Assembly: GCF_025753855.1 (NCBI RefSeq)
Contig: NZ_JAOWPT010000006.1
Span: forward strand, 124,001 to 188,000
Origin: Mesorhizobium sp. ZC-5
GTDB lineage: Bacteria > Pseudomonadota > Alphaproteobacteria > Rhizobiales > Rhizobiaceae
Length of the DNA: 64,000 nt
Direction of reading: 5' to 3'
The number at the start of each line of letters is the position of its first letter. The first letter of the stretch is position 1. Both the position numbers and the translations under genes were made by a program. Shown piece by piece: positions 1 through 64,000 of this stretch. The notes below the pieces were generated by a model. The model saw nothing but the letters and a program-made list of their open reading frames with translations. It was not told the DNA's origin and did no database searches.

Positions 1-220
1 CTACCGCGGAATGGGAGGAGAACACCACCTCGATGCGGTTGGCGCGGGTGGGTGCTGCGCCATCGAACGGCGGCAGCCAGGAATACTCGACCTCAAGCGC
101 GGGCCAGCGAAGGTTGATCCGCCGCGATCCCTTCAGCACCTGCTCGACGTCGACGGCCTTCATGGGGCTTTCGATGAAGCCATTTCGTGTGACCTCTTTC
201 CTGTCGACGACAACCGGCAT
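1..220 (-). CDS. Unknown protein, 3' part cut by window edge
   Basis: An open frame on the minus strand starts at ATG 218-220 and runs off the left edge after 73 codons. It reads MPVVVDRKEVTRNGF..., followed by a stretch rich in charged and hydrophobic residues with a WLPPFDG motif. No signal peptide or membrane helix is visible. A second in-frame ATG lies at 161-163, so the exact start is unsure. I do not recognise the family. The divergent placement next to the YkgB-like gene leaves about 110 bases for two promoters. Confidence 0.45.
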   Translation of the reverse strand, partial: MPVVVDRKEVTRNGFIESPMKAVDVEQVLKGSRRINLRWPALEVEYSWLPPFDGAAPTRANRIEVVFSSHSAV

Positions 221-332
221 CCGCCTGCCGGCTGACGACAAAAACAGACCTCCCGCGCGCGGCGGCACCATGGCATATTCAAAAGCATTTCGTCACGGTC
301 CGATTTTGCGAAGTTCAAGACTGGTCACCGAC

Positions 333-815
333 ATGGATGCATCGAAATCACAGGACGCCCCGGAAGCAGCCGGCACCCTGCAGCGTCTCGGCCGCGGCAT
401 CGCGCTGGCAGGCGTCGTACTGCCGCTGCTGCTGATCGGCGGGCTGAAATTCACCGCGGTCGAGATCGAAGGGCTGAAGCCGCTGATCGGCGGTACGCCC
501 TGGCTGGCCTGGATGTACCCGGTATTCGGCGAGGCGGGCGCCTCGTATTTCCTCGGCGTGGTCGAGATCGCCACGGCGCTGCTTTTGATCGCGTCACCAT
601 GGTCGGCACGCGCCGCAGTAGCGGGCGGGTTGCTCGCCGCCATCACCTTCCTCGTCACCTGCTCGATCATGGTCGCGCTGCCGATCTGGGAGCCGAAGGC
701 CGGAGGGTTTCCGGCGCTCGGCTTCCTCGGCCAGTTCCTGATCAAGGACATCGCACTGCTCGGCATCTCGCTTGTGGTGCTGGGCGAGGGGTTGGCGCGG
801 CTGAAAGCACGCTGA
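333..815 (+). CDS. DUF417 (YkgB-like) inner membrane protein
   Basis: This 160-residue protein has about four hydrophobic helices. Its N-terminal GVVLPLLLIGGLKFTAVEIEGL block and the later FLGQFLIKDIALLGISL block are typical of the DUF417/YkgB family, whose function is not established and which is often linked to reactive chlorine or aldehyde stress in other bacteria. ATG 333 was chosen because the family normally begins about 15-20 residues before the first helix. An in-frame ATG at 270 would add 21 residues. The TGA stop forms the left edge of a long palindrome. Confidence 0.8.
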   Translation: MDASKSQDAPEAAGTLQRLGRGIALAGVVLPLLLIGGLKFTAVEIEGLKPLIGGTPWLAWMYPVFGEAGASYFLGVVEIATALLLIASPWSARAAVAGGLLAAITFLVTCSIMVALPIWEPKAGGFPALGFLGQFLIKDIALLGISLVVLGEGLARLKAR

Positions 816-863
816 TGCATGTCGCCCGAGGGTCCCCCGGTTTCGGGGCAACGACATGCATCA
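813..863. repeat. Mesorhizobium-type intergenic palindrome
   Basis: TGATGCATGTCG (813-824) and CGACATGCATCA (852-863) are perfect 12-base inverted repeats. Between them is a nested CCCGA...TCGGG stem. The left arm contains the stop codon of the DUF417 gene. Short palindromes built on GCATGTCG/CGACATGC are common between genes of Mesorhizobium and resemble the RIME class. The element could fold in the mRNA and protect or end the transcript, but it has no U-tract. Only one copy was noticed in this window. Confidence 0.6.
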
Positions 864-913
864 AATCAAGGAATCCGAAGCGCGGCTGGTGAATCCTGTT
901 CGGCGCGACGCGC

Positions 914-1750
914 TTAGGGGCGCCGCGCCGTCACGATCCAGCACGCGGCGCCGAGAAAGACACCATCCGGCGTTTCATAGTCCTTCAGCGTCTTGCGGAT
1001 TTCGGCGAAGGCCGCCTCGGCCTTGTCCGGATGCTTGCGGACCAGGCTGCCGACACCGCCCATCCTGAAGATCTCCATCACCTCGTCGAGGTCGCCGCCG
1101 CCGGTCCTCATGTCGAGCGGAGAAATCGCGATATCGGAAAACCCGGCATGCGAGAGAACCGACCGCGTGTGGTCCGGTTCGGCGAACGAGAAGGTGCTGG
1201 ATGGTGTGGGCGGCTGCGTTCCGATGGTGCGGAATGCCGCCTGGAGCGGCACGGTTACCCATTCCACCTCGTCGCGGGTGCGCCAGCAGACGAAGGCAAG
1301 GCGTCCGCGGGGTTTCAGCGCTCGGCCGAGATTGGCGAAGGCGGCGATGGCGTCCTCGAAGAACATGACGCCGAAGCGCGAGAAAATGCCATCGAATTGT
1401 TCGCCGCCGAAATCGAAGGTCTGCGCGTCGGCCTCGATGAAACGGACATTGGGGAGGTTTGCCGCGGCGGCGTGGTCGCGGGCCACCGCGAGCATCGGCG
1501 CGGAAATATCGGCGCCAAGCACGGACCCCTGAGGCCCGACCGCCCGCGCCAACTCCAGCGTCGCGTGTCCGCAACCACAGCCGACATCGATCAGCCGCTC
1601 ACCGGGTTGCGGGGCAAGCGCATCCATAGCGCGCTCGCCAAGCGGGGCCACCTCGCGTTCCAGCGCCGCCTGCAGCCGGATCCATGCCGGTGCACCGACC
1701 TCGGTCCAGTAGGCGATTTCCTCGGCATTGGGTTTGGGCGCATCGGCCAT
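914..1750 (-). CDS. SAM-dependent class I methyltransferase
   Basis: The 278-residue protein has a Rossmann-type methyltransferase fold. Motif I is LIDVGCGCGHATLELA near residues 53-68, with an acidic residue in GADIS after the second strand, then ADAQTFDF and the GRLAFVCWR strand. The N-terminal YWTEVGAPAWIRLQ segment is common in rhizobial methyltransferases of unknown substrate. The start at 1750 follows a GGAGGAGGAA ribosome binding site. The gene stands alone between the DUF417 gene (convergent) and clpS2 (same strand). The substrate cannot be told from sequence. Confidence 0.85.
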   Translation of the reverse strand: MADAPKPNAEEIAYWTEVGAPAWIRLQAALEREVAPLGERAMDALAPQPGERLIDVGCGCGHATLELARAVGPQGSVLGADISAPMLAVARDHAAAANLPNVRFIEADAQTFDFGGEQFDGIFSRFGVMFFEDAIAAFANLGRALKPRGRLAFVCWRTRDEVEWVTVPLQAAFRTIGTQPPTPSSTFSFAEPDHTRSVLSHAGFSDIAISPLDMRTGGGDLDEVMEIFRMGGVGSLVRKHPDKAEAAFAEIRKTLKDYETPDGVFLGAACWIVTARRP

Positions 1751-1824
1751 TCGGCGTTCCTCCTCCAGGGCCGGCGGAAGATGCGCGAGCGAAATTCATA
1801 AGGCAAGCGGTGGGCGGGCAGGCC

Positions 1825-2130
1825 TTATTCTTCCGGCTCCGTGGTGAATTGCAGCGGGTAACCCTTCGCCTTGCCGGCCTCGGTGGCGCGGGTGGCCTTG
1901 GTTTCGGCGACGTCCCTGGTGAACACCGCGACGACGCAGACGCCGCGCCGGTGCGCGGTGATCATGATCTTGTGCGCCAGATCCTCGCCGACGTGGAATT
2001 CGGCCTTGAGCACGGTCACGACGAATTCGCGCGGCGTGAAATCGTCGTTGAGCAGGATAACCTTGTGCAGCTTCGGCCGCTCGGTCTTCGGGCGAACTTT
2101 CGTGCGAGGTATGATGAGGGAGTCTGGCAT
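1825..2130 (-). CDS. clpS2: ATP-dependent Clp protease adaptor ClpS (ClpS2-like)
   Basis: A 101-residue ClpS protein with the core KVILLNDDFTPREFVV and the HKIMITAHRRGVCVVAVFTRDVAETK block. ClpS binds N-end rule substrates and delivers them to ClpAP. Many Hyphomicrobiales carry two copies. The ClpS1 gene usually lies directly upstream of clpA. No clpA is adjacent here, and the short basic N-terminus also fits the second, ClpS2-type copy. That subtype call is inference. The gene is transcribed away from the molybdoenzyme operon end across 140 bases without another gene. Confidence 0.85.
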   Translation of the reverse strand: MPDSLIIPRTKVRPKTERPKLHKVILLNDDFTPREFVVTVLKAEFHVGEDLAHKIMITAHRRGVCVVAVFTRDVAETKATRATEAGKAKGYPLQFTTEPEE

Positions 2131-2270
2131 GGCAGCGACAATGGCAGCGTGTCAGTGAAGTTTCGCACATCCGGCGCGGTCGGTCCACCTTCCTTCTGGA
2201 GGCCGCAGGGGCGGCAAGGGTTCACCCCAGCCGCCCGCATGGATTGAGCTCAGTCCCCGGATGCCGGAGG

Positions 2271-4535
2271 TTACGTCCGATCGACGAGCAGATCCTCGAT
2301 GCGGATCGGGAAACGCCGGACGCGCACGCCGGTGGCATGCCAGACCGCGTTGGCGATCGCGCCCACGGTGCCGGTGATGCCGACCTCGCCCACACCCTTC
2401 ACGCCGAGCGGATTGACGTAGGGGTCATCCTCCGGAATCAGGATCGCGTCGAGCGAGGGCACGTCGGCGTTGACCGGTACATGATACTCGGCAAGGTCGG
2501 CATTCATGATCCTGCCAGTCCGGCGATCGGCGATCGCCTCCTCCTGCAGCGCGAAGGACATACCCCAGATCATGCCGCCGAAATACTGGCTGCGCACGAG
2601 ACGGGGATTGATGATGCGGCCGGCCGCGAATGCGCCGACAAGGCGGCTCACGCGTACCTGGCCGAGATCGGGATCGACTTTCACCTCGGCGAAGACGGCG
2701 CCGTGCGAAAACATCGCGTGAGCCTCCGCAATCGCCGGGTCGCGGGCTGCCTTCGCCGTGCCGACCACCTCGGCGCGGCCGGCACGCGCGAGAATCTCGG
2801 CATAGCTTTCGCTGCGCCCTTCATCGTCGTGGCGATGAAGCCGGCCGGAGCGCGCCGCCACGCCGATATTGCCGGCGCCGAAAAGCGGCGACGCGGGATC
2901 GGCGGTGGCGATCTCGGCAAGCCTGGCGATCGCGTCCTCTCCGGCATTGTGAAGCGCCAGCCCGGCGCTGGCGGTATGGCCGGAGCCTCCGGCGATGCCA
3001 CCATCGGGCAGGCTCGATATGCCGGAATGCAACTCGACCTGATCCGGGTCGAGGCCGAGCGCTTCCGCGGCGATCTGGGCAAGTGCTGTCCATGCGCCCT
3101 GTCCCATGTCGGCGCCCGCGGTCTCCACCAGTGCGGTGCCGTCGGCACGCAAGGTGGCGCGCGCCTCCGCGGGGAAATGCGGGCAGTGGAAAACCGCCGT
3201 GCCCATGCCCCAGCCGACGAGGAAACCGTTCTCGTCCCGCATCCGGCGCGGCTCGAGCGGCCGACCCGACCAGCCGAAGCGTTTGGCGCCTTCGGCATAG
3301 CATTCGCGCAGTGCCTTGGACGAAAAGGGCCGGCCGGTGCCCGGCTCGGTCTCGGCGTAATTGGCGAGCCGGAACTCGAGCGGATCCATGCCGCAGGCAA
3401 TGGCTGCCTCGTCCATCGCGACTTCGAGCGCGGCCGATCCGGACGCCTCGCCCGGCGCACGCATCGGTCCCGGCGTGCCTATGTCGAGCCGCAGGCCCTC
3501 ATGCTCGGCAAGGATTGCAGGGCTCGCATAAAGCGGGAGCGAAGCGTTGGCAGCCGGCTCGATGAACTCGTCGAAGCTCGACGTGGCGCAAAGCGCCTGA
3601 TGGTGGAGGGCGGTGAGGCGACCTTCGTTATCCGTGCCGATGCGCAGTTTTTGCCAGGTGTGGCCGCGATGCCCGACCGGGCCGTACATCTGCGTCCGGG
3701 TGAGCGCCAGCTTGACCGGCCGCTTGAGCATGCGCGCCGCCAGGATTGCCAGGATCTGCGGCCCGTTGAGAATCGCTTTCGAGCCGAAGCCGCCGCCGAG
3801 GAAGGGAGAGCGGATGAGCACATTCTCGGCCGGAATGCCGAAATAGGCCGCATAGGACGCGCAACTCAGCGCCAGCGCCTGGTTGGGCATGTCGAGCGTC
3901 ACGCGGTCGCCGTCCCACTCAGCCACGACCGCGTGCGGCTCCATCGCATTGTGGAACTGCTGCGGCGTGACATAGTCGGCCTCGGTCACGCGGGTGGCGG
4001 CGGCAAGGCCGGCCTCGATGTCGCCGTGGGCCGTGCGTGGCGGCGCGCCGACGCCGACCGCGGCAAGGCCGAAACGCTCACCGCTCTCGAGGCCCGTGCG
4101 CGCGATGTCGATGTCGTATTGCGGGTTGAGGAGTGCTGCCCCTTCCGTTGCCGCCTCCAGCGTCTCGGCGATCACCAACGCGATCGGCTGGTTGACATAG
4201 CGGACGGTGTCGTCTTGCAGCACTTCGACCCGGAACCCGAACGGCGGCATCTTCACGTCGGGATCATGCGCCAGCGGAGGCCGGTTGGCCGGCGTCAGAA
4301 CCTCGACGACACCGGGATGCGCCTTCGCCGCGGCGACATTGAGCGAGGTCACGCGGCCACGCGCGATGCGGCTGACGGCTGTAACGGCATAGAGCATGCC
4401 TTCGGGGTGGTTGTCGGCGGCATAGGTCGCGCGGCCGGTGACCTTGAGCACGCCGTCGCGGCGCGTCAGCGGCTGTCCGGCATTGGACCCGTGCCTACGG
4501 TGCTGAGCGGATGGGGAAGCGGTTTCAAGCGACAT
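2271..4535 (-). CDS. Aldehyde oxidoreductase, molybdenum cofactor-binding subunit (PaoC-like)
   Basis: The 754-residue large subunit belongs to the xanthine dehydrogenase/aldehyde oxidase family. It begins with RRDGVLKVTGRATYAADN and has the FLGGGFGSK cofactor-contact motif. The AGGSGHTAS stretch and the catalytic glutamate motif KGVGEVGITG near the C-terminus are also present. Start ATG 4533-4535 follows GGAG and overlaps the FAD subunit stop by 11 bases, so the two genes are translationally coupled. Together with the two upstream genes it makes a three-part enzyme that oxidises aldehydes or N-heterocycles. No XdhC/PaoD maturation gene is next to it. Confidence 0.88.
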   Translation of the reverse strand: MSLETASPSAQHRRHGSNAGQPLTRRDGVLKVTGRATYAADNHPEGMLYAVTAVSRIARGRVTSLNVAAAKAHPGVVEVLTPANRPPLAHDPDVKMPPFGFRVEVLQDDTVRYVNQPIALVIAETLEAATEGAALLNPQYDIDIARTGLESGERFGLAAVGVGAPPRTAHGDIEAGLAAATRVTEADYVTPQQFHNAMEPHAVVAEWDGDRVTLDMPNQALALSCASYAAYFGIPAENVLIRSPFLGGGFGSKAILNGPQILAILAARMLKRPVKLALTRTQMYGPVGHRGHTWQKLRIGTDNEGRLTALHHQALCATSSFDEFIEPAANASLPLYASPAILAEHEGLRLDIGTPGPMRAPGEASGSAALEVAMDEAAIACGMDPLEFRLANYAETEPGTGRPFSSKALRECYAEGAKRFGWSGRPLEPRRMRDENGFLVGWGMGTAVFHCPHFPAEARATLRADGTALVETAGADMGQGAWTALAQIAAEALGLDPDQVELHSGISSLPDGGIAGGSGHTASAGLALHNAGEDAIARLAEIATADPASPLFGAGNIGVAARSGRLHRHDDEGRSESYAEILARAGRAEVVGTAKAARDPAIAEAHAMFSHGAVFAEVKVDPDLGQVRVSRLVGAFAAGRIINPRLVRSQYFGGMIWGMSFALQEEAIADRRTGRIMNADLAEYHVPVNADVPSLDAILIPEDDPYVNPLGVKGVGEVGITGTVGAIANAVWHATGVRVRRFPIRIEDLLVDRT

Positions 4536-5583
4536 GGTTTGCTCCGGTAATTGTGGAGAAGGGCGAGGCCGGCAGCGCGGGCATGAACTCGGGCGTCCCT
4601 TCCAAGGCAAGGCTTAGCGCGCGCACGACGATGCGGCGCGCCAGTTCGATCTTGAAGGCGTTGTCGCCGGACGGCCGCGCCTCGGCGAGCGCCAGGTTGG
4701 CGGCCATGGCGAATGCTTCGGGGCTGGCCGTCCGGTCTACGAGGAGAGCCTCGGCGTCGCGTGCGCGCCAGGGCTTGGCAGCGACGCCGCCCAGCGCAAT
4801 GCGCGCCGCGCGGATCACGCCGTCCTCGATCTCGAGCGCCGTTGCCGCGGAGACGACGGCAAAGGCATAGGATGTGCGCTCGCGCAGCTTCAGGTAGCGG
4901 GCATTGCGCGAGAAGGCGGCGGCTTCCGCCGGGAGCCTGATCGCCACGATCAGTTCGCCGGGCATTAGCGCCGTCTCCTGCTCCGGTGTCGAGCCGGGCA
5001 GCATGTGCAAGGTATCCAGGGCGATCTCCCGGCCCCCATGCGGGCCTTCCACCTCGACCACCGCATCCAGCGCCACCAGCGGCACGCAGAAGTCGGAGGG
5101 ATGGGTGGCGATGCAGTGCTCGCTCCAACCGAGGACTGCGTGGAGGCGGTTTTCGCCCTCCAGCGCGTCGCAGCCGGAGCCAGGCACCCGCCGGTTGCAG
5201 GCACCGGCGAGATCGTGGAAATAGGCGCAGCGGGTGCGCTGCATCAGGTTGCCGCCTACGGTCGCGGCGTTGCGAAGCTGCGCCGACGCGCCCGAGAGCA
5301 GCGCCTCAGCGACGGAAGGGAAGGTGCGCGAGAGGCGCTCGTCATAGGCGAGATCCGAATTGCGAACCAGCGCACCGATGCGCACGCCGCCGTCCGCCAG
5401 CCATTCGATGCGGTCGAGGCCGGGCAGCCGCGTGATGTCGATGACCCGCTCGGGCCGTGCGGCGCCCCCCTTCATTAGATCGACCAGATTGGTGCCGGCC
5501 GCGAGATAGGCTGATCCGGGCACGGCCGCTGCCGCCACCGCCTCAGGCACGCTGGCCGGGCGGATGTAATCGAAACGGTTCAT
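4525..5583 (-). CDS. Aldehyde oxidoreductase, FAD-binding subunit with extra Fe-S insert (PaoB-like)
   Basis: The 352-residue medium subunit has the FAD-binding AAGTNLVDLMKGG motif near the N-terminus and the GNLMQRTRC segment. After that come four cysteines: RC-AYF, GAC-N, GSGC-D and SEHC-I. Their order and surroundings match the [4Fe-4S] insertion seen in E. coli PaoB and in the FAD subunit of 4-hydroxybenzoyl-CoA reductase, and they are absent from ordinary xanthine dehydrogenase. The start overlaps the upstream stop as ATGA. This marks the enzyme as the PaoABC subtype. Confidence 0.88.
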   Translation of the reverse strand: MNRFDYIRPASVPEAVAAAAVPGSAYLAAGTNLVDLMKGGAARPERVIDITRLPGLDRIEWLADGGVRIGALVRNSDLAYDERLSRTFPSVAEALLSGASAQLRNAATVGGNLMQRTRCAYFHDLAGACNRRVPGSGCDALEGENRLHAVLGWSEHCIATHPSDFCVPLVALDAVVEVEGPHGGREIALDTLHMLPGSTPEQETALMPGELIVAIRLPAEAAAFSRNARYLKLRERTSYAFAVVSAATALEIEDGVIRAARIALGGVAAKPWRARDAEALLVDRTASPEAFAMAANLALAEARPSGDNAFKIELARRIVVRALSLALEGTPEFMPALPASPFSTITGANHVA

Positions 5584-6077
5584 GCCGCGGCCCTCCGATT
5601 GCGTTCGGCAAGGATCTTCTGCGCTTCCAGCACCGCCTCGGTGATGCCCTGGTAGGCGCCGCAGCGGCAGATATTGCCGCTCATCAGTTCCTGGATGCGC
5701 TCGGGATCGGCTCCCGCATGACCTTCGGCGATGAGACCGACGGCGCTCATGATCTGGCCCGGGGTGCAGTAACCGCACTGGAAGCCGTCATGCTCGATGA
5801 AGGCGGCCTGGACCGGATGCAGCGTCTCGCCTTCGGCCAGCCCCTCGATGGTGGAAACCTCCGCCCCGTCGAGGCTGGCAGCCAGTGCCAGGCATGAATT
5901 GACGCGCCGCCCATCGACGAGCACGGTGCAGGCGCCACATTGGCCGCGGTCGCACCCCTTCTTGGTGCCCGTCAGGTCGAGCCGCTCGCGTAAAAGGTCG
6001 AGCAGCGTCACGCGTGGATCGTCGAGTGTGACCGTGCGCGGCTGACCATTGATGGTGAGGCCGATGGAGAGTGACAT
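5580..6077 (-). CDS. Aldehyde oxidoreductase, [2Fe-2S] subunit (PaoA-like)
   Basis: The 165-residue small subunit carries both clusters of the family: the plant ferredoxin type (GCDRGQCGACTVLVDG, then NSC) and the second type (CGYCTPGQ, then ICRCGAY). Two ATGs lie in tandem at 6080 and 6077. The second is 7 bases from GGAG and is preferred. Unlike E. coli PaoA there is no twin-arginine signal, because the protein begins directly with the ferredoxin fold. The enzyme is therefore predicted to be cytoplasmic. It is the first gene of the operon and is divergent from the TetR gene. Confidence 0.88.
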   Translation of the reverse strand: MSLSIGLTINGQPRTVTLDDPRVTLLDLLRERLDLTGTKKGCDRGQCGACTVLVDGRRVNSCLALAASLDGAEVSTIEGLAEGETLHPVQAAFIEHDGFQCGYCTPGQIMSAVGLIAEGHAGADPERIQELMSGNICRCGAYQGITEAVLEAQKILAERNRRAAA

Positions 6078-6228
6078 CATGGTACTCCATTCAGTGTTTG
6101 TGATGTATGGATCGAAGTCGCCGGGTGGCGGCAAAGGATGCGAGCGCGGGGAAGATCTGGCGCGAACGGTCTGTCGGCCCTGACCGGGAATGCGTGCCTT
6201 CGTGCGTTTTCCCGATGCGCTACCTATT

Positions 6229-6252
6229 TATACGGAGGATGCCTCCGTTTAT
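6229..6252. promoter_or_regulatory. Probable TetR operator
   Basis: ACGGAGG-ATG-CCTCCGT (6232-6248) is a perfect 7-base inverted repeat with a 3-base centre. It continues with further matched A/T positions on both sides. It lies just in front of the TetR start and about 150 bases upstream of the molybdoenzyme operon. This is the size and position expected for the operator of the adjacent repressor. It could control the regulator itself and possibly both genes. Confidence 0.6.
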
Positions 6253-6262
6253 CAAGGGGGAA

Positions 6263-6859
6263 ATGCCCGGTTTGGAAAAAATGGGATCGGAAAGCGTAAA
6301 AACAAGCCGCAAGCAGCGCGCGGATTCGATCCGCAACCGCGAGCTGCTGCTCGAAGCGGCGACGCAAATCTTCAGCGCCGGCGGCCCGCAGGCCAGCCTC
6401 GAGGCTGTCGCGCGCCAGGCTGGCGTCGGGATTGGCACGCTCTATCGTCACTTTCCGACGCGTGAGGCATTGTTCGAGGCCGTCTACCGCCACGAGGTTG
6501 ACCTGCTTGGCGGGCTTGCCGAAGAGCTTGCCCACGACGGCGATCCGGTCGAGGCACTGCGCAAATGGCTGCATGCCAACGTCCGGCTGGTGGCTACCAA
6601 GAAGGGAATGGTCGAGGGGCTGCAGCTCGTCGCGCACGGCTCCACCGAACTGAAAGCCTATTCCTTCGAGCGCCTGACCAATGCGATCGGCCTGCTGCTC
6701 GATCGGGCGGTCGCGGCGGGCGAGATACGCGACGACATCTCGCCGGAAGACCTGCTGCGCACTCTTGTCGGCATCTTTTATTCGCAGGGCATGGTTGAGT
6801 GGCAGCCCACCGCGCTGCGGCTGGTCGACATCTTCGTCGACGGGCTGCGCAAGCGCTGA
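6263..6859 (+). CDS. TetR/AcrR family transcriptional regulator
   Basis: The 198-residue protein has a TetR helix-turn-helix near residues 20-65: RNRELLLEAATQIFSAGG, then the recognition helix region VGIGTLYRHFPTREALFEAVY. The C-terminal all-helical ligand domain (LVATKKGMVEGLQLV...) is typical of the group. ATG 6263 follows AAGGGGGAA. An in-frame ATG at 6239 lies inside the operator and is less likely. It is divergent from the PaoABC-like operon and probably represses it until an aldehyde or related inducer binds. That role is inferred from position. Confidence 0.82.
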   Translation: MPGLEKMGSESVKTSRKQRADSIRNRELLLEAATQIFSAGGPQASLEAVARQAGVGIGTLYRHFPTREALFEAVYRHEVDLLGGLAEELAHDGDPVEALRKWLHANVRLVATKKGMVEGLQLVAHGSTELKAYSFERLTNAIGLLLDRAVAAGEIRDDISPEDLLRTLVGIFYSQGMVEWQPTALRLVDIFVDGLRKR

Positions 6860-6979
6860 GGCCCAATCCACGAGACGCCGCCATGACGGCGAACGAACAT
6901 CTGCCCGCACCGAACCGTGATTGGTCCGTGAGGGGCGGTCCATGTTAAGTGCACACTGCGGGGCAATCGAGGGTTCGCC

Positions 6980-8893
6980 ATGGAACGCAGGCTTGCCGCG
7001 ATCGTTGCCGGCGATATCGTCGGCTACAGCCGGTTGATGGCGGAAGACGAGGCGGCGACTTATGCGGCGCTGCGTTCGGCCTTCGACGACCTGATCACGC
7101 CCGCTGTGCAGCGTCATGGCGGCCGTACGTTCAAGAGCACCGGCGACGGATTTCTGGCGACGTTTCCAAGCGTCAACGAAGCGCTCGACGCGGCGATAGA
7201 AATCCAGGCCGGCTTCGAAGAGCGTCCTTTCGATCTCCGCATCGGCGTCAATCTCGGCGACGTCATCGAGGACAATGGCGACATGTTCGGCGACGGCGTG
7301 AATGTCGCGGCGCGGCTGGAAGCGATCGCCGATCCCGGCAGCATCTTTGTCAGCGCAGCGGTCGTCCGCGGCGCCGACAGGAACCGCGGCGAGCACTTTT
7401 CGCGTGTCGGGCGGCGGCACATAAAGAACATCCGCGAATCCCTTGATGTCTATGCCGTCAGGTTGAAAGGCGGCAGGAAACCCGTGGCGCACTGGCTGCC
7501 GCGGGCGATGCGCGGCAGGCGCGCCATGTTCGCCTACGCCACTAGTGCTGCGGCAATTGCGCTTGTCGCCGTCGCTGCCAGCGACACCGCGCGGCTTGAG
7601 GCGGTGACTGCCGGCTTCACCCAGAATCTCGCCGAGTTGGCGGGCATCGAACGCGCCGACGCCCGGCCTGCGGTCGCGGTGTTGCCGTTCGATAACATGA
7701 GCGGCGATGCCGAGGAGACCTATTTCGTCGACGGCCTGACCGAGGACATCATCACGGAACTCGCCCGCAATCCCGAATTGCAGGTGATCGCGCGCAATTC
7801 GACATTCGCATTTCGCGGCCAGCCAACCGATACACGGCAGCTGGGCCAGAGGCTGGGCGCCGGCTACATCGTCGAGGGCAGCGCGCGGCGGGCCGGCGAT
7901 CAGTTGCGCGTCGTGGCGCAGCTTATCGACACGCGCAGCGGCGCCCATCTGTGGTCGCGCAGCTACGATCGCCGCGCCGACGATGTCTTCGCAGTGCAGA
8001 CCGAGCTGACCTCGGAAATCGTGGCGCACCTCGTTTCCTATGTCCGGCAATCGGAAGTCGCCGAATCGGCGCGGCGGCCGACGGAAAACCTGCAGGCCTA
8101 CGACCTCGTTCTCCAGGCCCGCAACCGCTACAAGCACGGCTCCGGCGATGGTGAAGCCCTGCTTGCGTCGCGGGCGCTGTTGCAGCGGGCTCTGGAACTC
8201 GACCCCGGCTATGCGACCGCCCGCGCGAATCTCGGACTGACCTACATCGCCGATGCGGTTCAGGGTATCAGCGGCCGCGCCACCAAGGCCGATATCGAGA
8301 CCGGTCTCAGCGAAGTGCGGCAGGCAATCCGCCTCGATCCCAACCTCGCCATCGGCTACCAGGCGTTGAGTTTCGGGCTGGCGGCCAGCGCCGACTACGA
8401 AGGGGCCATGCAAGCCGCGCGCCGGGCAGTGGAACTCAACCCGAACGATCCGGACAGCATGATGGCGCTGGCGAAGGCCCAAGTCCGATTCGGCGACTAC
8501 GCCGACGCGGTAGCCAACGCCGAGCGCGCGCGGCGCCTGCATCCGCTGGCGCCCGAATATTATACCTACGTGCACGGGCAGGCGCTCTACGCGGCGGGAC
8601 GCGTCGACGAAGCCGAGGCCGTGCTCAACGAATGCCTGATGCGGGCGCCGCAGGAGCAGGACTGCCTGCTGATCCGCGCGGCGTTACTGGTCGGCCAGGG
8701 CGAAATCGACCAGGCACAGGCGACGATGGCGCGGCTGGTTGCCGCCAACCCGCAGTTCTCGCTGGCCGGGGAACGCGACTACCGGCGCTTCGGCAATTCA
8801 CCCCTGATGGACCGGTTCCTCGCCGACCTCGCGCGGGCCAAGGCGCCGGCAACGGCAGCGCGCCAGCCGCGGGTGGCGGCAACGGCGACCTAG
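6980..8893 (+). CDS. Class III adenylate cyclase with TolB-like and TPR domains
   Basis: A 637-residue protein in three parts. Residues 1-165 are a class III nucleotide cyclase catalytic domain. Metal-binding Asp12 is in GDIVGY and Asp56 is in STGDG, with the substrate-choosing Lys52 before it, and GVNVAARLE carries the transition-state Asn and Arg. A hydrophobic stretch follows near 175-197. Residues about 230-360 form the FlgO/TolB-like domain (VAVLPFDNMSGD...YFVDGLTEDI). The remainder is TPR repeats (LDPNLAIGYQALS, LNPNDPDSMMAL). It probably makes cAMP at the inner face of the membrane. The signal it senses is unknown. Confidence 0.88.
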   Translation: MERRLAAIVAGDIVGYSRLMAEDEAATYAALRSAFDDLITPAVQRHGGRTFKSTGDGFLATFPSVNEALDAAIEIQAGFEERPFDLRIGVNLGDVIEDNGDMFGDGVNVAARLEAIADPGSIFVSAAVVRGADRNRGEHFSRVGRRHIKNIRESLDVYAVRLKGGRKPVAHWLPRAMRGRRAMFAYATSAAAIALVAVAASDTARLEAVTAGFTQNLAELAGIERADARPAVAVLPFDNMSGDAEETYFVDGLTEDIITELARNPELQVIARNSTFAFRGQPTDTRQLGQRLGAGYIVEGSARRAGDQLRVVAQLIDTRSGAHLWSRSYDRRADDVFAVQTELTSEIVAHLVSYVRQSEVAESARRPTENLQAYDLVLQARNRYKHGSGDGEALLASRALLQRALELDPGYATARANLGLTYIADAVQGISGRATKADIETGLSEVRQAIRLDPNLAIGYQALSFGLAASADYEGAMQAARRAVELNPNDPDSMMALAKAQVRFGDYADAVANAERARRLHPLAPEYYTYVHGQALYAAGRVDEAEAVLNECLMRAPQEQDCLLIRAALLVGQGEIDQAQATMARLVAANPQFSLAGERDYRRFGNSPLMDRFLADLARAKAPATAARQPRVAATAT

Positions 8894-9010
8894 AACAACC
8901 CCTCAAGCGATTGCGTTGACCACAGGTTTTGCGGGTGCGCGGAGCGGTTCGCCCTTGCCGATGGCTATTCTCCATCCCACGTTGATCTGCGAGCAGGGCT
9001 TCGTTGCCCG

Positions 9011-10363
9011 ATGAAAAACCAGGCGGCGGCCTTGGGGCGACGGAGACCATCACCACCAATGGATGCATCGGCCAACATCGAACTGCTGAGCGATGAACTT
9101 CTGCTCGACCTCCAGCGCCTTTCCTTCGACTATTTCCTCAACGAGGCGAATGCGGAAAACGGCCTGATCCCGGACCGCAACCGCGAAGGCTCGCCGGCCA
9201 GCATCGCCGCGGTCGGCATGGCGCTGACCGCCTATCCGGTCGGCGTCGAGCGTGGTTACATGACGCGCCGGCAGGCCTGTGAGAGGACGCTCGCGACGCT
9301 GCGCTTCTTCCACGACAGCCCGCAAGGCCCTGAACCCGATGCCACCGGCTACAAGGGTTTCTACTACCATTTCCTCGACATGAAGAGCGGCCACCGCGTC
9401 TGGAAGTGCGAGCTGTCGACGGTGGACACGGCGCTGCTTATTGCCGGCGTTCTCGCGGCCGGCGCCTATTTCCAGGAGGACGATCCGGACGAACTGGAGA
9501 TCAGGCAACTCGTCGACGCGCTCTACCGGCGCGTCGACTGGAACTGGGCGCAAAACGGCGGCGCGACCGTGACGCATGGCTGGCGGCCGGAGAAAGGCTT
9601 CCTGCGCTATCGCTGGGAGGGTTTCGACGAGGCGCTGATCCTCTACGTGCTGGGGCTTGGCTCGCCGACGCACAGGCTGCCGCCGGAAAGCTATGCCGCC
9701 TGGCTGTCGAGCTACCGCTGGAAGACCATCTACGGCCGCGAGTTCGTCTATGCCGGGCCGCTGTTCATCCATCAGTTCTCGCACATCTGGATCGATTTCC
9801 GCGGCATCCGCGACGCCTGTATGCGCGAGCGGGGCAGCGACTATTTCGAGAACAGCCGCCAGGCAACCCACGTGCAGCGGGAATATGCCATCCGCAATCC
9901 GCGCGGCTTCAAGGGCTACCATGCCAACAGCTGGGGTCTCACCGCCAGCGACGGGCCAGGGCGGCTGAAGCGGCGTATCGACGGCGTCGAGCGCCGCTTC
10001 TTCGACTACCGCGCGCGCGGCGCGCCCTTCGGACCCGACGACGGCACGCTGTCGCCCTGGGCGGTGGTGGCGTCGCTGCCCTTCGCGCCGGAGATCGTGC
10101 TGCCGGCGCTCCGACATTTCCACGACCTCGACCTGAAGAACGGCAACCCCTATGGGTTCACCGCGAGCTTCAATCCGACCCTGGAAGCGGCGACCGGGCG
10201 CCCATGCGGCTGGACATGCGACGACCATGTCGGCATCAACCAGGGGCCGATCCCGCTGATGATCGAGAACCATCGTACAGACTTCGTCTGGAAGCTGATG
10301 CGGGAATGCCCGTATATCGTCGATGGGCTGCGAAGGGCCGGGTTCAGCGGAGGGTGGCTGTGA
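9011..10363 (+). CDS. Glycoamylase-like (PF10091) glycoside hydrolase family protein
   Basis: A protein of 450 residues from ATG 9011, or 434 from ATG 9059, whose GGAG is 13 bases away. It starts with LLSDELLLDLQRLSFDYFLNEANAENGLIPDRN and has the AGPLFIHQFSHIWIDFRGIRD and GLTASDGPG motifs of the glycoamylase-like domain. This domain is found alone in beta-1,2-glucanases (GH144) and inside the cyclic beta-1,2-glucan synthases of rhizobia (GH189). No signal peptide is seen, so a cytoplasmic role in glucan turnover is possible. The substrate is inferred from the family only. Confidence 0.8.
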   Translation: MKNQAAALGRRRPSPPMDASANIELLSDELLLDLQRLSFDYFLNEANAENGLIPDRNREGSPASIAAVGMALTAYPVGVERGYMTRRQACERTLATLRFFHDSPQGPEPDATGYKGFYYHFLDMKSGHRVWKCELSTVDTALLIAGVLAAGAYFQEDDPDELEIRQLVDALYRRVDWNWAQNGGATVTHGWRPEKGFLRYRWEGFDEALILYVLGLGSPTHRLPPESYAAWLSSYRWKTIYGREFVYAGPLFIHQFSHIWIDFRGIRDACMRERGSDYFENSRQATHVQREYAIRNPRGFKGYHANSWGLTASDGPGRLKRRIDGVERRFFDYRARGAPFGPDDGTLSPWAVVASLPFAPEIVLPALRHFHDLDLKNGNPYGFTASFNPTLEAATGRPCGWTCDDHVGINQGPIPLMIENHRTDFVWKLMRECPYIVDGLRRAGFSGGWL

Positions 10364-10387
10364 GGACGCGGCCGTTCGGCAGCGACA

Positions 10388-11572
10388 TCACCTCCGCAAC
10401 ACCGCGCTCAGCACGTCCCGTACGCCGATCGCGCCCATGAACCGCGACTGCTCGTCGAAGATGGCGACCGGCGCGGTGTGCGAGCGGTGAATGGCGAGCA
10501 TCACCGTCTTCAGCGAGGTGCCGGGCTTCGCCCAGAAGACGATCGACTCATCCTGTGGCGGGGTTTCGATGTCGTCGCAGGAGACCCACTCGACCGGCTT
10601 GCCGTCGCGCTCGGCGGCGGCGACCAGGCCGTTCTTGTCGATCTTGAAGCGGGTGGTCTGGCGGCGGTCGAGCCACAGCCAGCCGCCGCGGCCGGCCGAT
10701 TCCAGGTCGCGGCGGTCGCGCATGACATTCCAGGCGGTCAGCACCGACAGTGGGTTCACGTTGGCGATGAAGTCGCGGACGTAGTCGTTGGCGGGGCGCA
10801 AGACGATGTCTTCCGGCGCGCCGGTCTGGACGATGCGGCCGCCCTCCATGATGGTGATGTGGCTGCCGATCTTCAGCGCCTCTTCGAGATCGTGGCTGAC
10901 GAAGATGATGGTCTTCTTCAGCGTCTTCTGGAGCTGCAGCAACTCGTCCTGCAGCTTGGTGCGGATCAGCGGGTCGAGCGCCGAAAACGGCTCATCCATC
11001 AGCAGGATCGGCGCCTCGGTGGCGAAGGCACGGGCCAGGCCGACGCGCTGCTGCATGCCGCCCGACAGCTCATGGGCGTATTTCTTCGCCCACGGATCGA
11101 GATTGACCAGCTTGAGCTGTTTTTCGACGCGCTCCTTGCGCTCCGCCTCCGGCATGCCGGCCAGTTCGAGGCCGAGCCCGACATTTTCCTCGACCGTACG
11201 CCAGGGCAGCAGGCCGAACTGCTGGAACACCATGGCGACCTGGTGCTGGCGCAACCGCCGCAATGTGGCCTCGTCGCAGGAGACGACGTCGACCATCTTG
11301 TCTCCGTCCTTGACCAGCACCTGGCCGCGCGAGACGATGTTCAGCCGGTTGACGGCGCGCAGCAGCGTCGATTTTCCGGAGCCGGAGAGCCCCATAAGGA
11401 CCGAAATCTCGCCCTCGTTGACGGTGAGGTTGGCGCCGGCACAGCCCAGCACGTTGCCGGTCTGCTCCAGGATTTCGGCGCGTGTCGCGCCCTTGTCGAT
11501 AAGCGCCAGCGAGCCGGACTGATCGGTGCCGAAGACGATATCGACATTCTTGAAATCGACCGCGACGTTCAT
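10388..11572 (-). CDS. choV: Choline ABC transporter ATP-binding protein
   Basis: The 394-residue ATPase has Walker A GLSGSGKST, Q-loop MVFQQFGLLPW, signature LSGGMQQRV, Walker B ILLMDEP and H-loop VSHD. A C-terminal CBS-type region follows (SLKTVMLAIHRSHTAPVAIFDEQSRFMGAIGVRDVL), as in quaternary amine transporters. Its start overlaps the choW stop by four bases (ATGA). The order choX-choW-choV matches the Sinorhizobium choline importer, which feeds choline into glycine betaine synthesis and catabolism. It is convergent with the glycoamylase-like gene. Confidence 0.92.
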   Translation of the reverse strand: MNVAVDFKNVDIVFGTDQSGSLALIDKGATRAEILEQTGNVLGCAGANLTVNEGEISVLMGLSGSGKSTLLRAVNRLNIVSRGQVLVKDGDKMVDVVSCDEATLRRLRQHQVAMVFQQFGLLPWRTVEENVGLGLELAGMPEAERKERVEKQLKLVNLDPWAKKYAHELSGGMQQRVGLARAFATEAPILLMDEPFSALDPLIRTKLQDELLQLQKTLKKTIIFVSHDLEEALKIGSHITIMEGGRIVQTGAPEDIVLRPANDYVRDFIANVNPLSVLTAWNVMRDRRDLESAGRGGWLWLDRRQTTRFKIDKNGLVAAAERDGKPVEWVSCDDIETPPQDESIVFWAKPGTSLKTVMLAIHRSHTAPVAIFDEQSRFMGAIGVRDVLSAVLRR

Positions 11573-12423
11573 TTCTTGTCTCCCACGCCGATGCGGGTCA
11601 TCCGGTCGAGCACGATGGCCAGAACCACGATGGCGAGGCCGGCTTCAAGGCCGAGGTCGATGCGGCGTGAACCCAGCGCCCGGTTGATCTCGGTGCCGAG
11701 GCCGCCGGCGCCGATCAGGGCCGCGAACACCACCATCGACAGCGACAGCATGATGCACTGGGTGAGGCCGGCCATGATGGTGGGCAGTGCCGCCGGCAGT
11801 TCGACCTTCCAGAGCAACTGGCTCCTGGTGGCGCCGAACGCCTCGCCTGCCTCGATGATCGCCTTCGGCACCGAGGTGACGCCGAGATGGGTGAGGCGCA
11901 CGGCGGTCGGGATGACGAAGATGATGGTGACGATGAGGCCGGGCGCGTTGCCGAGGCCGAACAAGGTGAGCACCGGGATCAGGTAGACGAAGGTCGGCAG
12001 CGTCTGCATCAGGTCGAGCACCGGCAGCATGACGCGGTAGACCTTCGGCTTGTGGGCGGCCCAGATGCCCAGCGGCACGCCGATCGCCATCGAGGCGGCG
12101 GCAGCGGCGACGACCAGCACCAGCGTCTCGACGGTCTGTTTCCACAGGCCCTGGTTGATGATGAAGAGCAGGCCGAGCGCAACGCCGATGGCCAGCGCCT
12201 TCGAGCGCTGCAGATACCAGGCGAGCAGTGCGATCAGGGCGACGACCAGCACCGGCGGCAGCAGCAGGAGGGTGTCGACCAGGCCGTCGAGGACGAAATT
12301 CAGGCTGTTTGAAAAGCCGCGGAAGATGGCGTTGAAATTGTCGGTCAGGAAAGTGAAGAAGGCCTTGCCCCAGGCGCCGATCGGGATTTTCCAGGCTGCC
12401 AGGAATTGCGAAATCGGATCCAT
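11569..12423 (-). CDS. choW: Choline ABC transporter permease
   Basis: The 284-residue membrane protein has about six helices and a BPD-type permease loop (EAGEAFGATRSQLLWKVELPAALPTIMAG) that docks the ATPase. It belongs to the ProW/OpuAB group. The N-terminal part IPIGAWGKAFFTFLTDNFNAIFRGFSNSL is characteristic of glycine betaine/choline permeases. It lies 118 bases downstream of choX, behind a strong hairpin, and is translationally coupled to choV. Confidence 0.92.
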   Translation of the reverse strand: MDPISQFLAAWKIPIGAWGKAFFTFLTDNFNAIFRGFSNSLNFVLDGLVDTLLLLPPVLVVALIALLAWYLQRSKALAIGVALGLLFIINQGLWKQTVETLVLVVAAAAASMAIGVPLGIWAAHKPKVYRVMLPVLDLMQTLPTFVYLIPVLTLFGLGNAPGLIVTIIFVIPTAVRLTHLGVTSVPKAIIEAGEAFGATRSQLLWKVELPAALPTIMAGLTQCIMLSLSMVVFAALIGAGGLGTEINRALGSRRIDLGLEAGLAIVVLAIVLDRMTRIGVGDKK

Positions 12424-12485
12424 TGTTTCCCCTCACTGCCGCGGACGGCCATCGGTCGCCCGGTCATCATCTTGTCACAGGATAT

Positions 12486-12513
12486 GAAAAAGGGCAGCCC
12501 CCGGGCTGCCCTT
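12486..12513 (-). terminator. Intercistronic terminator/attenuator between choX and choW
   Basis: Read on the minus strand, AAGGGCAGCCC (12513-12503) pairs perfectly with GGGCTGCCCTT (12500-12490) across a two-base gap, and a run of five T follows. It sits 28 bases after the choX stop. Such partial terminators between a binding-protein gene and its permease gene let the binding protein be made in excess. Confidence 0.75.
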
Positions 12514-12541
12514 CGATCGTTTCGGCGCAAGCAATGCCGGT

Positions 12542-13483
12542 TCAGCCGCCGAGCGCGGTCTTGACTGCCGCCGCTGCGTCGCCGCCGTCGATGGTGGTGA
12601 CGCCGGCAAGCCAGGGAGCGACGGCATCCGGGTTCGCCTTCAGCCACTCAGTCGCGGCCGTGTTGGCGTCGCTGCCCTTCAGGATAGCGTCCATGATGAC
12701 GCCTTCCATTTCGAGGTTGAATTTCAGGTTGGCGATGAACTTGCCGACATTCGGGCATTCGGTGAGATAGCCCTTGCGGGTATTGGTCTCGACCGTGGCG
12801 GCGCCGAAGCCGCTGTCACCCATGCCGTCGAGATAGGTGATCTTCATCTCGCCCATCACCGGATGCGGGGTCCAGCCGAGGAAGACGACCCACTGGTTGT
12901 CCTTCATCATTTGTTCGGCCTGGGTGAGCATGCCGGCTTCCGAGGATTCGACCAGTTCGTACCCGGCCAGGCCGCTGTCCGACTTGCTGATCATATCGAG
13001 GATGATGCGGTTGCCGTCGTTGCCGGCCTCGATGCCGTAGACCTTGCCGTCCAGCTTTTCCTTGTTCTCGGGCTTGGCGAGATCGGCCAGTGTCTTCACG
13101 CCGGCATCCGCCATGTAGGTCGGCACCACGAGGCCGTAGCCGGCACCGTCGAGGTTGCGGGCGACGGTTTCCACCGAACCTTCGGCGCTATAGTCCTTGA
13201 TGTCGGCGGTCATCGACGGCATCCAGTTGCCGAGAAAGACGTCGAGATCGTTGTTCTTGAGCGAGGCGTAGGTGACCGGGACCGAGAGCTGGATGACTTC
13301 GGGTTCGTAGCCGAGCGCGGTCAACAGCACCGAGGCAACGCCCGTGGTGGCCTGGATATCGGTCCAGCCGACATCCGACAGGCGCACCTTCTTGCAGCTC
13401 TCGGCATCGGCGGCAAACGCCGCCCCCGAGGAAAGAATTGCCGCCAGCCCCAGCGAGGCGGCGAATATTTTCATGCGCGACAT
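12542..13483 (-). CDS. choX: Choline ABC transporter substrate-binding protein
   Basis: The 313-residue periplasmic protein starts at ATG 13481-13483, 7 bases after GGGAG. It has a signal peptide (MSRMKIFAASLGLAAILSSGAAFA, cut before ADAES). The mature protein shows the OpuAC-type fold of choline-binding proteins: VRLSDVGWTDIQATTG, FLGNWMPSM and WVVFLGWTPHPVM, with aromatic residues suited to quaternary amine binding. It is the first gene of the choline uptake operon and is divergent from the thymidine kinase gene. Confidence 0.92.
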   Translation of the reverse strand: MSRMKIFAASLGLAAILSSGAAFAADAESCKKVRLSDVGWTDIQATTGVASVLLTALGYEPEVIQLSVPVTYASLKNNDLDVFLGNWMPSMTADIKDYSAEGSVETVARNLDGAGYGLVVPTYMADAGVKTLADLAKPENKEKLDGKVYGIEAGNDGNRIILDMISKSDSGLAGYELVESSEAGMLTQAEQMMKDNQWVVFLGWTPHPVMGEMKITYLDGMGDSGFGAATVETNTRKGYLTECPNVGKFIANLKFNLEMEGVIMDAILKGSDANTAATEWLKANPDAVAPWLAGVTTIDGGDAAAAVKTALGG

Positions 13484-13700
13484 GTCATTTCTCCCATTGG
13501 AATTCTTCTTACGGTGCGGAGTTACGGTTTTTCTTCCGCCCGGGTTCTTCAAGCCAAACATCATTTTGAGGCCGATTCAAGCGGCATCGCTTGGCGAGCC
13601 GCGCCGCCGGCTGGTCTTGCAACGACAGGCCGGCGTGTTTTTCGGTGGACGCAGGCCGCGGCCTATTCCCCGGGCGGGTGGGCATTGCATAAAAGGGGCG

Positions 13701-14315
13701 ATGGCCAAGCTCTATTTCCACTACGCGACGATGAACGCCGGCAAGACGACGATGCTCTTGCAGGCGTCATACAACTATCGCGAGCGGGGCATGGCGACGA
13801 TGCTTTTCATCGCCGGGCACTACCGCAAGGACGACAGCGCCGGGACGATTTCCTCACGCATCGGGCTGGAGGCGGAAGCCGAGCTGTTCCGCGACGGCGA
13901 CGACCTTTTCGCCCGCATCGATGACCATCAGAGGCATGGCAGCGTGCACTGCGTCTTCGTCGACGAAGCGCAGTTCCTCGAGGACGAACAGGTCTGGCAA
14001 CTGGCCAGGGTAGCAGACCGCCTGAACATACCGGTGATGTGCTACGGGTTGCGGACCGATTTCCAGGGTAAGCTGTTTTCCGGCTCGCGGGCGCTGCTGG
14101 CGATCGCCGACGAACTACGCGAGGTGCGCACCATCTGCCGCTGCGGCCGCAAGGCGACGATGGTGGTCAGGCTGGGGCCCGACGGCAAGGTTGCCAAGCA
14201 GGGCGCGCAGGTGGCGATCGGCAAGGACGTCTATGTCTCGCTGTGCCGGCGGCACTGGGAAGAGGAGATGGGACGGGTCGGAGCAGAGGATCTTGTCGGA
14301 TTCACCGGCGGCTGA
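13701..14315 (+). CDS. tdk: Thymidine kinase
   Basis: The 204-residue type II thymidine kinase has a P-loop YATMNAGKTT at residues 8-17, with Lys15 binding phosphate. It also has Walker B VFVDEAQFL, and a lasso zinc site built from CRCGRK and the C-terminal CRRHW. It phosphorylates thymidine to dTMP in the salvage pathway. ATG 13701 follows AAAAGGGG. The first residues MAKLYFHYA match the family start exactly. It stands just upstream of the six-gene operon but is separated from it by 158 AT-rich bases. Confidence 0.92.
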   Translation: MAKLYFHYATMNAGKTTMLLQASYNYRERGMATMLFIAGHYRKDDSAGTISSRIGLEAEAELFRDGDDLFARIDDHQRHGSVHCVFVDEAQFLEDEQVWQLARVADRLNIPVMCYGLRTDFQGKLFSGSRALLAIADELREVRTICRCGRKATMVVRLGPDGKVAKQGAQVAIGKDVYVSLCRRHWEEEMGRVGAEDLVGFTGG

Positions 14316-14473
14316 GTGGATGCTGGACTGCCTGCGCCAGCAACGGCAAATCTAAAGCATCACCTCTTCCGATTTTTTCTTTTCTCCATTTCACAATTCC
14401 AACGCCTTTCATTCGCTAATTCACCCACATATATTCGCTCAACTCGACCTGTGGCTGTGCTTGGAGGAACTCG

Positions 14474-15562
14474 ATGGCAACCTTGCAGAATTTCGATCAG
14501 GAAATCGCGAAGACCAAGCAGGTCGTCGAGGAGATGCGGTCGAAGATCGAGCAGTCGGGCACCGTGCTCGAAACGCTCGCCAAGGCCGACAAGAAGATCG
14601 GCTCCGTCGATTTCGACATCGAAAACGCCCGCATCGAGGACGTGCTGAAGCAGCAGAAGGTGATGGAAGGCAACATCGCCGACCTGATCATCGGGCTGGA
14701 GGACGCAACCAACGTCTTCGGCACCGAATTCGAGAGCATGAAGAGCTTTACCGGCTGGGAAAGCTTCATCGGCATCTTCTCGGACCAGCGCAAGCAGCGC
14801 ATGCGCACCGACCGCGTGCGCAACATGTCGCTCGCCGGCAACCTGCAGGAGCTCTTGTCCAAGTCCGACACCATCGTCGGCATCCTGAAGGCGCAGAAGC
14901 AGGTACTCGATTCCCGCTACAAGACCTCGGAGGCGAGCCTTTCCCAGGTCATCGAGCGCCGCAAGGTGACGATGGACAACCTGACCGCGACGCAGAAGCG
15001 CATCGAGGAGCTGAACCCGCTGCTGCTCGACATCGAGAACAAGATCGCCGCGTCGACCAACCAGAAGGAGCGCACCCAGCTCGAAGGCGAGCGCTCGAAA
15101 CTGGCTACCGAATACAACGAGAAGCAGGCCAAGGAGCAGGAATTGCTGGCCGAGAGCCAGACGCTCGAGCGCTACACCTCGATGTTCCAGACCTTCGTCG
15201 ATTCGCTCAACAACCAGATCGCGGCGCAGAACACGCTGATCAACAAGCTGACCATCGACACCGAACAGCGCATCGTCCTCTACAAGGCGCTCGAGGATTC
15301 GCTGAAGACCGCGGCACAGCAGGACGTTGCCCACAAGATCAACACGCTGGGCAGCCAGGTCGACACCACAGCCGAGGAAACCATGGCCGGCATAGGCGCG
15401 GCGGCGCAGAAGCACATCGGCGACCTCCTCGAAATGCACGAGAAGAACATGGTGGCGACCGGCGACATCCAGCGCCGCAAGAAGCTCGCCGACGATGCCT
15501 TCGCGCGCCGCTTCGAAGAGGTGATGCGCAAGCACAACGCGGCGGACTATGTGAAGGTGTGA
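14474..15562 (+). CDS. Coiled-coil protein, first gene of a six-gene unknown operon
   Basis: This 362-residue protein has no signal peptide or membrane helix. It is almost wholly helical, with long heptad-rich stretches (about residues 10-50, 130-240 and 290-345). A short less charged part, SFTGWESFIGIFSDQRKQRM, lies near 92-112. Length and helical pattern recall TelA (toxic anion resistance) proteins, but I cannot confirm that family. ATG 14474 follows GGAGG at 6 bases. The upstream 158 bases are AT-rich with a possible -10 TATATT at 14430. It probably forms a scaffold for the other operon products. Confidence 0.8.
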   Translation: MATLQNFDQEIAKTKQVVEEMRSKIEQSGTVLETLAKADKKIGSVDFDIENARIEDVLKQQKVMEGNIADLIIGLEDATNVFGTEFESMKSFTGWESFIGIFSDQRKQRMRTDRVRNMSLAGNLQELLSKSDTIVGILKAQKQVLDSRYKTSEASLSQVIERRKVTMDNLTATQKRIEELNPLLLDIENKIAASTNQKERTQLEGERSKLATEYNEKQAKEQELLAESQTLERYTSMFQTFVDSLNNQIAAQNTLINKLTIDTEQRIVLYKALEDSLKTAAQQDVAHKINTLGSQVDTTAEETMAGIGAAAQKHIGDLLEMHEKNMVATGDIQRRKKLADDAFARRFEEVMRKHNAADYVKV

Positions 15563-15584
15563 CCGCTAACGACGCCTGCCTTTC

Positions 15585-16730
15585 ATGACACCGGAAAACG
15601 AAGCCGCTACGCGCTATTTCGACGCCATCGCTTCGGCGTTGAAGGGGCTCGAGATATTCATGCGCGACGACCGTTCGCCGCTCTACCGGCACGGCATCGT
15701 CGCCAAGATCGTCGCCGAATATATCGCGCGGCTGGAGAAATCCTTCTCGTCGTGGCGCAACCGGCTGGGCTTCATGGAAAGCTTCCGGATATCGCGCGCC
15801 GACAGCGGTTTTCCGCTGTTCCAGAACCTGCTGGAGCTGGAGAACGACAGGCGCCAGGCGCCGAAGCGGCTGGCGAACATCCCCGAACCCGGCATGCTGC
15901 GCTCGGAAATGGCCGACTTCATCCTGCGCCACAAGGAATTTCCGGCCGCACTTCAGAAGACGATGGCCGAGCGGCTCTATCTCGAAGACATCAAGGACGG
16001 CGAGACCTTCGGGCCGTTCACGCTGGCGCAGACGGCCAAGGTCTCGGTCAATCCGAAGACGATGCGCCCCTATTACCTCGTCCACTGGGCGTCATTCGAC
16101 GGTACCGCCAACCTGCCGCTGATCTACATGGCCACCGTCGAGGATTCGTCCGAACCCATGATCAGCCAACTGGTCGACGACAACGGCAAGATCAATTCCA
16201 GGGTCGACATACCGCTGCCGGTCGACGGGCTGCTCAATCCCGAACTGGCGCACCGTTTCGACGATTTCACCGAGAAGAACTCGGCCTACACGCTGTCGCC
16301 GGCGACGATCGCCAGCAATCTCGACAAGGATTTCGAGACGTTGCACCCCAAGCAATTGCGCCGTGTCGTGCTCGGGCCGTTCTATTCTGCCGGCATCACC
16401 GAGAACAATTCGACGGTAACGGAGGTGCTTTCCAAGGTCCGCAAGCCGGAAAACGCCTGGCTGCTCACCTGGACCATCCAGGAAGTGTTTTCGAAAGCGG
16501 AGAAGCCCGGCCGCAAGGGCCTGTGGTCGAGCGAGAAGGCGACGCAGGAGTTTTTCATCAACACCGACGACCTCGAGGCGGCGCGGCAGGGCGTGTCGAG
16601 CTATGAGAAACATGCGCTGATCCCACACGAGGCCTACCAGGCGCTCTATGCGGCGGGCGAGGCGCAGAAGATCTTTTCCGGCTACAAGGTGCATATTCTG
16701 TCCAAGGGACAGGTGATCAGCGATGTCTAA
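15585..16730 (+). CDS. Conserved protein of unknown function, second gene of operon
   Basis: A 381-residue soluble protein that I do not recognise. The N-terminal third is helical and basic (YRHGIVAKIVAEYIARLEKSF). The middle has a beta-rich part with the motifs YYLVHWASFDGTANLPLIYMATVEDSS and VDDNGKINSRVDIPLP. The C-terminal part contains LRRVVLGPFYSAGITENN and a WLLTWTIQEVFSK segment. The gene begins 22 bases after the coiled-coil gene, and its last 8 bases overlap the next gene. It has the codon use of its neighbours. Confidence 0.8.
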   Translation: MTPENEAATRYFDAIASALKGLEIFMRDDRSPLYRHGIVAKIVAEYIARLEKSFSSWRNRLGFMESFRISRADSGFPLFQNLLELENDRRQAPKRLANIPEPGMLRSEMADFILRHKEFPAALQKTMAERLYLEDIKDGETFGPFTLAQTAKVSVNPKTMRPYYLVHWASFDGTANLPLIYMATVEDSSEPMISQLVDDNGKINSRVDIPLPVDGLLNPELAHRFDDFTEKNSAYTLSPATIASNLDKDFETLHPKQLRRVVLGPFYSAGITENNSTVTEVLSKVRKPENAWLLTWTIQEVFSKAEKPGRKGLWSSEKATQEFFINTDDLEAARQGVSSYEKHALIPHEAYQALYAAGEAQKIFSGYKVHILSKGQVISDV

Positions 16731-17145
16731 CGGCGAAAATTACCCACCGAGCGCTTATGCGATTTGGGTAACTTCGCATCGAAAAACATCGATCGTTGCC
16801 CTCAATTGCATCGCGTGGTTCATCGCGCTGGCAGTTATCAGATTGGTGCCCGACTCAGAATCCCATGTAGCAGCTACGGTGTTGTCCGGGGTTCTTGGGA
16901 CAACAATGATGCCCAACAAATGGAACCGATCCAACTTGCTGATTGCAGTATCCGGTGCTGTCTCAACGGCACTGCTCGTAGCCGTTTATGGCCAGATCAC
17001 TGGTGTTCGGATAGGTATGGTTTCAGGAAATCCGGGGACCATGATCGGGTTTGTTGCAGCGTCGACTACGGCTTATCTTATGCTATTCGCTTTGATTTAC
17101 TCGGTCGTGTTAGGCGAGAATTTTATTAGTAAAAAAAGATCATAG
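16723..17145 (+). CDS. Small four-helix membrane protein with unusual composition
   Basis: A 140-residue protein with about four hydrophobic helices: SIVALNCIAWFIALAVIRLV, HVAATVLSGVLGTTMM, LLIAVSGAVSTALLVAVYG and MIGFVAASTTAYLMLFALIYSVVL. It ends in a basic tail ISKKRS. Start ATG 16723 overlaps the previous stop by 8 bases. Its GC content is clearly lower than its neighbours (close to half) and its codons are mixed, unlike the strongly GC-biased genes on both sides. This suggests later entry into the operon. I do not recognise the family. Confidence 0.7.
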   Translation: MSNGENYPPSAYAIWVTSHRKTSIVALNCIAWFIALAVIRLVPDSESHVAATVLSGVLGTTMMPNKWNRSNLLIAVSGAVSTALLVAVYGQITGVRIGMVSGNPGTMIGFVAASTTAYLMLFALIYSVVLGENFISKKRS

Positions 17146-17155
17146 CGGGGGTTTC

Positions 17156-19066
17156 ATGGACACTGGCCTGACCACGATTGCCGAAGCCGATATCGAGAAG
17201 CATCGCGCTATCGCGCAGTCGATGATCACGCGGACCATCGTGCTGGAGGATTCGTCCGGCCAGTCCAATACGGCACTTGCCGGTACCGGGCGGCGGTTCG
17301 TCTCGACGGTGTCGACCGGCTCGGTGCGCAAGACGCGCGAAGTGGAACTCATCAAGACCGTCGCGGCGGTGAAGCCCGACGACCAGCTGATGGGCATCGG
17401 CCAGCACACGCTGCTCTACCGCACGCGGCGTGGGCTCGCCATCGCGCTTGCCGTCGCCGATGTCTTTGCGCGCAGCTGCGACCTGGAGAGCCTGCAGGCG
17501 AAAAATGCGCGGGCGCCGCTGGAGGGTGACGAGGCTAGCCATTTCAAGAAGTTGCTGTCGGCTTCGGCCTATGTCTCGGCGTTCAGCTTTGCCTCCTACC
17601 TGATGCAGCTGATCGACAGCGACGGCGAACCGCCGAACGACATCGCCGAGCCGGATTTCCTGTTCGACACGGCGCAGGATGCGCTGAAATCGCTAGTCGC
17701 CGGCCTCGACCGGGCGATTTCAGGCTCGAAAGACGATGCCGACCTGATGACGCGCGCCGACGCCTTCGCTCGTGTCGCCATTGACGGTCTGCTGACGCGA
17801 AAAGGTCGGTTCGACGGCATCGGCGCCTTCGAGAACGCGCATATCCGCATCGACGCCGACGATTTCACGCTGGACGGCTTCGACGTGGCGCCGGGCAAGA
17901 AATCGAAGCCGCTGGTGATGACCTTCAAGAAGCCGGAGGAGGTCGTCGGCAACCACATCGCCAAGTACCAGTCAGTGAAGCTGGCGAAGATGCTGATGGC
18001 CTATGATTTCGACAAGGAACTCAATCCCTTCGTCGAACTCGGCGGGTTTTTGTTCACTTTCATCGGCGACGGTGCGCCGGGTACCGGCAAGACGACGCTG
18101 ATCCAGATGATTGCCGGGCTGGTTCATGGCTATGCCGAGGTCGCCAGCTATCCGTTCCACTACGAGAATTTCGGCGTCGACCAGATATCGTCCTATCAGG
18201 GCAAATCCGGCCAGAACTGCCGGCAGTTCATCAACAATGTGCTCAATCCGCGCATGATCGGCTTCGGCACCATCGACGACATCGATCAGGTGGCGGCGAA
18301 ACGCTCCGACGACCGCGCCTCGGCCGGCCAGCAGGAGATCACCGGCGTGCTGATGGATGCCTTCGCCGGCGCCGGCACCGTGGTGCGCGGCAACTGCTCG
18401 TTCGGCATGTTCTCCAACTATCCGGAGAACGTCGACGACGCGCTGAGGCAGCGGGCAGGGGCCCGCTGGCTGGTCGACGGCCCGCAGACGCGCGACGATT
18501 ACATCGATATCTTTGTGCTGCTCGCCGGCAAGAACCACAAGATCGATCTCGGCGACCACCAGCTTTACGCCGCGCAGGAAATCCAGCGCGCCATCGCGGA
18601 AGCCTATGAGGGACACGCCAAGCCGCAGGAAGACGGGCTGGAAAAGGTCTATGAGCGCTTCCTGAAGGAGAATGGCCAGCCGAAGACGATGGCCGACATC
18701 GGCACCTATCTCTACATGATCAAGGAAGCCGAGCCGCGCTTCACCGGCCGCGCCATCAAAAACGTCACCGACGCGATCAAGATGCGGGCGATGGACATCG
18801 AACTGCCCGACGAATGGTTCGAGAAGCCGGAAGCCTTCATGCACAAGGGCTACGACGAGAAGAAGGCGATGATCGAGGAACTGCGCGGGCCGTTCGACAT
18901 GGATATGGTCATGCAGGAGGTCAACCGCTACGCCGACAGCGAGTTCCGCTACTCCGACAAGTCCGACGACGCGGCGGTGTCGAAGCTGCTGCGCGACGCA
19001 AGGCTGCGCGAACGCGCGGCCAAGGAGATGGCGGAGTTGCAGAAGAAGGGGCTGTGGAACGCCTGA
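17156..19066 (+). CDS. AAA+ ATPase, core enzyme of the six-gene operon
   Basis: The 636-residue protein has an N-terminal region of about 290 residues with no known domain, then an ATPase domain. Walker A GDGAPGTGKTT is near 304-314 and Walker B IGFGTIDDIDQ near 367-378. A sensor-1 type Asn lies in FGMFSNYPENV near 425, and an arginine-finger candidate in RQRAGAR soon after. The helical C-terminal part ends in a charged coil. The stop overlaps the next start (TGATG). The layout suggests a remodelling ATPase acting with its neighbours. Its substrate is unknown. Confidence 0.85.
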   Translation: MDTGLTTIAEADIEKHRAIAQSMITRTIVLEDSSGQSNTALAGTGRRFVSTVSTGSVRKTREVELIKTVAAVKPDDQLMGIGQHTLLYRTRRGLAIALAVADVFARSCDLESLQAKNARAPLEGDEASHFKKLLSASAYVSAFSFASYLMQLIDSDGEPPNDIAEPDFLFDTAQDALKSLVAGLDRAISGSKDDADLMTRADAFARVAIDGLLTRKGRFDGIGAFENAHIRIDADDFTLDGFDVAPGKKSKPLVMTFKKPEEVVGNHIAKYQSVKLAKMLMAYDFDKELNPFVELGGFLFTFIGDGAPGTGKTTLIQMIAGLVHGYAEVASYPFHYENFGVDQISSYQGKSGQNCRQFINNVLNPRMIGFGTIDDIDQVAAKRSDDRASAGQQEITGVLMDAFAGAGTVVRGNCSFGMFSNYPENVDDALRQRAGARWLVDGPQTRDDYIDIFVLLAGKNHKIDLGDHQLYAAQEIQRAIAEAYEGHAKPQEDGLEKVYERFLKENGQPKTMADIGTYLYMIKEAEPRFTGRAIKNVTDAIKMRAMDIELPDEWFEKPEAFMHKGYDEKKAMIEELRGPFDMDMVMQEVNRYADSEFRYSDKSDDAAVSKLLRDARLRERAAKEMAELQKKGLWNA

Positions 19067-20352
19067 TGGACCTTCTCCGCGACAACGAACTCATCTACGG
19101 CCGGCTGCTGCCGATCGAGGAAAAGCACCTCATCGACCGCTACAACAAGGCGCTGAAGGCGTTCGGGCTGAAACCGACCAAGCGCAACAGTTTCGAGATC
19201 GACCGAACCGGCTTTTCGCCGCAGATTGCCGAGGAGCTCGACGACCCATTCTACCTCGACCCGAATGAGGTCAACCGGCGCTTCATCATCCTGACCCCGT
19301 CGCAGGTCGACCTGCCGGTGGTGCATACGGCCTTCTCCAACACCTCGCAGCTCATCCACGAGTTCATGACGAAAAACAGCCGTGCCATCGACGCGCTGAC
19401 GATCAAGGACGTGATCTACGGCGAGATCGAGGATTCGGTGAACAAGGTCCGCGACATCGAGGACCTTTTGTCGATCAACCAGGTCGAGTTCCGCGTGCTT
19501 TCCGCCGAGGACGTGCTCGGCAAGGCCTCGGAACTGGGCACGCTGGTCGACCGGCTGAAACAGGAGCCGAACGCATGGCGCGACAACCAGATGCTGGAGC
19601 GCATGGTGGAACTCGCCAAGGTGACCGGCGACATCCGCGAGAACGCGCTGGTGCCGGACCAAGTGATCTTCCGCCACAACGCCTTCTGGACCAGCCATTT
19701 CGGCGGGCTCTACGTGTTCATCGATCCCGACATGACGACGGTGATCAGCGATCCTTCGGCACCGGGCTTCCGTCGCTCGCGGCCGTGGCAGGTGAGCTAT
19801 CTGTCGATCCATGACGCCGACCGGGTGTTCCGCTTCCTTGCCTCGACCAAGCGCATCGAACTGCCGCGCGCCTCGTGGATCGAGACGTCGGGCTATCTCG
19901 AGCATCGCGCCGAGATGGCGATCCGCGCGCTGATCCAGGAGGCGGAGCCGAAACGCGACCTCGGCAAGGCCGACAAGGTGTGGCTGCAGACCTGGATCCA
20001 CAGCAATGCCGACATCATCAACCGCGACGGCACGTTCCCGTTCCTCAACGCTGCCAAACGCGAGATCGCGCAGCTTGGCCAACTGCGGATCGAGGAGGTG
20101 TTTCCGCAGCACCGCTTCCTGGTGGTGCGCGCCAGCCCCGACCATCCCGACGCCTGGCTGACCAACCGGCTGATCTCGGATTTCGTGCCGTCCGACTTCG
20201 TCTCGCGCTATGTTTTCAACAAGCAGGGCTTCTACAAGGACTATGAAGGCTATAACCAAGTCCAGCGATCGGCTGTTGTGGACACGCTGAAAACCACATA
20301 TCTGAAAGACAAGGAGGCGTTTCGGGAACGCCTCTACGGCCTGGTTGACTAG
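19066..20352 (+). CDS. Conserved protein of unknown function (possibly DUF6638), fifth gene of operon
   Basis: The 428-residue protein starts at ATG 19066, which shares bases with the ATPase stop, so the two are coupled. It has no signal or membrane helix. Notable segments are YYLDPNEVNRRFIILTPSQVDLPVVH-like text near 60-85, a histidine-containing FRHNAFWTSHFGGLYVFIDPDM block near 200-225, and EVFPQHRFLVVRAS near the C-terminus. From memory it resembles the group called DUF6638, which is not verified. It always reads as a partner of the ATPase here. Confidence 0.8.
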   Translation: MDLLRDNELIYGRLLPIEEKHLIDRYNKALKAFGLKPTKRNSFEIDRTGFSPQIAEELDDPFYLDPNEVNRRFIILTPSQVDLPVVHTAFSNTSQLIHEFMTKNSRAIDALTIKDVIYGEIEDSVNKVRDIEDLLSINQVEFRVLSAEDVLGKASELGTLVDRLKQEPNAWRDNQMLERMVELAKVTGDIRENALVPDQVIFRHNAFWTSHFGGLYVFIDPDMTTVISDPSAPGFRRSRPWQVSYLSIHDADRVFRFLASTKRIELPRASWIETSGYLEHRAEMAIRALIQEAEPKRDLGKADKVWLQTWIHSNADIINRDGTFPFLNAAKREIAQLGQLRIEEVFPQHRFLVVRASPDHPDAWLTNRLISDFVPSDFVSRYVFNKQGFYKDYEGYNQVQRSAVVDTLKTTYLKDKEAFRERLYGLVD

Positions 20353-20366
20353 AGGGGCAGACCGCG

Positions 20367-21548
20367 ATGCTTGATCCGATCGTGAATTTCTTCACCCGGA
20401 TTTTCCACTGGATCGGCCGCGGCATCGGGCTGGTGATCGGCGTCCTTTTGTGGCCGTTCCTGTTGGCGGGCCGGTGGTATACGCAGCGCGGGCTGGTTCT
20501 GAAAGGCGTGCTCGGCCTGGTCGTTCTCGGGATAATCGGGCTCTACGGATATTTCTTCTATGTCACCCAATGGTGGAACAACTTCAATCCGGACTATCCG
20601 ACACTGACTGCTGCAAGCGCCAACCCGCAGGCGGCCGGTGTGGTGGCCGGCGATCCGATCTCCGCGGCCACCACAGGCCAAGGCAGCACCGGCGGCGCGG
20701 AGAGCACTCCCACTGCCCCCGCAGCGCCGGGCCAGCAGCAAGCCTGCAAGCGCTCCGAAATCGCCGCCGTGTCGGCGGACCTGGTCGACTTCAACGTCAA
20801 CCAGAATGCCTGGATATCCTCGATGCTGGCCTCAAAGCTCGGATTCTTCGGAATGTCCTGGCGAAACACGCCATTCTTCGACAATAAGGCAGCCTTCCAG
20901 CTCGGCATCAATCAGGTGATGCGGCGCACGACGACCGAACTCGTCGACACGCTCGGCCGCACACGCGGTACCTCGCAGATCGACCAGAACCTGCAGAATG
21001 CCCGTACCGCGCTCGCCTGGGACGAAGACGCCTGGTATGTCGGCCTGCGCGGCCCGACTCGCCCGACACCAAGCGTCTATCGCGATGCCATCCGCTCGCT
21101 GCGCACCTTCAACGCCAGCCTCGAGAAATGCCAGGCGACGTTCGATGCCCGTGCCGACAACCTGCTTCTGTTCCTCGACCGCATCGCGGGCGACATGGGT
21201 TCCACCTCCGACATCCTGCGCGGACAGATCGAGGCATCCGACGCCGGCTGGTTCGACCCGCGCGCCGATGACCGCTTCTGGTTCGCCTATGGCCAGCTCT
21301 ACGCCTATTACGGCATTCTGAACGCCACCCGATCCGACTTCTCGGCGATCATCCGCGAACGCAACCTGACCGCGCTGTGGGACACCATGCAAAATCAGAT
21401 GCGCGGTGCGCTCGACATGCAGCCCTGGATCATCTCGAACGGCGACGAGTCGAGCTTCCTGTTCCCCTCGCATCTGGCCACGATGGGCTTCAATCTGCTC
21501 AGGGCACGCTCGCAGATCATCGAGATACGCTCCGTCCTCGATCGATAG
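20367..21548 (+). CDS. DUF2333 family membrane-anchored protein, sixth gene of operon
   Basis: The 393-residue protein has an amphipathic N-terminus and one or two membrane helices ([17 protein letters not shown] and [19 protein letters not shown]). A Pro/Ala/Thr/Gly linker follows, then a large domain, probably periplasmic. The segment [39 protein letters not shown] is the hallmark of DUF2333. It gives the operon a membrane anchor and an outward-facing part. It starts 14 bases after the previous stop. Its function is not known in any organism I can name. Confidence 0.85.
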
Positions 21549-21639
21549 GCTTCGGTTCCCTGTCGCAATCCGTGTATTAGGCGGCTGTTTTGAGACGGCG
21601 AAGCCGGTCCCGGATTGGCTTCTATGCGACCCGATGCAG

Positions 21640-21659
21640 AAGCGGCGGTTCCGCCGCTT
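21640..21659. promoter_or_regulatory. Perfect hairpin upstream of fhs
   Basis: AAGCGGCGG (21640-21648) and CCGCCGCTT (21651-21659) pair completely around two bases, 34 bases before the fhs start. No T-run follows, so it is not a standard terminator of the DUF2333 operon. It may separate the two units or act in the fhs leader. I saw no known riboswitch in the 145-base gap. Confidence 0.4.
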
Positions 21660-21693
21660 GAATACACCTCACGAACAGCTGGAGAAGCCCGTC

Positions 21694-23373
21694 ATGGCCG
21701 ACGTAAAGAGCGACATCGAGATTGCGCGCGGCGCGAAGAAGAAGCCGATCCAGGAGATCGGCGTCAAGCTTGGCATCCCGACCGAGCATCTTCTGCCCTA
21801 TGGCCACGACAAGGCGAAGGTCTCGGCCGAATTCATCGCCTCGAAGAAAGGCGGCAAGGACGGCAAGCTGATCCTGGTCACCGCGATCAACCCGACGCCG
21901 GCCGGCGAAGGCAAGACGACGACGACAGTTGGCCTCGGCGACGGGCTGAACCGCATCGGCAAGAAGGCGGTGGTCTGCATCCGCGAAGCCTCGCTCGGGC
22001 CGAATTTCGGCATGAAGGGTGGCGCGGCCGGCGGCGGCTATGCGCAGGTCGTGCCGATGGAAGACATGAACCTGCACTTCACCGGCGACTTCCATGCCAT
22101 CACCACCGCGCACAACCTGCTTTCGGCGTTGATCGACAACCACATCTACTGGGGCAACGAACTCGGCATCGATATCCGCAGGGTGGCGTGGCGCCGCGTC
22201 ATGGACATGAACGACCGAGCGCTGCGGGAGATCAATGTATCGCTCGGTGGCGTCGCCAACGGCTTCCCGCGCGAGGCCGGCTTCGACATCACGGTTGCCT
22301 CCGAGGTGATGGCGATCCTTTGCCTGGCCACCGATCTCAAGGATCTGGAAAAGCGGCTGGGCGACATCATCGTCGCCTACCGGCGCGACAAGAGCCCGGT
22401 CTACGCCCGTGATCTCAAGGCCCCCGGCGCCATGGCCGTGCTGTTGAAGGACGCCATGCAGCCGAACCTTGTGCAGACGCTGGAGAACAACCCGGCCTTC
22501 GTGCATGGCGGCCCGTTCGCCAACATCGCGCATGGCTGCAACTCGGTGGTCGCCACAACGACGGCGCTGAAGCTCGCCGACTATGTGGTGACCGAAGCCG
22601 GTTTCGGCGCTGACCTCGGTGCCGAAAAGTTCTTCGACATCAAGTGCCGCAAGGCCGGATTGAAGCCGGCGGCGGCCGTCATCGTCGCCACCGTGCGCGC
22701 CATGAAGATGAACGGCGGCGTCAAGAAGGAAGACCTCGGCAAGGAGAATGTCGAGGCGGTGAAGAAAGGCTGCGCCAATCTCGGCCGCCACATCGAGAAC
22801 GTCAGGCAGTTCGGCGTGCCGGCGGTGGTGGCGATCAACCATTTCTACTCCGACACCGACGCCGAGATCCAGGCGCTGAAGGACTACGTCGCGTCGATGG
22901 GCGAGGAAGCGATCCTGTGCAAGCACTGGGCGAAGGGTTCCGCCGGCATCGAGGACCTTGCCAACAAGGTCGTCGAGCTCGCCGAATCCGGATCGTCGCA
23001 ATTCGCCCCGCTCTACCCCGACGAGATGCCGCTCTTCGAGAAGGTCAACACCATCGTCCAGCGCATCTACCGCGGCTCGGAGGCGATCGCCGACAAGTCC
23101 GTCCGTGACCAGCTTCACGCCTGGGAGCAGGCCGGCTACGGCAATCTGCCGGTCTGCATGGCCAAGACCCAGTATTCCTTCTCGACCGATCCGAACCTGC
23201 GCGGCGCGCCGCATGGCCATGTCGTGCCGGTGCGCGAGGTCAGGTTGGCAGCCGGCGCCGGCTTCGTCGTGGTCATCTGCGGCGAGATCATGACCATGCC
23301 GGGCCTGCCCAAGGCGCCGTCGTCGGAGAAGATCTTTCTCAACGACAAGGGACAGATCGAAGGCCTCTTCTGA
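21694..23373 (+). CDS. fhs: Formate-tetrahydrofolate ligase
   Basis: The 559-residue enzyme makes 10-formyl-tetrahydrofolate from formate, ATP and tetrahydrofolate. Visible motifs are the P-loop [17 protein letters not shown] near 67-83, [43 protein letters not shown] and [13 protein letters not shown]. Start ATG 21694 is 9 bases after GGAG. Length is normal for the family. In alphaproteobacteria it serves one-carbon metabolism, for example from methylated compounds or choline/glycine betaine breakdown. The link to the choline importer in the same window is inference only. Confidence 0.95.
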
Positions 23374-23531
23374 TCGCGGGCCAAACCGGAAGGCGCCGCA
23401 GGCATATTCGCCGCGCGTTCCGGTGCCGCTCTCCGTGCTGCCGATCGCCTTGTGGCGTCGGCATTGAAGCCGGCTGGCCCTTCTCGGACCAGCCGGCTCC
23501 GGCTATCGGATTGGACAGTCGGGAGACATTC

Positions 23532-24587
23532 ATGCACAAATCCATCGAGACGATCGTCGGCGATACCGAAGGCGTGTCCTACGAATTTCCGGTGTTCCGG
23601 TTCTCCGGCGCGTCCGCCGGTGCGCCGTCCGCCTATCTGCAAGCGGCACTGCATGGCGGCGAATTGCCGGGCGTCGTCGCCATCGATGCGCTGATGCCGA
23701 AGCTGCGCAGGGCCGCCGACGAAGGCCGCGTTCTCGGCAACATCACGGTCGTACCGTGGGCCAACCCGATCGGCCGCGCGCAATATCAGTTCGGCGATCA
23801 CCAGGGCCGTTTCCACTTCGGCACGCGCAACAATTTCAATCGCGATTTTCCGCTGCTGGAGAAGCCGGATGCGTCGCTGTTGCCTCCCGAAGTGCCAGGA
23901 CCGGCCGACAAAAGCCTGAAGCGGCGGCTGGTGGCGTTGTCGATGGGCCATGACATCGTGCTCGACCTGCATTGCGACGACGAAGGGGTGCCGTATCTCT
24001 ATGTACCGGCGCAGCTCTGGCCTGCGATGGCTGACTGTGCAGCCGCGATGGGGGTCGAAGCGGTGGTGTTGTGGCAGGGCGCGTCGGGCGGAGCCTTCGA
24101 GGAGGCGTCGATCCACCCCTACCTGCAAATGCCGGCCGGTGAAGCGAAGCTCGACCAGCGGGTGGTGACCACCGTCGAATATCGCGGTGTCGTCGATGTC
24201 GAACGCGACCTCGCGCAAGCTGACGCGGACGGGCTCTACCGGCTGCTGGTGGCGCGCGGCGTTGTCGATGACAAGACGATCGCCGCACCTTCAGCCTTTG
24301 CAGGCGTGGTGGCGCCGCTGGAAAATATCGAGATGGTGACGACGCCGAAAGCCGGCGCCGTCCTTTACGATGTCAAGCCCGGCGACCGGGTGCGCGCCGG
24401 ACAACGGCTGGCGACGATCGTGCATGCACCCGGCGAAAAGAACGGTTCGCTCGAAATCGCCGCGCCGCAGGCGGGTTTCGTGCTGACGCGGCGATCGATC
24501 CGGGTGCTGCCGGCCGGCGGCGATGTCATCAAGCTGGTGGGCGAGCGGCGCAGCGCCGACGCCAGGACCGGCGCGCTGGAAGACTGA
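23532..24587 (+). CDS. Succinylglutamate desuccinylase/aspartoacylase (M14) family protein
   Basis: The 351-residue putative zinc hydrolase has the metal motif LHGGELPGVVA near 38-48 (His and Glu ligands), a substrate Arg/Asn stretch GTRNNFNRDFP, and DLHCDDEG with the third ligand. The last quarter is a biotinyl/lipoyl-like beta domain (KAGAVLYDVKPGDRVRAGQRLATIVH). Rhizobial members of this shape are often deacylases or amidohydrolases of N-acyl amino acids. ATG 23532 follows GGGAG at 7 bases. It is a lone gene after fhs. The substrate is unknown. Confidence 0.85.
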   Translation: MHKSIETIVGDTEGVSYEFPVFRFSGASAGAPSAYLQAALHGGELPGVVAIDALMPKLRRAADEGRVLGNITVVPWANPIGRAQYQFGDHQGRFHFGTRNNFNRDFPLLEKPDASLLPPEVPGPADKSLKRRLVALSMGHDIVLDLHCDDEGVPYLYVPAQLWPAMADCAAAMGVEAVVLWQGASGGAFEEASIHPYLQMPAGEAKLDQRVVTTVEYRGVVDVERDLAQADADGLYRLLVARGVVDDKTIAAPSAFAGVVAPLENIEMVTTPKAGAVLYDVKPGDRVRAGQRLATIVHAPGEKNGSLEIAAPQAGFVLTRRSIRVLPAGGDVIKLVGERRSADARTGALED

Positions 24588-24596
24588 TGACGCCCG

Positions 24597-25382
24597 TCAC
24601 GGCATCAACTGGCCGCCGTTGACCTCGATGATCTGCCCGGTGATGTAGCCGGACAGCATATCCGACGAGAGGAACAGGTAGGCGCCGACGCATTCCTCCG
24701 CAGTGCCGGCACGGCCCTGCGGGATGGTGGCGGTCTGCATCTTCATCTGCTCGGGCGTCGACCAGCGCTCGTGGAAAGCGGTGACGATGAGGCCGGGCGC
24801 CACCCCGTTGACGCGGACCTTGTCGCCGATCAGTTCCTTGGCGAGGCCGCGGGTGACATTGGAGACGAAGGATTTGGCCGAGCCATAAAGACCGGCGCCA
24901 CCGCCCGCGCCGTTGCGCGCCGCCACCGACGTTGTGTTGACGATGAAGCCACCCTGCTTCTTCAGCCACGGCATGGCGACGCGGCAGGCGGTGACAACCG
25001 AGCGGGCGTTGAGATCCATCACCTTGTCGTAGTGCGCGTCGGTCAGTTCGGCATAGGGGATGCGGCCGAGCATGCCGCCGGCATTGTTGACCAGCCCGTC
25101 GAGGCGCCCGAATTTCTGCGCGGTTTCCTCGACGACGCGGGTGACGTCGGCGGTGAGCGAGAAATCGCCCTTCACCAGGAAAACTTCGCCGCCGGCCTCG
25201 GTGATTTTTTCGGCGAGTTTTTCAGCCGCCTCCTTGCTCTGGTTGTAGTGTAGCCCGACCCGGCATTTCTGCGCGGCATAGGCTTCGACAAGGGCCGCAC
25301 CGATGCCGGTCGACCCGCCGGTGACGAGCACGGCCTTGCCGGCGAGGTCAGGGATCGTGAGCGTTGCATTCTGGCTGGGCAT
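24597..25382 (-). CDS. Short-chain dehydrogenase/reductase
   Basis: The 261-residue classical SDR has a cofactor-binding TGGSTGIG near 21-28, NNAG near 100, a catalytic Ser in VNTTSVAARNG and the YGSAK pair near 165. The C-terminal GYITGQIIEVNGGQLMP is the usual family ending. Its N-terminal charge pattern does not firmly fix NAD or NADP preference. It is convergent with the M14 gene, with 9 bases between stops. The substrate is unknown. Confidence 0.9.
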   Translation of the reverse strand: MPSQNATLTIPDLAGKAVLVTGGSTGIGAALVEAYAAQKCRVGLHYNQSKEAAEKLAEKITEAGGEVFLVKGDFSLTADVTRVVEETAQKFGRLDGLVNNAGGMLGRIPYAELTDAHYDKVMDLNARSVVTACRVAMPWLKKQGGFIVNTTSVAARNGAGGGAGLYGSAKSFVSNVTRGLAKELIGDKVRVNGVAPGLIVTAFHERWSTPEQMKMQTATIPQGRAGTAEECVGAYLFLSSDMLSGYITGQIIEVNGGQLMP

Positions 25383-25626
25383 GGTGGGTCTCCGGCGAGG
25401 TTCGGACTGTCAGGCGGGCCACGATGCGGGCACAGCCCCCTATCGTCAACAGCGGGAGGAGTCATATTTTGTAGAACTTGTGCAGCGCACCGCTGGTCAA
25501 TTTTTCCGGGCTCGGCTAGCTTTGCTCCGGCGCAGGGCATGCATCCAAACAACCAGCGCAAGATACGCTTTCCCGGACGTCCAGCCATTGGCGGGTACGG
25601 GAAAGCGAAGCCAGGATGAGGGGAAC

Positions 25627-26088
25627 ATGGCTCTGTTTTTTGCACTGTTGATTGGAATTGTCGCCGGGCTACGCGCCATGACCGCGCCTGCGGCCATCGC
25701 CTGGGCCGCCTATCTGGGCTGGCTCCCCGTCGCCGGCACCTGGGCAAGCTTCATGGGACACTGGATCGCCGTGGCAATCTTCACCCTCCTTGCGCTGGTT
25801 GAACTGGTCACCGACCAGCTTCCGTCGACGCCGAGCCGCAAGGTGCCGCAGCAATTCGGGGCGCGCATCGTCAGCGGCGCGCTCTCCGGCGCCGTAATCG
25901 GCACGGCTGGAGGAGCCTTGCTGCTCGGACTGATCGCCGGGATCGTCGGCGCGGTGATCGGCACCTACGGCGGCGCCGAAGTGCGCTCCAGGCTCGCCGG
26001 TGCTTTCGGCAAGGACCTGCCGGCGGCGCTGATCGAAGACGCCGTCGCCATCCTCGGCGCGCTGTGGATCGTGTCGTCGCTCGCATGA
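25627..26088 (+). CDS. DUF4126 family membrane protein
   Basis: The 153-residue protein has three to four hydrophobic helices. LFFALLIGIVAGLRAMTAPAAIAWAAYLGWL and ELVTDQLPSTPSRKVPQQFGARIVSGALSGA are typical of DUF4126. A glycine-zipper-like segment (GLIAGIVGAVIGTYGGAEV) is near the end. ATG 25627 follows GAGGGGAAC. Its stop overlaps the start of the following reductase as ATGA, so both are made from one mRNA. The function of the family is not known. Confidence 0.82.
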   Translation: MALFFALLIGIVAGLRAMTAPAAIAWAAYLGWLPVAGTWASFMGHWIAVAIFTLLALVELVTDQLPSTPSRKVPQQFGARIVSGALSGAVIGTAGGALLLGLIAGIVGAVIGTYGGAEVRSRLAGAFGKDLPAALIEDAVAILGALWIVSSLA

Positions 26089-27467
26089 CAAAAAACTTCG
26101 ACGCCATCATCATCGGAACCGGCCAGGCCGGACCATCTCTCGCGGGCCGGCTGACGGATGCCGGCATGACCGTCGTCATCATCGAGCGCCATCATGTCGG
26201 TGGCACCTGCGTCAACACCGGCTGCAAGCCGACCAAGACACTGGTCGCCAGCGCCTATGCCGCGCATCTCGCCCGCCGCGCCGACGACTACGGCGTGACG
26301 CTCGGCGGCGGGGCGGTCGGCATCGACATGAAAAAGGCGAAGGCGCGCAAGGACGCCGTCGTCAATGCGTCGCGCAGCGGCAACGAGACATGGCTGGGCT
26401 CCATGAAAGGCTGCACCCTGCTGCGTGGCCATGCCCGCTTTGAATCGGCCCGCTCGGTCAGCGTCAACGGCGAGATGCTCACGGCGGAGCGCATCTTCAT
26501 CAATGTCGGCGGCAGGGCGTCGACGCCGGACCTGCCGGGCATCAAGGACATCGACTACCTCACCAACAGCTCGATCCTCGAACTGGAGATGCTGCCGAAA
26601 CATCTGGTGGTGGTCGGCGGCAGCTATATCGGGCTGGAATTCGCCCAGATGTACCGGCGCTTCGGCGCCGAGGTGACGGTGGTCGAGAAGGGGCCGCGGC
26701 TGATCGGCCGCGAGGACGAGGACGTTTCCGCCGCAATCAAGGAGTTCCTCGAGGCCGAGGGCATCCAGATCAGGCTCAATGCCGAATGCATCCGCTTCGC
26801 GCCGCATGGCGAGGATATCGCCGTCGGCGTCGAGTGCACGAGCGGCGCGCCGGAGGTGGTCGGCTCGCATGTGCTGCTGGCCATGGGCCGGCGACCCAAC
26901 ACCGACGATCTCGGCCTCGACAAGGCCGGCGTTGCGGTGGATTCGCGCGGCTACATCACCGTCGACGACCAGTTGCGCACCAGCGTCGAGGGCATCTGGG
27001 CGCTTGGCGACTGCAACGGCAAGGGCGCCTTCACCCACACTGCCTACAATGATTTCGAGATTGTCGCGGCCAACCTGCTCGACAACGACCCGCGCCGGGT
27101 CAGCGACCGCATCTCCACCTATGGATTGTTCGTCGACCCGCCGCTTGGCCGCGCCGGCTTGACCGAGGCGGAAGCGAAGAAGTCGGGACGACGGGTGCTC
27201 GTCGGCAAAAGGCTGATGACGAACGTCGGCAGGGCCGTCGAGAAGGGCGAAACCTACGGCTTCATGAAGGTGCTGGTCGACGCCGACACGAAAGAATTGC
27301 TGGGCGCGGCGATCCTCGGCAGCGGCGGTGACGAGGTCGTGCATGGCATCCTCGATGTGATGTACGCCAAGGCGCCCTACACGGTCATCCAGCGCGCGAT
27401 GCACATTCACCCGACGGTTTCGGAACTGATCCCGACCGTGCTGGGTGAGCTGAAGCCGTTGGAATAG
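26085..27467 (+). CDS. Class I pyridine nucleotide-disulfide oxidoreductase (MerA-like)
   Basis: The 460-residue FAD enzyme has GTGQAGPSLA at residues 11-20 and the redox-active pair Cys42/Cys47 in GGTCVNTGCKPTK. The NAD(P)H site is VVGGSYIGLEFAQ, the second FAD motif is GIWALGDCNG, and the C-terminal HIHPTVSE holds the catalytic His and Glu. It resembles mercuric reductase in the core but lacks the C-terminal cysteine pair and the N-terminal metal-binding domain, so mercury reduction is unlikely. It is coupled to the DUF4126 gene by a 4-base overlap. Confidence 0.88.
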   Translation: MTKNFDAIIIGTGQAGPSLAGRLTDAGMTVVIIERHHVGGTCVNTGCKPTKTLVASAYAAHLARRADDYGVTLGGGAVGIDMKKAKARKDAVVNASRSGNETWLGSMKGCTLLRGHARFESARSVSVNGEMLTAERIFINVGGRASTPDLPGIKDIDYLTNSSILELEMLPKHLVVVGGSYIGLEFAQMYRRFGAEVTVVEKGPRLIGREDEDVSAAIKEFLEAEGIQIRLNAECIRFAPHGEDIAVGVECTSGAPEVVGSHVLLAMGRRPNTDDLGLDKAGVAVDSRGYITVDDQLRTSVEGIWALGDCNGKGAFTHTAYNDFEIVAANLLDNDPRRVSDRISTYGLFVDPPLGRAGLTEAEAKKSGRRVLVGKRLMTNVGRAVEKGETYGFMKVLVDADTKELLGAAILGSGGDEVVHGILDVMYAKAPYTVIQRAMHIHPTVSELIPTVLGELKPLE

Positions 27468-27844
27468 GGCCGATTGCACCGCACTCTCGTCGTCTTCATG
27501 CCGCTTTTGCACCATAAGCGGGAGCCGACGACTGCGGCATCAACGCTGCGGCGCCGGCGATCGAAGAATCTGAAATCAACCGTGATCGGGCGCCTATTGC
27601 AGTGCAGCATAGGCGCAATTAAATTGCGGCGGCCTCGGTCAGCGGCGTGATCGGCAAGTACCAATCAGGCGAGTTTAGAAATTCCGGACGTGCGGAGCGC
27701 CGTCCGCGATCAGTTCCGATTGGAGTAGGGTTTGGCACCGGCGAACATCGCGCTCATTAGCCTCAGGTCGAAGCGGAGGATCGTTTTTCAGGTGAAGCGG
27801 TCCGTCCTGTGCGCCGTCCACACCATCGCTGCCGCTGTGGTCAG
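27468..27844. other. Gene-free stretch with nested palindromes
   Basis: I see no convincing gene in these 377 bases. Two palindromes overlap: GCGCCTAT (27590-27597) with ATAGGCGC (27609-27616), and CGCAATT-A-AATTGCG (27614-27628). They lie about 215 bases upstream of the flippase gene and may be regulatory. The rest is ordinary high-GC sequence. Confidence 0.5.
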
Positions 27845-29329
27845 ATGACCAGCATCACCGGCCGTCTCGTCAAGGGAAGCATGTGGCTCAGCCTGTCCCG
27901 GGCCATCGTCAACGGGCTGGCGACGCTCTCTACTTTCGTGCTGGCATGGTATCTGGCGCCTGCCGATTTCGGCCTCGTGGCGCTGGCCATGACCTTCCTG
28001 CTGATCGTCGACACGGTAACCCAGATCTCGCTCACCGAAGCGCTTATCCGCCACAGCGCGCCGGACAGATCGCATTTCAGCGCCGCATGGACGCTCAATG
28101 CAACGCGCGGCTTGCTGCTTTGCCTTTTCTTTGCGGCTTGCGCCTATCCGGCGGCGAGGGTGTTCGAGGAGCCCCGGCTTACCAACGTCATGCTGGCGCT
28201 GGGTTTGAGCATGCTGCTGGGAGGGTTGATCAATCCGCGCCGGATCATGCTGCAGCGCGATCTGATCTTCTGGCAGGAATTCGTGCTTGCCGTCTCGCAG
28301 AAGCTCACCGGTTTCATTGCCGCGGTGGCGATCGCGATGATCTACCACAGCTATTGGGCGCTGGTGGTGGGTACGCTGGTGAGCCAGGTGACAAACGTCA
28401 TCGTCTCCTATCTCGTTATGCCGTTCCGGCCGAGCGTCACCTTCCGGCACATGCGCGAGTTCTTTTCCTTTTCCGCATGGCTGACGGCCGGGCAGATCGT
28501 CAATACGCTCAACTGGCGCTTCGATTACCTTCTGGTCGGCAAGATGCTCGGCGGCACCGCGCTCGGCTATTATTCGGTGGGCAGCAACCTCGCCATGATG
28601 CCGACGCGCGAAGCGACCGCGCCGCTCACCCAGACGATCTATCCCGGCTTTTCCAGCATTCGCGACGATCCTCCGCGCCTTGCCGCCGCCTATCAGCGCG
28701 CGCAGGCGCTGGTCGCCGCGGTTGCGCTGCCCGCCGGCATCGGGGTGGCGGTGGTTGCCGATCCGCTGGTCAGGCTGGCGCTCGGCGAGAAATGGGTGCC
28801 GATCATCTTCATCATCCAGTCGCTCGCCTCGGTTTTCGCACTGCAGACGCTGGGTTCCCTGGTGCAGCCGCTCGGCATGGCCAAGGGCGAGACCAAGCTG
28901 CTGTTCATCCGCGACACGCAGATGCTGTGCGTTCGCGTTCCCGTGATGATCGCCGGACTGATGTTCGCCGGGCTCCAGGGGGTGGTCATCGGCCGCGTCT
29001 TCACCGGACTTCTCGCCGCGTTGGTCAACATGGTGCTGGTGCGACGGCTCACCGGCGTCACAGTTTTGCAGCAACTGTCGGCCAATATGCGTGCGCTGAC
29101 GAGCATCGCGGTGATGGCGGCAGGCGTGATGGTTGCGTCCGGTTATCTGGACCATACGACAGACAAGACCATGCTGGCGACGCAACTGGCGATGCTGGTT
29201 GCGCTGGGTGCGGTTCTCTACTGCGGGGCGAGTTTCCTGCTTTGGATCGCGATGAAGCGCCCAGCCGGCCCCGAAACGGAAGTCCAGCAGATCCTGGGCA
29301 AGATCCTGACGAAAGTCCGCCCCGCCTGA
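27845..29329 (+). CDS. Polysaccharide flippase (MOP/Wzx-like)
   Basis: The 494-residue membrane protein has about twelve to fourteen helices of the polysaccharide transport (MOP exporter) type. The N-terminus MTSITGRLVKGSMWLSLSRAIVNGLATL, the PADFGLVALAMTFLLIVDT block and GTALGYYSVGSNLAMMPTREATAPL are typical. It should flip lipid-linked sugar units across the inner membrane. It heads a three-gene group with a pyruvyl transferase and a glycosyltransferase. No polymerase or initiating enzyme is near, so it may serve a main polysaccharide locus elsewhere. Confidence 0.85.
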   Translation: MTSITGRLVKGSMWLSLSRAIVNGLATLSTFVLAWYLAPADFGLVALAMTFLLIVDTVTQISLTEALIRHSAPDRSHFSAAWTLNATRGLLLCLFFAACAYPAARVFEEPRLTNVMLALGLSMLLGGLINPRRIMLQRDLIFWQEFVLAVSQKLTGFIAAVAIAMIYHSYWALVVGTLVSQVTNVIVSYLVMPFRPSVTFRHMREFFSFSAWLTAGQIVNTLNWRFDYLLVGKMLGGTALGYYSVGSNLAMMPTREATAPLTQTIYPGFSSIRDDPPRLAAAYQRAQALVAAVALPAGIGVAVVADPLVRLALGEKWVPIIFIIQSLASVFALQTLGSLVQPLGMAKGETKLLFIRDTQMLCVRVPVMIAGLMFAGLQGVVIGRVFTGLLAALVNMVLVRRLTGVTVLQQLSANMRALTSIAVMAAGVMVASGYLDHTTDKTMLATQLAMLVALGAVLYCGASFLLWIAMKRPAGPETEVQQILGKILTKVRPA

Positions 29330-29381
29330 AGGTGCGCGGCGATTTTTTGCTGCGGCCCACGGCCAGATGGAGAATGAGGAA

Positions 29382-30389
29382 ATGACCGCGAAATCGAATG
29401 TGGCGCTGATCGCCGAATTGCAGGACATGGTCCATGATTGCCTGAAGGACTATGTCTCGGCGGACGAGCCGGTGGCGATGGTCGATTTCCCCGATTACAA
29501 GAATGTCGGCGATTCAGCCATCTGGCTTGGCCAGATGGCCTATCTTTCATCCCGGTTCGGCAAAAGCCCTTCCTACATATCGGCACTGCCGGATCATTCG
29601 CACGACAAGCTCGACGAGGCGATGCCTTCCGGACCGATCCTGATCACCGGAGGTGGAACGTTCGGCGACATCTGGTCGGGGCACCAGGAGCTTCGCGAAA
29701 GCATTCTGGAACGCTGGCCCGGCCGCCTGGTCGTGCAGCTGCCACAGTCGATTCATTACAAGTCGCAAGGGCACGCCGACCGAATGGCGCGGGCGATCGC
29801 GCGCCACAAGAATTTCGTCCTTTTGGTGCGGGACGAGGAGTCGAAAGCATTCGCGGAGAAGCATTTCGACTGCCGGGTGCACCTCTGTCCCGACATGGCG
29901 TTCTGCATCGGTCCGATCCAGCCATTGGCGGCAGCGCGGTTTCCTGTGCTGGCCATGCTGCGGGCGGATCAGGAAAGTGCCGCGAAATACGATTTTTCCG
30001 CCTATCCCGATGTCCCGGTGGAAGACTGGATCTCCGAATCGCGCACCCCCGTACGCATCGCCAAGGCGCTGGGCGCGGCGAAAGGAGCCGTTTCGCTCAA
30101 CCCCGAACTGATCAAGGCCGCCAAGCTCAATGCTGCGGCGCACAACCGCTTCCGGCGCGGCATCCGGCAGATTTCACGCGGGCAGACGATCGTCACCGAC
30201 CGCCTGCACGTCCACATCTGCGCGCTGCTGCTCGGCCGGCCGCACGCCGTGCTCGACAACAATTACGGCAAGGTGCGGCGGTTCATGGCCGCCTTTTCCG
30301 GCGGAACCGACCTTTCCCACAAGGCTGCCTCGCTCGATGACGGGATCGCCTGGGCGCGCAGTCAGGCCAGTCTGGGAGCCGCGGCATGA
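29382..30389 (+). CDS. Polysaccharide pyruvyl transferase family protein (ExoV-like)
   Basis: The 335-residue protein matches the pyruvyl transferase family: FPDYKNVGDSAIWLGQ near 38-53, GPILITGGGTFGDIW, VVQLPQSIHYKS, and the C-terminal TDRLHVHICALLLGRPHAVLDNNYGK. Such enzymes add pyruvate ketals to sugars of exopolysaccharides, as ExoV does for succinoglycan. ATG 29382 follows GAGGAA. An upstream in-frame ATG at 29367 lacks a ribosome site. It lies between the flippase and glycosyltransferase genes. Confidence 0.87.
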   Translation: MTAKSNVALIAELQDMVHDCLKDYVSADEPVAMVDFPDYKNVGDSAIWLGQMAYLSSRFGKSPSYISALPDHSHDKLDEAMPSGPILITGGGTFGDIWSGHQELRESILERWPGRLVVQLPQSIHYKSQGHADRMARAIARHKNFVLLVRDEESKAFAEKHFDCRVHLCPDMAFCIGPIQPLAAARFPVLAMLRADQESAAKYDFSAYPDVPVEDWISESRTPVRIAKALGAAKGAVSLNPELIKAAKLNAAAHNRFRRGIRQISRGQTIVTDRLHVHICALLLGRPHAVLDNNYGKVRRFMAAFSGGTDLSHKAASLDDGIAWARSQASLGAAA

Positions 30390-30426
30390 CACGGCCGCAG
30401 ACAATCATCCGTGGAGGTGATCGCCG

Positions 30427-31242
30427 ATGACCCTCATCACTTTCATCATCCCCGTACGCCACCAGGACAATGCCCGCGACTGGAGCCTTCTCAAGGCAAA
30501 CCTCGTGCAGACCGTCGCCTCGATCTCCAACCAGACCAACGGCGACTGGCGAGGCATCATTGTCGCCAACGAAGGCGCCGACCTGCCCGACCTGCCGGAG
30601 CGCTTCAGCGTCGAACGGGTCACCTTTCCCCCCAACAACCTGCATGAGATCGACAAGGCAGATCTCGAGGCCGTTTACGACGCATTCCGCGCCGACAAGG
30701 GACGGCGTGTCCTGAAAGGAATGCTCGCCGCGCGTGACAGCCGCTTTTTCATGATCGTCGACGACGACGATTTCGTCAGCGCTCGGATCGTCCAGCATGT
30801 GTCGGAAAACCCCAACGCGAACGGGTGGACGATCGACCGCGGTTATATCTGGGACGATGGCGGCAAGCTCCTGCTCGGCCATAACGAGTTCAATCATATC
30901 TGCGGAACGTCGCTGATCGTCCGGTCGGACAATTACGGCCTGCCGGAGCGGTTCGAGGACGCCTCGCTCGACTGGATCAAGTCGATGCTGGGCAGCCATG
31001 TCCGTATCGCCGACATCCTCGCCGGGCGCGGCACGCCCCTGAAGCCGCTGCCGTTTCACGGCGCCGTCTACCGCGTCGCCCACGGTGGCTCGCATAGCAA
31101 GGCGCCAAGCTTGCTGGTCAAATATTTCCTGAGCTGGGAGGCGTTCAAGCGGCCGAGACGGCTGCTTCGCAACCTTGGCAAGCTTCGGCTGGTCGGGGAT
31201 ACCGCGAAGCGCGAATTTTTCGGCAAGCCCGCCCAGGCTTGA
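30427..31242 (+). CDS. GT-A fold glycosyltransferase
   Basis: The 271-residue protein has the opening ITFIIPVRHQDNARDW of a family 2-like glycosyltransferase, and the acidic metal-sugar motif FMIVDDDDFVSARI near 108-121. The rest is a short C-terminal domain with many basic residues and no membrane helix. ATG 30427 follows a good site, GTGGAGGTG. It closes the three-gene polysaccharide module, and its sugar donor is unknown. Only 100 bases separate its stop from the trpL leader. Confidence 0.85.
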   Translation: MTLITFIIPVRHQDNARDWSLLKANLVQTVASISNQTNGDWRGIIVANEGADLPDLPERFSVERVTFPPNNLHEIDKADLEAVYDAFRADKGRRVLKGMLAARDSRFFMIVDDDDFVSARIVQHVSENPNANGWTIDRGYIWDDGGKLLLGHNEFNHICGTSLIVRSDNYGLPERFEDASLDWIKSMLGSHVRIADILAGRGTPLKPLPFHGAVYRVAHGGSHSKAPSLLVKYFLSWEAFKRPRRLLRNLGKLRLVGDTAKREFFGKPAQA

Positions 31243-31309
31243 CGGAGCAGGGGTCTCTGCACCGTCGAAGTCCTGCCCCGGTCAACATTTGGCCGCCCTT
31301 AAATCCCGC

Positions 31310-31345
31310 TTGCCCCAACCCCCATTCGCCGCTATGGAATCCGGC
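31310..31345 (+). promoter_or_regulatory. trpL promoter giving a leaderless leader peptide
   Basis: TTGCCC (31310-31315), a 17-base spacer and TATGGA (31333-31338) form a sigma-70-like promoter. Seven bases after the -10 comes ATG 31346 of trpL, so transcription should begin at or next to the AUG. In Sinorhizobium meliloti the trpL RNA is known to start directly with AUG. Confidence 0.6.
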
Positions 31346-31390
31346 ATGAACATGACTTCGAACAAGACCCTGTGGTGGTGGGCCTGCTGA
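31346..31390 (+). CDS. trpL: trp operon leader peptide TrpL
   Basis: The 14-residue peptide MNMTSNKTLWWWAC ends with three consecutive Trp codons just before its stop. This is the rhizobial trpL design (the S. meliloti peptide ends in WWWAR). Stalling at the Trp codons senses charged tRNA-Trp and sets the fold of the downstream RNA. In S. meliloti the released leader RNA and the peptide also act in trans on other mRNAs, and the same may hold here. A second in-frame ATG is at 31352. Confidence 0.88.
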   Translation: MNMTSNKTLWWWAC

Positions 31391-31392
31391 TA

Positions 31393-31463
31393 GCGGCCTT
31401 CGAAGCGCGTTCGCGTGGAATTCAGAATGGCCGCAACGGATTTCCGGGCGGCCTTTTTCTTTT
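31393..31463 (+). terminator. trp attenuator (antiterminator and terminator)
   Basis: GGCCGC (31429-31434) can pair with GCGGCC (31448-31453), with an inner CGG/CCG extension, and is followed by TTTTTCTTTT (31454-31463). This is an intrinsic terminator. The same GGCCGC can instead pair with GCGGCC at 31393-31398, just after the trpL stop, giving the antiterminator. The two folds exclude each other, as required for attenuation upstream of trpE(G). Confidence 0.82.
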
Positions 31464-31507
31464 CAGCTGGCTTTCCGGATCCATCGTGGAAACGGACGGA
31501 GACGGAA

Positions 31508-33697
31508 ATGACAGTCGAATTGCTTGAAAACGGTGCCGAACGGTTTGTGACAGCCGGCGGCGTCGCGATCACCAGGCAGCGCCACGAAACGCCATATCAC
31601 GGCGCCATCGAGACCTATATCGACGGGCTGAACAGCCGGCGCGGCGCGGTGTTTTCCTCCAACTACGAATATCCGGGCCGCTACACGCGCTGGGACACCG
31701 CGATCATCGATCCGCCGGTGGTGATCTCGGCGCGCGGCCGCGGCATGCGCATCGAGGCGCTGAATGCGCGCGGCGAAGCGTTGTTGCCGATCATCGCGCG
31801 AACATTGCTGGCGGAAAAGGATGTCACGCTTACGCAGACGACGAAGCGCCGGCTGGCGCTGACGATCGCCGAACCCGCCCGCGCCTTCACCGAGGAGGAG
31901 CGCAGCCGCGTGCCGTCGGTGTTCACCGTGCTGCGCGCCGTCACCAACCTGTTCAAGACCGACCAGGACGCCAATCTCGGCCTCTACGGTGCCTTCGGCT
32001 ACGATCTCGCCTTCCAGTTCGATCCGGTCAAGCACACGCTGGAGCGCAAGGAGAGCCAGCGCGACCTGGTGCTTTTCCTGCCCGACGAAATCCTCGTCGT
32101 CGATCACTATTCGGCAAAGGCCTGGCATGACCGCTACGACTATGCAGGCGACGGATTTTCCACGGAAAACCTGCCGCGCGAGCAGAACGAGGAGCCGTTC
32201 AAGCCGTCCGACCGTATTCCGCCGCGCGGCGACCACGAGCCCGGCGAATATGCCAAGCTGGTCGAGAAGGCAAAGGAGAGCTTCCGGCGCGGCGACCTGT
32301 TCGAGGTGGTGCCGGGGCAGATGTTCTACGAGCGCTGCGAGAGCCTGCCGTCGGAAATCTGCCGGCGGCTGAAGGCGATCAACCCGTCGCCTTATTCGTT
32401 TTTCATCAATCTCGGCGAGGGCGAATATCTCATCGGCGCGTCGCCGGAGATGTTCGTTCGCGTCAATGGCCGTCGGGTGGAGACCTGTCCGATTTCCGGC
32501 ACGATCAAGCGCGGCGAGGACGCCATCTCCGACAGCGAGCAGATATTGAAACTGCTCAACTCCAAGAAGGACGAATCCGAGCTGACAATGTGCTCCGACG
32601 TCGACCGCAACGACAAGAGCCGGGTCTGCGAGCCGGGTTCGGTACGTGTCATCGGGCGCAGGCAGATCGAGATGTATTCGCGGCTGATCCACACCGTCGA
32701 CCACATAGAGGGCCGCTTGCGCGAAGGCATGGATGCGTTCGACGCGTTCCTGAGCCACGCCTGGGCGGTGACGGTGACTGGGGCACCGAAGCTCTGGGCG
32801 ATGCGCTTCATCGAGCAGAACGAGAAGAGTCCGCGCGCCTGGTATGGCGGCGCCATCGGCATGGTGCATTTCAATGGCGACCTGAATACCGGGCTGACGC
32901 TGCGCACCATCCGCATAAAGGAGGGGATTGCCGAGGTTCGCGCCGGTGCCACCTTGCTTTATGATTCCGTGCCGGAAGAAGAAGAAGCCGAGACCGAGTT
33001 GAAAGCATCCGCCATGATTTCCGCCATCCGCGATGCACGCGCCGGCAACGCCGCGGCCACCGAACGGCAATCCGCACTGGTGGGCGAGGGGGTCAACATC
33101 CTGCTTGTCGACCACGAGGATTCGTTCGTCCACACGCTGGCCAACTATTTCCGCCAGACCGGCGCCAACGTGTCGACGGTGCGCACGCCGGTGGCGGAAG
33201 AGCTGTTCGACCGGCTGAAGCCGGACCTGGTTGTGCTGTCGCCCGGACCCGGTACGCCCAAGGATTTCGACTGCGCGGCGACGATCAAGAAAGCACGTGC
33301 CCGCGACCTGCCGATTTTCGGCGTCTGTCTCGGCCTGCAGGCGTTGGCGGAGGCCTTCGGCGGCGAGCTCAGGCAGTTGCACGTCCCGATGCACGGCAAG
33401 CCGTCACGCATCCGGGTGTCGAAGCCCGGGATCATCTTCTCCGGCCTGCCCAAGGAAGTGACGGTCGGCCGCTATCACTCGATCTTCGCCGATCCGGTCA
33501 GGCTGCCGCCCGGTTTCGTCGTCACTGCGGAGACCGAGGATGGCGTCATCATGGCTTTCGAACACAAGAAGGAACCGATCGCCGCGGTACAGTTCCATCC
33601 CGAATCGATCATGACGCTCGGCCACAATGCCGGCATGCGGATGATCGAGAATGTCGTCGCGCATCTGCCGCGCAAGGCCAAGGAAAAGGCAGCGTAA
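31508..33697 (+). CDS. trpE(G): Fused anthranilate synthase TrpE-TrpG
   Basis: The 729-residue protein joins both subunits, as is usual in rhizobia. Residues 1 to about 510 are the TrpE chorismate-binding part ([45 protein letters not shown]). From about 530 is the TrpG glutaminase ([26 protein letters not shown], catalytic Cys in [16 protein letters not shown], His-Glu in VQFHPES). It turns chorismate and glutamine into anthranilate. ATG 31508 follows GGAGACGGAA, just downstream of the trp attenuator that controls it. Confidence 0.96.
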
Positions 33698-33699
33698 TT

Positions 33700-34632
33700 T
33701 TGTCAGCAGTGACGACTGTGTCGAAAACCTCCAAGCAGAAGGTCGCGACGCTGGCCGCCTGGTCGATCGTCATCGCCCTTGCCGTGCTGGCACTGAAGAC
33801 GCTTGCCTGGTGGATTACCGGTTCGGTGGCGCTCTATTCCGATGCGCTGGAATCGATCGTCAATGTCATTGCCTCGGGTGCCGCGCTTTACGCCATCAGG
33901 CTCAGCCACAAGCCGGCCGACCAGGATCATCCCTTCGGCCATCACAAGGCGGAGTATTTCTCGGCGGTGCTGGAAGGCGTGCTGATCGTCGTTGCGGCAC
34001 TGCTGATCCTGGTCGCTGCGTGGCGGGCATTGCAGGTGCCGGTGACGCTCGACCAGCCATGGACAGGTCTTGCGGTAAACGGCTTTGCATCAGCCATCAA
34101 CGCCATCTGGGCACTCGTCCTCATCCGCAACGGCCGTTCGGAGCGCTCGCCCGCTCTGGTCGCCGACGGCCATCACATCATGACGGATGTGTTCACTTCA
34201 GTCGGCGTGATCGCCGGCCTGATTGGTGCCGTGGTCACGGGCTGGACCATCCTCGACCCGGCGCTTGCGATCGTCGTCGCGGTTAACATCCTCTGGCAGG
34301 GCTGGAAGGTGATCGGATCGTCGGTCGGCGGGTTGATGGACATGGCTGTCGACAAGGATGAGCACATGCGCATCCGCGACCTCATCTCGACCAATTGCAA
34401 AGGGGCGCTGGAGGTGCACGACCTCAAGACCCGCATTGCCGGACGCGCCACCTTCATCGAGTTTCACCTGATCGTGGATGGCGACATGACGGTGCGCGAA
34501 AGCCACGTCATTTGCGACCGTATCGAGGATGCGCTGAAGGCGGAGATTCCCAGCGTGCGGGTTACCATTCACGTCGAGCCGGAGGACGAGGCGAAGCTGC
34601 CGAAAGGCACGACTGCGGTGCCGTTCGCGTAA
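33700..34632 (+). CDS. Cation diffusion facilitator (CDF) metal exporter
   Basis: The 310-residue protein has six membrane helices and a cytoplasmic C-terminal ferredoxin-like domain. Metal-binding positions are visible in LYSDALES (helix 2) and DGHHIMTDVFTS (helix 5). HPFGHHKAEYFSAVLEG and the C-terminal HDLKTR...FIEFHLIVDGDM also fit the family. It exports divalent cations such as Zn, Fe or Mn by proton exchange. There is no ATG: TTG 33700 (or GTG 33709/33718) is the likely start, with AAGGAAAAGG upstream inside the end of trpE(G). The metal is not clear. Confidence 0.88.
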   Translation: MSAVTTVSKTSKQKVATLAAWSIVIALAVLALKTLAWWITGSVALYSDALESIVNVIASGAALYAIRLSHKPADQDHPFGHHKAEYFSAVLEGVLIVVAALLILVAAWRALQVPVTLDQPWTGLAVNGFASAINAIWALVLIRNGRSERSPALVADGHHIMTDVFTSVGVIAGLIGAVVTGWTILDPALAIVVAVNILWQGWKVIGSSVGGLMDMAVDKDEHMRIRDLISTNCKGALEVHDLKTRIAGRATFIEFHLIVDGDMTVRESHVICDRIEDALKAEIPSVRVTIHVEPEDEAKLPKGTTAVPFA

Positions 34633-34771
34633 CGCGAATGACAATGGACGCAGCGGTGATTGCCACGGTCGGATACCCCCGTTGACAGAGCGACCGCATC
34701 ATCTTGCAAAACGCGCTATTATTATACCAAAGCGACTTTAAAAGCAGGGTGCCAGCAGCTACCAAGGCGCC

Positions 34772-35857
34772 ATGGAACCAGCCGAGTCGCCGCGACCCGA
34801 ACCGCTGACCGGAAAACCGGCCTGGCTGCAATGGCTTCTGTTGCTGTTCGTATCCGCGCTTTTTTCATTTCTGCTTGAGTTCGCCGCGCTTCCGGGCGCT
34901 TTGCTGATCGGTCCGATGCTCGCGGCGATCGTTGCCGGTACATATGGCGCGAGCGTACGGGCGCCCAAACTCGGCTTTGCAGTGGGACAGGCTGTCGTGG
35001 GGGTGCTGATCGCTTCGTCGCTGTCGCCGACGATCTTCCTTTCCTTCGCCGCCCGCTGGCCGCTCTTCCTCGCCGTCGTCTTGGCCACGGTCGCGGCGTC
35101 GAGCTTTCTCGGCTACCTGATCAGCCGCTGGAGGATAATGCCTGGAAGCACGGCGGTGTGGGGCTCTTCGCCGGGTGCCGCCACGGCGATGGTGCTGATG
35201 GCTGAAGCTTTCGGTGCCGACGCCCGCCTGGTTGCCTTCATGCAATATCTGAGGGTGATCTTCGTCACCGTGGCAGCGGCGCTGATCGCCCGCCTGTGGG
35301 TCGACACGTCCGGCGTCGTGGTGCCGCCGACAATCTGGTTTCCGCCGATAGAAATACTGCCCTTCGCTGCGACAGTGGCGGTCGTGGCGATTGGCTGCCT
35401 TCTTGGTCCGCTGCTCCGCCTCCCGTCGCCCTACTTTCTCGGCGCGCTCATTGTCGGCACCGTGCTGCACCTTGCCGGTGGCGTCGATTTTCAGCTGCCG
35501 GAATGGCTGCTGGCGATCAGCTATGCGCTTATCGGCTGGACGATCGGGCTCAATTTCAACCGTGCCATCCTGCGCCATGCAGCCCGCGTTCTGCCTCAGA
35601 TCGTACTCTCGATCCTGGTGATGATCGCCTTCTGCGGCGGGCTCGCGTGGCTTCTGGTGTATGAGATGGGTGTCGATCCGCTGACGGCCTATCTGGCGAC
35701 CAGCCCGGGCGGCATGGATTCGGTCGCCATCATCGCCGCGGCCTCCGACACCATCGATATTTCCTTCGTGATGGCGCTGCAGACCGCACGCTTCCTGTTC
35801 GTGCTGGTATTCGGGCCGCCGATCGCCAGGATGATCGCGCGGCTGGTCAAGGACTGA
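34772..35857 (+). CDS. AbrB family membrane protein (PF05145)
   Basis: The 361-residue protein consists of two similar halves of five or so helices. Each carries the AbrB duplication (IGPMLAAIVAGTYGASVRAP... and FLGALIVGTVLHLAGG), with the conserved GSSPGAATAM and ATSPGGMDSVAIIAA motifs. Members are sometimes called ammonia monooxygenase or regulator AidB-like, but these names are doubtful. It is a probable transporter of unknown substrate. It stands alone after the CDF gene, with a 139-base AT-richer upstream gap. Confidence 0.83.
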   Translation: MEPAESPRPEPLTGKPAWLQWLLLLFVSALFSFLLEFAALPGALLIGPMLAAIVAGTYGASVRAPKLGFAVGQAVVGVLIASSLSPTIFLSFAARWPLFLAVVLATVAASSFLGYLISRWRIMPGSTAVWGSSPGAATAMVLMAEAFGADARLVAFMQYLRVIFVTVAAALIARLWVDTSGVVVPPTIWFPPIEILPFAATVAVVAIGCLLGPLLRLPSPYFLGALIVGTVLHLAGGVDFQLPEWLLAISYALIGWTIGLNFNRAILRHAARVLPQIVLSILVMIAFCGGLAWLLVYEMGVDPLTAYLATSPGGMDSVAIIAAASDTIDISFVMALQTARFLFVLVFGPPIARMIARLVKD

Positions 35858-35861
35858 AAAG

Positions 35862-36344
35862 CTAGCCGTCGAAAGCCACCGCGACCATCCCGACGCGATC
35901 GTAAAGTCTTCGAGCGGTGAGGTTGTCGGCGACGACCTTCAGGTCGACATGGGACGCGCCGCGCTGGCGGAAAACCTGAAATACATGCCAGAGCAGGTTT
36001 TCGCCAACACCACGTCGGCGCGCCTCCGGATGAACCGCAAGGTCCTTCAGGTAGGCGCTGGTCCAGCACTGGGCGACGCCCAGTATTTTTTGGTCTTCAT
36101 CCACGGCAAGGAAGCAAAGCGCGGGGTCGAATTCCGGGTTGGTGGAAAGCGAAGCCCACCAGTCATCAAAGCCTGTGGCTTCGCCGCCATATTCCGCGGC
36201 GCCAAGGTTCAGCAATGCGTGGATCGACGTCGCGTCAGCCGGCTGCAGCGTGCGCACGACAACGGCTTTCGGCCAGTTTGGCCTCTTCGTTGGCGCCTTG
36301 AGATCGCGACGCAGGCGTATCGCCTCGCCCGTGTTGGCCTTCAT
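35862..36344 (-). CDS. GNAT family N-acetyltransferase
   Basis: The 160-residue protein has a GNAT fold: a central strand LCFLAVDEDQKILGVAQC, the acetyl-CoA loop LAVHPEARRRGVGENLLWHVFQVF (the R-R-x-G-x-G signature), and VVADNLTARRLYDRVGM near the end. The first 30 residues are basic and may be extra. The substrate is unknown. It is convergent with the AbrB gene (4 bases between) and divergent from the leu leader region. Confidence 0.88.
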   Translation of the reverse strand: MKANTGEAIRLRRDLKAPTKRPNWPKAVVVRTLQPADATSIHALLNLGAAEYGGEATGFDDWWASLSTNPEFDPALCFLAVDEDQKILGVAQCWTSAYLKDLAVHPEARRRGVGENLLWHVFQVFRQRGASHVDLKVVADNLTARRLYDRVGMVAVAFDG

Positions 36345-36443
36345 TGTGTTCCGCCTGCCGGTTGCAGCGCGGGTTCTATCAGCGATCCGCGATCGCCTTC
36401 AATGCCATTCGCTAAAGCCGTCATCGGCGCGCTGGCACCCCCC

Positions 36444-36479
36444 TTGCGCCGGATGCGGCTCTCTTGTAGACCTCCGCCC
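36444..36479 (+). promoter_or_regulatory. leuA leader promoter
   Basis: TTGCGC (36444-36449), a 17-base spacer, TAGACC (36467-36472) and 7 bases lead to ATG 36480. The spacing is identical to that of the trpL promoter in this window, so a leaderless leader mRNA is again predicted. The -10 is weak on its own. The match in geometry is the main support. Confidence 0.45.
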
Positions 36480-36599
36480 ATGCAACCGCGCCAGACCACC
36501 ATCGTCTCCCGTCCGTCCGCTTTCGCGGGCGAAACCTTGCGCGCGCTCTCGTCGGCTCTCCTGCTTCTCGGCCTTATCGGCGATCGCCGGGCTCGCTGA
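36480..36599 (+). CDS. leuA leader peptide
   Basis: A 39-codon frame starts MQPRQTTIVSRPS and ends SSALLLLGLIGDRRAR, with a run of four Leu codons followed closely by another Leu and an Ile before the stop. It lies directly in front of leuA and its stop touches a large hairpin. A leucine-rich leader before leuA is the classic arrangement for ribosome-mediated attenuation by leucine supply. No ribosome binding site is present, in line with a leaderless start. Confidence 0.7.
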   Translation: MQPRQTTIVSRPSAFAGETLRALSSALLLLGLIGDRRAR

Positions 36600-36644
36600 A
36601 GGAGCACCCGGCGGTCGATCGTGCCGCACGGGCCAATGCTCCTT
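36581..36644 (+). promoter_or_regulatory. leuA attenuator-like alternative hairpins
   Basis: One fold pairs AAGGAGCA (36599-36606) with TGCTCCTT (36637-36644), with inner CCCG/CGGG and GCGG/CCGC stems. A competing fold pairs CGATCGCCGGG (36581-36591, inside the leader peptide) with CCCGGCGGTCG (36607-36617), with one G-U wobble. The two exclude each other. No T-run follows the larger hairpin, so the mode of arrest is unclear. Confidence 0.6.
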
Positions 36645-36732
36645 GCCAGTCACATTCGCTGAATGAACCTTGTATAATGGCGCTGCTTGCGCAGTGGCAG
36701 ATTGCCCGGCAAGCCGCCCTGGAGACGAGACG

Positions 36733-38433
36733 ATGAACCAGAGAGCAGAAATTCGCGGTGCGGGCGGCATGCCTGACGCCGCCGTCAAGTACCAGCCCTA
36801 TCCGGCTATCGGCCTCACCGACCGGACCTGGCCTTCGAAGCGCATCGAGAAGGCGCCGATATGGTGTTCCGTCGACCTGCGCGACGGCAACCAGGCGCTG
36901 ATCGACCCGATGGGGCACGATCGAAAGGCGCGCATGTTCCAGTTGCTGCTCGACATGGGTTTCAAGGAGATCGAGGTCGGTTTCCCGTCAGCTTCTCAGA
37001 CCGACTTCGATTTCGCCCGCTGGTGCATCGAGGAGGGCAACGTGCCTGCCGACGTATCGCTGCAGGTCCTGGTGCAATGCCGGCCTGAACTGATCACGCG
37101 CACCTTCGAGTCGCTCGAAGGTGCGACAAACCCGATCGTGCATTTCTACAATTCAACCAGCGAATTGCAGCGCCGCGTGGTGTTCGAAAAGGATGTCGGA
37201 GGCATCAAGCAGATCGCCACCGACGCGGCCAAGATGATCACCGACATGGCAGCCAAGGCCGGCGGCGGCTACCGCTTCCAGTATTCGCCCGAGAGCTTCA
37301 CCGGCACCGAACTCGAAGTGGCGCTGGAAATCTGCAACGCCGTCACCGAGATCGTGAAGCCGTCGCCCGACAACAAGCTGATCATCAACCTGCCGGCGAC
37401 CGTCGAGATGTCGACGCCGAATATCTATGCCGACCAGATCGAGTGGATGTGCCGGCAGCTCGACAACCGCGAGAACATCATTGTGTCGCTGCACCCGCAT
37501 AATGACCGTGGCACCGGCATCGCGGCGACCGAACTCGGCCTGATGGCCGGCGCCGACCGGGTCGAGGGCACCTTGTTTGGCAATGGCGAGCGCACCGGCA
37601 ATGTCGACATCGTCACGCTGGCGCTCAACATGTACACGCAGGGCGTCGATCCGGCACTCGACTGCTCGAACATCCCGCGGATGAAGGATGTCTACGAATA
37701 TTCCAACCAATTGCGGATACCGGAACGCCATCCTTATGTCGGCGAACTGGTCTACACGGCGTTCTCGGGTTCGCACCAGGATGCCATCAACAAGGGCATG
37801 AAGGCGATCCGGCAGGCCAACACGCCGTTCTGGGAAGTGCCGTACCTGCCGATCGACCCGCAGGATGTCGGCCGTTCCTACGAAGCGATCATCCGCATCA
37901 ACTCGCAATCCGGCAAGGGTGGCATCGCCTATGTGCTGCAGGCCGATTACGGTTTGAACCTGCCGCGCAACCTGCAGATCGAATTCAGCCGCGACATCCA
38001 GTCGATCACCGATGCCGAAGGCAAGGAAGTGCCAGCCAAGCGCATCTACGACCGGTTTCTTGACGTCTATATCGACCAGCCGGACGGGCGGCTGAAGTTT
38101 CTCGACCACCACACCTATCCGGATACGGAAAGGAAGGGGTTGCGTATCGTCGAAGCGACCATTCTGGACCGCGGCATCGAAACGACGATCAGCGGTTCCG
38201 GGACCGGACCGATAGACGGTTTCGTCGATGCGCTGTCGCGTCATGTCGGCGTTCAGCTGTCGGTTCTCGACTATTCGGAACATTCGCTCCAGCAGGGATC
38301 GAACGCCGCCGCGATCAGCTACATGGAAGTCGAGCACCCGGCCGGCAGAATCTTCGGAGCCGGCATCAACACCAATATCGTCGCCGCGTCGCTGGAAGCG
38401 GTTGTGTCAGCCGCAAACCGCATCTTGCAATAG
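36733..38433 (+). CDS. leuA: 2-isopropylmalate synthase
   Basis: The 566-residue enzyme carries out the first committed step of leucine synthesis, joining acetyl-CoA to 2-oxoisovalerate. It is the long form with PIWCSVDLRDGNQALIDPM near 46-64 (catalytic Arg, metal Asp), QYSPESFTGTE, and the metal-binding HPHNDRGTG. The C-terminal regulatory domain has SGSGTGPIDGFVDAL and an alternating repeat around SLQQGSNAAAISYMEV, which binds leucine for feedback control. ATG 36733 is 8 bases after GGAG. The leader upstream predicts transcription attenuation. Confidence 0.95.
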   Translation: MNQRAEIRGAGGMPDAAVKYQPYPAIGLTDRTWPSKRIEKAPIWCSVDLRDGNQALIDPMGHDRKARMFQLLLDMGFKEIEVGFPSASQTDFDFARWCIEEGNVPADVSLQVLVQCRPELITRTFESLEGATNPIVHFYNSTSELQRRVVFEKDVGGIKQIATDAAKMITDMAAKAGGGYRFQYSPESFTGTELEVALEICNAVTEIVKPSPDNKLIINLPATVEMSTPNIYADQIEWMCRQLDNRENIIVSLHPHNDRGTGIAATELGLMAGADRVEGTLFGNGERTGNVDIVTLALNMYTQGVDPALDCSNIPRMKDVYEYSNQLRIPERHPYVGELVYTAFSGSHQDAINKGMKAIRQANTPFWEVPYLPIDPQDVGRSYEAIIRINSQSGKGGIAYVLQADYGLNLPRNLQIEFSRDIQSITDAEGKEVPAKRIYDRFLDVYIDQPDGRLKFLDHHTYPDTERKGLRIVEATILDRGIETTISGSGTGPIDGFVDALSRHVGVQLSVLDYSEHSLQQGSNAAAISYMEVEHPAGRIFGAGINTNIVAASLEAVVSAANRILQ

Positions 38434-38470
38434 AAGTTTGAAGACTGCTAAGTAAATTCAGCTGAAAGCC

Positions 38471-38503
38471 ACCCGCCCGCGCCAAAACGCGGGCGGGTTT
38501 TTG
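38471..38503 (+). terminator. Intrinsic terminator of leuA
   Basis: ACCCGCCCGCG (38471-38481) pairs with CGCGGGCGGGT (38488-38498) around CCAAAA, followed by a T-run (38498-38502). It lies 37 bases after the leuA stop and is the strongest intrinsic terminator in the window. Confidence 0.92.
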
Positions 38504-38539
38504 TTCGTATCGCGCCACATTTCCTTGTGTGCCGGAACA

Positions 38540-38558
38540 GACCCGATATGATCGGGTC
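38540..38558. promoter_or_regulatory. Perfect palindrome over the start of the TPR gene
   Basis: GACCCGAT-ATG-ATCGGGTC (38540-38558) is an 8-base perfect inverted repeat whose centre is the ATG proposed as start of the next gene. It is dimeric operator-like. If it is an operator, translation more likely starts downstream, at TTG 38584 after AAAGG. Confidence 0.45.
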
Positions 38559-40362
38559 CAGCTCGTATCGAAAGGTCCGAAGCTTGCAACAAAATACGCC
38601 TGCCGCCCCCGCAGTGCGCGAAACACTCGAGCGACTGCTCGCCAGCGAGACCTTCGGACGGTCTGAGCGAGCGCGCAAACTCATCCGCTATCTCGTTGAA
38701 CGGGAACAGGCCGGTGAAGCCGAGAGGCTGAAGGGCTTTTCGATCGCGATGGATGTCTTCGGCAAGGATGCCGATTTCGATTCGGCGACAGACGCCGTGG
38801 TGCGGGTGCAAGCCGGACGCCTGCGCGAATTGCTGTCTCAATATTTCGCTACCGAAGGCGCAAGCGATCCCGTCCGCATCGTTATTCCGCGCGGCACCTA
38901 TGTGCCGGCGTACGAATTCGGCGAGAAAATTCAGCCGAAGACCGCCCCGGAGGATAAGGCCGGCGCCACGCCGCCACAGAGCTTCGGCGTGGCCGGGGCG
39001 ATCGGCGGTCACCCGCTGGTGCTGCCCAGCGGCTTGAGCAGGCATCGCCCGCCGCCGCCGGGAGCCCAGTTAGTCCGCCAACTGCGGCTGTTCTGGGCGG
39101 CGATCGCCGTCGTCATTGCCATGCTTGGCTTCGTCATGTACCGGACCGTCATGCCGGAAACGGCTGCTGTTGGCGATCTGATCACCGCAGCTACTGGCCA
39201 GGCACCGGCTGGCGGTGCTGACGGCGCCCGCATAGCGGCGGAAGCCTTGCCGACCGTCCACATCCGGAACGCATCGGAGGACCAGAACACCGCACGGGTG
39301 GCGTCGGTGCTGCGCCGAGCGCTTTCCGGTTTCGACACGGTCTCCTTCATCGCCAACGACAGGACGGCGGGCGGGCAATCGCCCGGAAAGCTGGATTTCT
39401 TTTTCGCGATCTCGGCCGGGGTCGATCCCGGGGCGGTCGTCGTTGAACTCCAACACACGGCCAGCGGCAAGATTCTGCTGTCACGGACGCTTTCGGCCGA
39501 TGAGATCGCGGCATCGCTGGAGGACCGGGTGGCGACGATGCTGAGCGCATCGATACCGGTTTCGGGCATCCTCTATGCACATATCGAACAGAACGCCCTG
39601 CAGTCGGGCCTGACGAACTGCCTCCTGCTCAACGACGATTATTACCTCAGTCAAACGGCCGAAAACCACCTCGCAGCGTCCAAATGCTTCGAGACGCTGA
39701 TGAAGGCAGGCGCCAAGTCGCCGCTCGTATATTCCGAGCTGGCGGCGCTGCACCTCAAGGCGGTGACCGACGGCTACGACTATCCGAAAGGCGTGACCGA
39801 GGCGGAGGCGCTGGATCTTGCCCGCCGTGCCGTGCTGATGGGGGCGACCAGCCCCTACGCGCACCGTGCCTATGGCTTCCTGAATTCGCGGACGGGCACG
39901 TCGGAAGAATCCATCCACTGGATGCAAAAGGCCTACGAGCTCAACACGTTCGACCTCAGCATGGCGGCGGCCTACGCCTATGCGTTGATCTTCTCCGGCG
40001 ACTACGTCAACGGCGTGCCGGTGATGAGACGCGCCGTTGAACTGTCGAGCGCACACCCCAGCTGGTGGGACTTCGGCCTGTTCCTCGGCCAGTACATGCT
40101 CAACGACAAATCCGGTGCGGCGCGCGCGGTCGACGCGCTCGCCACGACCAAGCGGCCGCAGTATCTCGCGGCGCGCCTGGTTGTCGCCTTCGAAGCCGGA
40201 GATAGCGCTGCTTCGCGACAACTGGCCGACGAGATCGCCGCCAACTATGCCAGCTTCGCCGCCGATCCACGCGCTACCTTCGTGAAGGCCAAGTATCCCG
40301 CCGATTTCACCGACAGATTTGTCGCCGACTTACGTGCGGCCGGGCTGGGCAGCGGAAGTTAA
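38548..40362 (+). CDS. Membrane-anchored TPR protein with N-terminal regulatory-type domain
   Basis: About 604 residues. The N-terminal 120 form a compact domain, LLASETFGRSERARKLIRYLVEREQAGEAERLKGF and VVRVQAGRLRELLSQYF...VRIVIPRGTYVPAYE. It is often found in rhizobial proteins labelled adenylate cyclase but holds no cyclase catalytic residues. One membrane helix (LFWAAIAVVIAMLGFVMY) lies near 185. A TolB/FlgO-like middle follows, then TPR-type repeats (SPLVYSELAALHLKAV, SPYAHRAYGFLNSRTG). The domain plan parallels the 6980 gene without the cyclase. Its function is unknown, and the start is uncertain (38527 GTG, 38548 ATG, 38584 TTG). Confidence 0.75.
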   Translation: MIGSSSYRKVRSLQQNTPAAPAVRETLERLLASETFGRSERARKLIRYLVEREQAGEAERLKGFSIAMDVFGKDADFDSATDAVVRVQAGRLRELLSQYFATEGASDPVRIVIPRGTYVPAYEFGEKIQPKTAPEDKAGATPPQSFGVAGAIGGHPLVLPSGLSRHRPPPPGAQLVRQLRLFWAAIAVVIAMLGFVMYRTVMPETAAVGDLITAATGQAPAGGADGARIAAEALPTVHIRNASEDQNTARVASVLRRALSGFDTVSFIANDRTAGGQSPGKLDFFFAISAGVDPGAVVVELQHTASGKILLSRTLSADEIAASLEDRVATMLSASIPVSGILYAHIEQNALQSGLTNCLLLNDDYYLSQTAENHLAASKCFETLMKAGAKSPLVYSELAALHLKAVTDGYDYPKGVTEAEALDLARRAVLMGATSPYAHRAYGFLNSRTGTSEESIHWMQKAYELNTFDLSMAAAYAYALIFSGDYVNGVPVMRRAVELSSAHPSWWDFGLFLGQYMLNDKSGAARAVDALATTKRPQYLAARLVVAFEAGDSAASRQLADEIAANYASFAADPRATFVKAKYPADFTDRFVADLRAAGLGSGS

Positions 40363-40408
40363 AATCAACAAGTTAGAGCGAAATGCCGATCCAAAAGGCG
40401 GCGTTATA

Positions 40409-41194
40409 TCATCGGCCTGATTTGTTTCGCTCCAGGGCTCTGGACAGCTTGGATTCCAATACGTAGCTCATGCGTCTTTCATCGGCGGACAAACCGGGAT
40501 GCTGTATGCGGCAATGGAGGATGTAGCGATCGTGAGGGGTGTTGTTCCAGACCTCATGGGGAAAGGTATCGTCAAAAAGCAGAACCTTGCCATTTTCCCA
40601 GCGACGCGTATCGCCGCCAACTTTCATGGCGATGTCGCCATCCGGAACCCTCAAGCCGTAATGCAATCGAAGCTTGTGGTTTACACCTCCGCAATGAACG
40701 CGGATTGACCCTCCCGCCTTCAGGACCGAAAAGTGGGATTTGGCGATATAGTTCGCGTCACGCATTTCACGCAAAAGGGCGGCGATTTTCGGAAACACCT
40801 TGGAAGCACCGGGTACTTCCTCGGCCTCGTTGCCGTAGAACAGGAAAATTTTCCATCCCTCATTTGCACCGTAATAGAAGGTGGCTGCTCCCTCGCCAAA
40901 TGTCACCGAATTCATGTTGTTTTCGAATTCTGCCTGATACTCCCCAAACAGGACTTCCATCCGCTTCACGAAGTCCTGCATGACGGGGTCAAAATCTTCG
41001 ATATTCCACCATGGTTTGTCTTCGAGGCCTGGAATGCTCATGAAGTCCGGATTCTGCACGGGAATGTTCTCCGTTGAACGAACACCGTCGCTCACATGAA
41101 ATTTTGCCCGCCTGAAGCGCCCGCAATCGACACCCGTTTCCCTCTCTGCTTCATCGACAACGCCCGACCAGATTGTTTCAATGTTTTCATGCAT
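40409..41194 (-). CDS. Aspartyl/asparaginyl beta-hydroxylase domain protein
   Basis: The 261-residue protein of the AspH-like 2-oxoglutarate oxygenase group has SIRVHCGGVNHKLRLHYGLRVPDGD near 165-190 and VLLFDDTFPHEVWNNT near 210. These carry the two expected iron His ligands (in LHYGL and FPHEVW), and HDRYILHCRIQHP has the co-substrate-binding basic residues. The start at 41194 follows GGGAG at 8 bases. Base composition is about half GC, lower than the neighbours, and the codons are mixed, pointing to recent transfer. The target is unknown and could be a peptide or a small molecule. Confidence 0.82.
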   Translation of the reverse strand: MHENIETIWSGVVDEAERETGVDCGRFRRAKFHVSDGVRSTENIPVQNPDFMSIPGLEDKPWWNIEDFDPVMQDFVKRMEVLFGEYQAEFENNMNSVTFGEGAATFYYGANEGWKIFLFYGNEAEEVPGASKVFPKIAALLREMRDANYIAKSHFSVLKAGGSIRVHCGGVNHKLRLHYGLRVPDGDIAMKVGGDTRRWENGKVLLFDDTFPHEVWNNTPHDRYILHCRIQHPGLSADERRMSYVLESKLSRALERNKSGR

Positions 41195-41398
41195 GTTTTT
41201 GCTCCCTAGGGGGACGTCTCTTGCCCGATGACCGCGTTTTCTTCTCAAATCTAGACGCGTGTTCCGCCCGTGGGAAGCGGGCGGATGACCGCCGCGCCGC
41301 CCCCGATCCGCACGAGCTCGCCGACAAGGGCGGTTTACCCGCCGCCGCTTTCATGGAAGCCTCTCCGACAGGTTCGAATCTTTCGGTGGGGACGCTTC

Positions 41399-42157
41399 TT
41401 GAATCAATCCTTGTATGCTTTGCAAAGCGGCCGAGGTCCGCAAACGATCGTGCTGCTGCACGGGTTCGGCGGCTGCCACGGTCTGTGGCGGCCGGTGCAA
41501 GAAACACTCGCCACGAACGCTCGGGTGCTAGCCTATGATCTCCCTGGCCACGGCGGGTCACTGGGCTGGCCGGAAGCCGGGCCGGCCAAAATCGCCGTAC
41601 GCGCCATCCTGGCGGACCTCACCCAACGCGGCATCGAACGCTTTCATCTCGCCGGCCATTCGATGGGCGGGGCGATCGCCGCGCTGATGGCGCTGGCCGA
41701 ACCTTCTCGCATTGCCTCTCTCGCCTTGTTGGCGCCGGGCGGCTTCGGCGAAGAGATAAACGGCAGGTTGCTCCGCCGCTATGCCGCGGCAATAAGCGAG
41801 GCTGAAGTCCGCACCTGCCTGGAATCGATGATCGGCTGGCCGAACCCGGTACCGGAAGAGACCGTGCGGACACTGGTGGAGATGCGCCGCCGGGCCGGAC
41901 AAACCGAAAAGCTGGTCGAGATCGCCGCATCGATCACCCACGATGAAAGGCAGGGCATCATTGCCCGTGAAAAGCTGGCCGGCTTGCCGATGCCCGTGTC
42001 GGTCGCATGGGGCTTGCTCGACGGCGTGCTGCCGGTTCACCAGGCGAACGGCCTACCTCCACTGTTCGGGTTGCACCGGATCGCCGGTGCCGGCCACATG
42101 CTGCCGGAAGAAAAGCCGGAACTGGTGACCGAAATCATCCGCCGCACGATGCGCTGA
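41399..42157 (+). CDS. Alpha/beta hydrolase
   Basis: About 252 residues from TTG 41399, which follows GGGGACG. The in-frame ATGs at 41270 and 41285 would add a Pro-rich stretch that does not look like protein. The fold is clear: VLLHGFGGCHGLW oxyanion region, nucleophile elbow GHSMGG near 95-100, acid Asp in GLLDGVLPVHQANG, and base His in GAGHMLPEEKP. It resembles the hydrolases often placed with acyltransferases or acetoin cleavage, but the substrate is unknown. A CCGCCCG/CGGGCGG inverted repeat lies upstream near 41267-41287. Confidence 0.82.
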   Translation: MNQSLYALQSGRGPQTIVLLHGFGGCHGLWRPVQETLATNARVLAYDLPGHGGSLGWPEAGPAKIAVRAILADLTQRGIERFHLAGHSMGGAIAALMALAEPSRIASLALLAPGGFGEEINGRLLRRYAAAISEAEVRTCLESMIGWPNPVPEETVRTLVEMRRRAGQTEKLVEIAASITHDERQGIIAREKLAGLPMPVSVAWGLLDGVLPVHQANGLPPLFGLHRIAGAGHMLPEEKPELVTEIIRRTMR

Positions 42158-42281
42158 ATCGCTCCGCTGCTCGCCGCGGAAACGCCGGTTTTCAGTGCAT
42201 TGGCTGGCTTGTTATGTTAATTCTTCCTTAACAAGGCCATAAGGGTTTGAGTCAATCGCCCGCCGGATGGAGCCGAGGCTG

Positions 42282-42920
42282 ATGAGTGACGCAAGTGAAA
42301 CCGCGGCGACGGCAGACAAGCGACGCAAGCTTTCCGAGGCGATCCGCGACGTAAGGAACGCGGCCGCGGACCGCGAGGATGTCGTGGTCGACATGCGTGA
42401 AGCACAGCGCATGCGGCTCGAACTGCTGGCCGCCGAACTGGCGCCGGTGTTCGCCGACGTTCCAACCGACAATGAATGGTTCGACTTCGCCATCTCGTCC
42501 GGCCTGCAGCCGCGGCTGTGGATCGACGCGGTGAGCCATGTTTCCATGGGGCGCGACCGTCGCACTTACCGCTTCCTGCGCGATACGAGGCTTGGCCGCG
42601 TGGTGCTGGCCGAATCGAGCGAGATGAAGCCGGTTGCCGACCAGGTGACGCGTTACGTTGCCGAGCGTATCGTCGAACGCCAGCGTATGATGGAAGGCGA
42701 TGTCGCGCCGGCGCTTGTGAGCGAGGCTGTGGCCCATCCGGCTGAAACGACGGGTGCGTTGCCGGAAATCAGGATCGATGAGGGCACTCGGTCCGGCCGC
42801 TGGCGAGCCTTCTGGTCGGGCCTCGGCCTGGTCTTTGTCGGCGGCGTGGTCGGGCTGATCCTGATGATGATAGCCGCTCTGCTCTGGGGCAAGCTGGCGG
42901 AGTTGGGCATCAGCCTTTAA
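42282..42920 (+). CDS. Hypothetical protein with C-terminal membrane anchor
   Basis: The 212-residue protein begins with a charged helix (ADKRRKLSEAIRDVRNAAADREDVVVDMREAQRMR). It then has a folded middle (FADVPTDNEWFDFAISSGLQPRLWIDAVSHVSMGRDRRTYRFL) and ends with one strong helix, WSGLGLVFVGGVVGLILMMIAALLWG, so the bulk should be cytoplasmic. ATG 42282 follows GGAGCCGAGG. Its stop overlaps the stop of the convergent phosphoesterase gene. I know it only as a conserved rhizobial protein type. Confidence 0.78.
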   Translation: MSDASETAATADKRRKLSEAIRDVRNAAADREDVVVDMREAQRMRLELLAAELAPVFADVPTDNEWFDFAISSGLQPRLWIDAVSHVSMGRDRRTYRFLRDTRLGRVVLAESSEMKPVADQVTRYVAERIVERQRMMEGDVAPALVSEAVAHPAETTGALPEIRIDEGTRSGRWRAFWSGLGLVFVGGVVGLILMMIAALLWGKLAELGISL

Positions 42921-43858
42921 AGCGGCAGCGGCTCGACAACGGGCATGACCGCCGTTTCCCCGAGCAGATCCATGGAGGAGAGCTCGACCGGCGGCATCGA
43001 GGCCCCGGTCAGGCCGCGACGCGCCAGGCGAAGCGTCCAGTTGCCTTTCTCGCCTGAAATATCGAGCTGGTTCCATTGTGCCGCGGGCCGCGAGCCACCT
43101 GGCGCCTGGCCGGCTGCCGACACGCCGACCACCGGCACCCGGCCGTCCTTTCCGTCGATGGTGTACAGGCTCGGCATGTGCGAGTGCCCGTGCAGCACGA
43201 GTTCGGCTCCATGACGCAGCACCGTCTTCTGGAAGCGCCCGATGCCGAAAAGTCGCTTGTGGGCGCCGACAGCGCTCCGGATCGGCGGATGATGGATCAT
43301 GACGACGCGGAACAGATTTTTCGCGCCCGTCTCATCGAGGAGCTTGGCGAGCCTGCGCCGCTGGCCTTCGCGGAAATAGCCGGTTGCCATGAAGGGAGCC
43401 GTTGCGCGGGCCGAGGTGACACCGATCAGCGCGATGTTTTCCCTGATGCGCAGATAGGGGAAGGCTTCGCGGTCGCGCGGCGGGCTACCGCCATCGCTGG
43501 TCATCCAGTTGCCCCAGGCACGGCACACCTTGTCGAACGCGCCAGGCACGTAGGCGTCGTGGTTTCCCGGCACAACGGACACGTCGTGCGGATTGCCGAG
43601 CAGTTCCAGCCATTGCCTGGCCATGTCGATCTCGATGTCGAGCGCCAGGTTGACGAGGTCGCCGGTCACCGCGACGTGGTCGGGCGCCGCCGCCTTCATG
43701 TCGCCGATGATCGCGTCGATCACGCTGTCGTGCAGGAACTGGCGGCGGTTGCGATGCCAGTTGACGTAGCCGGTGATCCGCTTGGAGACGAGATCGCGAT
43801 AGGCTACATCGGGAAGCGGTCCCAGATGAACGTCGGAAAGATGCGCGAGCCTGAACAT
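42917..43858 (-). CDS. Metallophosphoesterase
   Basis: The 313-residue protein has the calcineurin-like metal motifs in order: LSDVHLG near 7-13, VTGDLVN, VPGNHDAYVPG, MIHHPP and LHGHSHMP. The dinuclear metal site is complete. The C-terminal 80 residues add a small beta domain. Members of this group hydrolyse cyclic nucleotides, phosphodiesters or lipid head groups, and the exact substrate cannot be told. The start at 43858 precedes a well-formed N-terminal strand (MFRLAHLSDVH). Confidence 0.88.
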   Translation of the reverse strand: MFRLAHLSDVHLGPLPDVAYRDLVSKRITGYVNWHRNRRQFLHDSVIDAIIGDMKAAAPDHVAVTGDLVNLALDIEIDMARQWLELLGNPHDVSVVPGNHDAYVPGAFDKVCRAWGNWMTSDGGSPPRDREAFPYLRIRENIALIGVTSARATAPFMATGYFREGQRRRLAKLLDETGAKNLFRVVMIHHPPIRSAVGAHKRLFGIGRFQKTVLRHGAELVLHGHSHMPSLYTIDGKDGRVPVVGVSAAGQAPGGSRPAAQWNQLDISGEKGNWTLRLARRGLTGASMPPVELSSMDLLGETAVMPVVEPLPL

Positions 43859-43908
43859 AATCTCCTTCTAAGGCACGGCGTATCGGCTTGCCAACGGCCA
43901 ATGGCCGC

Positions 43909-44409
43909 ATGAGCGACTCGAGCGACGAAGGGCGCTTCCGCCAGACTGGCTGGCCGGGGCTGCGGGCGCGGCTTTTCCATCTCTATTTCCTGCTTCGCCG
44001 GCCGATGACGCTGGGCGTGCGGGGACTGGTTCACGACAAGGCGGCGAATACGGTCTTTCTCATCCGCCACACTTATGTGCCCGGCTGGCAGTTGCCGGGC
44101 GGCGGCGTCGAATTCGGCGAAACGATGCTGGAAGCGCTGGAGCGCGAACTTTCCGAAGAAGGCAACATCGAATTTTCCGGCCCGCCGGAGCTTCGCTCAA
44201 TTCACGCCAACCGGCTGGCCTCCGGCCGCGACCACGTCGCGTTCTACCTGATCACCGCATTCCGGCAGACGGCGCCTCGAATCCGCGACCGCGAGATCGC
44301 CGAGGCGGCGTTCTTTCCGCTCGACCGCCTGCCACAAGAAACAACGCCAGCCACACGACGCCGGTTGGCGGAGGTGTTCGGCGGCGAGGCTGTCTCGCCA
44401 TACTGGTAG
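43909..44409 (+). CDS. Nudix hydrolase
   Basis: The 166-residue protein has a complete Nudix box, GVEFGETMLEALERELSEEGN, near 68-88 (the GX5EX7REX2EEXG pattern). Before it lies RRPMTLGVRGLVHDKAANTVFLIRHTYVPGWQLPGG, as in rhizobial NUDIX proteins of unknown substrate. ATG 43909 was chosen as the first ATG in frame. It is divergent from the phosphoesterase gene with about 50 bases between, so both promoters share that gap. Confidence 0.87.
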   Translation: MSDSSDEGRFRQTGWPGLRARLFHLYFLLRRPMTLGVRGLVHDKAANTVFLIRHTYVPGWQLPGGGVEFGETMLEALERELSEEGNIEFSGPPELRSIHANRLASGRDHVAFYLITAFRQTAPRIRDREIAEAAFFPLDRLPQETTPATRRRLAEVFGGEAVSPYW

Positions 44410-44415
44410 GCGGCT

Positions 44416-45405
44416 TCAGGCTGCCTTTCTGAGCCGGTCGCGATTGTGTGGGGCGGAATAATCCACATCCGGCCCGACCGGTACGATGCGCGTCGGATTG
44501 ATGGTCTCGTGGCTACCATAATAGTGCTTCTTGATGTGCGGGATATCGACCGTTTCGACAACGCCTGGCACCTGGTAGAGGTCGCGCAGGTAATTCGACA
44601 GGTTCGGATAGTCGGCGATGCGGCGCAGGTTGCATTTGAAGTGGCCGAAATAGACGGGATCGAAACGCAAAAGCGTGGTGAACAGCCGCCAGTCGGCCTC
44701 GGTGATCCGGTCGCCGGTCAGGTAGCGGTTGCGCGAGAGGATCTGCTCCAACTCGTCGAGAACGGCGAAGACGTCCCGGAAGCCCTCCTCATAGGCTTCC
44801 TGCGTGGTGGCGAAGCCTGCGCGGTAGACGCCGTTGTTGACCGCCGGATAGATCTTCGCGTTCAGCCGGTCGATCTCGTCGCGCAACGGCTCGGGGTAGA
44901 AATCGACCGAAGCATCGCCCCATTCATCGAAGGCCGTGTTGAACATGCGGATGATCTCGGCGGATTCGTTGGAGACCATGGTCTCTTGCTGCTTGTCCCA
45001 GAGGACCGGCACCGTCACCCGGCCTGAATAATGCGGATCGGCCTTCAGGTAGATGTCACGCAGGAAATCGAGGCCATAGAGATGGTCGCCGGTGCCGCCA
45101 TCCTCGGCGAGAAAGGTCCAGCCGTCCTGACCCAGGAAATGGTGCACGACCGATACCGAGATCAGGTCTTCGAGCTTCTTCAGCTTGCGGTAGATCAGCG
45201 TGCGGTGCGCCCACGGACAGGCGAGCGACACGTAGAGGTGATAGCGGCCGGGCTCGGCCTTGAAGCCGCGCGAACGGCCTTCCGCCGGTTTGCCGTCACG
45301 GGTGATCCAGTCGCGGAAGCCGGATTCGGCCCGCACGAATTTTCCGCCACTCTTCTTCGTATCGTACCACTGGTCGTGCCAGACGCCGTCGACAAGCAAT
45401 CCCAT
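44416..45405 (-). CDS. Glutathionyl-hydroquinone reductase (Xi-class GST)
   Basis: The 329-residue protein has the catalytic SLACPWAHRTLIYRKLK motif near 58-74, where Cys attacks the glutathionyl substrate. Other family marks are VVHHFLGQDGWTF, VPVLWDKQQETMVSNESAEIIRM, and the C-terminal all-helical part with FGHFKCNLRRIADYPNL and the IPHIKKHYYGSHETINPTRIVP ending. It matches the YqjG/PcpF family, which removes glutathione from glutathionyl-hydroquinones. It is convergent with the Nudix gene. Confidence 0.92.
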   Translation of the reverse strand: MGLLVDGVWHDQWYDTKKSGGKFVRAESGFRDWITRDGKPAEGRSRGFKAEPGRYHLYVSLACPWAHRTLIYRKLKKLEDLISVSVVHHFLGQDGWTFLAEDGGTGDHLYGLDFLRDIYLKADPHYSGRVTVPVLWDKQQETMVSNESAEIIRMFNTAFDEWGDASVDFYPEPLRDEIDRLNAKIYPAVNNGVYRAGFATTQEAYEEGFRDVFAVLDELEQILSRNRYLTGDRITEADWRLFTTLLRFDPVYFGHFKCNLRRIADYPNLSNYLRDLYQVPGVVETVDIPHIKKHYYGSHETINPTRIVPVGPDVDYSAPHNRDRLRKAA

Positions 45406-45487
45406 CGGAATCTCCTTCTTTGAAGGACGAATCTAGGTGCTTCGGCCGGATTGCCCAATCGCCTGGATCACGACAGACCGTCAACGT

Positions 45488-45504
45488 GGCGCAAACTTTG
45501 CGCC
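45488..45504. promoter_or_regulatory. Perfect palindrome in GST-acetyltransferase intergenic region
   Basis: GGCGCAAA-C-TTTGCGCC is an 8-base perfect inverted repeat around one base, 83 bases upstream of the glutathionyl-hydroquinone reductase start and 186 bases upstream of the acetyltransferase. Its form fits a dimeric repressor site. No regulator gene is next to it. Confidence 0.4.
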
Positions 45505-45689
45505 GGCGTGAAAAATCGCCGATTGCCGCACGCAAAATTTGATGATAGCGGGGACGTCCGATGACGACGTTCCTTGCACCCCGGTTCGACCGACGACGAA
45601 TGGGCGCCCGCGCGTAAGCGCTGACTGGCGATACAGCCGCGCTGTGCGCGGCGAGAAGACCCTTCCTCTTCGCACCGGATGCAAAGATC

Positions 45690-46238
45690 ATGAACGCTGC
45701 CGACGTCATCTACCTGCCGGAAACCCCGGCGCACGATCCAGAAATCGACCACATCAACGAAGAGGCCTTCGGGCCGGGACGTTTCACGCGCGCCGCCTAC
45801 AAGATCCGCGAGGGCGGACCGTGTGAACGCGCGCTGTCGTTCGTGGCGACCTATGGCGGCGTGGTGATCGCATCGGTGAAGATGACACGCATCGCGGCGG
45901 GCAAGGGCAGGGGGCTCATGCTCGGGCCGCTGGCGGTGCGGCCCGACTACATGAATGTCGGCATTGGCCGCAAGCTCGTGCGTATGGCACTGGAGGCTGC
46001 GCATAAAGCCGGTGCCCCGGCGGTCATACTGGTCGGCGACGAGCCGTATTACGGTCCGCTCGGCTTCAAGCGCATCCCGCGCGGGCAGATGTCGATGCCG
46101 CGCCCGGTTGACCTCGACCGGCTGCTCGCCGTCGAATTCGAGACCGGCGCGGTGGCAAAGCTCACGGGCATGGTCGACCACGAGGATCTGGCGACGGAAG
46201 GCGAGCGCCTCAAGCTTGCCGCGCTGGCGGAGGCCTGA
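45690..46238 (+). CDS. GNAT family N-acetyltransferase (YhbS-like)
   Basis: The 182-residue protein has LMLGPLAVRPDYMNVGIGRKLVRMALEAA near 84-112 with the acetyl-CoA loop, followed by VILVGDEPYYGPLGFKRIP, a pair of blocks typical of the YhbS group. The function in cells is not known. It starts at ATG 45690, behind a 284-base gap that also serves the divergent GST gene, and it is convergent with the large membrane protein operon. Confidence 0.87.
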   Translation: MNAADVIYLPETPAHDPEIDHINEEAFGPGRFTRAAYKIREGGPCERALSFVATYGGVVIASVKMTRIAAGKGRGLMLGPLAVRPDYMNVGIGRKLVRMALEAAHKAGAPAVILVGDEPYYGPLGFKRIPRGQMSMPRPVDLDRLLAVEFETGAVAKLTGMVDHEDLATEGERLKLAALAEA

Positions 46239-46271
46239 GCTGGCCAGAAAATCTGGCTGGAACCACTGTTC

Positions 46272-48338
46272 CTACCGCCCCTCGCGGTACCACATCGAGC
46301 CGAGTGCGAGCAGCAGCAGCGCCAGGCCGAAGAAGCCGGCGAACAGCGGCACGCGGCGTACCGATTTCAGAATGCTGTCGTTGGTCGTGCGAAGGCCGAT
46401 CCAGTCGCGGCCGGAGGCGTCGCCGGCCGAGCGCACCGGCACGATGCCGGGCAGGCTGATGCCGGTGAGGCCGGCCAACCGGCGGACGCTGCCGCCGCTC
46501 TCCTCGGCGACCGGGCGCAGCACCTCGGTGGTCGAGACGGTGTCGGCGAATTCAGGCGCGTTGATCGGCCCCACATGGGCCAGCGCCTTCAGGTCGCCAT
46601 TGCCGATCTGGTAGAGGCCGATCTCGTCCGTCTCGGCGCTGCCGGTGAAGACGCCGGGCGATTCCGCCGTCATGGTAACATTGAGCGTCTTGCCGGACGG
46701 TGTGATGACCTGCGCCGGGCCGGGATCGTCGCGCATGGTCTGGCGGCGGATGTCGAGCGTCATGCCGCGACCGGCGGCGGTCAGCCGCTCTTCCTCGAGT
46801 TCGGGCTCCTTCATCAGCCAGTGCGCGATGCGGCGGTAGAGCGCGACATGCGGGCCGCCGCCTTCGAAGCCGCGCGCCCACAGCCAGCCCTGGTCGGACA
46901 GGAACATGCCGACGCGGCCTTCGCCCTTGCGGTTCAGAACCAGCAGCGGCTTGTTGTCGGGGCCGCTCATGACGATTTCGCCTTCCGGCTGGTCGATGCC
47001 GATCAGCCGGAACCAGCGGCTCCAATGCGGCGGCTCGGTCGCCGAGCCTTCGAGGCCGCGGGTGACCGGGTGGCGTTTGCCGGTATCGGTGAGACGCGGG
47101 TAAAAACCCTGCTCGACGATCTCGCCGGATGGCAGGCCGGGCAGGGCGGCAATCAGCGGCGTGCGGGCGATCGACTGCTCGCCGGCATATTCAGGCCCGG
47201 CGGCGATCAGCAGCGCGCCGCCCTTTTCGACATATTCGGCGATGTAGTCGTAGTAGAGGATCGGCAGCACGTCGCGGTGCTGGTAGCGATCGAAGATGAT
47301 CAGGTCGAAATCGTTTATTTTCTCCACGAAGAGTTCTCTTGTGGGGAAAGCGATCAGTGACAGTTCGTTGATCGGCGTGCCGTCCTGCTTCTCCGGCGGC
47401 CGCAGGATGGTGAAATGCACCAGGTCGACCGAGGCGTCGGATTTCAGCAGATTGCGCCAGGTGCGCTCGCCAGCATGCGGTTCGCCGGAAACCAGAAGCA
47501 CGCGCAGGTTTTCGCGGATGCCGTCGATCAGCGCGATGGCGCGGTTGTTCGTCTCGGTGAGTTCGCCGGGAGCCGCGTCGATCGCCAGTTCGACGATGTT
47601 GCGCCCGGCGCCGGGAATGATGATGTCGAGCGGCATCTCCTGGCCGATGGTGGCGCGCTCGATCGTCTGCTGCTCGCCGTTGATGGAGACGCGCACATCG
47701 ACCGAGCCGGTTTCGCCTTCCGTGCCGATGACACGGTAGGTCAATTCCAGTGGCTTGCCGACAATGCCGAAACGTGGCGCCCGTTCGAAGCGGATGCGGC
47801 GGTCCTGCTCGCCTTCGTCGCCGGTGACCAGCGCGTGCAGCGGTCCGGACAGGCCGGAAATGTTGGCCGGAACGTCGTGGACCTGGCCGTCGGTGACCAT
47901 GATCGAGCCGGCGACACGCGACGGCGGCACATCGCGGAAGGCGCTTTCCAGCGCGCTGAAGAGGCGGGTTTCAGCACGCTCGTCGGCGGCATCCGACTTG
48001 CCGGCTTCGACGACGCGCACGTCGAACTGCTTGAAGCGCGCCAGCCTTTCCTGCAGGCCGGCGACTGCGCGCGTCGTCTCGTCGGCGCGGCCGGCGATCT
48101 CCTGGCTCTGGCTGCGGTCGACGACAAGCGCGACGACGCTCTTCAGCGGCTCACGCTCTTCGTCACGCATCACCGGATTGAACAGGGCGGCGGCAAGTGC
48201 GACGAGCGCAGCAAAACGGAACAGGGCGCCGCGCTGGCGGAACCACAGCCCGGCCAGCGCCATCAAGAGCACCGGCACCAGCACTGCTGCCAGCAGCGGC
48301 CATGACAGGAGCGGTTCGAGTCCGATTGACCAGTTCAT
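46272..48338 (-). CDS. Large membrane protein, class I glutamine amidotransferase-like fold
   Basis: The 688-residue protein has two helices at the N-terminus (LLAAVLVPVLLMALAGLWF and FAALVALAAALFNPV), a von Willebrand-like part (VVALVVDRSQSQEI) and an extended beta region. A GATase1-like fold (IEKINDFDLIIFDRYQHRDVLPILYYDYIAEYVEKGGALLIAAGPEY) follows, and one C-terminal helix (VPLFAGFFGLALLLLALGSMWY). It is the fourth gene of the MoxR operon, starting one base after the DUF4159 gene ends. The set is widely conserved but its role, probably in envelope quality or assembly, is not proven. Confidence 0.82.
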   Translation of the reverse strand: MNWSIGLEPLLSWPLLAAVLVPVLLMALAGLWFRQRGALFRFAALVALAAALFNPVMRDEEREPLKSVVALVVDRSQSQEIAGRADETTRAVAGLQERLARFKQFDVRVVEAGKSDAADERAETRLFSALESAFRDVPPSRVAGSIMVTDGQVHDVPANISGLSGPLHALVTGDEGEQDRRIRFERAPRFGIVGKPLELTYRVIGTEGETGSVDVRVSINGEQQTIERATIGQEMPLDIIIPGAGRNIVELAIDAAPGELTETNNRAIALIDGIRENLRVLLVSGEPHAGERTWRNLLKSDASVDLVHFTILRPPEKQDGTPINELSLIAFPTRELFVEKINDFDLIIFDRYQHRDVLPILYYDYIAEYVEKGGALLIAAGPEYAGEQSIARTPLIAALPGLPSGEIVEQGFYPRLTDTGKRHPVTRGLEGSATEPPHWSRWFRLIGIDQPEGEIVMSGPDNKPLLVLNRKGEGRVGMFLSDQGWLWARGFEGGGPHVALYRRIAHWLMKEPELEEERLTAAGRGMTLDIRRQTMRDDPGPAQVITPSGKTLNVTMTAESPGVFTGSAETDEIGLYQIGNGDLKALAHVGPINAPEFADTVSTTEVLRPVAEESGGSVRRLAGLTGISLPGIVPVRSAGDASGRDWIGLRTTNDSILKSVRRVPLFAGFFGLALLLLALGSMWYREGR

Positions 48339-48339
48339 C

Positions 48340-51162
48340 TCACTGCCCCAGCCGTTCGAGCAGCACCGGCACGTGCACCTGGTCGGACTTGTAGTTGCCT
48401 GTCAGCATGTACATCACGATGTTGACGCCGGCCCGGTAGGCATAGACCCGTTGCATCGGGTCCGCCGGTACCGTCGGCAGCAATGCGTCGCCGTTCTCGT
48501 CGACCGCCCAGGCGCCGGCGAAATCGTTGGCGGTGATCATGATCGGCGTCACGCCGTCGCCGGTACGCACGGGACGATTGTCGACGTTGGAGGCGTCGAG
48601 AGAGGCCTCGACCCACAGCGGGCTGCCGTTGAAGCGGCCGGGAAATTCCGGAAGGATGAAGAAGGACTTGGTCAGCACGTGGTCTTCCGGCACCGGCTCA
48701 AGCGCGGGAACGTTGAGGTTCGCCAGGATTTCGCGCAGCCTGAGCGTCGCCGGGCTCGCCGATCCGGCATCGATGCCGGTGGCAAACTGGTCGCGGGTGT
48801 CGAACAGCACGCTGCCGCCTTCCTTCATATAGGCGTCGATGCGGGCGATGGCTGCTTCCGACGGCATCGGGGCGTTGGGATCGATCGGCCAGTAGAGCAG
48901 GGGGTAAAAAGCGAGTTCGTCGCGGGAAATGTCGACGCCGGCCGGTTCGCCGGGTTCGAGTGCCGTCTTCTCGACCAGGAAGCGGGTGAGGCCGGCAAGG
49001 CCGGCGCGGCTCACCGAATCCACTGACGCGTCGCCGGTCAGCACGTAGGCAAGGTGGGTAACGGAGATGGCGTTTACGGCGTCGGCGTCGCCGGGCTTCT
49101 GGTCCTGCGCGTCGGCATGCGGTGCAAACGCCAGCAGCGCGGTCGCGGCCAGAAGGACAATGGCGGCGGCACTTCCAGCCCGCGCGACCTTACGCGGACG
49201 GCGGGCGAACATGCCGCCCATCCAGAACACGGCCAGCGTATCGAGCACCATCAGGGCAATTGCGATTGCCACGAGCGGGCCCTTGAGATCGCGGGATTCG
49301 TCGAAGGCATAGCGCACATTGGTCACCGGAGCCGTTGTTTCAGGCCGCACCAGCGGCGCAAAGGTCGCGTCCTGCTGCAAGAGGTTGTGGGCGACGACGC
49401 CCTCTTCGGCCCCATAGAGGCCCGGCGGGTTCTCGATGGTCACCGGCGGGTCGCCGCGTCCGGTCAGAAGCGGCTTGGTATCCGGCGCCGGCGGCACCAG
49501 GCGGCCATCGGCGCCGATCATCCGATAGGGTGCCAACGAAGCCGTGGCGCCCTCCTGATTGGCGGCGGCAGCACCCTGATTGCGAGACAGCTGAACAATG
49601 CGGCGCAGCATCTCGACGAAGGTGCCGGAGATCGGCAGGTTCGACCATGTCGCGGCCGGCGTGATGTGGAAAAGCACGATCGTTCCCTTGTCGCGCCGCG
49701 CACCGGTGACGAGGGGCGTGCCGTCGGCGAGACTTGCCCAGGTGCGCTCGACGATGTCCGGGGTCGGCTCGGCCAGGACCTGGCGCGATACCGTGACTTC
49801 AGACGGTGGCGTCAGGTCGGCAAACGGGCCGGCGGCCGGGAATTCGGTGACCGCCTGCGGTGTCGTCCACGACAGGGCACCGCCGAGCGAGCGTTCGCCG
49901 AGGCGCAGTCTGACCGGCAGCAACTCCTCGTCGTTGCCGGCCGAGATCAATCGCGTGCCGGCGAAGCGCACCAGTGTGCCGCCATTCTTGACCCAGTCGA
50001 CGAGTTGGGTGCGTGCGCTATCCGGAATGGTGCCGACATCGGCCATGACGATCATCGCCGGCTTCTGCTCGATAAGCTGCGGGATCGCCTCGGCGAGATC
50101 CGGGCTCGGCGGCTCGATCAGATCGGCAAACGGCTCCAGCGCCCGGCGGATGTAATAGAGCGGCGACAGCAGCGGCTGCGCCTGGTCGGCCTCGGCCTGC
50201 GACAGAAGCCCGACGCGGCGGCGCTTGGCGCTTTCGTCGAGCACCCGCACCGCGGACGCCTGCGGCTGGTCGTCGAGCGCGATCGAGGCGAAATCGTTGC
50301 GCATCTCGAACGGCACGGTCATCGTGCCGGTCGCCGCCGTCTCGTTGGGACCGAAGGTCAGCGTCGCGTCGGCGATGCGGCGGCCCTTGTCGTCGAAGGC
50401 GCCGGCGGTGACCTGGGCGGGCGCCGGGTTGGCGGCGCGGATGGCGGAAATGGCAAAGCCGTCGACCTCGTTCTCGGCCGCGGTCAGCCCGGCGACATCG
50501 AGGCGATCGGGCACTGCCCAGACGACGCTTGCCGCATTTTGGCCGAGCAGCGTGGCGAAGGCCTGCTGGTCGCCTTCAGCGGCGAGGCCGTCAGCCAGTA
50601 CGGCAACGCCGGCGCCGGGGAGATTGCGCAGTTCGGCGGCGACGCGCGCGTAGATCGCGGTGCGATCGACCGGCACCGGGCGCGGTTGCGCCGCGCGCAG
50701 GCGGTCGCGGGCGGCGGCGGCATCGAACGGCCCGATCTCGGCATTCGGCTTCTCGGCGGTGAAGGCAAGCACCACCGGCACGCCCTTGGAATTGGCATCG
50801 TCGATCAGCCGTTCGGCGGTGGCCACGCGTCGATCCCAGTCAGGGGCGCTCGCCCAGCCATTGTCGACGACGAGAGCCAGTGCCGAACCGCTGGCCGGAA
50901 GCTGCTCGCGCGGATTGAAAACCGGTTCGGCCAGCGCCAGCACCACCAGCGCCGCCATCAACAGCCGCAGCAGCGTCAACCACCACGGGCTTTGGTGCGG
51001 CGTCTCCTCCTTCTTCAGCACGCGGGCGAGGATCTTCAGCGGCGGAAACACTTCGGTCTGCGGTTTCGGTGGCGTCAGCCTGAGCAGCCACCAGATCACC
51101 GGCAGCGCCAGAAGCCCCCAAAGGATGGCCGGGAAGCCGAAGGTGAATGGCAGCCAGCTCAT
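48340..51162 (-). CDS. DUF4159 protein with BatA-like N-terminus
   Basis: The 940-residue protein begins with the BatA-type anchor (FGFPAILWGLLALPVIWWLLRLTPPKPQTEVFPPLKIL and LLRLLMAALVVLALAEPVFNP) and a von Willebrand-like domain with LALVVDNGWASAPDW. Near residue 640-690 are further helices (LVAIAIALMVLDTLAVFWMGG, AAIVLLAATALLAFAPHADA). The last 220 residues are the DUF4159 domain (ISVTHLAYVLTGD..., GGSVLFDTRDQ). It overlaps the DUF58 gene by four bases and precedes the GATase-like membrane gene. Confidence 0.87.
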   Translation of the reverse strand: MSWLPFTFGFPAILWGLLALPVIWWLLRLTPPKPQTEVFPPLKILARVLKKEETPHQSPWWLTLLRLLMAALVVLALAEPVFNPREQLPASGSALALVVDNGWASAPDWDRRVATAERLIDDANSKGVPVVLAFTAEKPNAEIGPFDAAAARDRLRAAQPRPVPVDRTAIYARVAAELRNLPGAGVAVLADGLAAEGDQQAFATLLGQNAASVVWAVPDRLDVAGLTAAENEVDGFAISAIRAANPAPAQVTAGAFDDKGRRIADATLTFGPNETAATGTMTVPFEMRNDFASIALDDQPQASAVRVLDESAKRRRVGLLSQAEADQAQPLLSPLYYIRRALEPFADLIEPPSPDLAEAIPQLIEQKPAMIVMADVGTIPDSARTQLVDWVKNGGTLVRFAGTRLISAGNDEELLPVRLRLGERSLGGALSWTTPQAVTEFPAAGPFADLTPPSEVTVSRQVLAEPTPDIVERTWASLADGTPLVTGARRDKGTIVLFHITPAATWSNLPISGTFVEMLRRIVQLSRNQGAAAANQEGATASLAPYRMIGADGRLVPPAPDTKPLLTGRGDPPVTIENPPGLYGAEEGVVAHNLLQQDATFAPLVRPETTAPVTNVRYAFDESRDLKGPLVAIAIALMVLDTLAVFWMGGMFARRPRKVARAGSAAAIVLLAATALLAFAPHADAQDQKPGDADAVNAISVTHLAYVLTGDASVDSVSRAGLAGLTRFLVEKTALEPGEPAGVDISRDELAFYPLLYWPIDPNAPMPSEAAIARIDAYMKEGGSVLFDTRDQFATGIDAGSASPATLRLREILANLNVPALEPVPEDHVLTKSFFILPEFPGRFNGSPLWVEASLDASNVDNRPVRTGDGVTPIMITANDFAGAWAVDENGDALLPTVPADPMQRVYAYRAGVNIVMYMLTGNYKSDQVHVPVLLERLGQ

Positions 51163-52079
51163 CGTGCGGCTCCCGCGGCGGCATAATGCGCCTCGGCGGT
51201 CATCGCCATGTGGACCCTGACCAACGCGTCGGAAGCCAGCCGGTCAGTGTGGTTGACCGTGTAGCTCCAGCCGAGGCGCTTGGCCCAGGCGGCGAGTTCG
51301 TGGCGCCGGGCGGTGTAGAGGTTGCGGTAATCCTGGCCGAGCAGTTCGGCGCGGCCGGCAGTCAGCTTGCTGCCGGTCTCGGGATCGCTGAATTCGGTGC
51401 GGCCGGTGTAGGGAAAGCTCTCCTCCGCCGGATCGACCACCTCGATCAGATGGGCACGAACGCCATGGCGCGACAGCACGTCGAGCCATTCCATCGTTTC
51501 CTCGACAGGGTCGAGGAAATCGCTGGCGATAACGATGTCGGAGAAGCGGCGGATGTTCGACAGATCGGGCTTGGCGGACAGCGTCGTCGCATGAGAGAGA
51601 TGCGCCGCGAGCCGCTCGGCGCCGTTGCGGGCCGTGATCGGATCGGTGAGGCCAGGCCAGGCGATACGCTCGCCGCTGCGCGACAGGAGCTCGGCCAGAG
51701 CCAGGACAATGACCAGCGCGCGCGATTCCTTGGATACGTTGGCGCCCTCCGACTTGTAGAGCATCGACGGCGACGGATCGGCCCATAGCCAGACGGTATG
51801 GGCGGCTTCCCACTCCTGGTCGCGGACATAAACATGGTCGTCGCGGGCGGAGCGGCGCCAGTCGATACGCGACATGGTCTCGCCCTCGACGTAGGGGCGG
51901 AACTGCCAGAAATTTTCGCCGATGCCGCGCTTGCGGCGGCCATGCCAGCCGGAAATGACGGTGGTGACGACCCGGCGGGCCTCGACCAGCAGGTCAGGCA
52001 CCAGCGAGGCGCGCAATCGCGCCCGGGCGAGCGCGTCGCGTGTCGCAACCGGTCCTGCCGCCTCGCCGATCCTCGCCAT
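51159..52079 (-). CDS. DUF58 domain protein
   Basis: The 306-residue protein has the DUF58 core: GWHGRRKRGIGENFWQFRPYVEGETMSRIDWRRSARDDHVYVRDQEWE near 44-92, then a von Willebrand-like fold with WADPSPSMLYKS as a reduced metal site (D-x-S-x-S). It regularly sits after a MoxR ATPase gene and is thought to work with it. Here the genes are 25 bases apart, and DUF58 overlaps the next gene by four bases. Confidence 0.88.
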   Translation of the reverse strand: MARIGEAAGPVATRDALARARLRASLVPDLLVEARRVVTTVISGWHGRRKRGIGENFWQFRPYVEGETMSRIDWRRSARDDHVYVRDQEWEAAHTVWLWADPSPSMLYKSEGANVSKESRALVIVLALAELLSRSGERIAWPGLTDPITARNGAERLAAHLSHATTLSAKPDLSNIRRFSDIVIASDFLDPVEETMEWLDVLSRHGVRAHLIEVVDPAEESFPYTGRTEFSDPETGSKLTAGRAELLGQDYRNLYTARRHELAAWAKRLGWSYTVNHTDRLASDALVRVHMAMTAEAHYAAAGAAR

Positions 52080-52104
52080 CAGAGCCTTTTCCGCACCGCC
52101 ATGG

Positions 52105-53112
52105 TCAGCCTTGCGCCTTGACCAACTTGGCGACGACGTCGCGCACGCTCATGCCCTCGGCCCGCGCCGCGAAGGTGAGGGCCATGCGGTGCTGCAGTAC
52201 CGGTTCGGCCAATGCATGGACATCGTCGATAGACGGGGCCAGGCGCCCGTCGTAGAGGGCGCGGGCGCGGGCGCAGAGCGTCAGCGCCTGGCTGGCGCGC
52301 GGGCCGGGACCCCAGGCGACGTGCTTGTCGGTGTCAGCGTTGCCCTGCCCGGGGCGCGCCGAACGCACCAGGTTGAGGATCGCCTCGACGACGCTTTCCG
52401 GCACTGGCATGCGGCGGATCAGGTGCTGGACTTCGCGCAGCCGCTCCGGATTGAGCACGTTCTGCGCCTTGGCGTCCTCGGTGCCGGTAGTTTCGAGCAG
52501 GATGCGGCGCTCGGCCTCCAGTTCCGGATAGAGGATGTCGATCTGCATCAGGAAGCGGTCGAGCTGGGCTTCCGGCAGCGGATAGGTGCCTTCCTGCTCC
52601 AGCGGGTTCTGGGTGGCGAGCACGTGGAAGGGAGCCGGCAGGTCGTGGCGGGCGCCGGCGACCGTCACGTGATACTCCTGCATCGACTGCAGGAGCGCCG
52701 ACTGGGTGCGCGGGCTGGCGCGGTTGATCTCATCGGCCATCAAAAGTTGCGCGAAGATCGGTCCCTCTATGAAGCGGAACGAGCGTTTGCCCAGTTCGTC
52801 CTGCTCCATCACCTCGGAGCCGAGGATATCGGAGGGCATCAGGTCTGGCGTGAACTGGATGCGACGAGCGTCGAGGCCGAGCACAATGCCCAGCGTCTCC
52901 ACGAGCTTGGTCTTGGCGAGGCCGGGAACGCCGACCAGCAGCGCGTGGCCGCCGGCAAGCAGCGCCACCAGCGTGCGCTCGACGACGCTTTCCTGGCCGA
53001 AAATCACCTGGCCGACGCCATCGCGGATTTTCGAGATGTCGGCCAGCGCCCGTTCGGCTTCGGCGATCATCTCTTTCTCGCTGAGGGGCTTTTCCTTGAT
53101 CGCTATGCTCAT
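52105..53112 (-). CDS. MoxR family AAA+ ATPase
   Basis: The 335-residue ATPase has Walker A LLVGVPGLAKTKL near 56-68, Walker B AQLLMADEINRASPRTQSALLQSMQE, sensor ATQNPLEQEGTYPLPEAQLDRFLM, and an arginine-containing lid with GPGPRASQALTL. It is the leading gene of a four-gene operon (MoxR, DUF58, DUF4159, membrane protein). MoxR proteins act as chaperones in metal or cofactor insertion and in stress responses. ATG 53112 follows AAGGATG. It is divergent from the DUF1285 gene across 134 bases. Confidence 0.93.
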   Translation of the reverse strand: MSIAIKEKPLSEKEMIAEAERALADISKIRDGVGQVIFGQESVVERTLVALLAGGHALLVGVPGLAKTKLVETLGIVLGLDARRIQFTPDLMPSDILGSEVMEQDELGKRSFRFIEGPIFAQLLMADEINRASPRTQSALLQSMQEYHVTVAGARHDLPAPFHVLATQNPLEQEGTYPLPEAQLDRFLMQIDILYPELEAERRILLETTGTEDAKAQNVLNPERLREVQHLIRRMPVPESVVEAILNLVRSARPGQGNADTDKHVAWGPGPRASQALTLCARARALYDGRLAPSIDDVHALAEPVLQHRMALTFAARAEGMSVRDVVAKLVKAQG

Positions 53113-53246
53113 GCGGGCATCATCCTTCGATCGTAGGTAGGCTGCCGGCAATCTCCGGCGCCACGACTCGCACCATACGGCGCATAGCCGAACTTAAATC
53201 ACTCAACTAGGCTGACAAGCGGAACAACAGTGACTATTTCGTGACC

Positions 53247-53876
53247 ATGGCCGATGATGCGGATAGTACCAAAGACAGCTTGACCGGCGCTGGAGACACG
53301 GCCGGGCTGGAGGCGCTGATCGCGCGCGCCGCCCGCGCAGGCAAGGGATTGCCGCCGGTCGAGCGCTGGAATCCCGACTTCTGCGGCGATCTCGACATGG
53401 AGATCAGGCAGGACGGCACCTGGTTTTATCTGGGTACGCCGATCGGCCGCATGCCGCTGGTACAGCTCTTTTCGACCGTTCTCAGGAAAGATGCCGACGG
53501 CAAGACCTACCTGGTCACACCGGTGGAAAAGGTCGGCATCCGGGTCGTCGACGCGCCCTTCCTTGCCGTGGAAATGAACGTGATGGGCAACGACGACCAG
53601 CAGGTGATCACCTTCCGCACCAACGTCGGCGACGTCGTCGAGGCAGGTCCGGAACATCCCTTGCGTTTCGTCGACGAGGACGAGACCGGCGGGCTGAAGC
53701 CCTACGTGCTGGTGCGCGGCCGGCTGGAAGCGCTTGTCGCGCGGCCGGTGATGTACGAGTTGATCGAGCATGGCGAGGAGATCGACATCGACGGCATACC
53801 GATGTTTGCGGTGCGCTCGAATGGCGAGGTCTATCCGATCATGCCGGCCGAGAGGCTGAAACGGTTGAGCGCCTGA
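53247..53876 (+). CDS. DUF1285 family protein
   Basis: The 209-residue soluble protein has the conserved DUF1285 core. It includes RWNPDFCGDLDMEIRQDGTWFYLGTPIGRMPLVQLFSTVLRKD-type text near 40-85 and a C-terminal VLVRGRLEALVARPVMYELI. Its function is unknown. The start at ATG 53247 follows an upstream ATG at 53241 in the same frame, so two residues are uncertain. It lies one base before the CoA pyrophosphatase gene and appears to form an operon with it and the CCA enzyme. Confidence 0.88.
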   Translation: MADDADSTKDSLTGAGDTAGLEALIARAARAGKGLPPVERWNPDFCGDLDMEIRQDGTWFYLGTPIGRMPLVQLFSTVLRKDADGKTYLVTPVEKVGIRVVDAPFLAVEMNVMGNDDQQVITFRTNVGDVVEAGPEHPLRFVDEDETGGLKPYVLVRGRLEALVARPVMYELIEHGEEIDIDGIPMFAVRSNGEVYPIMPAERLKRLSA

Positions 53877-53877
53877 C

Positions 53878-54510
53878 ATGGATGCTATCGCGGCCAAGCC
53901 GTTTTCCGCCAGCGATTTCCGGCTGCGCGCCACCCGCCAGAAAGGCGGCGACGCCGATACCGACTATGGCGACCATCGGCTCAATCCCGATCTGCGTCAT
54001 CTGATCGTGCGGCCGAATTTGCGCGACGCGGCAGTGCTGATCCCCATCGTCGACCATGGCGGTGAGGCCAATGTGCTGTTGACCAAGCGTACCGAAAAGC
54101 TGCGCAGCCATTCCGGCCAGGTCGCCTTTCCGGGCGGCGCCATCGACCCGACCGACGCTTCGCCGGAAGACGCCGCGGTGCGCGAGACCCTCGAGGAAAT
54201 CGGCCTCGGCGCCGCCGACATCGAGGTGGTCGGGCGCATGCCGGACTATGTCACCGGCAGCGGCTACCGCATCGCACCGGTGCTCGGCATCGTGCGGCCC
54301 GACTATTTCCTGACCATCAACGAGGATGAGGTGGACGATGCCTTCGAGGTGCCGCTGGCCTTCCTGATGGATCCGGCCAACCACCGGCGCGAGAGCCGCA
54401 TCTGGCAGGACAGGGAGCGCTTCTTCTACACGATGCCGTTCGGCGAGCGTTACATATGGGGCGTGACCGCGGGCATCATCCGCACCCTCTACGAGAGGCT
54501 CTACACGTGA
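53878..54510 (+). CDS. CoA pyrophosphatase (Nudix, YeaB/NudL-like)
   Basis: The 210-residue protein has the CoA-specific motif LRSHSGQVAFPGGAIDP followed by the Nudix box (GGAIDPTDASPEDAAVRETLEEIGLG) near 80-105. It should cleave coenzyme A into phosphopantetheine and ADP. It is in an operon between the DUF1285 gene and the CCA-adding enzyme gene, whose GTG start overlaps its TGA stop. This order is common in rhizobia. Confidence 0.9.
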   Translation: MDAIAAKPFSASDFRLRATRQKGGDADTDYGDHRLNPDLRHLIVRPNLRDAAVLIPIVDHGGEANVLLTKRTEKLRSHSGQVAFPGGAIDPTDASPEDAAVRETLEEIGLGAADIEVVGRMPDYVTGSGYRIAPVLGIVRPDYFLTINEDEVDDAFEVPLAFLMDPANHRRESRIWQDRERFFYTMPFGERYIWGVTAGIIRTLYERLYT

Positions 54511-55772
54511 CGAAGCCTACCTCGATCGCTTCCGCCAGCTGGCTGAAAGACGAATCGCTTCAACGGCTTCTCGGTGTTCTCTCCGCCTCCGGTGAAGAAT
54601 CAAGGCTGGCTGGCGGCGCGGTGCGCAACACGCTGCTCGGCCAGCCGGTCAGCGACATCGACATCGCCACCACCAATCACCCCGATGAAACCGTGCGGCG
54701 CGTCGAAGCGGCTGGTTTCAAGGCCGTTCCGACTGGTGCAGAGCACGGCACCATCACCGTCATCGCGCATGGCAAGCCGTACGAGGTGACCACGCTGCGG
54801 GCTGACATCGAGACCGACGGCCGCCGCGCCAAGGTGCTGTTCGGCCGCGACTGGAAGCGCGATGCCGAGCGGCGCGATTTCACCATCAACGGACTTTATG
54901 CCGAAGCCGACGGGACGGTGGTCGATCTTGTCGGCGGGCTCGCCGATCTCGAAAGCCGCACGCTGCGTTTCATCGGCGATCCCGAGATCCGTATCCGCGA
55001 GGACTATCTGCGCATCCTCCGCTTCTTCCGTTTCTTCGCCTGGTACGGTTCCGGCCGACCTGATGCCGAAGGGCTGAAAGCATGCGCGCGGCTGAAGGAC
55101 GGCCTCGACCAGCTTTCGGTCGAACGGGTGTGGACCGAACTGAAAAAGCTGCTGTCCGCCCCCGATCCGGCGCGCGCGTTGTTGTGGATGAGGCAGGCGG
55201 GCGTGCTGACGAAAGTGCTGCCGGAAAGCGAGAAGTGGGGCATCGATGCCATCCACGGGCTGGTGAAGGCGGAGAAGGATCTCGGCTGGCAGTCTGATCC
55301 GTTGCTCAGGCTGGAGGCCATCGTGCCGCCGGATGACATGCGGATGATGGCTCTTGGGGAAAGGTTGCGGCTCTCCAATGCCGCGGCCGAGCGTCTGTGC
55401 GACTGGGCTTCGACGGAGGCTGTCAGCCCAAGTGCCAGCGAAGCCGAACTGGCGAAAAAACTCTACAATGGAAAGAAGCAGGGATTCATCGACCGGCTGC
55501 GGCTGTCACTCGCCTCGGCACGGACCAAGGCGGTCGAAGACAACCAGGCGCTGGTCGAAGCTGGCGGCTACTCCCGCCTGCTTGCCTATACGGAAAAATG
55601 GCGAAGGCCCGAGTTTCCGCTCAGGGGGACCGATCTCGCCGAACTGGGAATGAAGCAAGGCAAGGAACTGGGCGGCGCGTTGAAGAAGCTCGAAACGATC
55701 TGGGTCGAATCCGGCTTCATGCTCGACCGCAGCGCATTGCTTGAACGCGCCGCGGAAATCCTGAAAAACTGA
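54507..55772 (+). CDS. cca: CCA tRNA nucleotidyltransferase
   Basis: The 421-residue class II nucleotidyltransferase has RLAGGAVRNTLLGQPVSDIDIATT near 33-56 (with the catalytic D-x-D pair). It also has RRDFTINGLYAEADGTVVDLVGG and the IRIREDYLRILRFFRFFAWYG motif C region. It adds or repairs the CCA end of tRNAs. The start is GTG 54507, sharing bases with the preceding stop (GTGA), so it is translationally coupled. The C-terminal third is the usual helical tRNA-binding part. Confidence 0.93.
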   Translation: MTKPTSIASASWLKDESLQRLLGVLSASGEESRLAGGAVRNTLLGQPVSDIDIATTNHPDETVRRVEAAGFKAVPTGAEHGTITVIAHGKPYEVTTLRADIETDGRRAKVLFGRDWKRDAERRDFTINGLYAEADGTVVDLVGGLADLESRTLRFIGDPEIRIREDYLRILRFFRFFAWYGSGRPDAEGLKACARLKDGLDQLSVERVWTELKKLLSAPDPARALLWMRQAGVLTKVLPESEKWGIDAIHGLVKAEKDLGWQSDPLLRLEAIVPPDDMRMMALGERLRLSNAAAERLCDWASTEAVSPSASEAELAKKLYNGKKQGFIDRLRLSLASARTKAVEDNQALVEAGGYSRLLAYTEKWRRPEFPLRGTDLAELGMKQGKELGGALKKLETIWVESGFMLDRSALLERAAEILKN

Positions 55773-55777
55773 TCCGG

Positions 55778-55963
55778 TCAGGCCGCGTCGCGAACCTTCT
55801 CGATGCGCGAGCGGATCGCTTCGATCATCGTCTCGCGGATGATCGTCTCGCCATGCGTTTCGCGCATGTGTTCGGCGGCGCGACGCATGATCTCGGCTTC
55901 TTCCTCGTGGCGGGTGTGCCAGTCGCAGCCGGGGACGAGGGTCCCACAGTGAAATTCCTTCAT
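55778..55963 (-). CDS. DUF1059 family small protein
   Basis: A 61-residue protein, MKEFHCGTLVPGCDWHTRHEEEAEIMRRAAEHMRE..., with the two Cys and two His positions that define DUF1059. These may bind metal. Start ATG 55961-55963 follows AAGGGAG. A longer in-frame start upstream lacks a binding site. It is convergent with cca. The function is unknown. Similar small proteins are often under stress control. Confidence 0.82.
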   Translation of the reverse strand: MKEFHCGTLVPGCDWHTRHEEEAEIMRRAAEHMRETHGETIIRETMIEAIRSRIEKVRDAA

Positions 55964-56084
55964 CGGGTTTCTCCCTTCTTCGTTCTGGTCACGGACTTCA
56001 GCATAACACAAAAGGGGCAAAAGCGGTTGCACAAAAGCTGCCGGGGGCGGAGCTGCAGCCTCCGCCCGACATCACGTCAACCGG

Positions 56085-56345
56085 TCATCTGACGAGGGTC
56101 ACCTGGTCGGCGATCTTCTTCGAACCGCTCTTTTGCCAGTTGACCGAGACCTTCTCGCCGGCCTTGAGGCCGGGGCTCTTGAAGGTCTTCGGCAGCGAGT
56201 ACATCGAGCCGTCGGCCAGCGTCAGCGTCATCGCCTTGCTGTCATAGGCCTTGATCGTGCCGGTCGCGTGCTGCGCGGCGGCAAAGGCGAAAGCGGAGGT
56301 GGCGAGGATGGCAGCGGCGGCTGCCGGAATGAGAAGCGTGCGCAT
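56085..56345 (-). CDS. DUF1344 family small exported protein
   Basis: An 86-residue protein with a signal peptide (MRTLLIPAAAAAILATSAFAFAA) and a small beta domain: ATGTIKAYDSKAMTLTLADGSMYSLP, then KSPGLKAGEKVSVNWQKSGSKK. This is the DUF1344 pattern, periplasmic and of unknown role, with several copies usual per rhizobial genome. The start at 56345 is followed at once by basic residues and a clear hydrophobic core. Confidence 0.85.
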   Translation of the reverse strand: MRTLLIPAAAAAILATSAFAFAAAQHATGTIKAYDSKAMTLTLADGSMYSLPKTFKSPGLKAGEKVSVNWQKSGSKKIADQVTLVR

Positions 56346-56732
56346 TGGCGATCACTCCTGATGGCGGGCATAGTCCCTTCCGGCTTTTGCCCGCAGGGAT
56401 AAGGGCCGTCCGGTCACGTCGTGTCACGGTTCCTCGAGGGAAGAAGAACCGCCGGCGTTTCCCGGCCCCGCAGTAGAAATAGACTTGTGATCTCAATGGG
56501 ATATTAGACGAAAAAGAAATTTCCTTCGCCACTGGTTGCCTTATTCGGCGGTGATTTTTCACCATTGTGGCACGATGGCGGCACGACCTGCCGCTACGTT
56601 AAGCCGCACTCCCGCGGAAAGGCTTTTTCTTTCCGCTATCCCCGGTGCGGCGTGTCGTCCCAACCCGCCTGAGTTGAATCAGCCAAGCTTGGGGCAGTGG
56701 CGAGTTCTCATATCACCGATCGGCTTGCGGTG
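56346..56732. other. Gene-free stretch with a composite hairpin
   Basis: I see no supported gene in these 387 bases. A composite hairpin spans 56604-56650: GCGGAAAG (56614-56621) with CTTTCCGC (56629-56636), flanked by CCGCAC/GTGCGG. It could end or protect the MFS transcript or be a small RNA. A GCGGGCA/TGCCCGC repeat (56363 region) lies in the leader of the DUF1344 gene. Confidence 0.5.
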
Positions 56733-58184
56733 TCATGACCGGTCTTCCGGCAGCAGGATGCGTGCCATGTGTGCCCGGCTGGCAACCGCCACGACGAACG
56801 CACCAACGATCAGGGCAGTTGCAACCGCGAACGTGATCCGCATTCCCGTGGCGACGGCTTCGGGGGATGCCGTTGCGATGTCGCTTGTCCCGGCCGCGAA
56901 CGCGAACACGGCGCCCATGACGGATGCGCCGGTGATGAGCCCGAGATTGCGCGATAGGTTGAGCATCCCGGACATGACGCCCCTCCGATCTGGGCGGATG
57001 TCCGTCATAACGGCGGTGTTGTTGGCAGCCTGGAACAGTTGGTAACCGGGAGTCAGGACAACGATCGCGACAATGTAGCCAACAATGCCGAATGCGGCCG
57101 GAATTACGGATAGAGCAAATGCACCTGCCGCCATCTGGATGAGCCCGATGGTGATTATGAGCGGCGCGCCCAGACGGTCGACAATACGGCCAGCCGCGAC
57201 ACCGCTCAGCGCAGAGATCATCGGACCGACCGACATGACCATACCAACAAGTGCCGCGTCGAGCCCGAGTGTGCGAGAGAGATAGAACGGCCCGACAACG
57301 AGCGTCGCCATCATGACCGTCGAGACGAGCGCGCTGGTGGCGAAGCCGGCGCCCAGTACTGCATCGCGGAACATTGCCAGATGGATCAAGGGCGACTTTG
57401 TTTTCGTCTGGGCAAACGCGAAGAGCCCGGCTCCCAACAAAGCAGCCGCCAACAGGATCAGGTTGAGCGGACCGAAATTCCCGCGCCCGATCGTCATGGC
57501 GAGCGCGTAGGCGGCGAGCGTCAGGGCAAGCAGCAGCGTGCCCTGAATGTCGAAGCCGGCTTGTTCGTCCGCTGGCTTTCGGCCGTCCGCGGGCAGGTGG
57601 CGATATACGAGATAAAAAGCCAGGAGACCCAGCGGCAGGTTGATGAGAAAGATCGCCCGCCAGCCGAAACCGGCGATCAGCAGACCGCCGAGCGATGGGC
57701 CGAGAGCGGTGCCGATCGCCGACATCGTTCCGAGCAGTCCCATCGCACTGCCGGTTCTTTCCTTGGCAACGATGTCGCCGACAAAGGCCATGGCAAGGGC
57801 CATCATGATAGCCGCACCAAGGCCCTGCACCGCACGGGCGGCAATCAACAGCCAGAGCGCTGGCGCAAGGCCGCTCAAGGACGAGGCCGCCGTAAACAGG
57901 GCGATTCCGGCAAGCAGCAGCCGCCTGCGGCCCGCAATGTCACCGAGCCGCCCAACACCGACGATCAGGGTGGTGATGGCCAGCAGATAGGCAAGGACGA
58001 CCCATTGGACCTCCTGGAACGAGGCACCGAACGCCTGCGTCAGCGTCGGCAAACCGATATTGGCGATGCTGGTGCCCAGCGCGGACAGCAATATGGAAAG
58101 CGAAAGAGCGGCGAGTGCCCATAGGATCGGCCGTTCTGCGCCCTCTACTGGTGTATTGTCCTTTCCGGCAATGATCGATTTCAC
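56733..58184 (-). CDS. MFS drug exporter (DHA2, EmrB/QacA type)
   Basis: The 483-residue protein has about 14 helices. Motifs include LGTSIANIGLPTLTQAFGAS and QWVVLAYLLAITTLIVGVGRLGDIAGRRRLLLAG (motif A between helices 2 and 3). The AARAVQGLGAAIMMALAMA motif C-like part is also present. It probably pumps out toxic organic compounds using protons. The start is GTG 58182-58184, 5 bases after a near-perfect AAAGGAGG. Upstream codons are in frame but lie ahead of this site. It is divergent from a LysR gene that probably controls it. Confidence 0.9.
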   Translation of the reverse strand: MKSIIAGKDNTPVEGAERPILWALAALSLSILLSALGTSIANIGLPTLTQAFGASFQEVQWVVLAYLLAITTLIVGVGRLGDIAGRRRLLLAGIALFTAASSLSGLAPALWLLIAARAVQGLGAAIMMALAMAFVGDIVAKERTGSAMGLLGTMSAIGTALGPSLGGLLIAGFGWRAIFLINLPLGLLAFYLVYRHLPADGRKPADEQAGFDIQGTLLLALTLAAYALAMTIGRGNFGPLNLILLAAALLGAGLFAFAQTKTKSPLIHLAMFRDAVLGAGFATSALVSTVMMATLVVGPFYLSRTLGLDAALVGMVMSVGPMISALSGVAAGRIVDRLGAPLIITIGLIQMAAGAFALSVIPAAFGIVGYIVAIVVLTPGYQLFQAANNTAVMTDIRPDRRGVMSGMLNLSRNLGLITGASVMGAVFAFAAGTSDIATASPEAVATGMRITFAVATALIVGAFVVAVASRAHMARILLPEDRS

Positions 58185-58222
58185 CACAACCTCCTTTCCA
58201 ACGATCCCCAACACTGGGAACT

Positions 58223-58250
58223 GCCTGATATCTAATCTGTCGCCTGATAT
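58223..58250. promoter_or_regulatory. Tandem GCCTGATAT repeats between MFS and LysR genes
   Basis: GCCTGATAT occurs at 58223-58231 and 58242-58250, 19 bases apart, about two turns of DNA. They sit 38-66 bases upstream of the MFS start and 78-105 upstream of the LysR start, in the 143-base gap shared by the two genes. They are candidate binding sites for the LysR protein. Confidence 0.45.
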
Positions 58251-58327
58251 GGCGGAATACGCATCATTTGCATGTTATTCATGTGTTTGACGCTACATCG
58301 TTTGCCAATCCGTGTTATGGTCAGCGT

Positions 58328-59230
58328 ATGGCGAGGCCCGATCTCAACCTGCTTGTCACCCTCGATGTGCTCCTCACCGAGGGTAGCGTGGCGCGCGCCG
58401 CCGAACGGTTGCGGCTGAGCCAATCCGCGATGAGCCGGGCGCTGGCACGATTGCGCGAGACAACCGGCGATCCGCTGTTGGTCCGGGCCGGGCGCGGTCT
58501 CGTTCCAACGCCGCGCGCGCTCGAACTGCGCGAGCGGGTCGGCCAACTCGTCGAGAACGCCGAAGCCATGCTGCGCCCTGCCGAGAGCCTCGATCTGAAG
58601 CGGCTCGTGCGAACATTCACACTCAGAAACAGGGACGGCTTTGTCGAGAATTTCGGACCGGATCTCGTGGCGCGCGTCGGCGGGATGGCGCCGGGGGTCC
58701 GCCTGCGCTTCGTGCAGAAGCCGGACAGGGACAGCGCGCCGCTTCGCGGCGGGGACGTCGATCTGGAAACCGGCGTGGTGGGAAAGACGACCGGCCCGGA
58801 GGTGCGTGCGCAGGCCCTGTTTCGCGACCGTTTCATCGGTGTCGTGCGGACGGGGCACGAACTCAGCCGCGGTGAGATGACGCCCACCCGTTACGCAGCC
58901 GGCCGGCATATCCTCGTTTCCCGCCGCGGACTCGACAGCGGACCGGTGGACGATGCCCTGGAGCCGTTGGGGCTGAAGCGGGAGATTGTGACGGTGGTTG
59001 CGGGCTTTTCGGAAGCACTTGCCATGGCGCGCGCCTCGGACCTGATCGCCAGCGTTCCCGAACGCTATACGGGAAACCTGCGCGATGGGATGTTCAGTTT
59101 CCCTCTGCCGGTTTCCCTGCCCGAGGTGACGGTTTCATTGCTCTGGCATCCGCGGCTGGACGCCGACCCCGCCCATCGCTGGCTGCGCGGGTGTGTTCGC
59201 GACATTTGCGCGAAGCAACTCGCCGATTGA
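58328..59230 (+). CDS. LysR family transcriptional regulator
   Basis: The 300-residue protein has an N-terminal winged helix-turn-helix (LNLLVTLDVLLTEGSVARAAERLRLSQSAMSRALARLRETTGDPLLVR) near 6-55 and a LysR substrate-binding fold after residue 90. It is divergent from the MFS exporter gene, the standard layout for a local activator. ATG 58328 begins the usual MARPDLNLL opening. Its inducer is unknown. Confidence 0.88.
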   Translation: MARPDLNLLVTLDVLLTEGSVARAAERLRLSQSAMSRALARLRETTGDPLLVRAGRGLVPTPRALELRERVGQLVENAEAMLRPAESLDLKRLVRTFTLRNRDGFVENFGPDLVARVGGMAPGVRLRFVQKPDRDSAPLRGGDVDLETGVVGKTTGPEVRAQALFRDRFIGVVRTGHELSRGEMTPTRYAAGRHILVSRRGLDSGPVDDALEPLGLKREIVTVVAGFSEALAMARASDLIASVPERYTGNLRDGMFSFPLPVSLPEVTVSLLWHPRLDADPAHRWLRGCVRDICAKQLAD

Positions 59231-59326
59231 CCGGTGTCTTCCAGGCCAGCAGATTGTCGAGTGGCTGGAGGCGCTTTTCAGGACGCGTGTGCTGACCATC
59301 CGATAAAGCGGTCGATGCCGGCGGCT

Positions 59327-60226
59327 TTAGCGAGCCAGCCGTTCCTCGCTTGCCGCGATTTCGGCCTTCAGCCAATCGCGGAACTTCGAAATCTTCCTCG
59401 GCTCGCTTTGCGTTGCCGAGGTGATGAGGAAATAGCCGAAGCCGGAATGGAAGCGCTCGCGGAATGGCGCGACCACCAGCCCGGAAGCGAGCGCGTCGAA
59501 GGCGAGCGTCTGCCAGGCCAGCATGACGCCTTGCCCGGTGATCGCCGCATCGAGGCACAGCGCGGCGTCGGTAAAGCTGTCGCCGGCCGCCAGCATCGTT
59601 TCCGACAGCCCGAAAGGTTTCAGCCAGAGATCCCAGCTCAGGTTGGAATTGGCGTCGCGGACGATCGGCACGTTGGCGAGATCGGCCGGTTCCTTCAGCA
59701 GCAACGCAAGTTCGGGCGCGCAAACGGGGAACACCTCCTGCGGCAGCAGGAATTCCTTCTTGACCCTTGGCCAGTTGCCGGTGCCGACCCGGATTCCGAG
59801 ATCGACATCGGAACGGTCGGGATCGATGAGTTCGGTCGAGGCGTCGATGCGCACCCGGATATCGGGATGCAGTTTCCTGAACCGGGCCAGACGCGGTACC
59901 AGCCATTTCGAGGCGAACACCGGTGCTACCGAGATCGTCAGCGTCGCCTCGGTCTGGCCGGACGCCAGTTCCACCGCCTTGTCGAGTTCGCGAAATCCCG
60001 CGGAAAGGCGGGCGAGCAGGGCGCTGCCCGAGCGGGTCGGCGCAAGGCCGCGTGGCGTCCGCTCGAAGATGGTCGCCCCGAGCTGCCGCTCGGCCTTGAT
60101 GATCTGCTGGCTGACGGCGCCTGGCGACACGCCGAGTTCATCGGCGGTACGCTGCAGCGTGCCGAGCCGGCCGGCCGCTTCCAGCGCGCGCAGGCCGTTG
60201 AGATGCACCCGATTCAGGTTCTTCAT
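59327..60226 (-). CDS. LysR family transcriptional regulator (GcvA-like)
   Basis: The 299-residue protein has LNGLRALEAAGRLGTLQRTADELGVSPGAVSQQIIKAERQLGATIFERTPRG near 9-60. The later KWLVPRLARFRKLHPDIRVRIDAS block marks the GcvA/AmpR subgroup. It is convergent with the first LysR gene and divergent from a small unknown gene. An ATATAG-TTTTT-CTATAT inverted repeat (60225-60241) overlaps its start codon and could be an autoregulatory site. Its target is not clear. Confidence 0.87.
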   Translation of the reverse strand: MKNLNRVHLNGLRALEAAGRLGTLQRTADELGVSPGAVSQQIIKAERQLGATIFERTPRGLAPTRSGSALLARLSAGFRELDKAVELASGQTEATLTISVAPVFASKWLVPRLARFRKLHPDIRVRIDASTELIDPDRSDVDLGIRVGTGNWPRVKKEFLLPQEVFPVCAPELALLLKEPADLANVPIVRDANSNLSWDLWLKPFGLSETMLAAGDSFTDAALCLDAAITGQGVMLAWQTLAFDALASGLVVAPFRERFHSGFGYFLITSATQSEPRKISKFRDWLKAEIAASEERLAR

Positions 60227-60291
60227 ATAGTTTTTCTATATCGTCGTCGCGGCAATCTCCATTGAAATGCGCGGGTTGGAGGGAACAAATA

Positions 60292-60519
60292 ATGGCGGGA
60301 GATCGAAAGGCCGAAGCCATGTTTGAGAAAATCTCTATCAGACTGCTGGAGACAGCCCGCGCCGTCGCCACCCATATTGGCCCGCTGGCGGCCGACACCG
60401 AAGCGGCTTGCGAGCGCTGGCTGCGCGATCCGCTTTCCCATCCGGCCCTTGATGCGATGAACCTGTCCGAACTTGCCGACCTGCCGCCTTCAGCGCTCAG
60501 GTCGTACTGCCGGGAATAG
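60292..60519 (+). CDS. Small conserved hypothetical protein
   Basis: A 75-residue protein, MAGDRKAEAMFEKISIRLLETARAVATHIG..., ending in LSELADLPPSALRSYCRE. It is helical with no membrane segment. ATG 60292 follows GAGGG at 8 bases. An in-frame ATG at 60262 lacks a site. It is divergent from the GcvA-like regulator, which may control it, and convergent with hemF. I do not recognise the family. Confidence 0.65.
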   Translation: MAGDRKAEAMFEKISIRLLETARAVATHIGPLAADTEAACERWLRDPLSHPALDAMNLSELADLPPSALRSYCRE

Positions 60520-60524
60520 CGTCG

Positions 60525-61439
60525 TCACACCCACTTCACTTCCGGCGGTAGGCTGGAAAGAATGGAATCGACGTTGCCGCCGGTCTTCAGGCCGAAAATC
60601 GTGCCGCGGTCGTAGAGCAGGTTGAACTCGACATAGCGCCCACGGCGGATGAGCTGCTCATCGCGTTCCGCATCGGTCCAGTTGCGGTTGAAATTGTCCT
60701 CGACCAGGTGCTTGTAAACCACTAGGAACGAGCGGCCGACATCCTGGGTGAAGCGGAAATCGGCGGCCCAGCCGCCGTTTTCTTCCGGCGAATGCAGCCA
60801 GTCGTAGAAGATGCCGCCGATGCCGCGCGCCTCGTTGCGGTGCGGCAGGAAGAAATATTCGTCGCACCAGGCCCTCAGACGGGCGTAGTCGGCGACCTTG
60901 GCGTTCTTGTCGCAGGCGAACTGCATCGCCTTGTGGAAGGCCTGCGTGTCGGGATCGTCCTGCGTGCGGCGGCGGTCGAGCACCGGCGTCAGGTCGGCAC
61001 CGCCGCCGAACCACTGGCGCGAGGTCACCACCATGCGGGTGTTCATGTGCACCGCCGGCACATGCGGATTCCACGGATGCGCGATCAGCGAAATGCCCGA
61101 GGCCCAGAAGCGCGGATCCTCCTCGGCACCGGGCATCTGCTTGCGGAATTCGGGCGAGAATTCGCCAAACACAGTCGACGTGTGGACGCCGACCTTCTCG
61201 AAGACGCGGCCATGCAGCATCGACATGATGCCGCCGCCGCCCTTGCCTTCGTCGCGTTGCCACGGCGTCTTCTCGAAGCGTCCCGGCGACCACGAGGATT
61301 GCGGCCCGGTGACGCTGTCCTCGATCTTCTCGAAAGTGGCGCAGATCTTGTCGCGCAGTCCTTCGAACCAGGCCTTCGCCTTGGCTTTCTTCTCTTCGAT
61401 GTCCACTGGCAAACCCGCCGGGATTTCGGGGCGATCCAT
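60525..61439 (-). CDS. hemF: Coproporphyrinogen III oxidase, aerobic
   Basis: The 304-residue oxygen-dependent enzyme of heme synthesis decarboxylates coproporphyrinogen III to protoporphyrinogen IX. Family blocks are visible: [28 protein letters not shown]-type text near 67-95, [30 protein letters not shown], and the C-terminal [27 protein letters not shown] 61437-61439 is 8 bases after GGAG. Upstream codons in frame would add 17 basic residues and are unlikely. Confidence 0.95.
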
Positions 61440-61553
61440 GCGCCGTCTCCGGTTCTTCTGATTGGCGGCGGCCGAGGCCGCCGCGCACAAATGACTCGTC
61501 TTTTCCGGGCGCGATCCCTAATCTTTAAAACGCATGGGTCAAGGAGTTCTTTG

Positions 61554-61811
61554 TTGCGCACCCCGGCGAGACCACCACTTGCTGGTCTGAAGAAGCGGCT
61601 CGACGAGGCCCGCGCCGAACGCGCCCGGCTGCCGCGCGACGGTTTCTTGCGCGAGACTTTCGTCCTGCCACGCACCGATGCGCGACAAAAAGCCCGCGAA
61701 TGGTTCGACCGCTGGCCGAAGCAGGCCTACTGGACCGAGATCGAGAGCTGGTTCGAGCGGCCTGGCGATGTCATCGAATTCACTATCCGCCGTCTGCCGA
61801 CGGCAGATTGA
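61554..61811 (+). CDS. Small hypothetical protein with TTG start
   Basis: An 85-residue protein beginning at TTG 61554, 7 bases after AAGGAG (an alternative TTG is 61551). The sequence is basic: LRTPARPPLAGLKKRLDEARAERARLPRDGFL, then TDARQKAREWFDRWPKQAYWTEIESWFERPGDVIEFTIRRLP. The second half has the regular pattern of a folded domain with Trp residues. It is divergent from hemF. No ATG is present at a fitting place, so gene finders may miss it. Confidence 0.65.
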   Translation: MRTPARPPLAGLKKRLDEARAERARLPRDGFLRETFVLPRTDARQKAREWFDRWPKQAYWTEIESWFERPGDVIEFTIRRLPTAD

Positions 61812-61825
61812 TCGCGATACCGCGG

Positions 61826-62236
61826 CTAATCCAGGTCGTGCCGTTTCGCGAAACGGACGCGGTAGGCGATTTCGCTCTTGGAGACACCGAGATCCCTGAG
61901 CACGGCATTCGGTGCGCGGCTGAGCTGGTCCATGGTCTGGCGAAGCCTGCGCCGTTCCGCGCGACGGCTCGACCAGCGCGCAAGCCAGCCGGCAACCGGA
62001 GAAAGCAGCCTTCCGGCGGAAAAGCGGCCGGGCGTCGCGCGACTGGACGGCGCGGCTGCATCGGTGCGCAAGACGGCGGATTTTGAATCGAGGGCATAAC
62101 GTGCCCGATGCCTGTCACGCAGACCCTCGATCATGTCGGCGCCAGGCAAGGCGCCGTCGTCGGCGATCTGGCCGGCCACACGCGATGGCACGAAGTGCCG
62201 CTGCGGCATGGGACGTTTCATTTGGTGACGCGGCAC
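61826..62236 (-). CDS. DUF1127 domain protein
   Basis: A 136-residue protein with a C-terminal DUF1127 (YjiS-like) domain: RRAERRRLRQTMDQLSRAPNAVLRDLGVSKSEIAYRVRF. These small Arg-rich proteins are linked in other alphaproteobacteria to phosphate and carbon metabolism, RNA turnover and stress. The start is probably GTG 62234-62236, 7 bases after GGGAG. Internal ATGs at residues 6 and 10 have no site. The long N-terminal extension is not typical and may be unstructured. Confidence 0.75.
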   Translation of the reverse strand: MPRHQMKRPMPQRHFVPSRVAGQIADDGALPGADMIEGLRDRHRARYALDSKSAVLRTDAAAPSSRATPGRFSAGRLLSPVAGWLARWSSRRAERRRLRQTMDQLSRAPNAVLRDLGVSKSEIAYRVRFAKRHDLD

Positions 62237-62603
62237 GGGGTTTCTCCCTCTTTATTGTGCATGCTGATGACTTGGGACCCACCCACGCGACAATTGGGAA
62301 TCCCGTCCCTCGAGCGGTAGACCGATCACCTCACGAGTTCGTGAAGTGGCATCACGAAACCGATCACAATCGCCTCCAGAGCGCTCTTCGCCGCCAAATG
62401 GCGCTGGTAGGCACTTCGATCTCGCGGTCCGGCTTCGTCTTCAGAAACCTCTTGATCTAAAGTTAACTTTAACTTGTAGTTAGGAGCCTTCGCCGCACTC
62501 CGAAGGAACTCCCATGCTGAAATTTACCCAGGTTGCCACGCAGATCCGGTTCGTCGATGGGCTGTTCCGCGTGCTCGCTGGGGCAGTTGGTCGTGCTCGC
62601 GGT
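62237..62603. other. Gene-free stretch between DUF1127 and trmL genes
   Basis: These 367 bases hold no supported gene. A perfect 14-base palindrome TAAAGTTAACTTTA lies at 62458-62471 in an AT-rich pocket. An ATG at 62514 with AAGGAACTCCC before it opens a frame that soon runs antisense through trmL. It is probably not a gene, though its first 30 codons cannot be excluded. Confidence 0.45.
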
Positions 62604-63068
62604 TCAGTCGAACTGGCGAAGTGCCTCGCCGGCCACCATCGCCGCGGCAAGCGCCACGTTGAGGCTGCGGCCGCCGCCCCTCATCGGGATGACGAGGCGA
62701 GCGTCGGCCACGTCCTGGACGCTGTCCGGCACGCCGGCCGATTCGCGACCGAACAGCAGTATGTCGCCATCGGCGAAATCGAATTTCGTGTAGGGCAGGG
62801 CGGCTTTGGTCGAAAGCAGCACCAGCCGGCGGCCATCGCCACGCCGCCACTCCTCGAAGCGCGCGAAGTCGAGATGCCGGGCAAGCTGCGCCATTTCGAG
62901 GTAATCCATTCCGGCGCGCCTGAGGTTGCGGTCGGAGCTGTCGAAGCCGGCCGGCTCGATGATGTCGACGCCAATACCGAGACAGGCGGCCATGCGCAGG
63001 ATGGTGCCGGTGTTGCCGGCAATGTCCGGCTGGTAGAGCGCGATGCGGATGCCTTTGGCCAATTTCAT
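62604..63068 (-). CDS. trmL: tRNA (cytidine(34)-2'-O)-methyltransferase
   Basis: The 154-residue SPOUT-class methyltransferase has RIALYQPDIAGNTGTILRMAACLGI near 8-32 (motif 1 with Asn and Arg), LLFGRESAGVPD (motif 2) and VIPMRGGGRSLNVALAAAMVAGEALRQ (motif 3, the knot). It methylates the wobble ribose of tRNA-Leu. The length is normal. In rhizobia it lies by the petABC genes, which are not seen within this window. Confidence 0.93.
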   Translation of the reverse strand: MKLAKGIRIALYQPDIAGNTGTILRMAACLGIGVDIIEPAGFDSSDRNLRRAGMDYLEMAQLARHLDFARFEEWRRGDGRRLVLLSTKAALPYTKFDFADGDILLFGRESAGVPDSVQDVADARLVIPMRGGGRSLNVALAAAMVAGEALRQFD

Positions 63069-63490
63069 GCCTCGCTAAATTGTGGCTATCCGGCAACAGT
63101 CGTGCTGTCGGCGGAGAAAAATCATTCCGTTGCGGTAGCCTTCAGGGGCGAATGCGGTTATAGAGCCGGCATTGTCAACACGAACCGACGGAGGCAGGCA
63201 TGGAACATATGTTTATCGCTCATCTCGCCTGCCGAACTGGCGGGCTTCCAGCCTGACGGCGGTTTCGGTTCGACGCTTTTCCTGACTTTCTCAAAGCTTC
63301 ATCGCCTCGATTCCCGCCGGAATTTTTCCCGGTCTCCGAAGGAATCGTCCGATGTTTTCCAAACCGCCACGCGGGCTGAGAGCCCCGCCTAGAACTGCTT
63401 CCGATCCGCCGACCTCACCGCCGCGCCTGCCGGCGCGGTGCCAGGTTTCGGCCGCCATTGCCTATGCCTTCCAAATTCCAGGAGGTAATT
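63069..63490. other. Long intergenic stretch with one possible small frame
   Basis: These 422 bases carry no clear gene. A frame at 63200-63256 (18 codons, MEHMFIAHLACRTGGLPA) has GGAGG 5 bases before its ATG and could be a small peptide. The part near 63460-63490 is the leader of the following gene with a strong AGGAGG. Divergent promoters for trmL and that gene should lie here. Confidence 0.4.
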
Positions 63491-63889
63491 ATGTTTGACT
63501 ATTTCCGCATTCCCGGCACCACCAGCGTCCACGAAATGAAGCTGGCTGCCTGGGCCCTGTTTGTCGGTGAACGAAGCCGCGGTCGCGTATCCGCCGACCG
63601 TGTGGCCCGTTCGCATCGCGGCATGCTGCCCGATGTCGACCCGGCTTTCGCCGTACCCGATCCGAACCACCGGCCGCTGATCCGACGGCTGATCGACTTC
63701 GTGCGATCGGCCGCCGGACCGGTCGAGGCGCTTGAAATCGCTCCTGCCGCGTCGTTGTCAGGATTCGGCGAACAGCCTGTCGGCAAAAACGCTTCGGTCA
63801 CCTACATTGGCGGGATGGAATCGCGCCGCGCCGCGGAGCGTTCGCCGGCGCGCGAAGCATCCGACCTTGATCATCCGCGCGCCGCCTGA
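63491..63889 (+). CDS. Small hypothetical protein
   Basis: A 132-residue protein from ATG 63491, which follows a perfect AGGAGG at 5 bases, so it is well translated. It starts MFDYFRIPGTTSVHEMKLAAWALFVGERSRGRVSADRVARSHRGM and turns Pro/Ala-rich. No membrane helix or signal is seen. I do not recognise it. It ends at the left arm of a terminator and precedes an ABC transporter gene. Confidence 0.68.
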   Translation: MFDYFRIPGTTSVHEMKLAAWALFVGERSRGRVSADRVARSHRGMLPDVDPAFAVPDPNHRPLIRRLIDFVRSAAGPVEALEIAPAASLSGFGEQPVGKNASVTYIGGMESRRAAERSPAREASDLDHPRAA

Positions 63890-63903
63890 GGCGGCGCGTT
63901 TTC
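63878..63903 (+). terminator. Terminator spanning the stop codon
   Basis: CGCGCCGCC (63878-63886) pairs with GGCGGCGCG (63890-63898) around the TGA stop of the preceding gene, followed by TTTTC. It is a short, strong stem of nine G-C pairs and separates the small gene from the ABC transporter gene. Confidence 0.75.
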
Positions 63904-63927
63904 TGCCGACTATTTGAAAGATCGAAG

Positions 63928-64000
63928 ATGTTCCGCTGGTTCGAAAAACGTCTCGACCCGTTTCCCCCGCAAGAGCCGGTTGAGCCGCCGAAGACGCTGA
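63928..64000 (+). CDS. ABC transporter ATP-binding/permease protein, 5' end only
   Basis: The first 24 codons of a gene cut by the right edge: MFRWFEKRLDPFPPQEPVEPPKTL. This N-terminus is what I would expect of the fused ABC exporter half-transporters of rhizobia, which continue with a membrane domain. ATG 63928 follows GATCGAAG, a weak site. No catalytic motif is inside the window, so the assignment rests on the N-terminal pattern alone. Confidence 0.45.
   Translation, partial: MFRWFEKRLDPFPPQEPVEPPKTL

Follow-up and report, generated by a model that had tools for sequence, protein, structure and literature searches.

The genes A, B, D, E, and F of Mesorhizobium sp. ZC-5 form a conserved unit around a AAA ATPase, and their grouping as a unit is well supported. 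The unit consists of five genes; a sixth gene, C, lies among them in ZC-5 and is not part of it. The locus has been analysed within a window of 64,000 nucleotides (the whole stretch of DNA under study) from the 6.34 Mb genome of ZC-5.

Organization of the locus

Genes A to F are six open reading frames on the + strand between tdk (thymidine kinase) and fhs (formate-tetrahydrofolate ligase). The features are listed below with the basis of each assignment in parentheses.

14474..15562, + strand: gene A, 362 aa, soluble, helical, without a Pfam family (ORF, Pfam, hydropathy)
15290..15355, + strand: residues 273-294 of A, highly conserved where D is present; putative docking or engagement site (conservation of residues 272-293)
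15585..16730, + strand: gene B, 381 aa, soluble, without a Pfam family (ORF, Pfam, predicted fold)
16723..17145, + strand: gene C, membrane protein of 140 aa with 3-4 hydrophobic segments, strain-specific (ORF, hydropathy)
17156..19066, + strand: gene D, AAA ATPase of 636 aa, AAA domain at residues 306-436 (ORF, Pfam)
18065..18094, + strand: Walker A of D, residues 304-313, GDGAPGTGKT (alignment)
18194..18202, + strand: pore loop 1 of D, Y347-Q348-G349 (alignment)
18269..18286, + strand: Walker B of D, residues 372-377, TIDDID, with Asp375 at the Glu position (alignment)
19066..20352, + strand: gene E, soluble DUF6638 protein of 428 aa (ORF, Pfam)
20367..21548, + strand: gene F, DUF2333 protein of 393 aa, hydrophobic segments at residues 16-34 and 42-60 (ORF, Pfam, hydropathy)

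The initial annotation described six tightly spaced genes, and its coordinates and gaps agree with ours: the intergenic gaps A/B, B/C, C/D, D/E, and E/F measure 22, -8, 10, -1, and 14 bases, and the start codon ATG of E overlaps the stop codon TGA of D. In a simple hydropathy scan, hydrophobic segments are seen only in C and F among the six proteins. No credible Pfam family has been found for A, B, or C. Between ZC-5 and Mesorhizobium albiziae DSM 21822, the D proteins share 95% identity.

Among 61 related genomes, gene C has been found in a single one, namely ZC-5 itself. No C-like protein is present in the B/D or D/E gaps of the loci that were read, and C has no match in plasmid records. It is therefore not part of the conserved unit, and the role of machine component that had been given to it is not supported. 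The six-gene grouping of the initial annotation thus stands in part: A, B, D, E, and F stay together, which is not due to chance, and C falls outside. The concern that the genes might be neighbours only in this strain does not apply to these five, which are kept together far beyond it.

Conservation and gene order

Genome-wide co-occurrence has been counted for A, D, and E, while B is known from the loci. In an even set of 299 Pseudomonadota genomes, D and E (DUF6638) are each present in 20 genomes, and these are the identical 20. The same 20 of 299 contain a full-length A (E below 1e-150), and four more give a weaker A match. Of the 151 genomes sampled from the window's family, 88 contain D and 92 give an A match. 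All 88 genomes with D have an A match, two of which are fragments at contig ends (G565 and G640). The four family genomes with A and without D comprise three with a diverged A (G322, G380, and G531) and one with a full A (G691), a genome that is 68% complete. In a subset of 37 family genomes, E and D have been found in the same 20. The unit is common in the window's family and patchy overall, since a sample of the class shows the E family in 6 of 289 genomes at E 1e-3, five of them above the curated cut-off.

Gene order has been read in 80 loci fetched with the window's own D. Their D proteins are 63-95% identical to it and the loci therefore represent nearer relatives, including strains of Mesorhizobium, Sinorhizobium, Aminobacter, and Hoeflea. 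In all 73 loci with room on both sides, A, B, D, E, and F follow one another in this order on one strand; the remaining 7 were excluded by contig ends or by the room rule. A second set of 23 loci outside the DUF1523 lineage described below contains 21 with room, all intact (21/21). The two counts are not additive, since some genomes are shared. One locus outside the room rule (L074, genome G594) has A-B-D inverted about 6 kb from E-F and is either a real exception or a misassembly. The spacing between D and E is at least 200 bp in 46 of 79 loci of the 80-locus set. This wide spacing, together with the split in G594, indicates that D and E need not be tightly co-expressed.

The position of the unit in the chromosome neighbourhood is also kept. 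In the 80 loci, tdk has been found in 64 and lies less than 1 kb from A in 55 of them, and fhs has been found in 50 and lies less than 1.5 kb from F in 35 of them. From these positions, the site seems to have been inherited in the window's family and not recently gained. Toxin-antitoxin and DUF559 genes have been inserted at the D/E junction, and these modules differ between strains.

The insertions of such genes between D and E, and the patchy distribution of the unit over wide distances (20 of 299 genomes, and Vibrio plasmids too), would agree with an anti-phage or anti-plasmid defence system with a AAA engine and a membrane effector. We regard this explanation as highly improbable. The site is stable in the window's family, as judged by the 55 of 64 loci in which tdk lies close to A, the gene order is intact in 73 of 73 loci, and the inserted modules vary from strain to strain. 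Moreover, D has no match in 50,697 phage records. A PADLOC search of the six genes returned weak general AAA matches to D (best 3.9e-4) and none for the other five.

Exchange of the last gene

A second lineage of 12 loci (L062-L073) has the order A-B-D-E in 12 of 12 and lacks F. Nine of these loci belong to one family (f24), and one each to another family of the class, to the window's order, and to another class. The gene that follows A-B-D-E belongs to a single protein cluster in all 12, and the one member of this cluster that was scanned is a DUF1523 protein (E 6.5e-68, over the cut-off). A small hydrophobic protein precedes the gene of the DUF1523 cluster in 10 of the 12 loci. DUF2333 has been found in none of the 11 second-lineage genomes within the 299-genome sample.

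In a tree of 36 D proteins, the second-lineage loci form one side of a branch (support 99/99), and the F-bearing loci need two changes on this tree. Because the genomes from the other class and from the window's order fall inside the f24 group, the tree suggests that the set has been horizontally transferred. Four records of Vibrio plasmids contain D, and both of the two loci examined have A-B-D-E. Neither F nor DUF1523 is present beside the core in these two loci, so the membrane partner is not always adjacent.

The ATPase D

The D protein matches the Pfam AAA family (PF00004) with E 2.5e-10 and 41.3 bits against a curated cut-off of 21.2, and carries a region of about 300 aa N-terminal to the AAA domain. 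The initial annotation described a AAA+ ATPase with all its motifs. Walker A is present, and an aromatic-x-Gly motif lies between Walker A and Walker B, as in pore loop 1 of threading AAA proteins. This Y-Q-G motif is invariant in 26 of 26 relatives and its residues, beginning at Y347, align with the YVG/YLG of the i-AAA protease and of the 26S regulatory subunit 4 homologue. The exception to the earlier description is Walker B, in which the catalytic Glu (DE) is replaced by Asp375. This Asp is invariant in 26 of 26 aligned sequences and aligns with the IDE Glu of the solved relatives. An Asp at the Walker B Glu position slows hydrolysis in other AAA proteins.

The solved relatives nearest to the AAA domain of D are the i-AAA protease, AFG2, and proteasome regulatory subunits such as the 26S regulatory subunit 4 homologue (RPT2). 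These likenesses cover the AAA domain alone, and at E values of about 1e-4 to 1e-3 they leave the subtypes of AAA proteins undistinguished. In general Pfam and NCBIfam scans, the best matches are the AAA, CDC48, PAN, and FtsH models. Pfam finds no protease family in D.

With the i-AAA protease, proteasome regulatory subunits, and AFG2 as its closest solved relatives, D could be a quality-control translocase that extracts membrane or cytoplasmic proteins for a separate protease, with A, B, and E as substrate adaptors. This seems decidedly unlikely to us, as the likeness is confined to the AAA domain at E values that leave the subtypes unseparated, the operon is without a protease, and the strict pairing of A with D would be odd for a general extractor.

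A further alternative is an assembly or activation chaperone, in which D with the adaptors B and E would fold or insert a specific client, and A and F would serve as scaffold and membrane dock. MoxR-type and Bcs1-type AAA proteins are the models for such a function. A AAA protein with a large N-terminal region and two soluble partners, and the lack of a detected protease family, agree with this proposal. The last gene varies by lineage, so a client could be encoded elsewhere. On the other hand, the second lineage shows no conserved client gene beside the core, only DUF1523 and the small hydrophobic protein, and the best matches of D in the general Pfam and NCBIfam scans are the models named above. 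We consider a chaperone possible but rather doubtful.

Protein A and its diverged form A'

Protein A has a combined proline and glycine content of 4.4% and no transmembrane segment. Its weak profile matches in the PDB (best E 0.11) are mostly coiled coils. In a heptad-periodicity test, 10% of the windows of A lie above the shuffled 95% level, and B is higher at 19%. A is helical and probably a coiled coil. The earlier label of a long coiled coil thus agrees with the helical character, the low proline and glycine content, and the weak PDB matches, and receives no help from the unremarkable heptad test.

Two families of helical proteins have been considered for A, and neither gives a credible match. 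For PspA, hhalign with a profile of two PspA sequences gives a probability of 8%, the E value being 0.004 over 28 residues. The PspA_IM30 profile finds no match in the ZC-5 genome at E 1 and matches 12 of 14 control genomes, and PspA_IM30 is absent among 25 of the 60 families listed for the 26 relatives of A. The TelA/KlaA toxic-anion proteins are helical, soluble, and similar in length to A. They differ in that the TelA profile (PF05816) has no match in the ZC-5 genome at E 1, A included, and matches 9 of 14 control genomes.

A diverged form of A, here termed A', occurs in the four genomes of the 299-genome set that have the weaker A match (L210-L213). Their sites run choX, tdk, A', and F, and fhs follows in three of them. 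Sequence identity between A' and A is 24-30%. Three of the four A' proteins lack the 22 residues 273-294 of A, and in the remaining one roughly half of this stretch persists in diverged form. In the D-bearing genomes, residues 272-293 of A rank 11th of 341 windows in conservation. D and E are absent genome-wide from the four genomes, and no remnants of B, D, or E have been found at the A'-F sites (best E 0.86). We infer that B, D, and E were once present in these genomes and have since been lost.

Based on this comparison, residues 273-294 are a putative site on A for use by D, B, or E. Alternatively, the missing segment may reflect decay after the loss of the partners, because A' has diverged along its whole length and the evidence comes from four genomes, three of them from one genus. 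The persistence of A' with F in genomes without the motor would fit A and F as a membrane-facing pair in the window's family.

Protein F and its relatives beside psp genes

The F protein had been described as a DUF2333 protein with a membrane anchor and a large outer domain. It matches DUF2333 in two stretches (E 7.7e-19, 68.3 bits against a cut-off of 22), and the hydrophobic segments at 16-34 and 42-60 are followed by a large C-terminal domain. Cys127 and Cys255 of this domain are invariant in 15 sequences, and the domain is presumably periplasmic.

Of the 299 genomes, 68 contain DUF2333; D is present in 9 of these, a weak A in 4, and neither in 55. From the 47 DUF2333 genomes of this sample that lie outside the window's class, 28 loci (L222-L229 and L231-L250) have been read with wide flanks. 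In 9 of these 28, pspA and/or pspC lie near DUF2333 on the same strand, and 19 are without them. The sample is uneven, with every member of family f173 included, which favours one family: the psp-adjacent cases are 7 of 7 in f173, one in f208, and one in f209. All 10 of the PspA and PspC proteins scanned from the nine loci were confirmed by Pfam. The psp link thus concerns distant DUF2333 members, with 7 of 9 cases in one family. In the window's class, none of 8 DUF2333 loci without D (L214-L221, some with short flanks) has pspA or pspC nearby. A phage shock system (pspA with pspB/pspC) is not found in ZC-5, the genome being without a PspA match.

Proteins B and E

The initial annotation could not place two large soluble proteins. 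One of them, E, is now assigned to DUF6638 with E 6.1e-70 and 236.7 bits against a cut-off of 27, over residues 11-425, which is near full length. A profile search of solved structures with E returned nothing up to E 5. The other, B, is still without a Pfam family. Its fold is predicted with confidence (mean pLDDT 91.3, pTM 0.89) and consists of a helical N-terminal half and a mixed alpha/beta C-terminal half. No PDB structure matches B in Foldseek at E 0.001, the best value being 0.14. The predicted C-terminal half bears a weak resemblance to the tunnelling fold (T-fold) that is within noise.

Proposed mechanism

The best explanation of these observations, which we favour tentatively, is that D pulls A at the inner membrane in the service of envelope upkeep, with F or DUF1523 as the anchor. 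From gene content and motifs, we infer that A, B, D, and E would act together, powered by ATP, on the cytoplasmic side of the inner membrane, as a single unit. Their partner would be F (DUF1523 in the other lineage), anchored in the membrane and with a domain in the periplasm. D is predicted to be a threading AAA ATPase that forms hexamers and has no protease, and would engage A via the conserved C-terminal part of A, around residues 273-294. D may then pull A from a helical assembly on the membrane, or reset that assembly, with B and E as candidate adaptors for the ATP-driven step. The Walker B Asp of D suggests that ATP hydrolysis may be slow or tightly gated. The purpose would be envelope upkeep or remodelling, as Vps4 acts on ESCRT-III.

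The idea of a machine at the inner membrane, put forward in the initial annotation with envelope stress repair or complex assembly as candidate tasks, is reasonable and is now sharper in content. Indirect evidence points in its favour: the last gene is exchanged for another membrane protein, DUF1523, and DUF2333 lies near pspA/pspC elsewhere. C is removed from its parts list.

In a bolder form, the locus would encode a new ATP-driven membrane machine with an ESCRT-III/Vps4-like logic built from unrelated parts, namely a helical non-PspA protein A, a threading ATPase D that would remove A through its conserved C-terminal segment, novel adaptors B and E, and a swappable anchor facing the periplasm (DUF2333 or DUF1523). 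In some bacteria DUF2333 would work with PspA instead, and a single membrane platform would then serve either system. We think this form unlikely.

Relation to known systems

A 2024 survey of PSP partners describes, in the sections available, AAA ATPases encoded next to PspA or Snf7 genes, and puts forward a remodelling of membranes that depends on ATP (PMC11237479). The ESCRT-III/Vps4 and PspA-AAA pairs of these sections resemble our locus in combining a helical soluble protein, a classic AAA protein, and membrane proteins (PMC11237479). The PspA-AAA pairs differ from it in that A is not detectably PspA and that the same sections contain no counterparts of B and E (PMC11237479). The term DUF2333 is absent from the text of the survey (PMC11237479). 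The psp operon shares with our locus the DUF2333 family of F, as seen in 9 of the 28 loci from other classes, but ZC-5 is without a PspA match and none of A, B, D, and E matches a psp family.

As Pfam families, DUF6638, DUF2333, and DUF1523 account for E, F, and the one scanned last gene of the second lineage, all over their cut-offs. No study of these three families has been found in the literature, and they are names without a function. An excerpt of one T6SS paper places a duf2333 gene near hcp3.

Significance

The gene choX is probably SMc02737, which might place SMc02733 in or near the A-F operon; no argument here draws on this tag. In S. meliloti, a ChvI-bound fragment lies inside SMc02733, according to an excerpt of the report (PMC3687685). 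D is present in 88 of the 151 genomes of the window's family, yet no paper studying the A-F genes, or testing their function, has been found. Concrete predictions that are cheap to test, on binding partners and on the 22 residues of A, follow from the co-occurrence, from the swap of the last gene, and from the sites that retain A' and F. If the membrane reading is true, the unit would show how the inner membrane is cared for in a bacterium without detectable PspA, and DUF2333 would gain a place in envelope stress across the Pseudomonadota.

Variation at the D/E junction

The junction between the AAA ATPase gene D and the DUF6638 gene E is an insertion hot spot (window 19066; related loci L042–L159). 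The D-to-E spacing is at least 200 bp in 46 of the 79 named loci, which carry close relatives of the window's D. The inserts differ by strain; based on a Pfam scan of one example per insert family, they include, among others, DUF559 genes, PIN-Phd toxin-antitoxin pairs and an IS element. The window's own junction has no insert. Among the loci seen, the operon is broken between D and E in a single case, L074 (genome G594), where A-B-D is inverted and separated from E-F by about 6 kb, either a true exception or an assembly error.

F and other DUF2333 genes

In the membrane-anchored DUF2333 protein F (window 20367–21548, + strand), Cys127 and Cys255 are invariant across 15 aligned sequences and would fit a disulfide in the putative periplasmic domain. 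Outside the window's class, pspA and/or pspC adjoin the DUF2333 gene on the same strand in 9/28 loci (L223, L231–L237, and L240), in a sample that favoured family f173.

Plasmid loci and possible transfer of the DUF1523-type set

Two large Vibrio plasmid records (L158 and L159) carry A-B-D-E followed by mfd, and these loci have neither F nor DUF1523 next to A-B-D-E. In the DUF1523-type sets, A-B-D-E ends in a DUF1523 gene instead of F. Two of these sets, L069 and L071, have host genomes from another class in one case and from the window's order in the other. Since both are nested within the group of family f24 on the tree of 36 D proteins, the phylogeny suggests that the DUF1523-type set was transferred as a whole.
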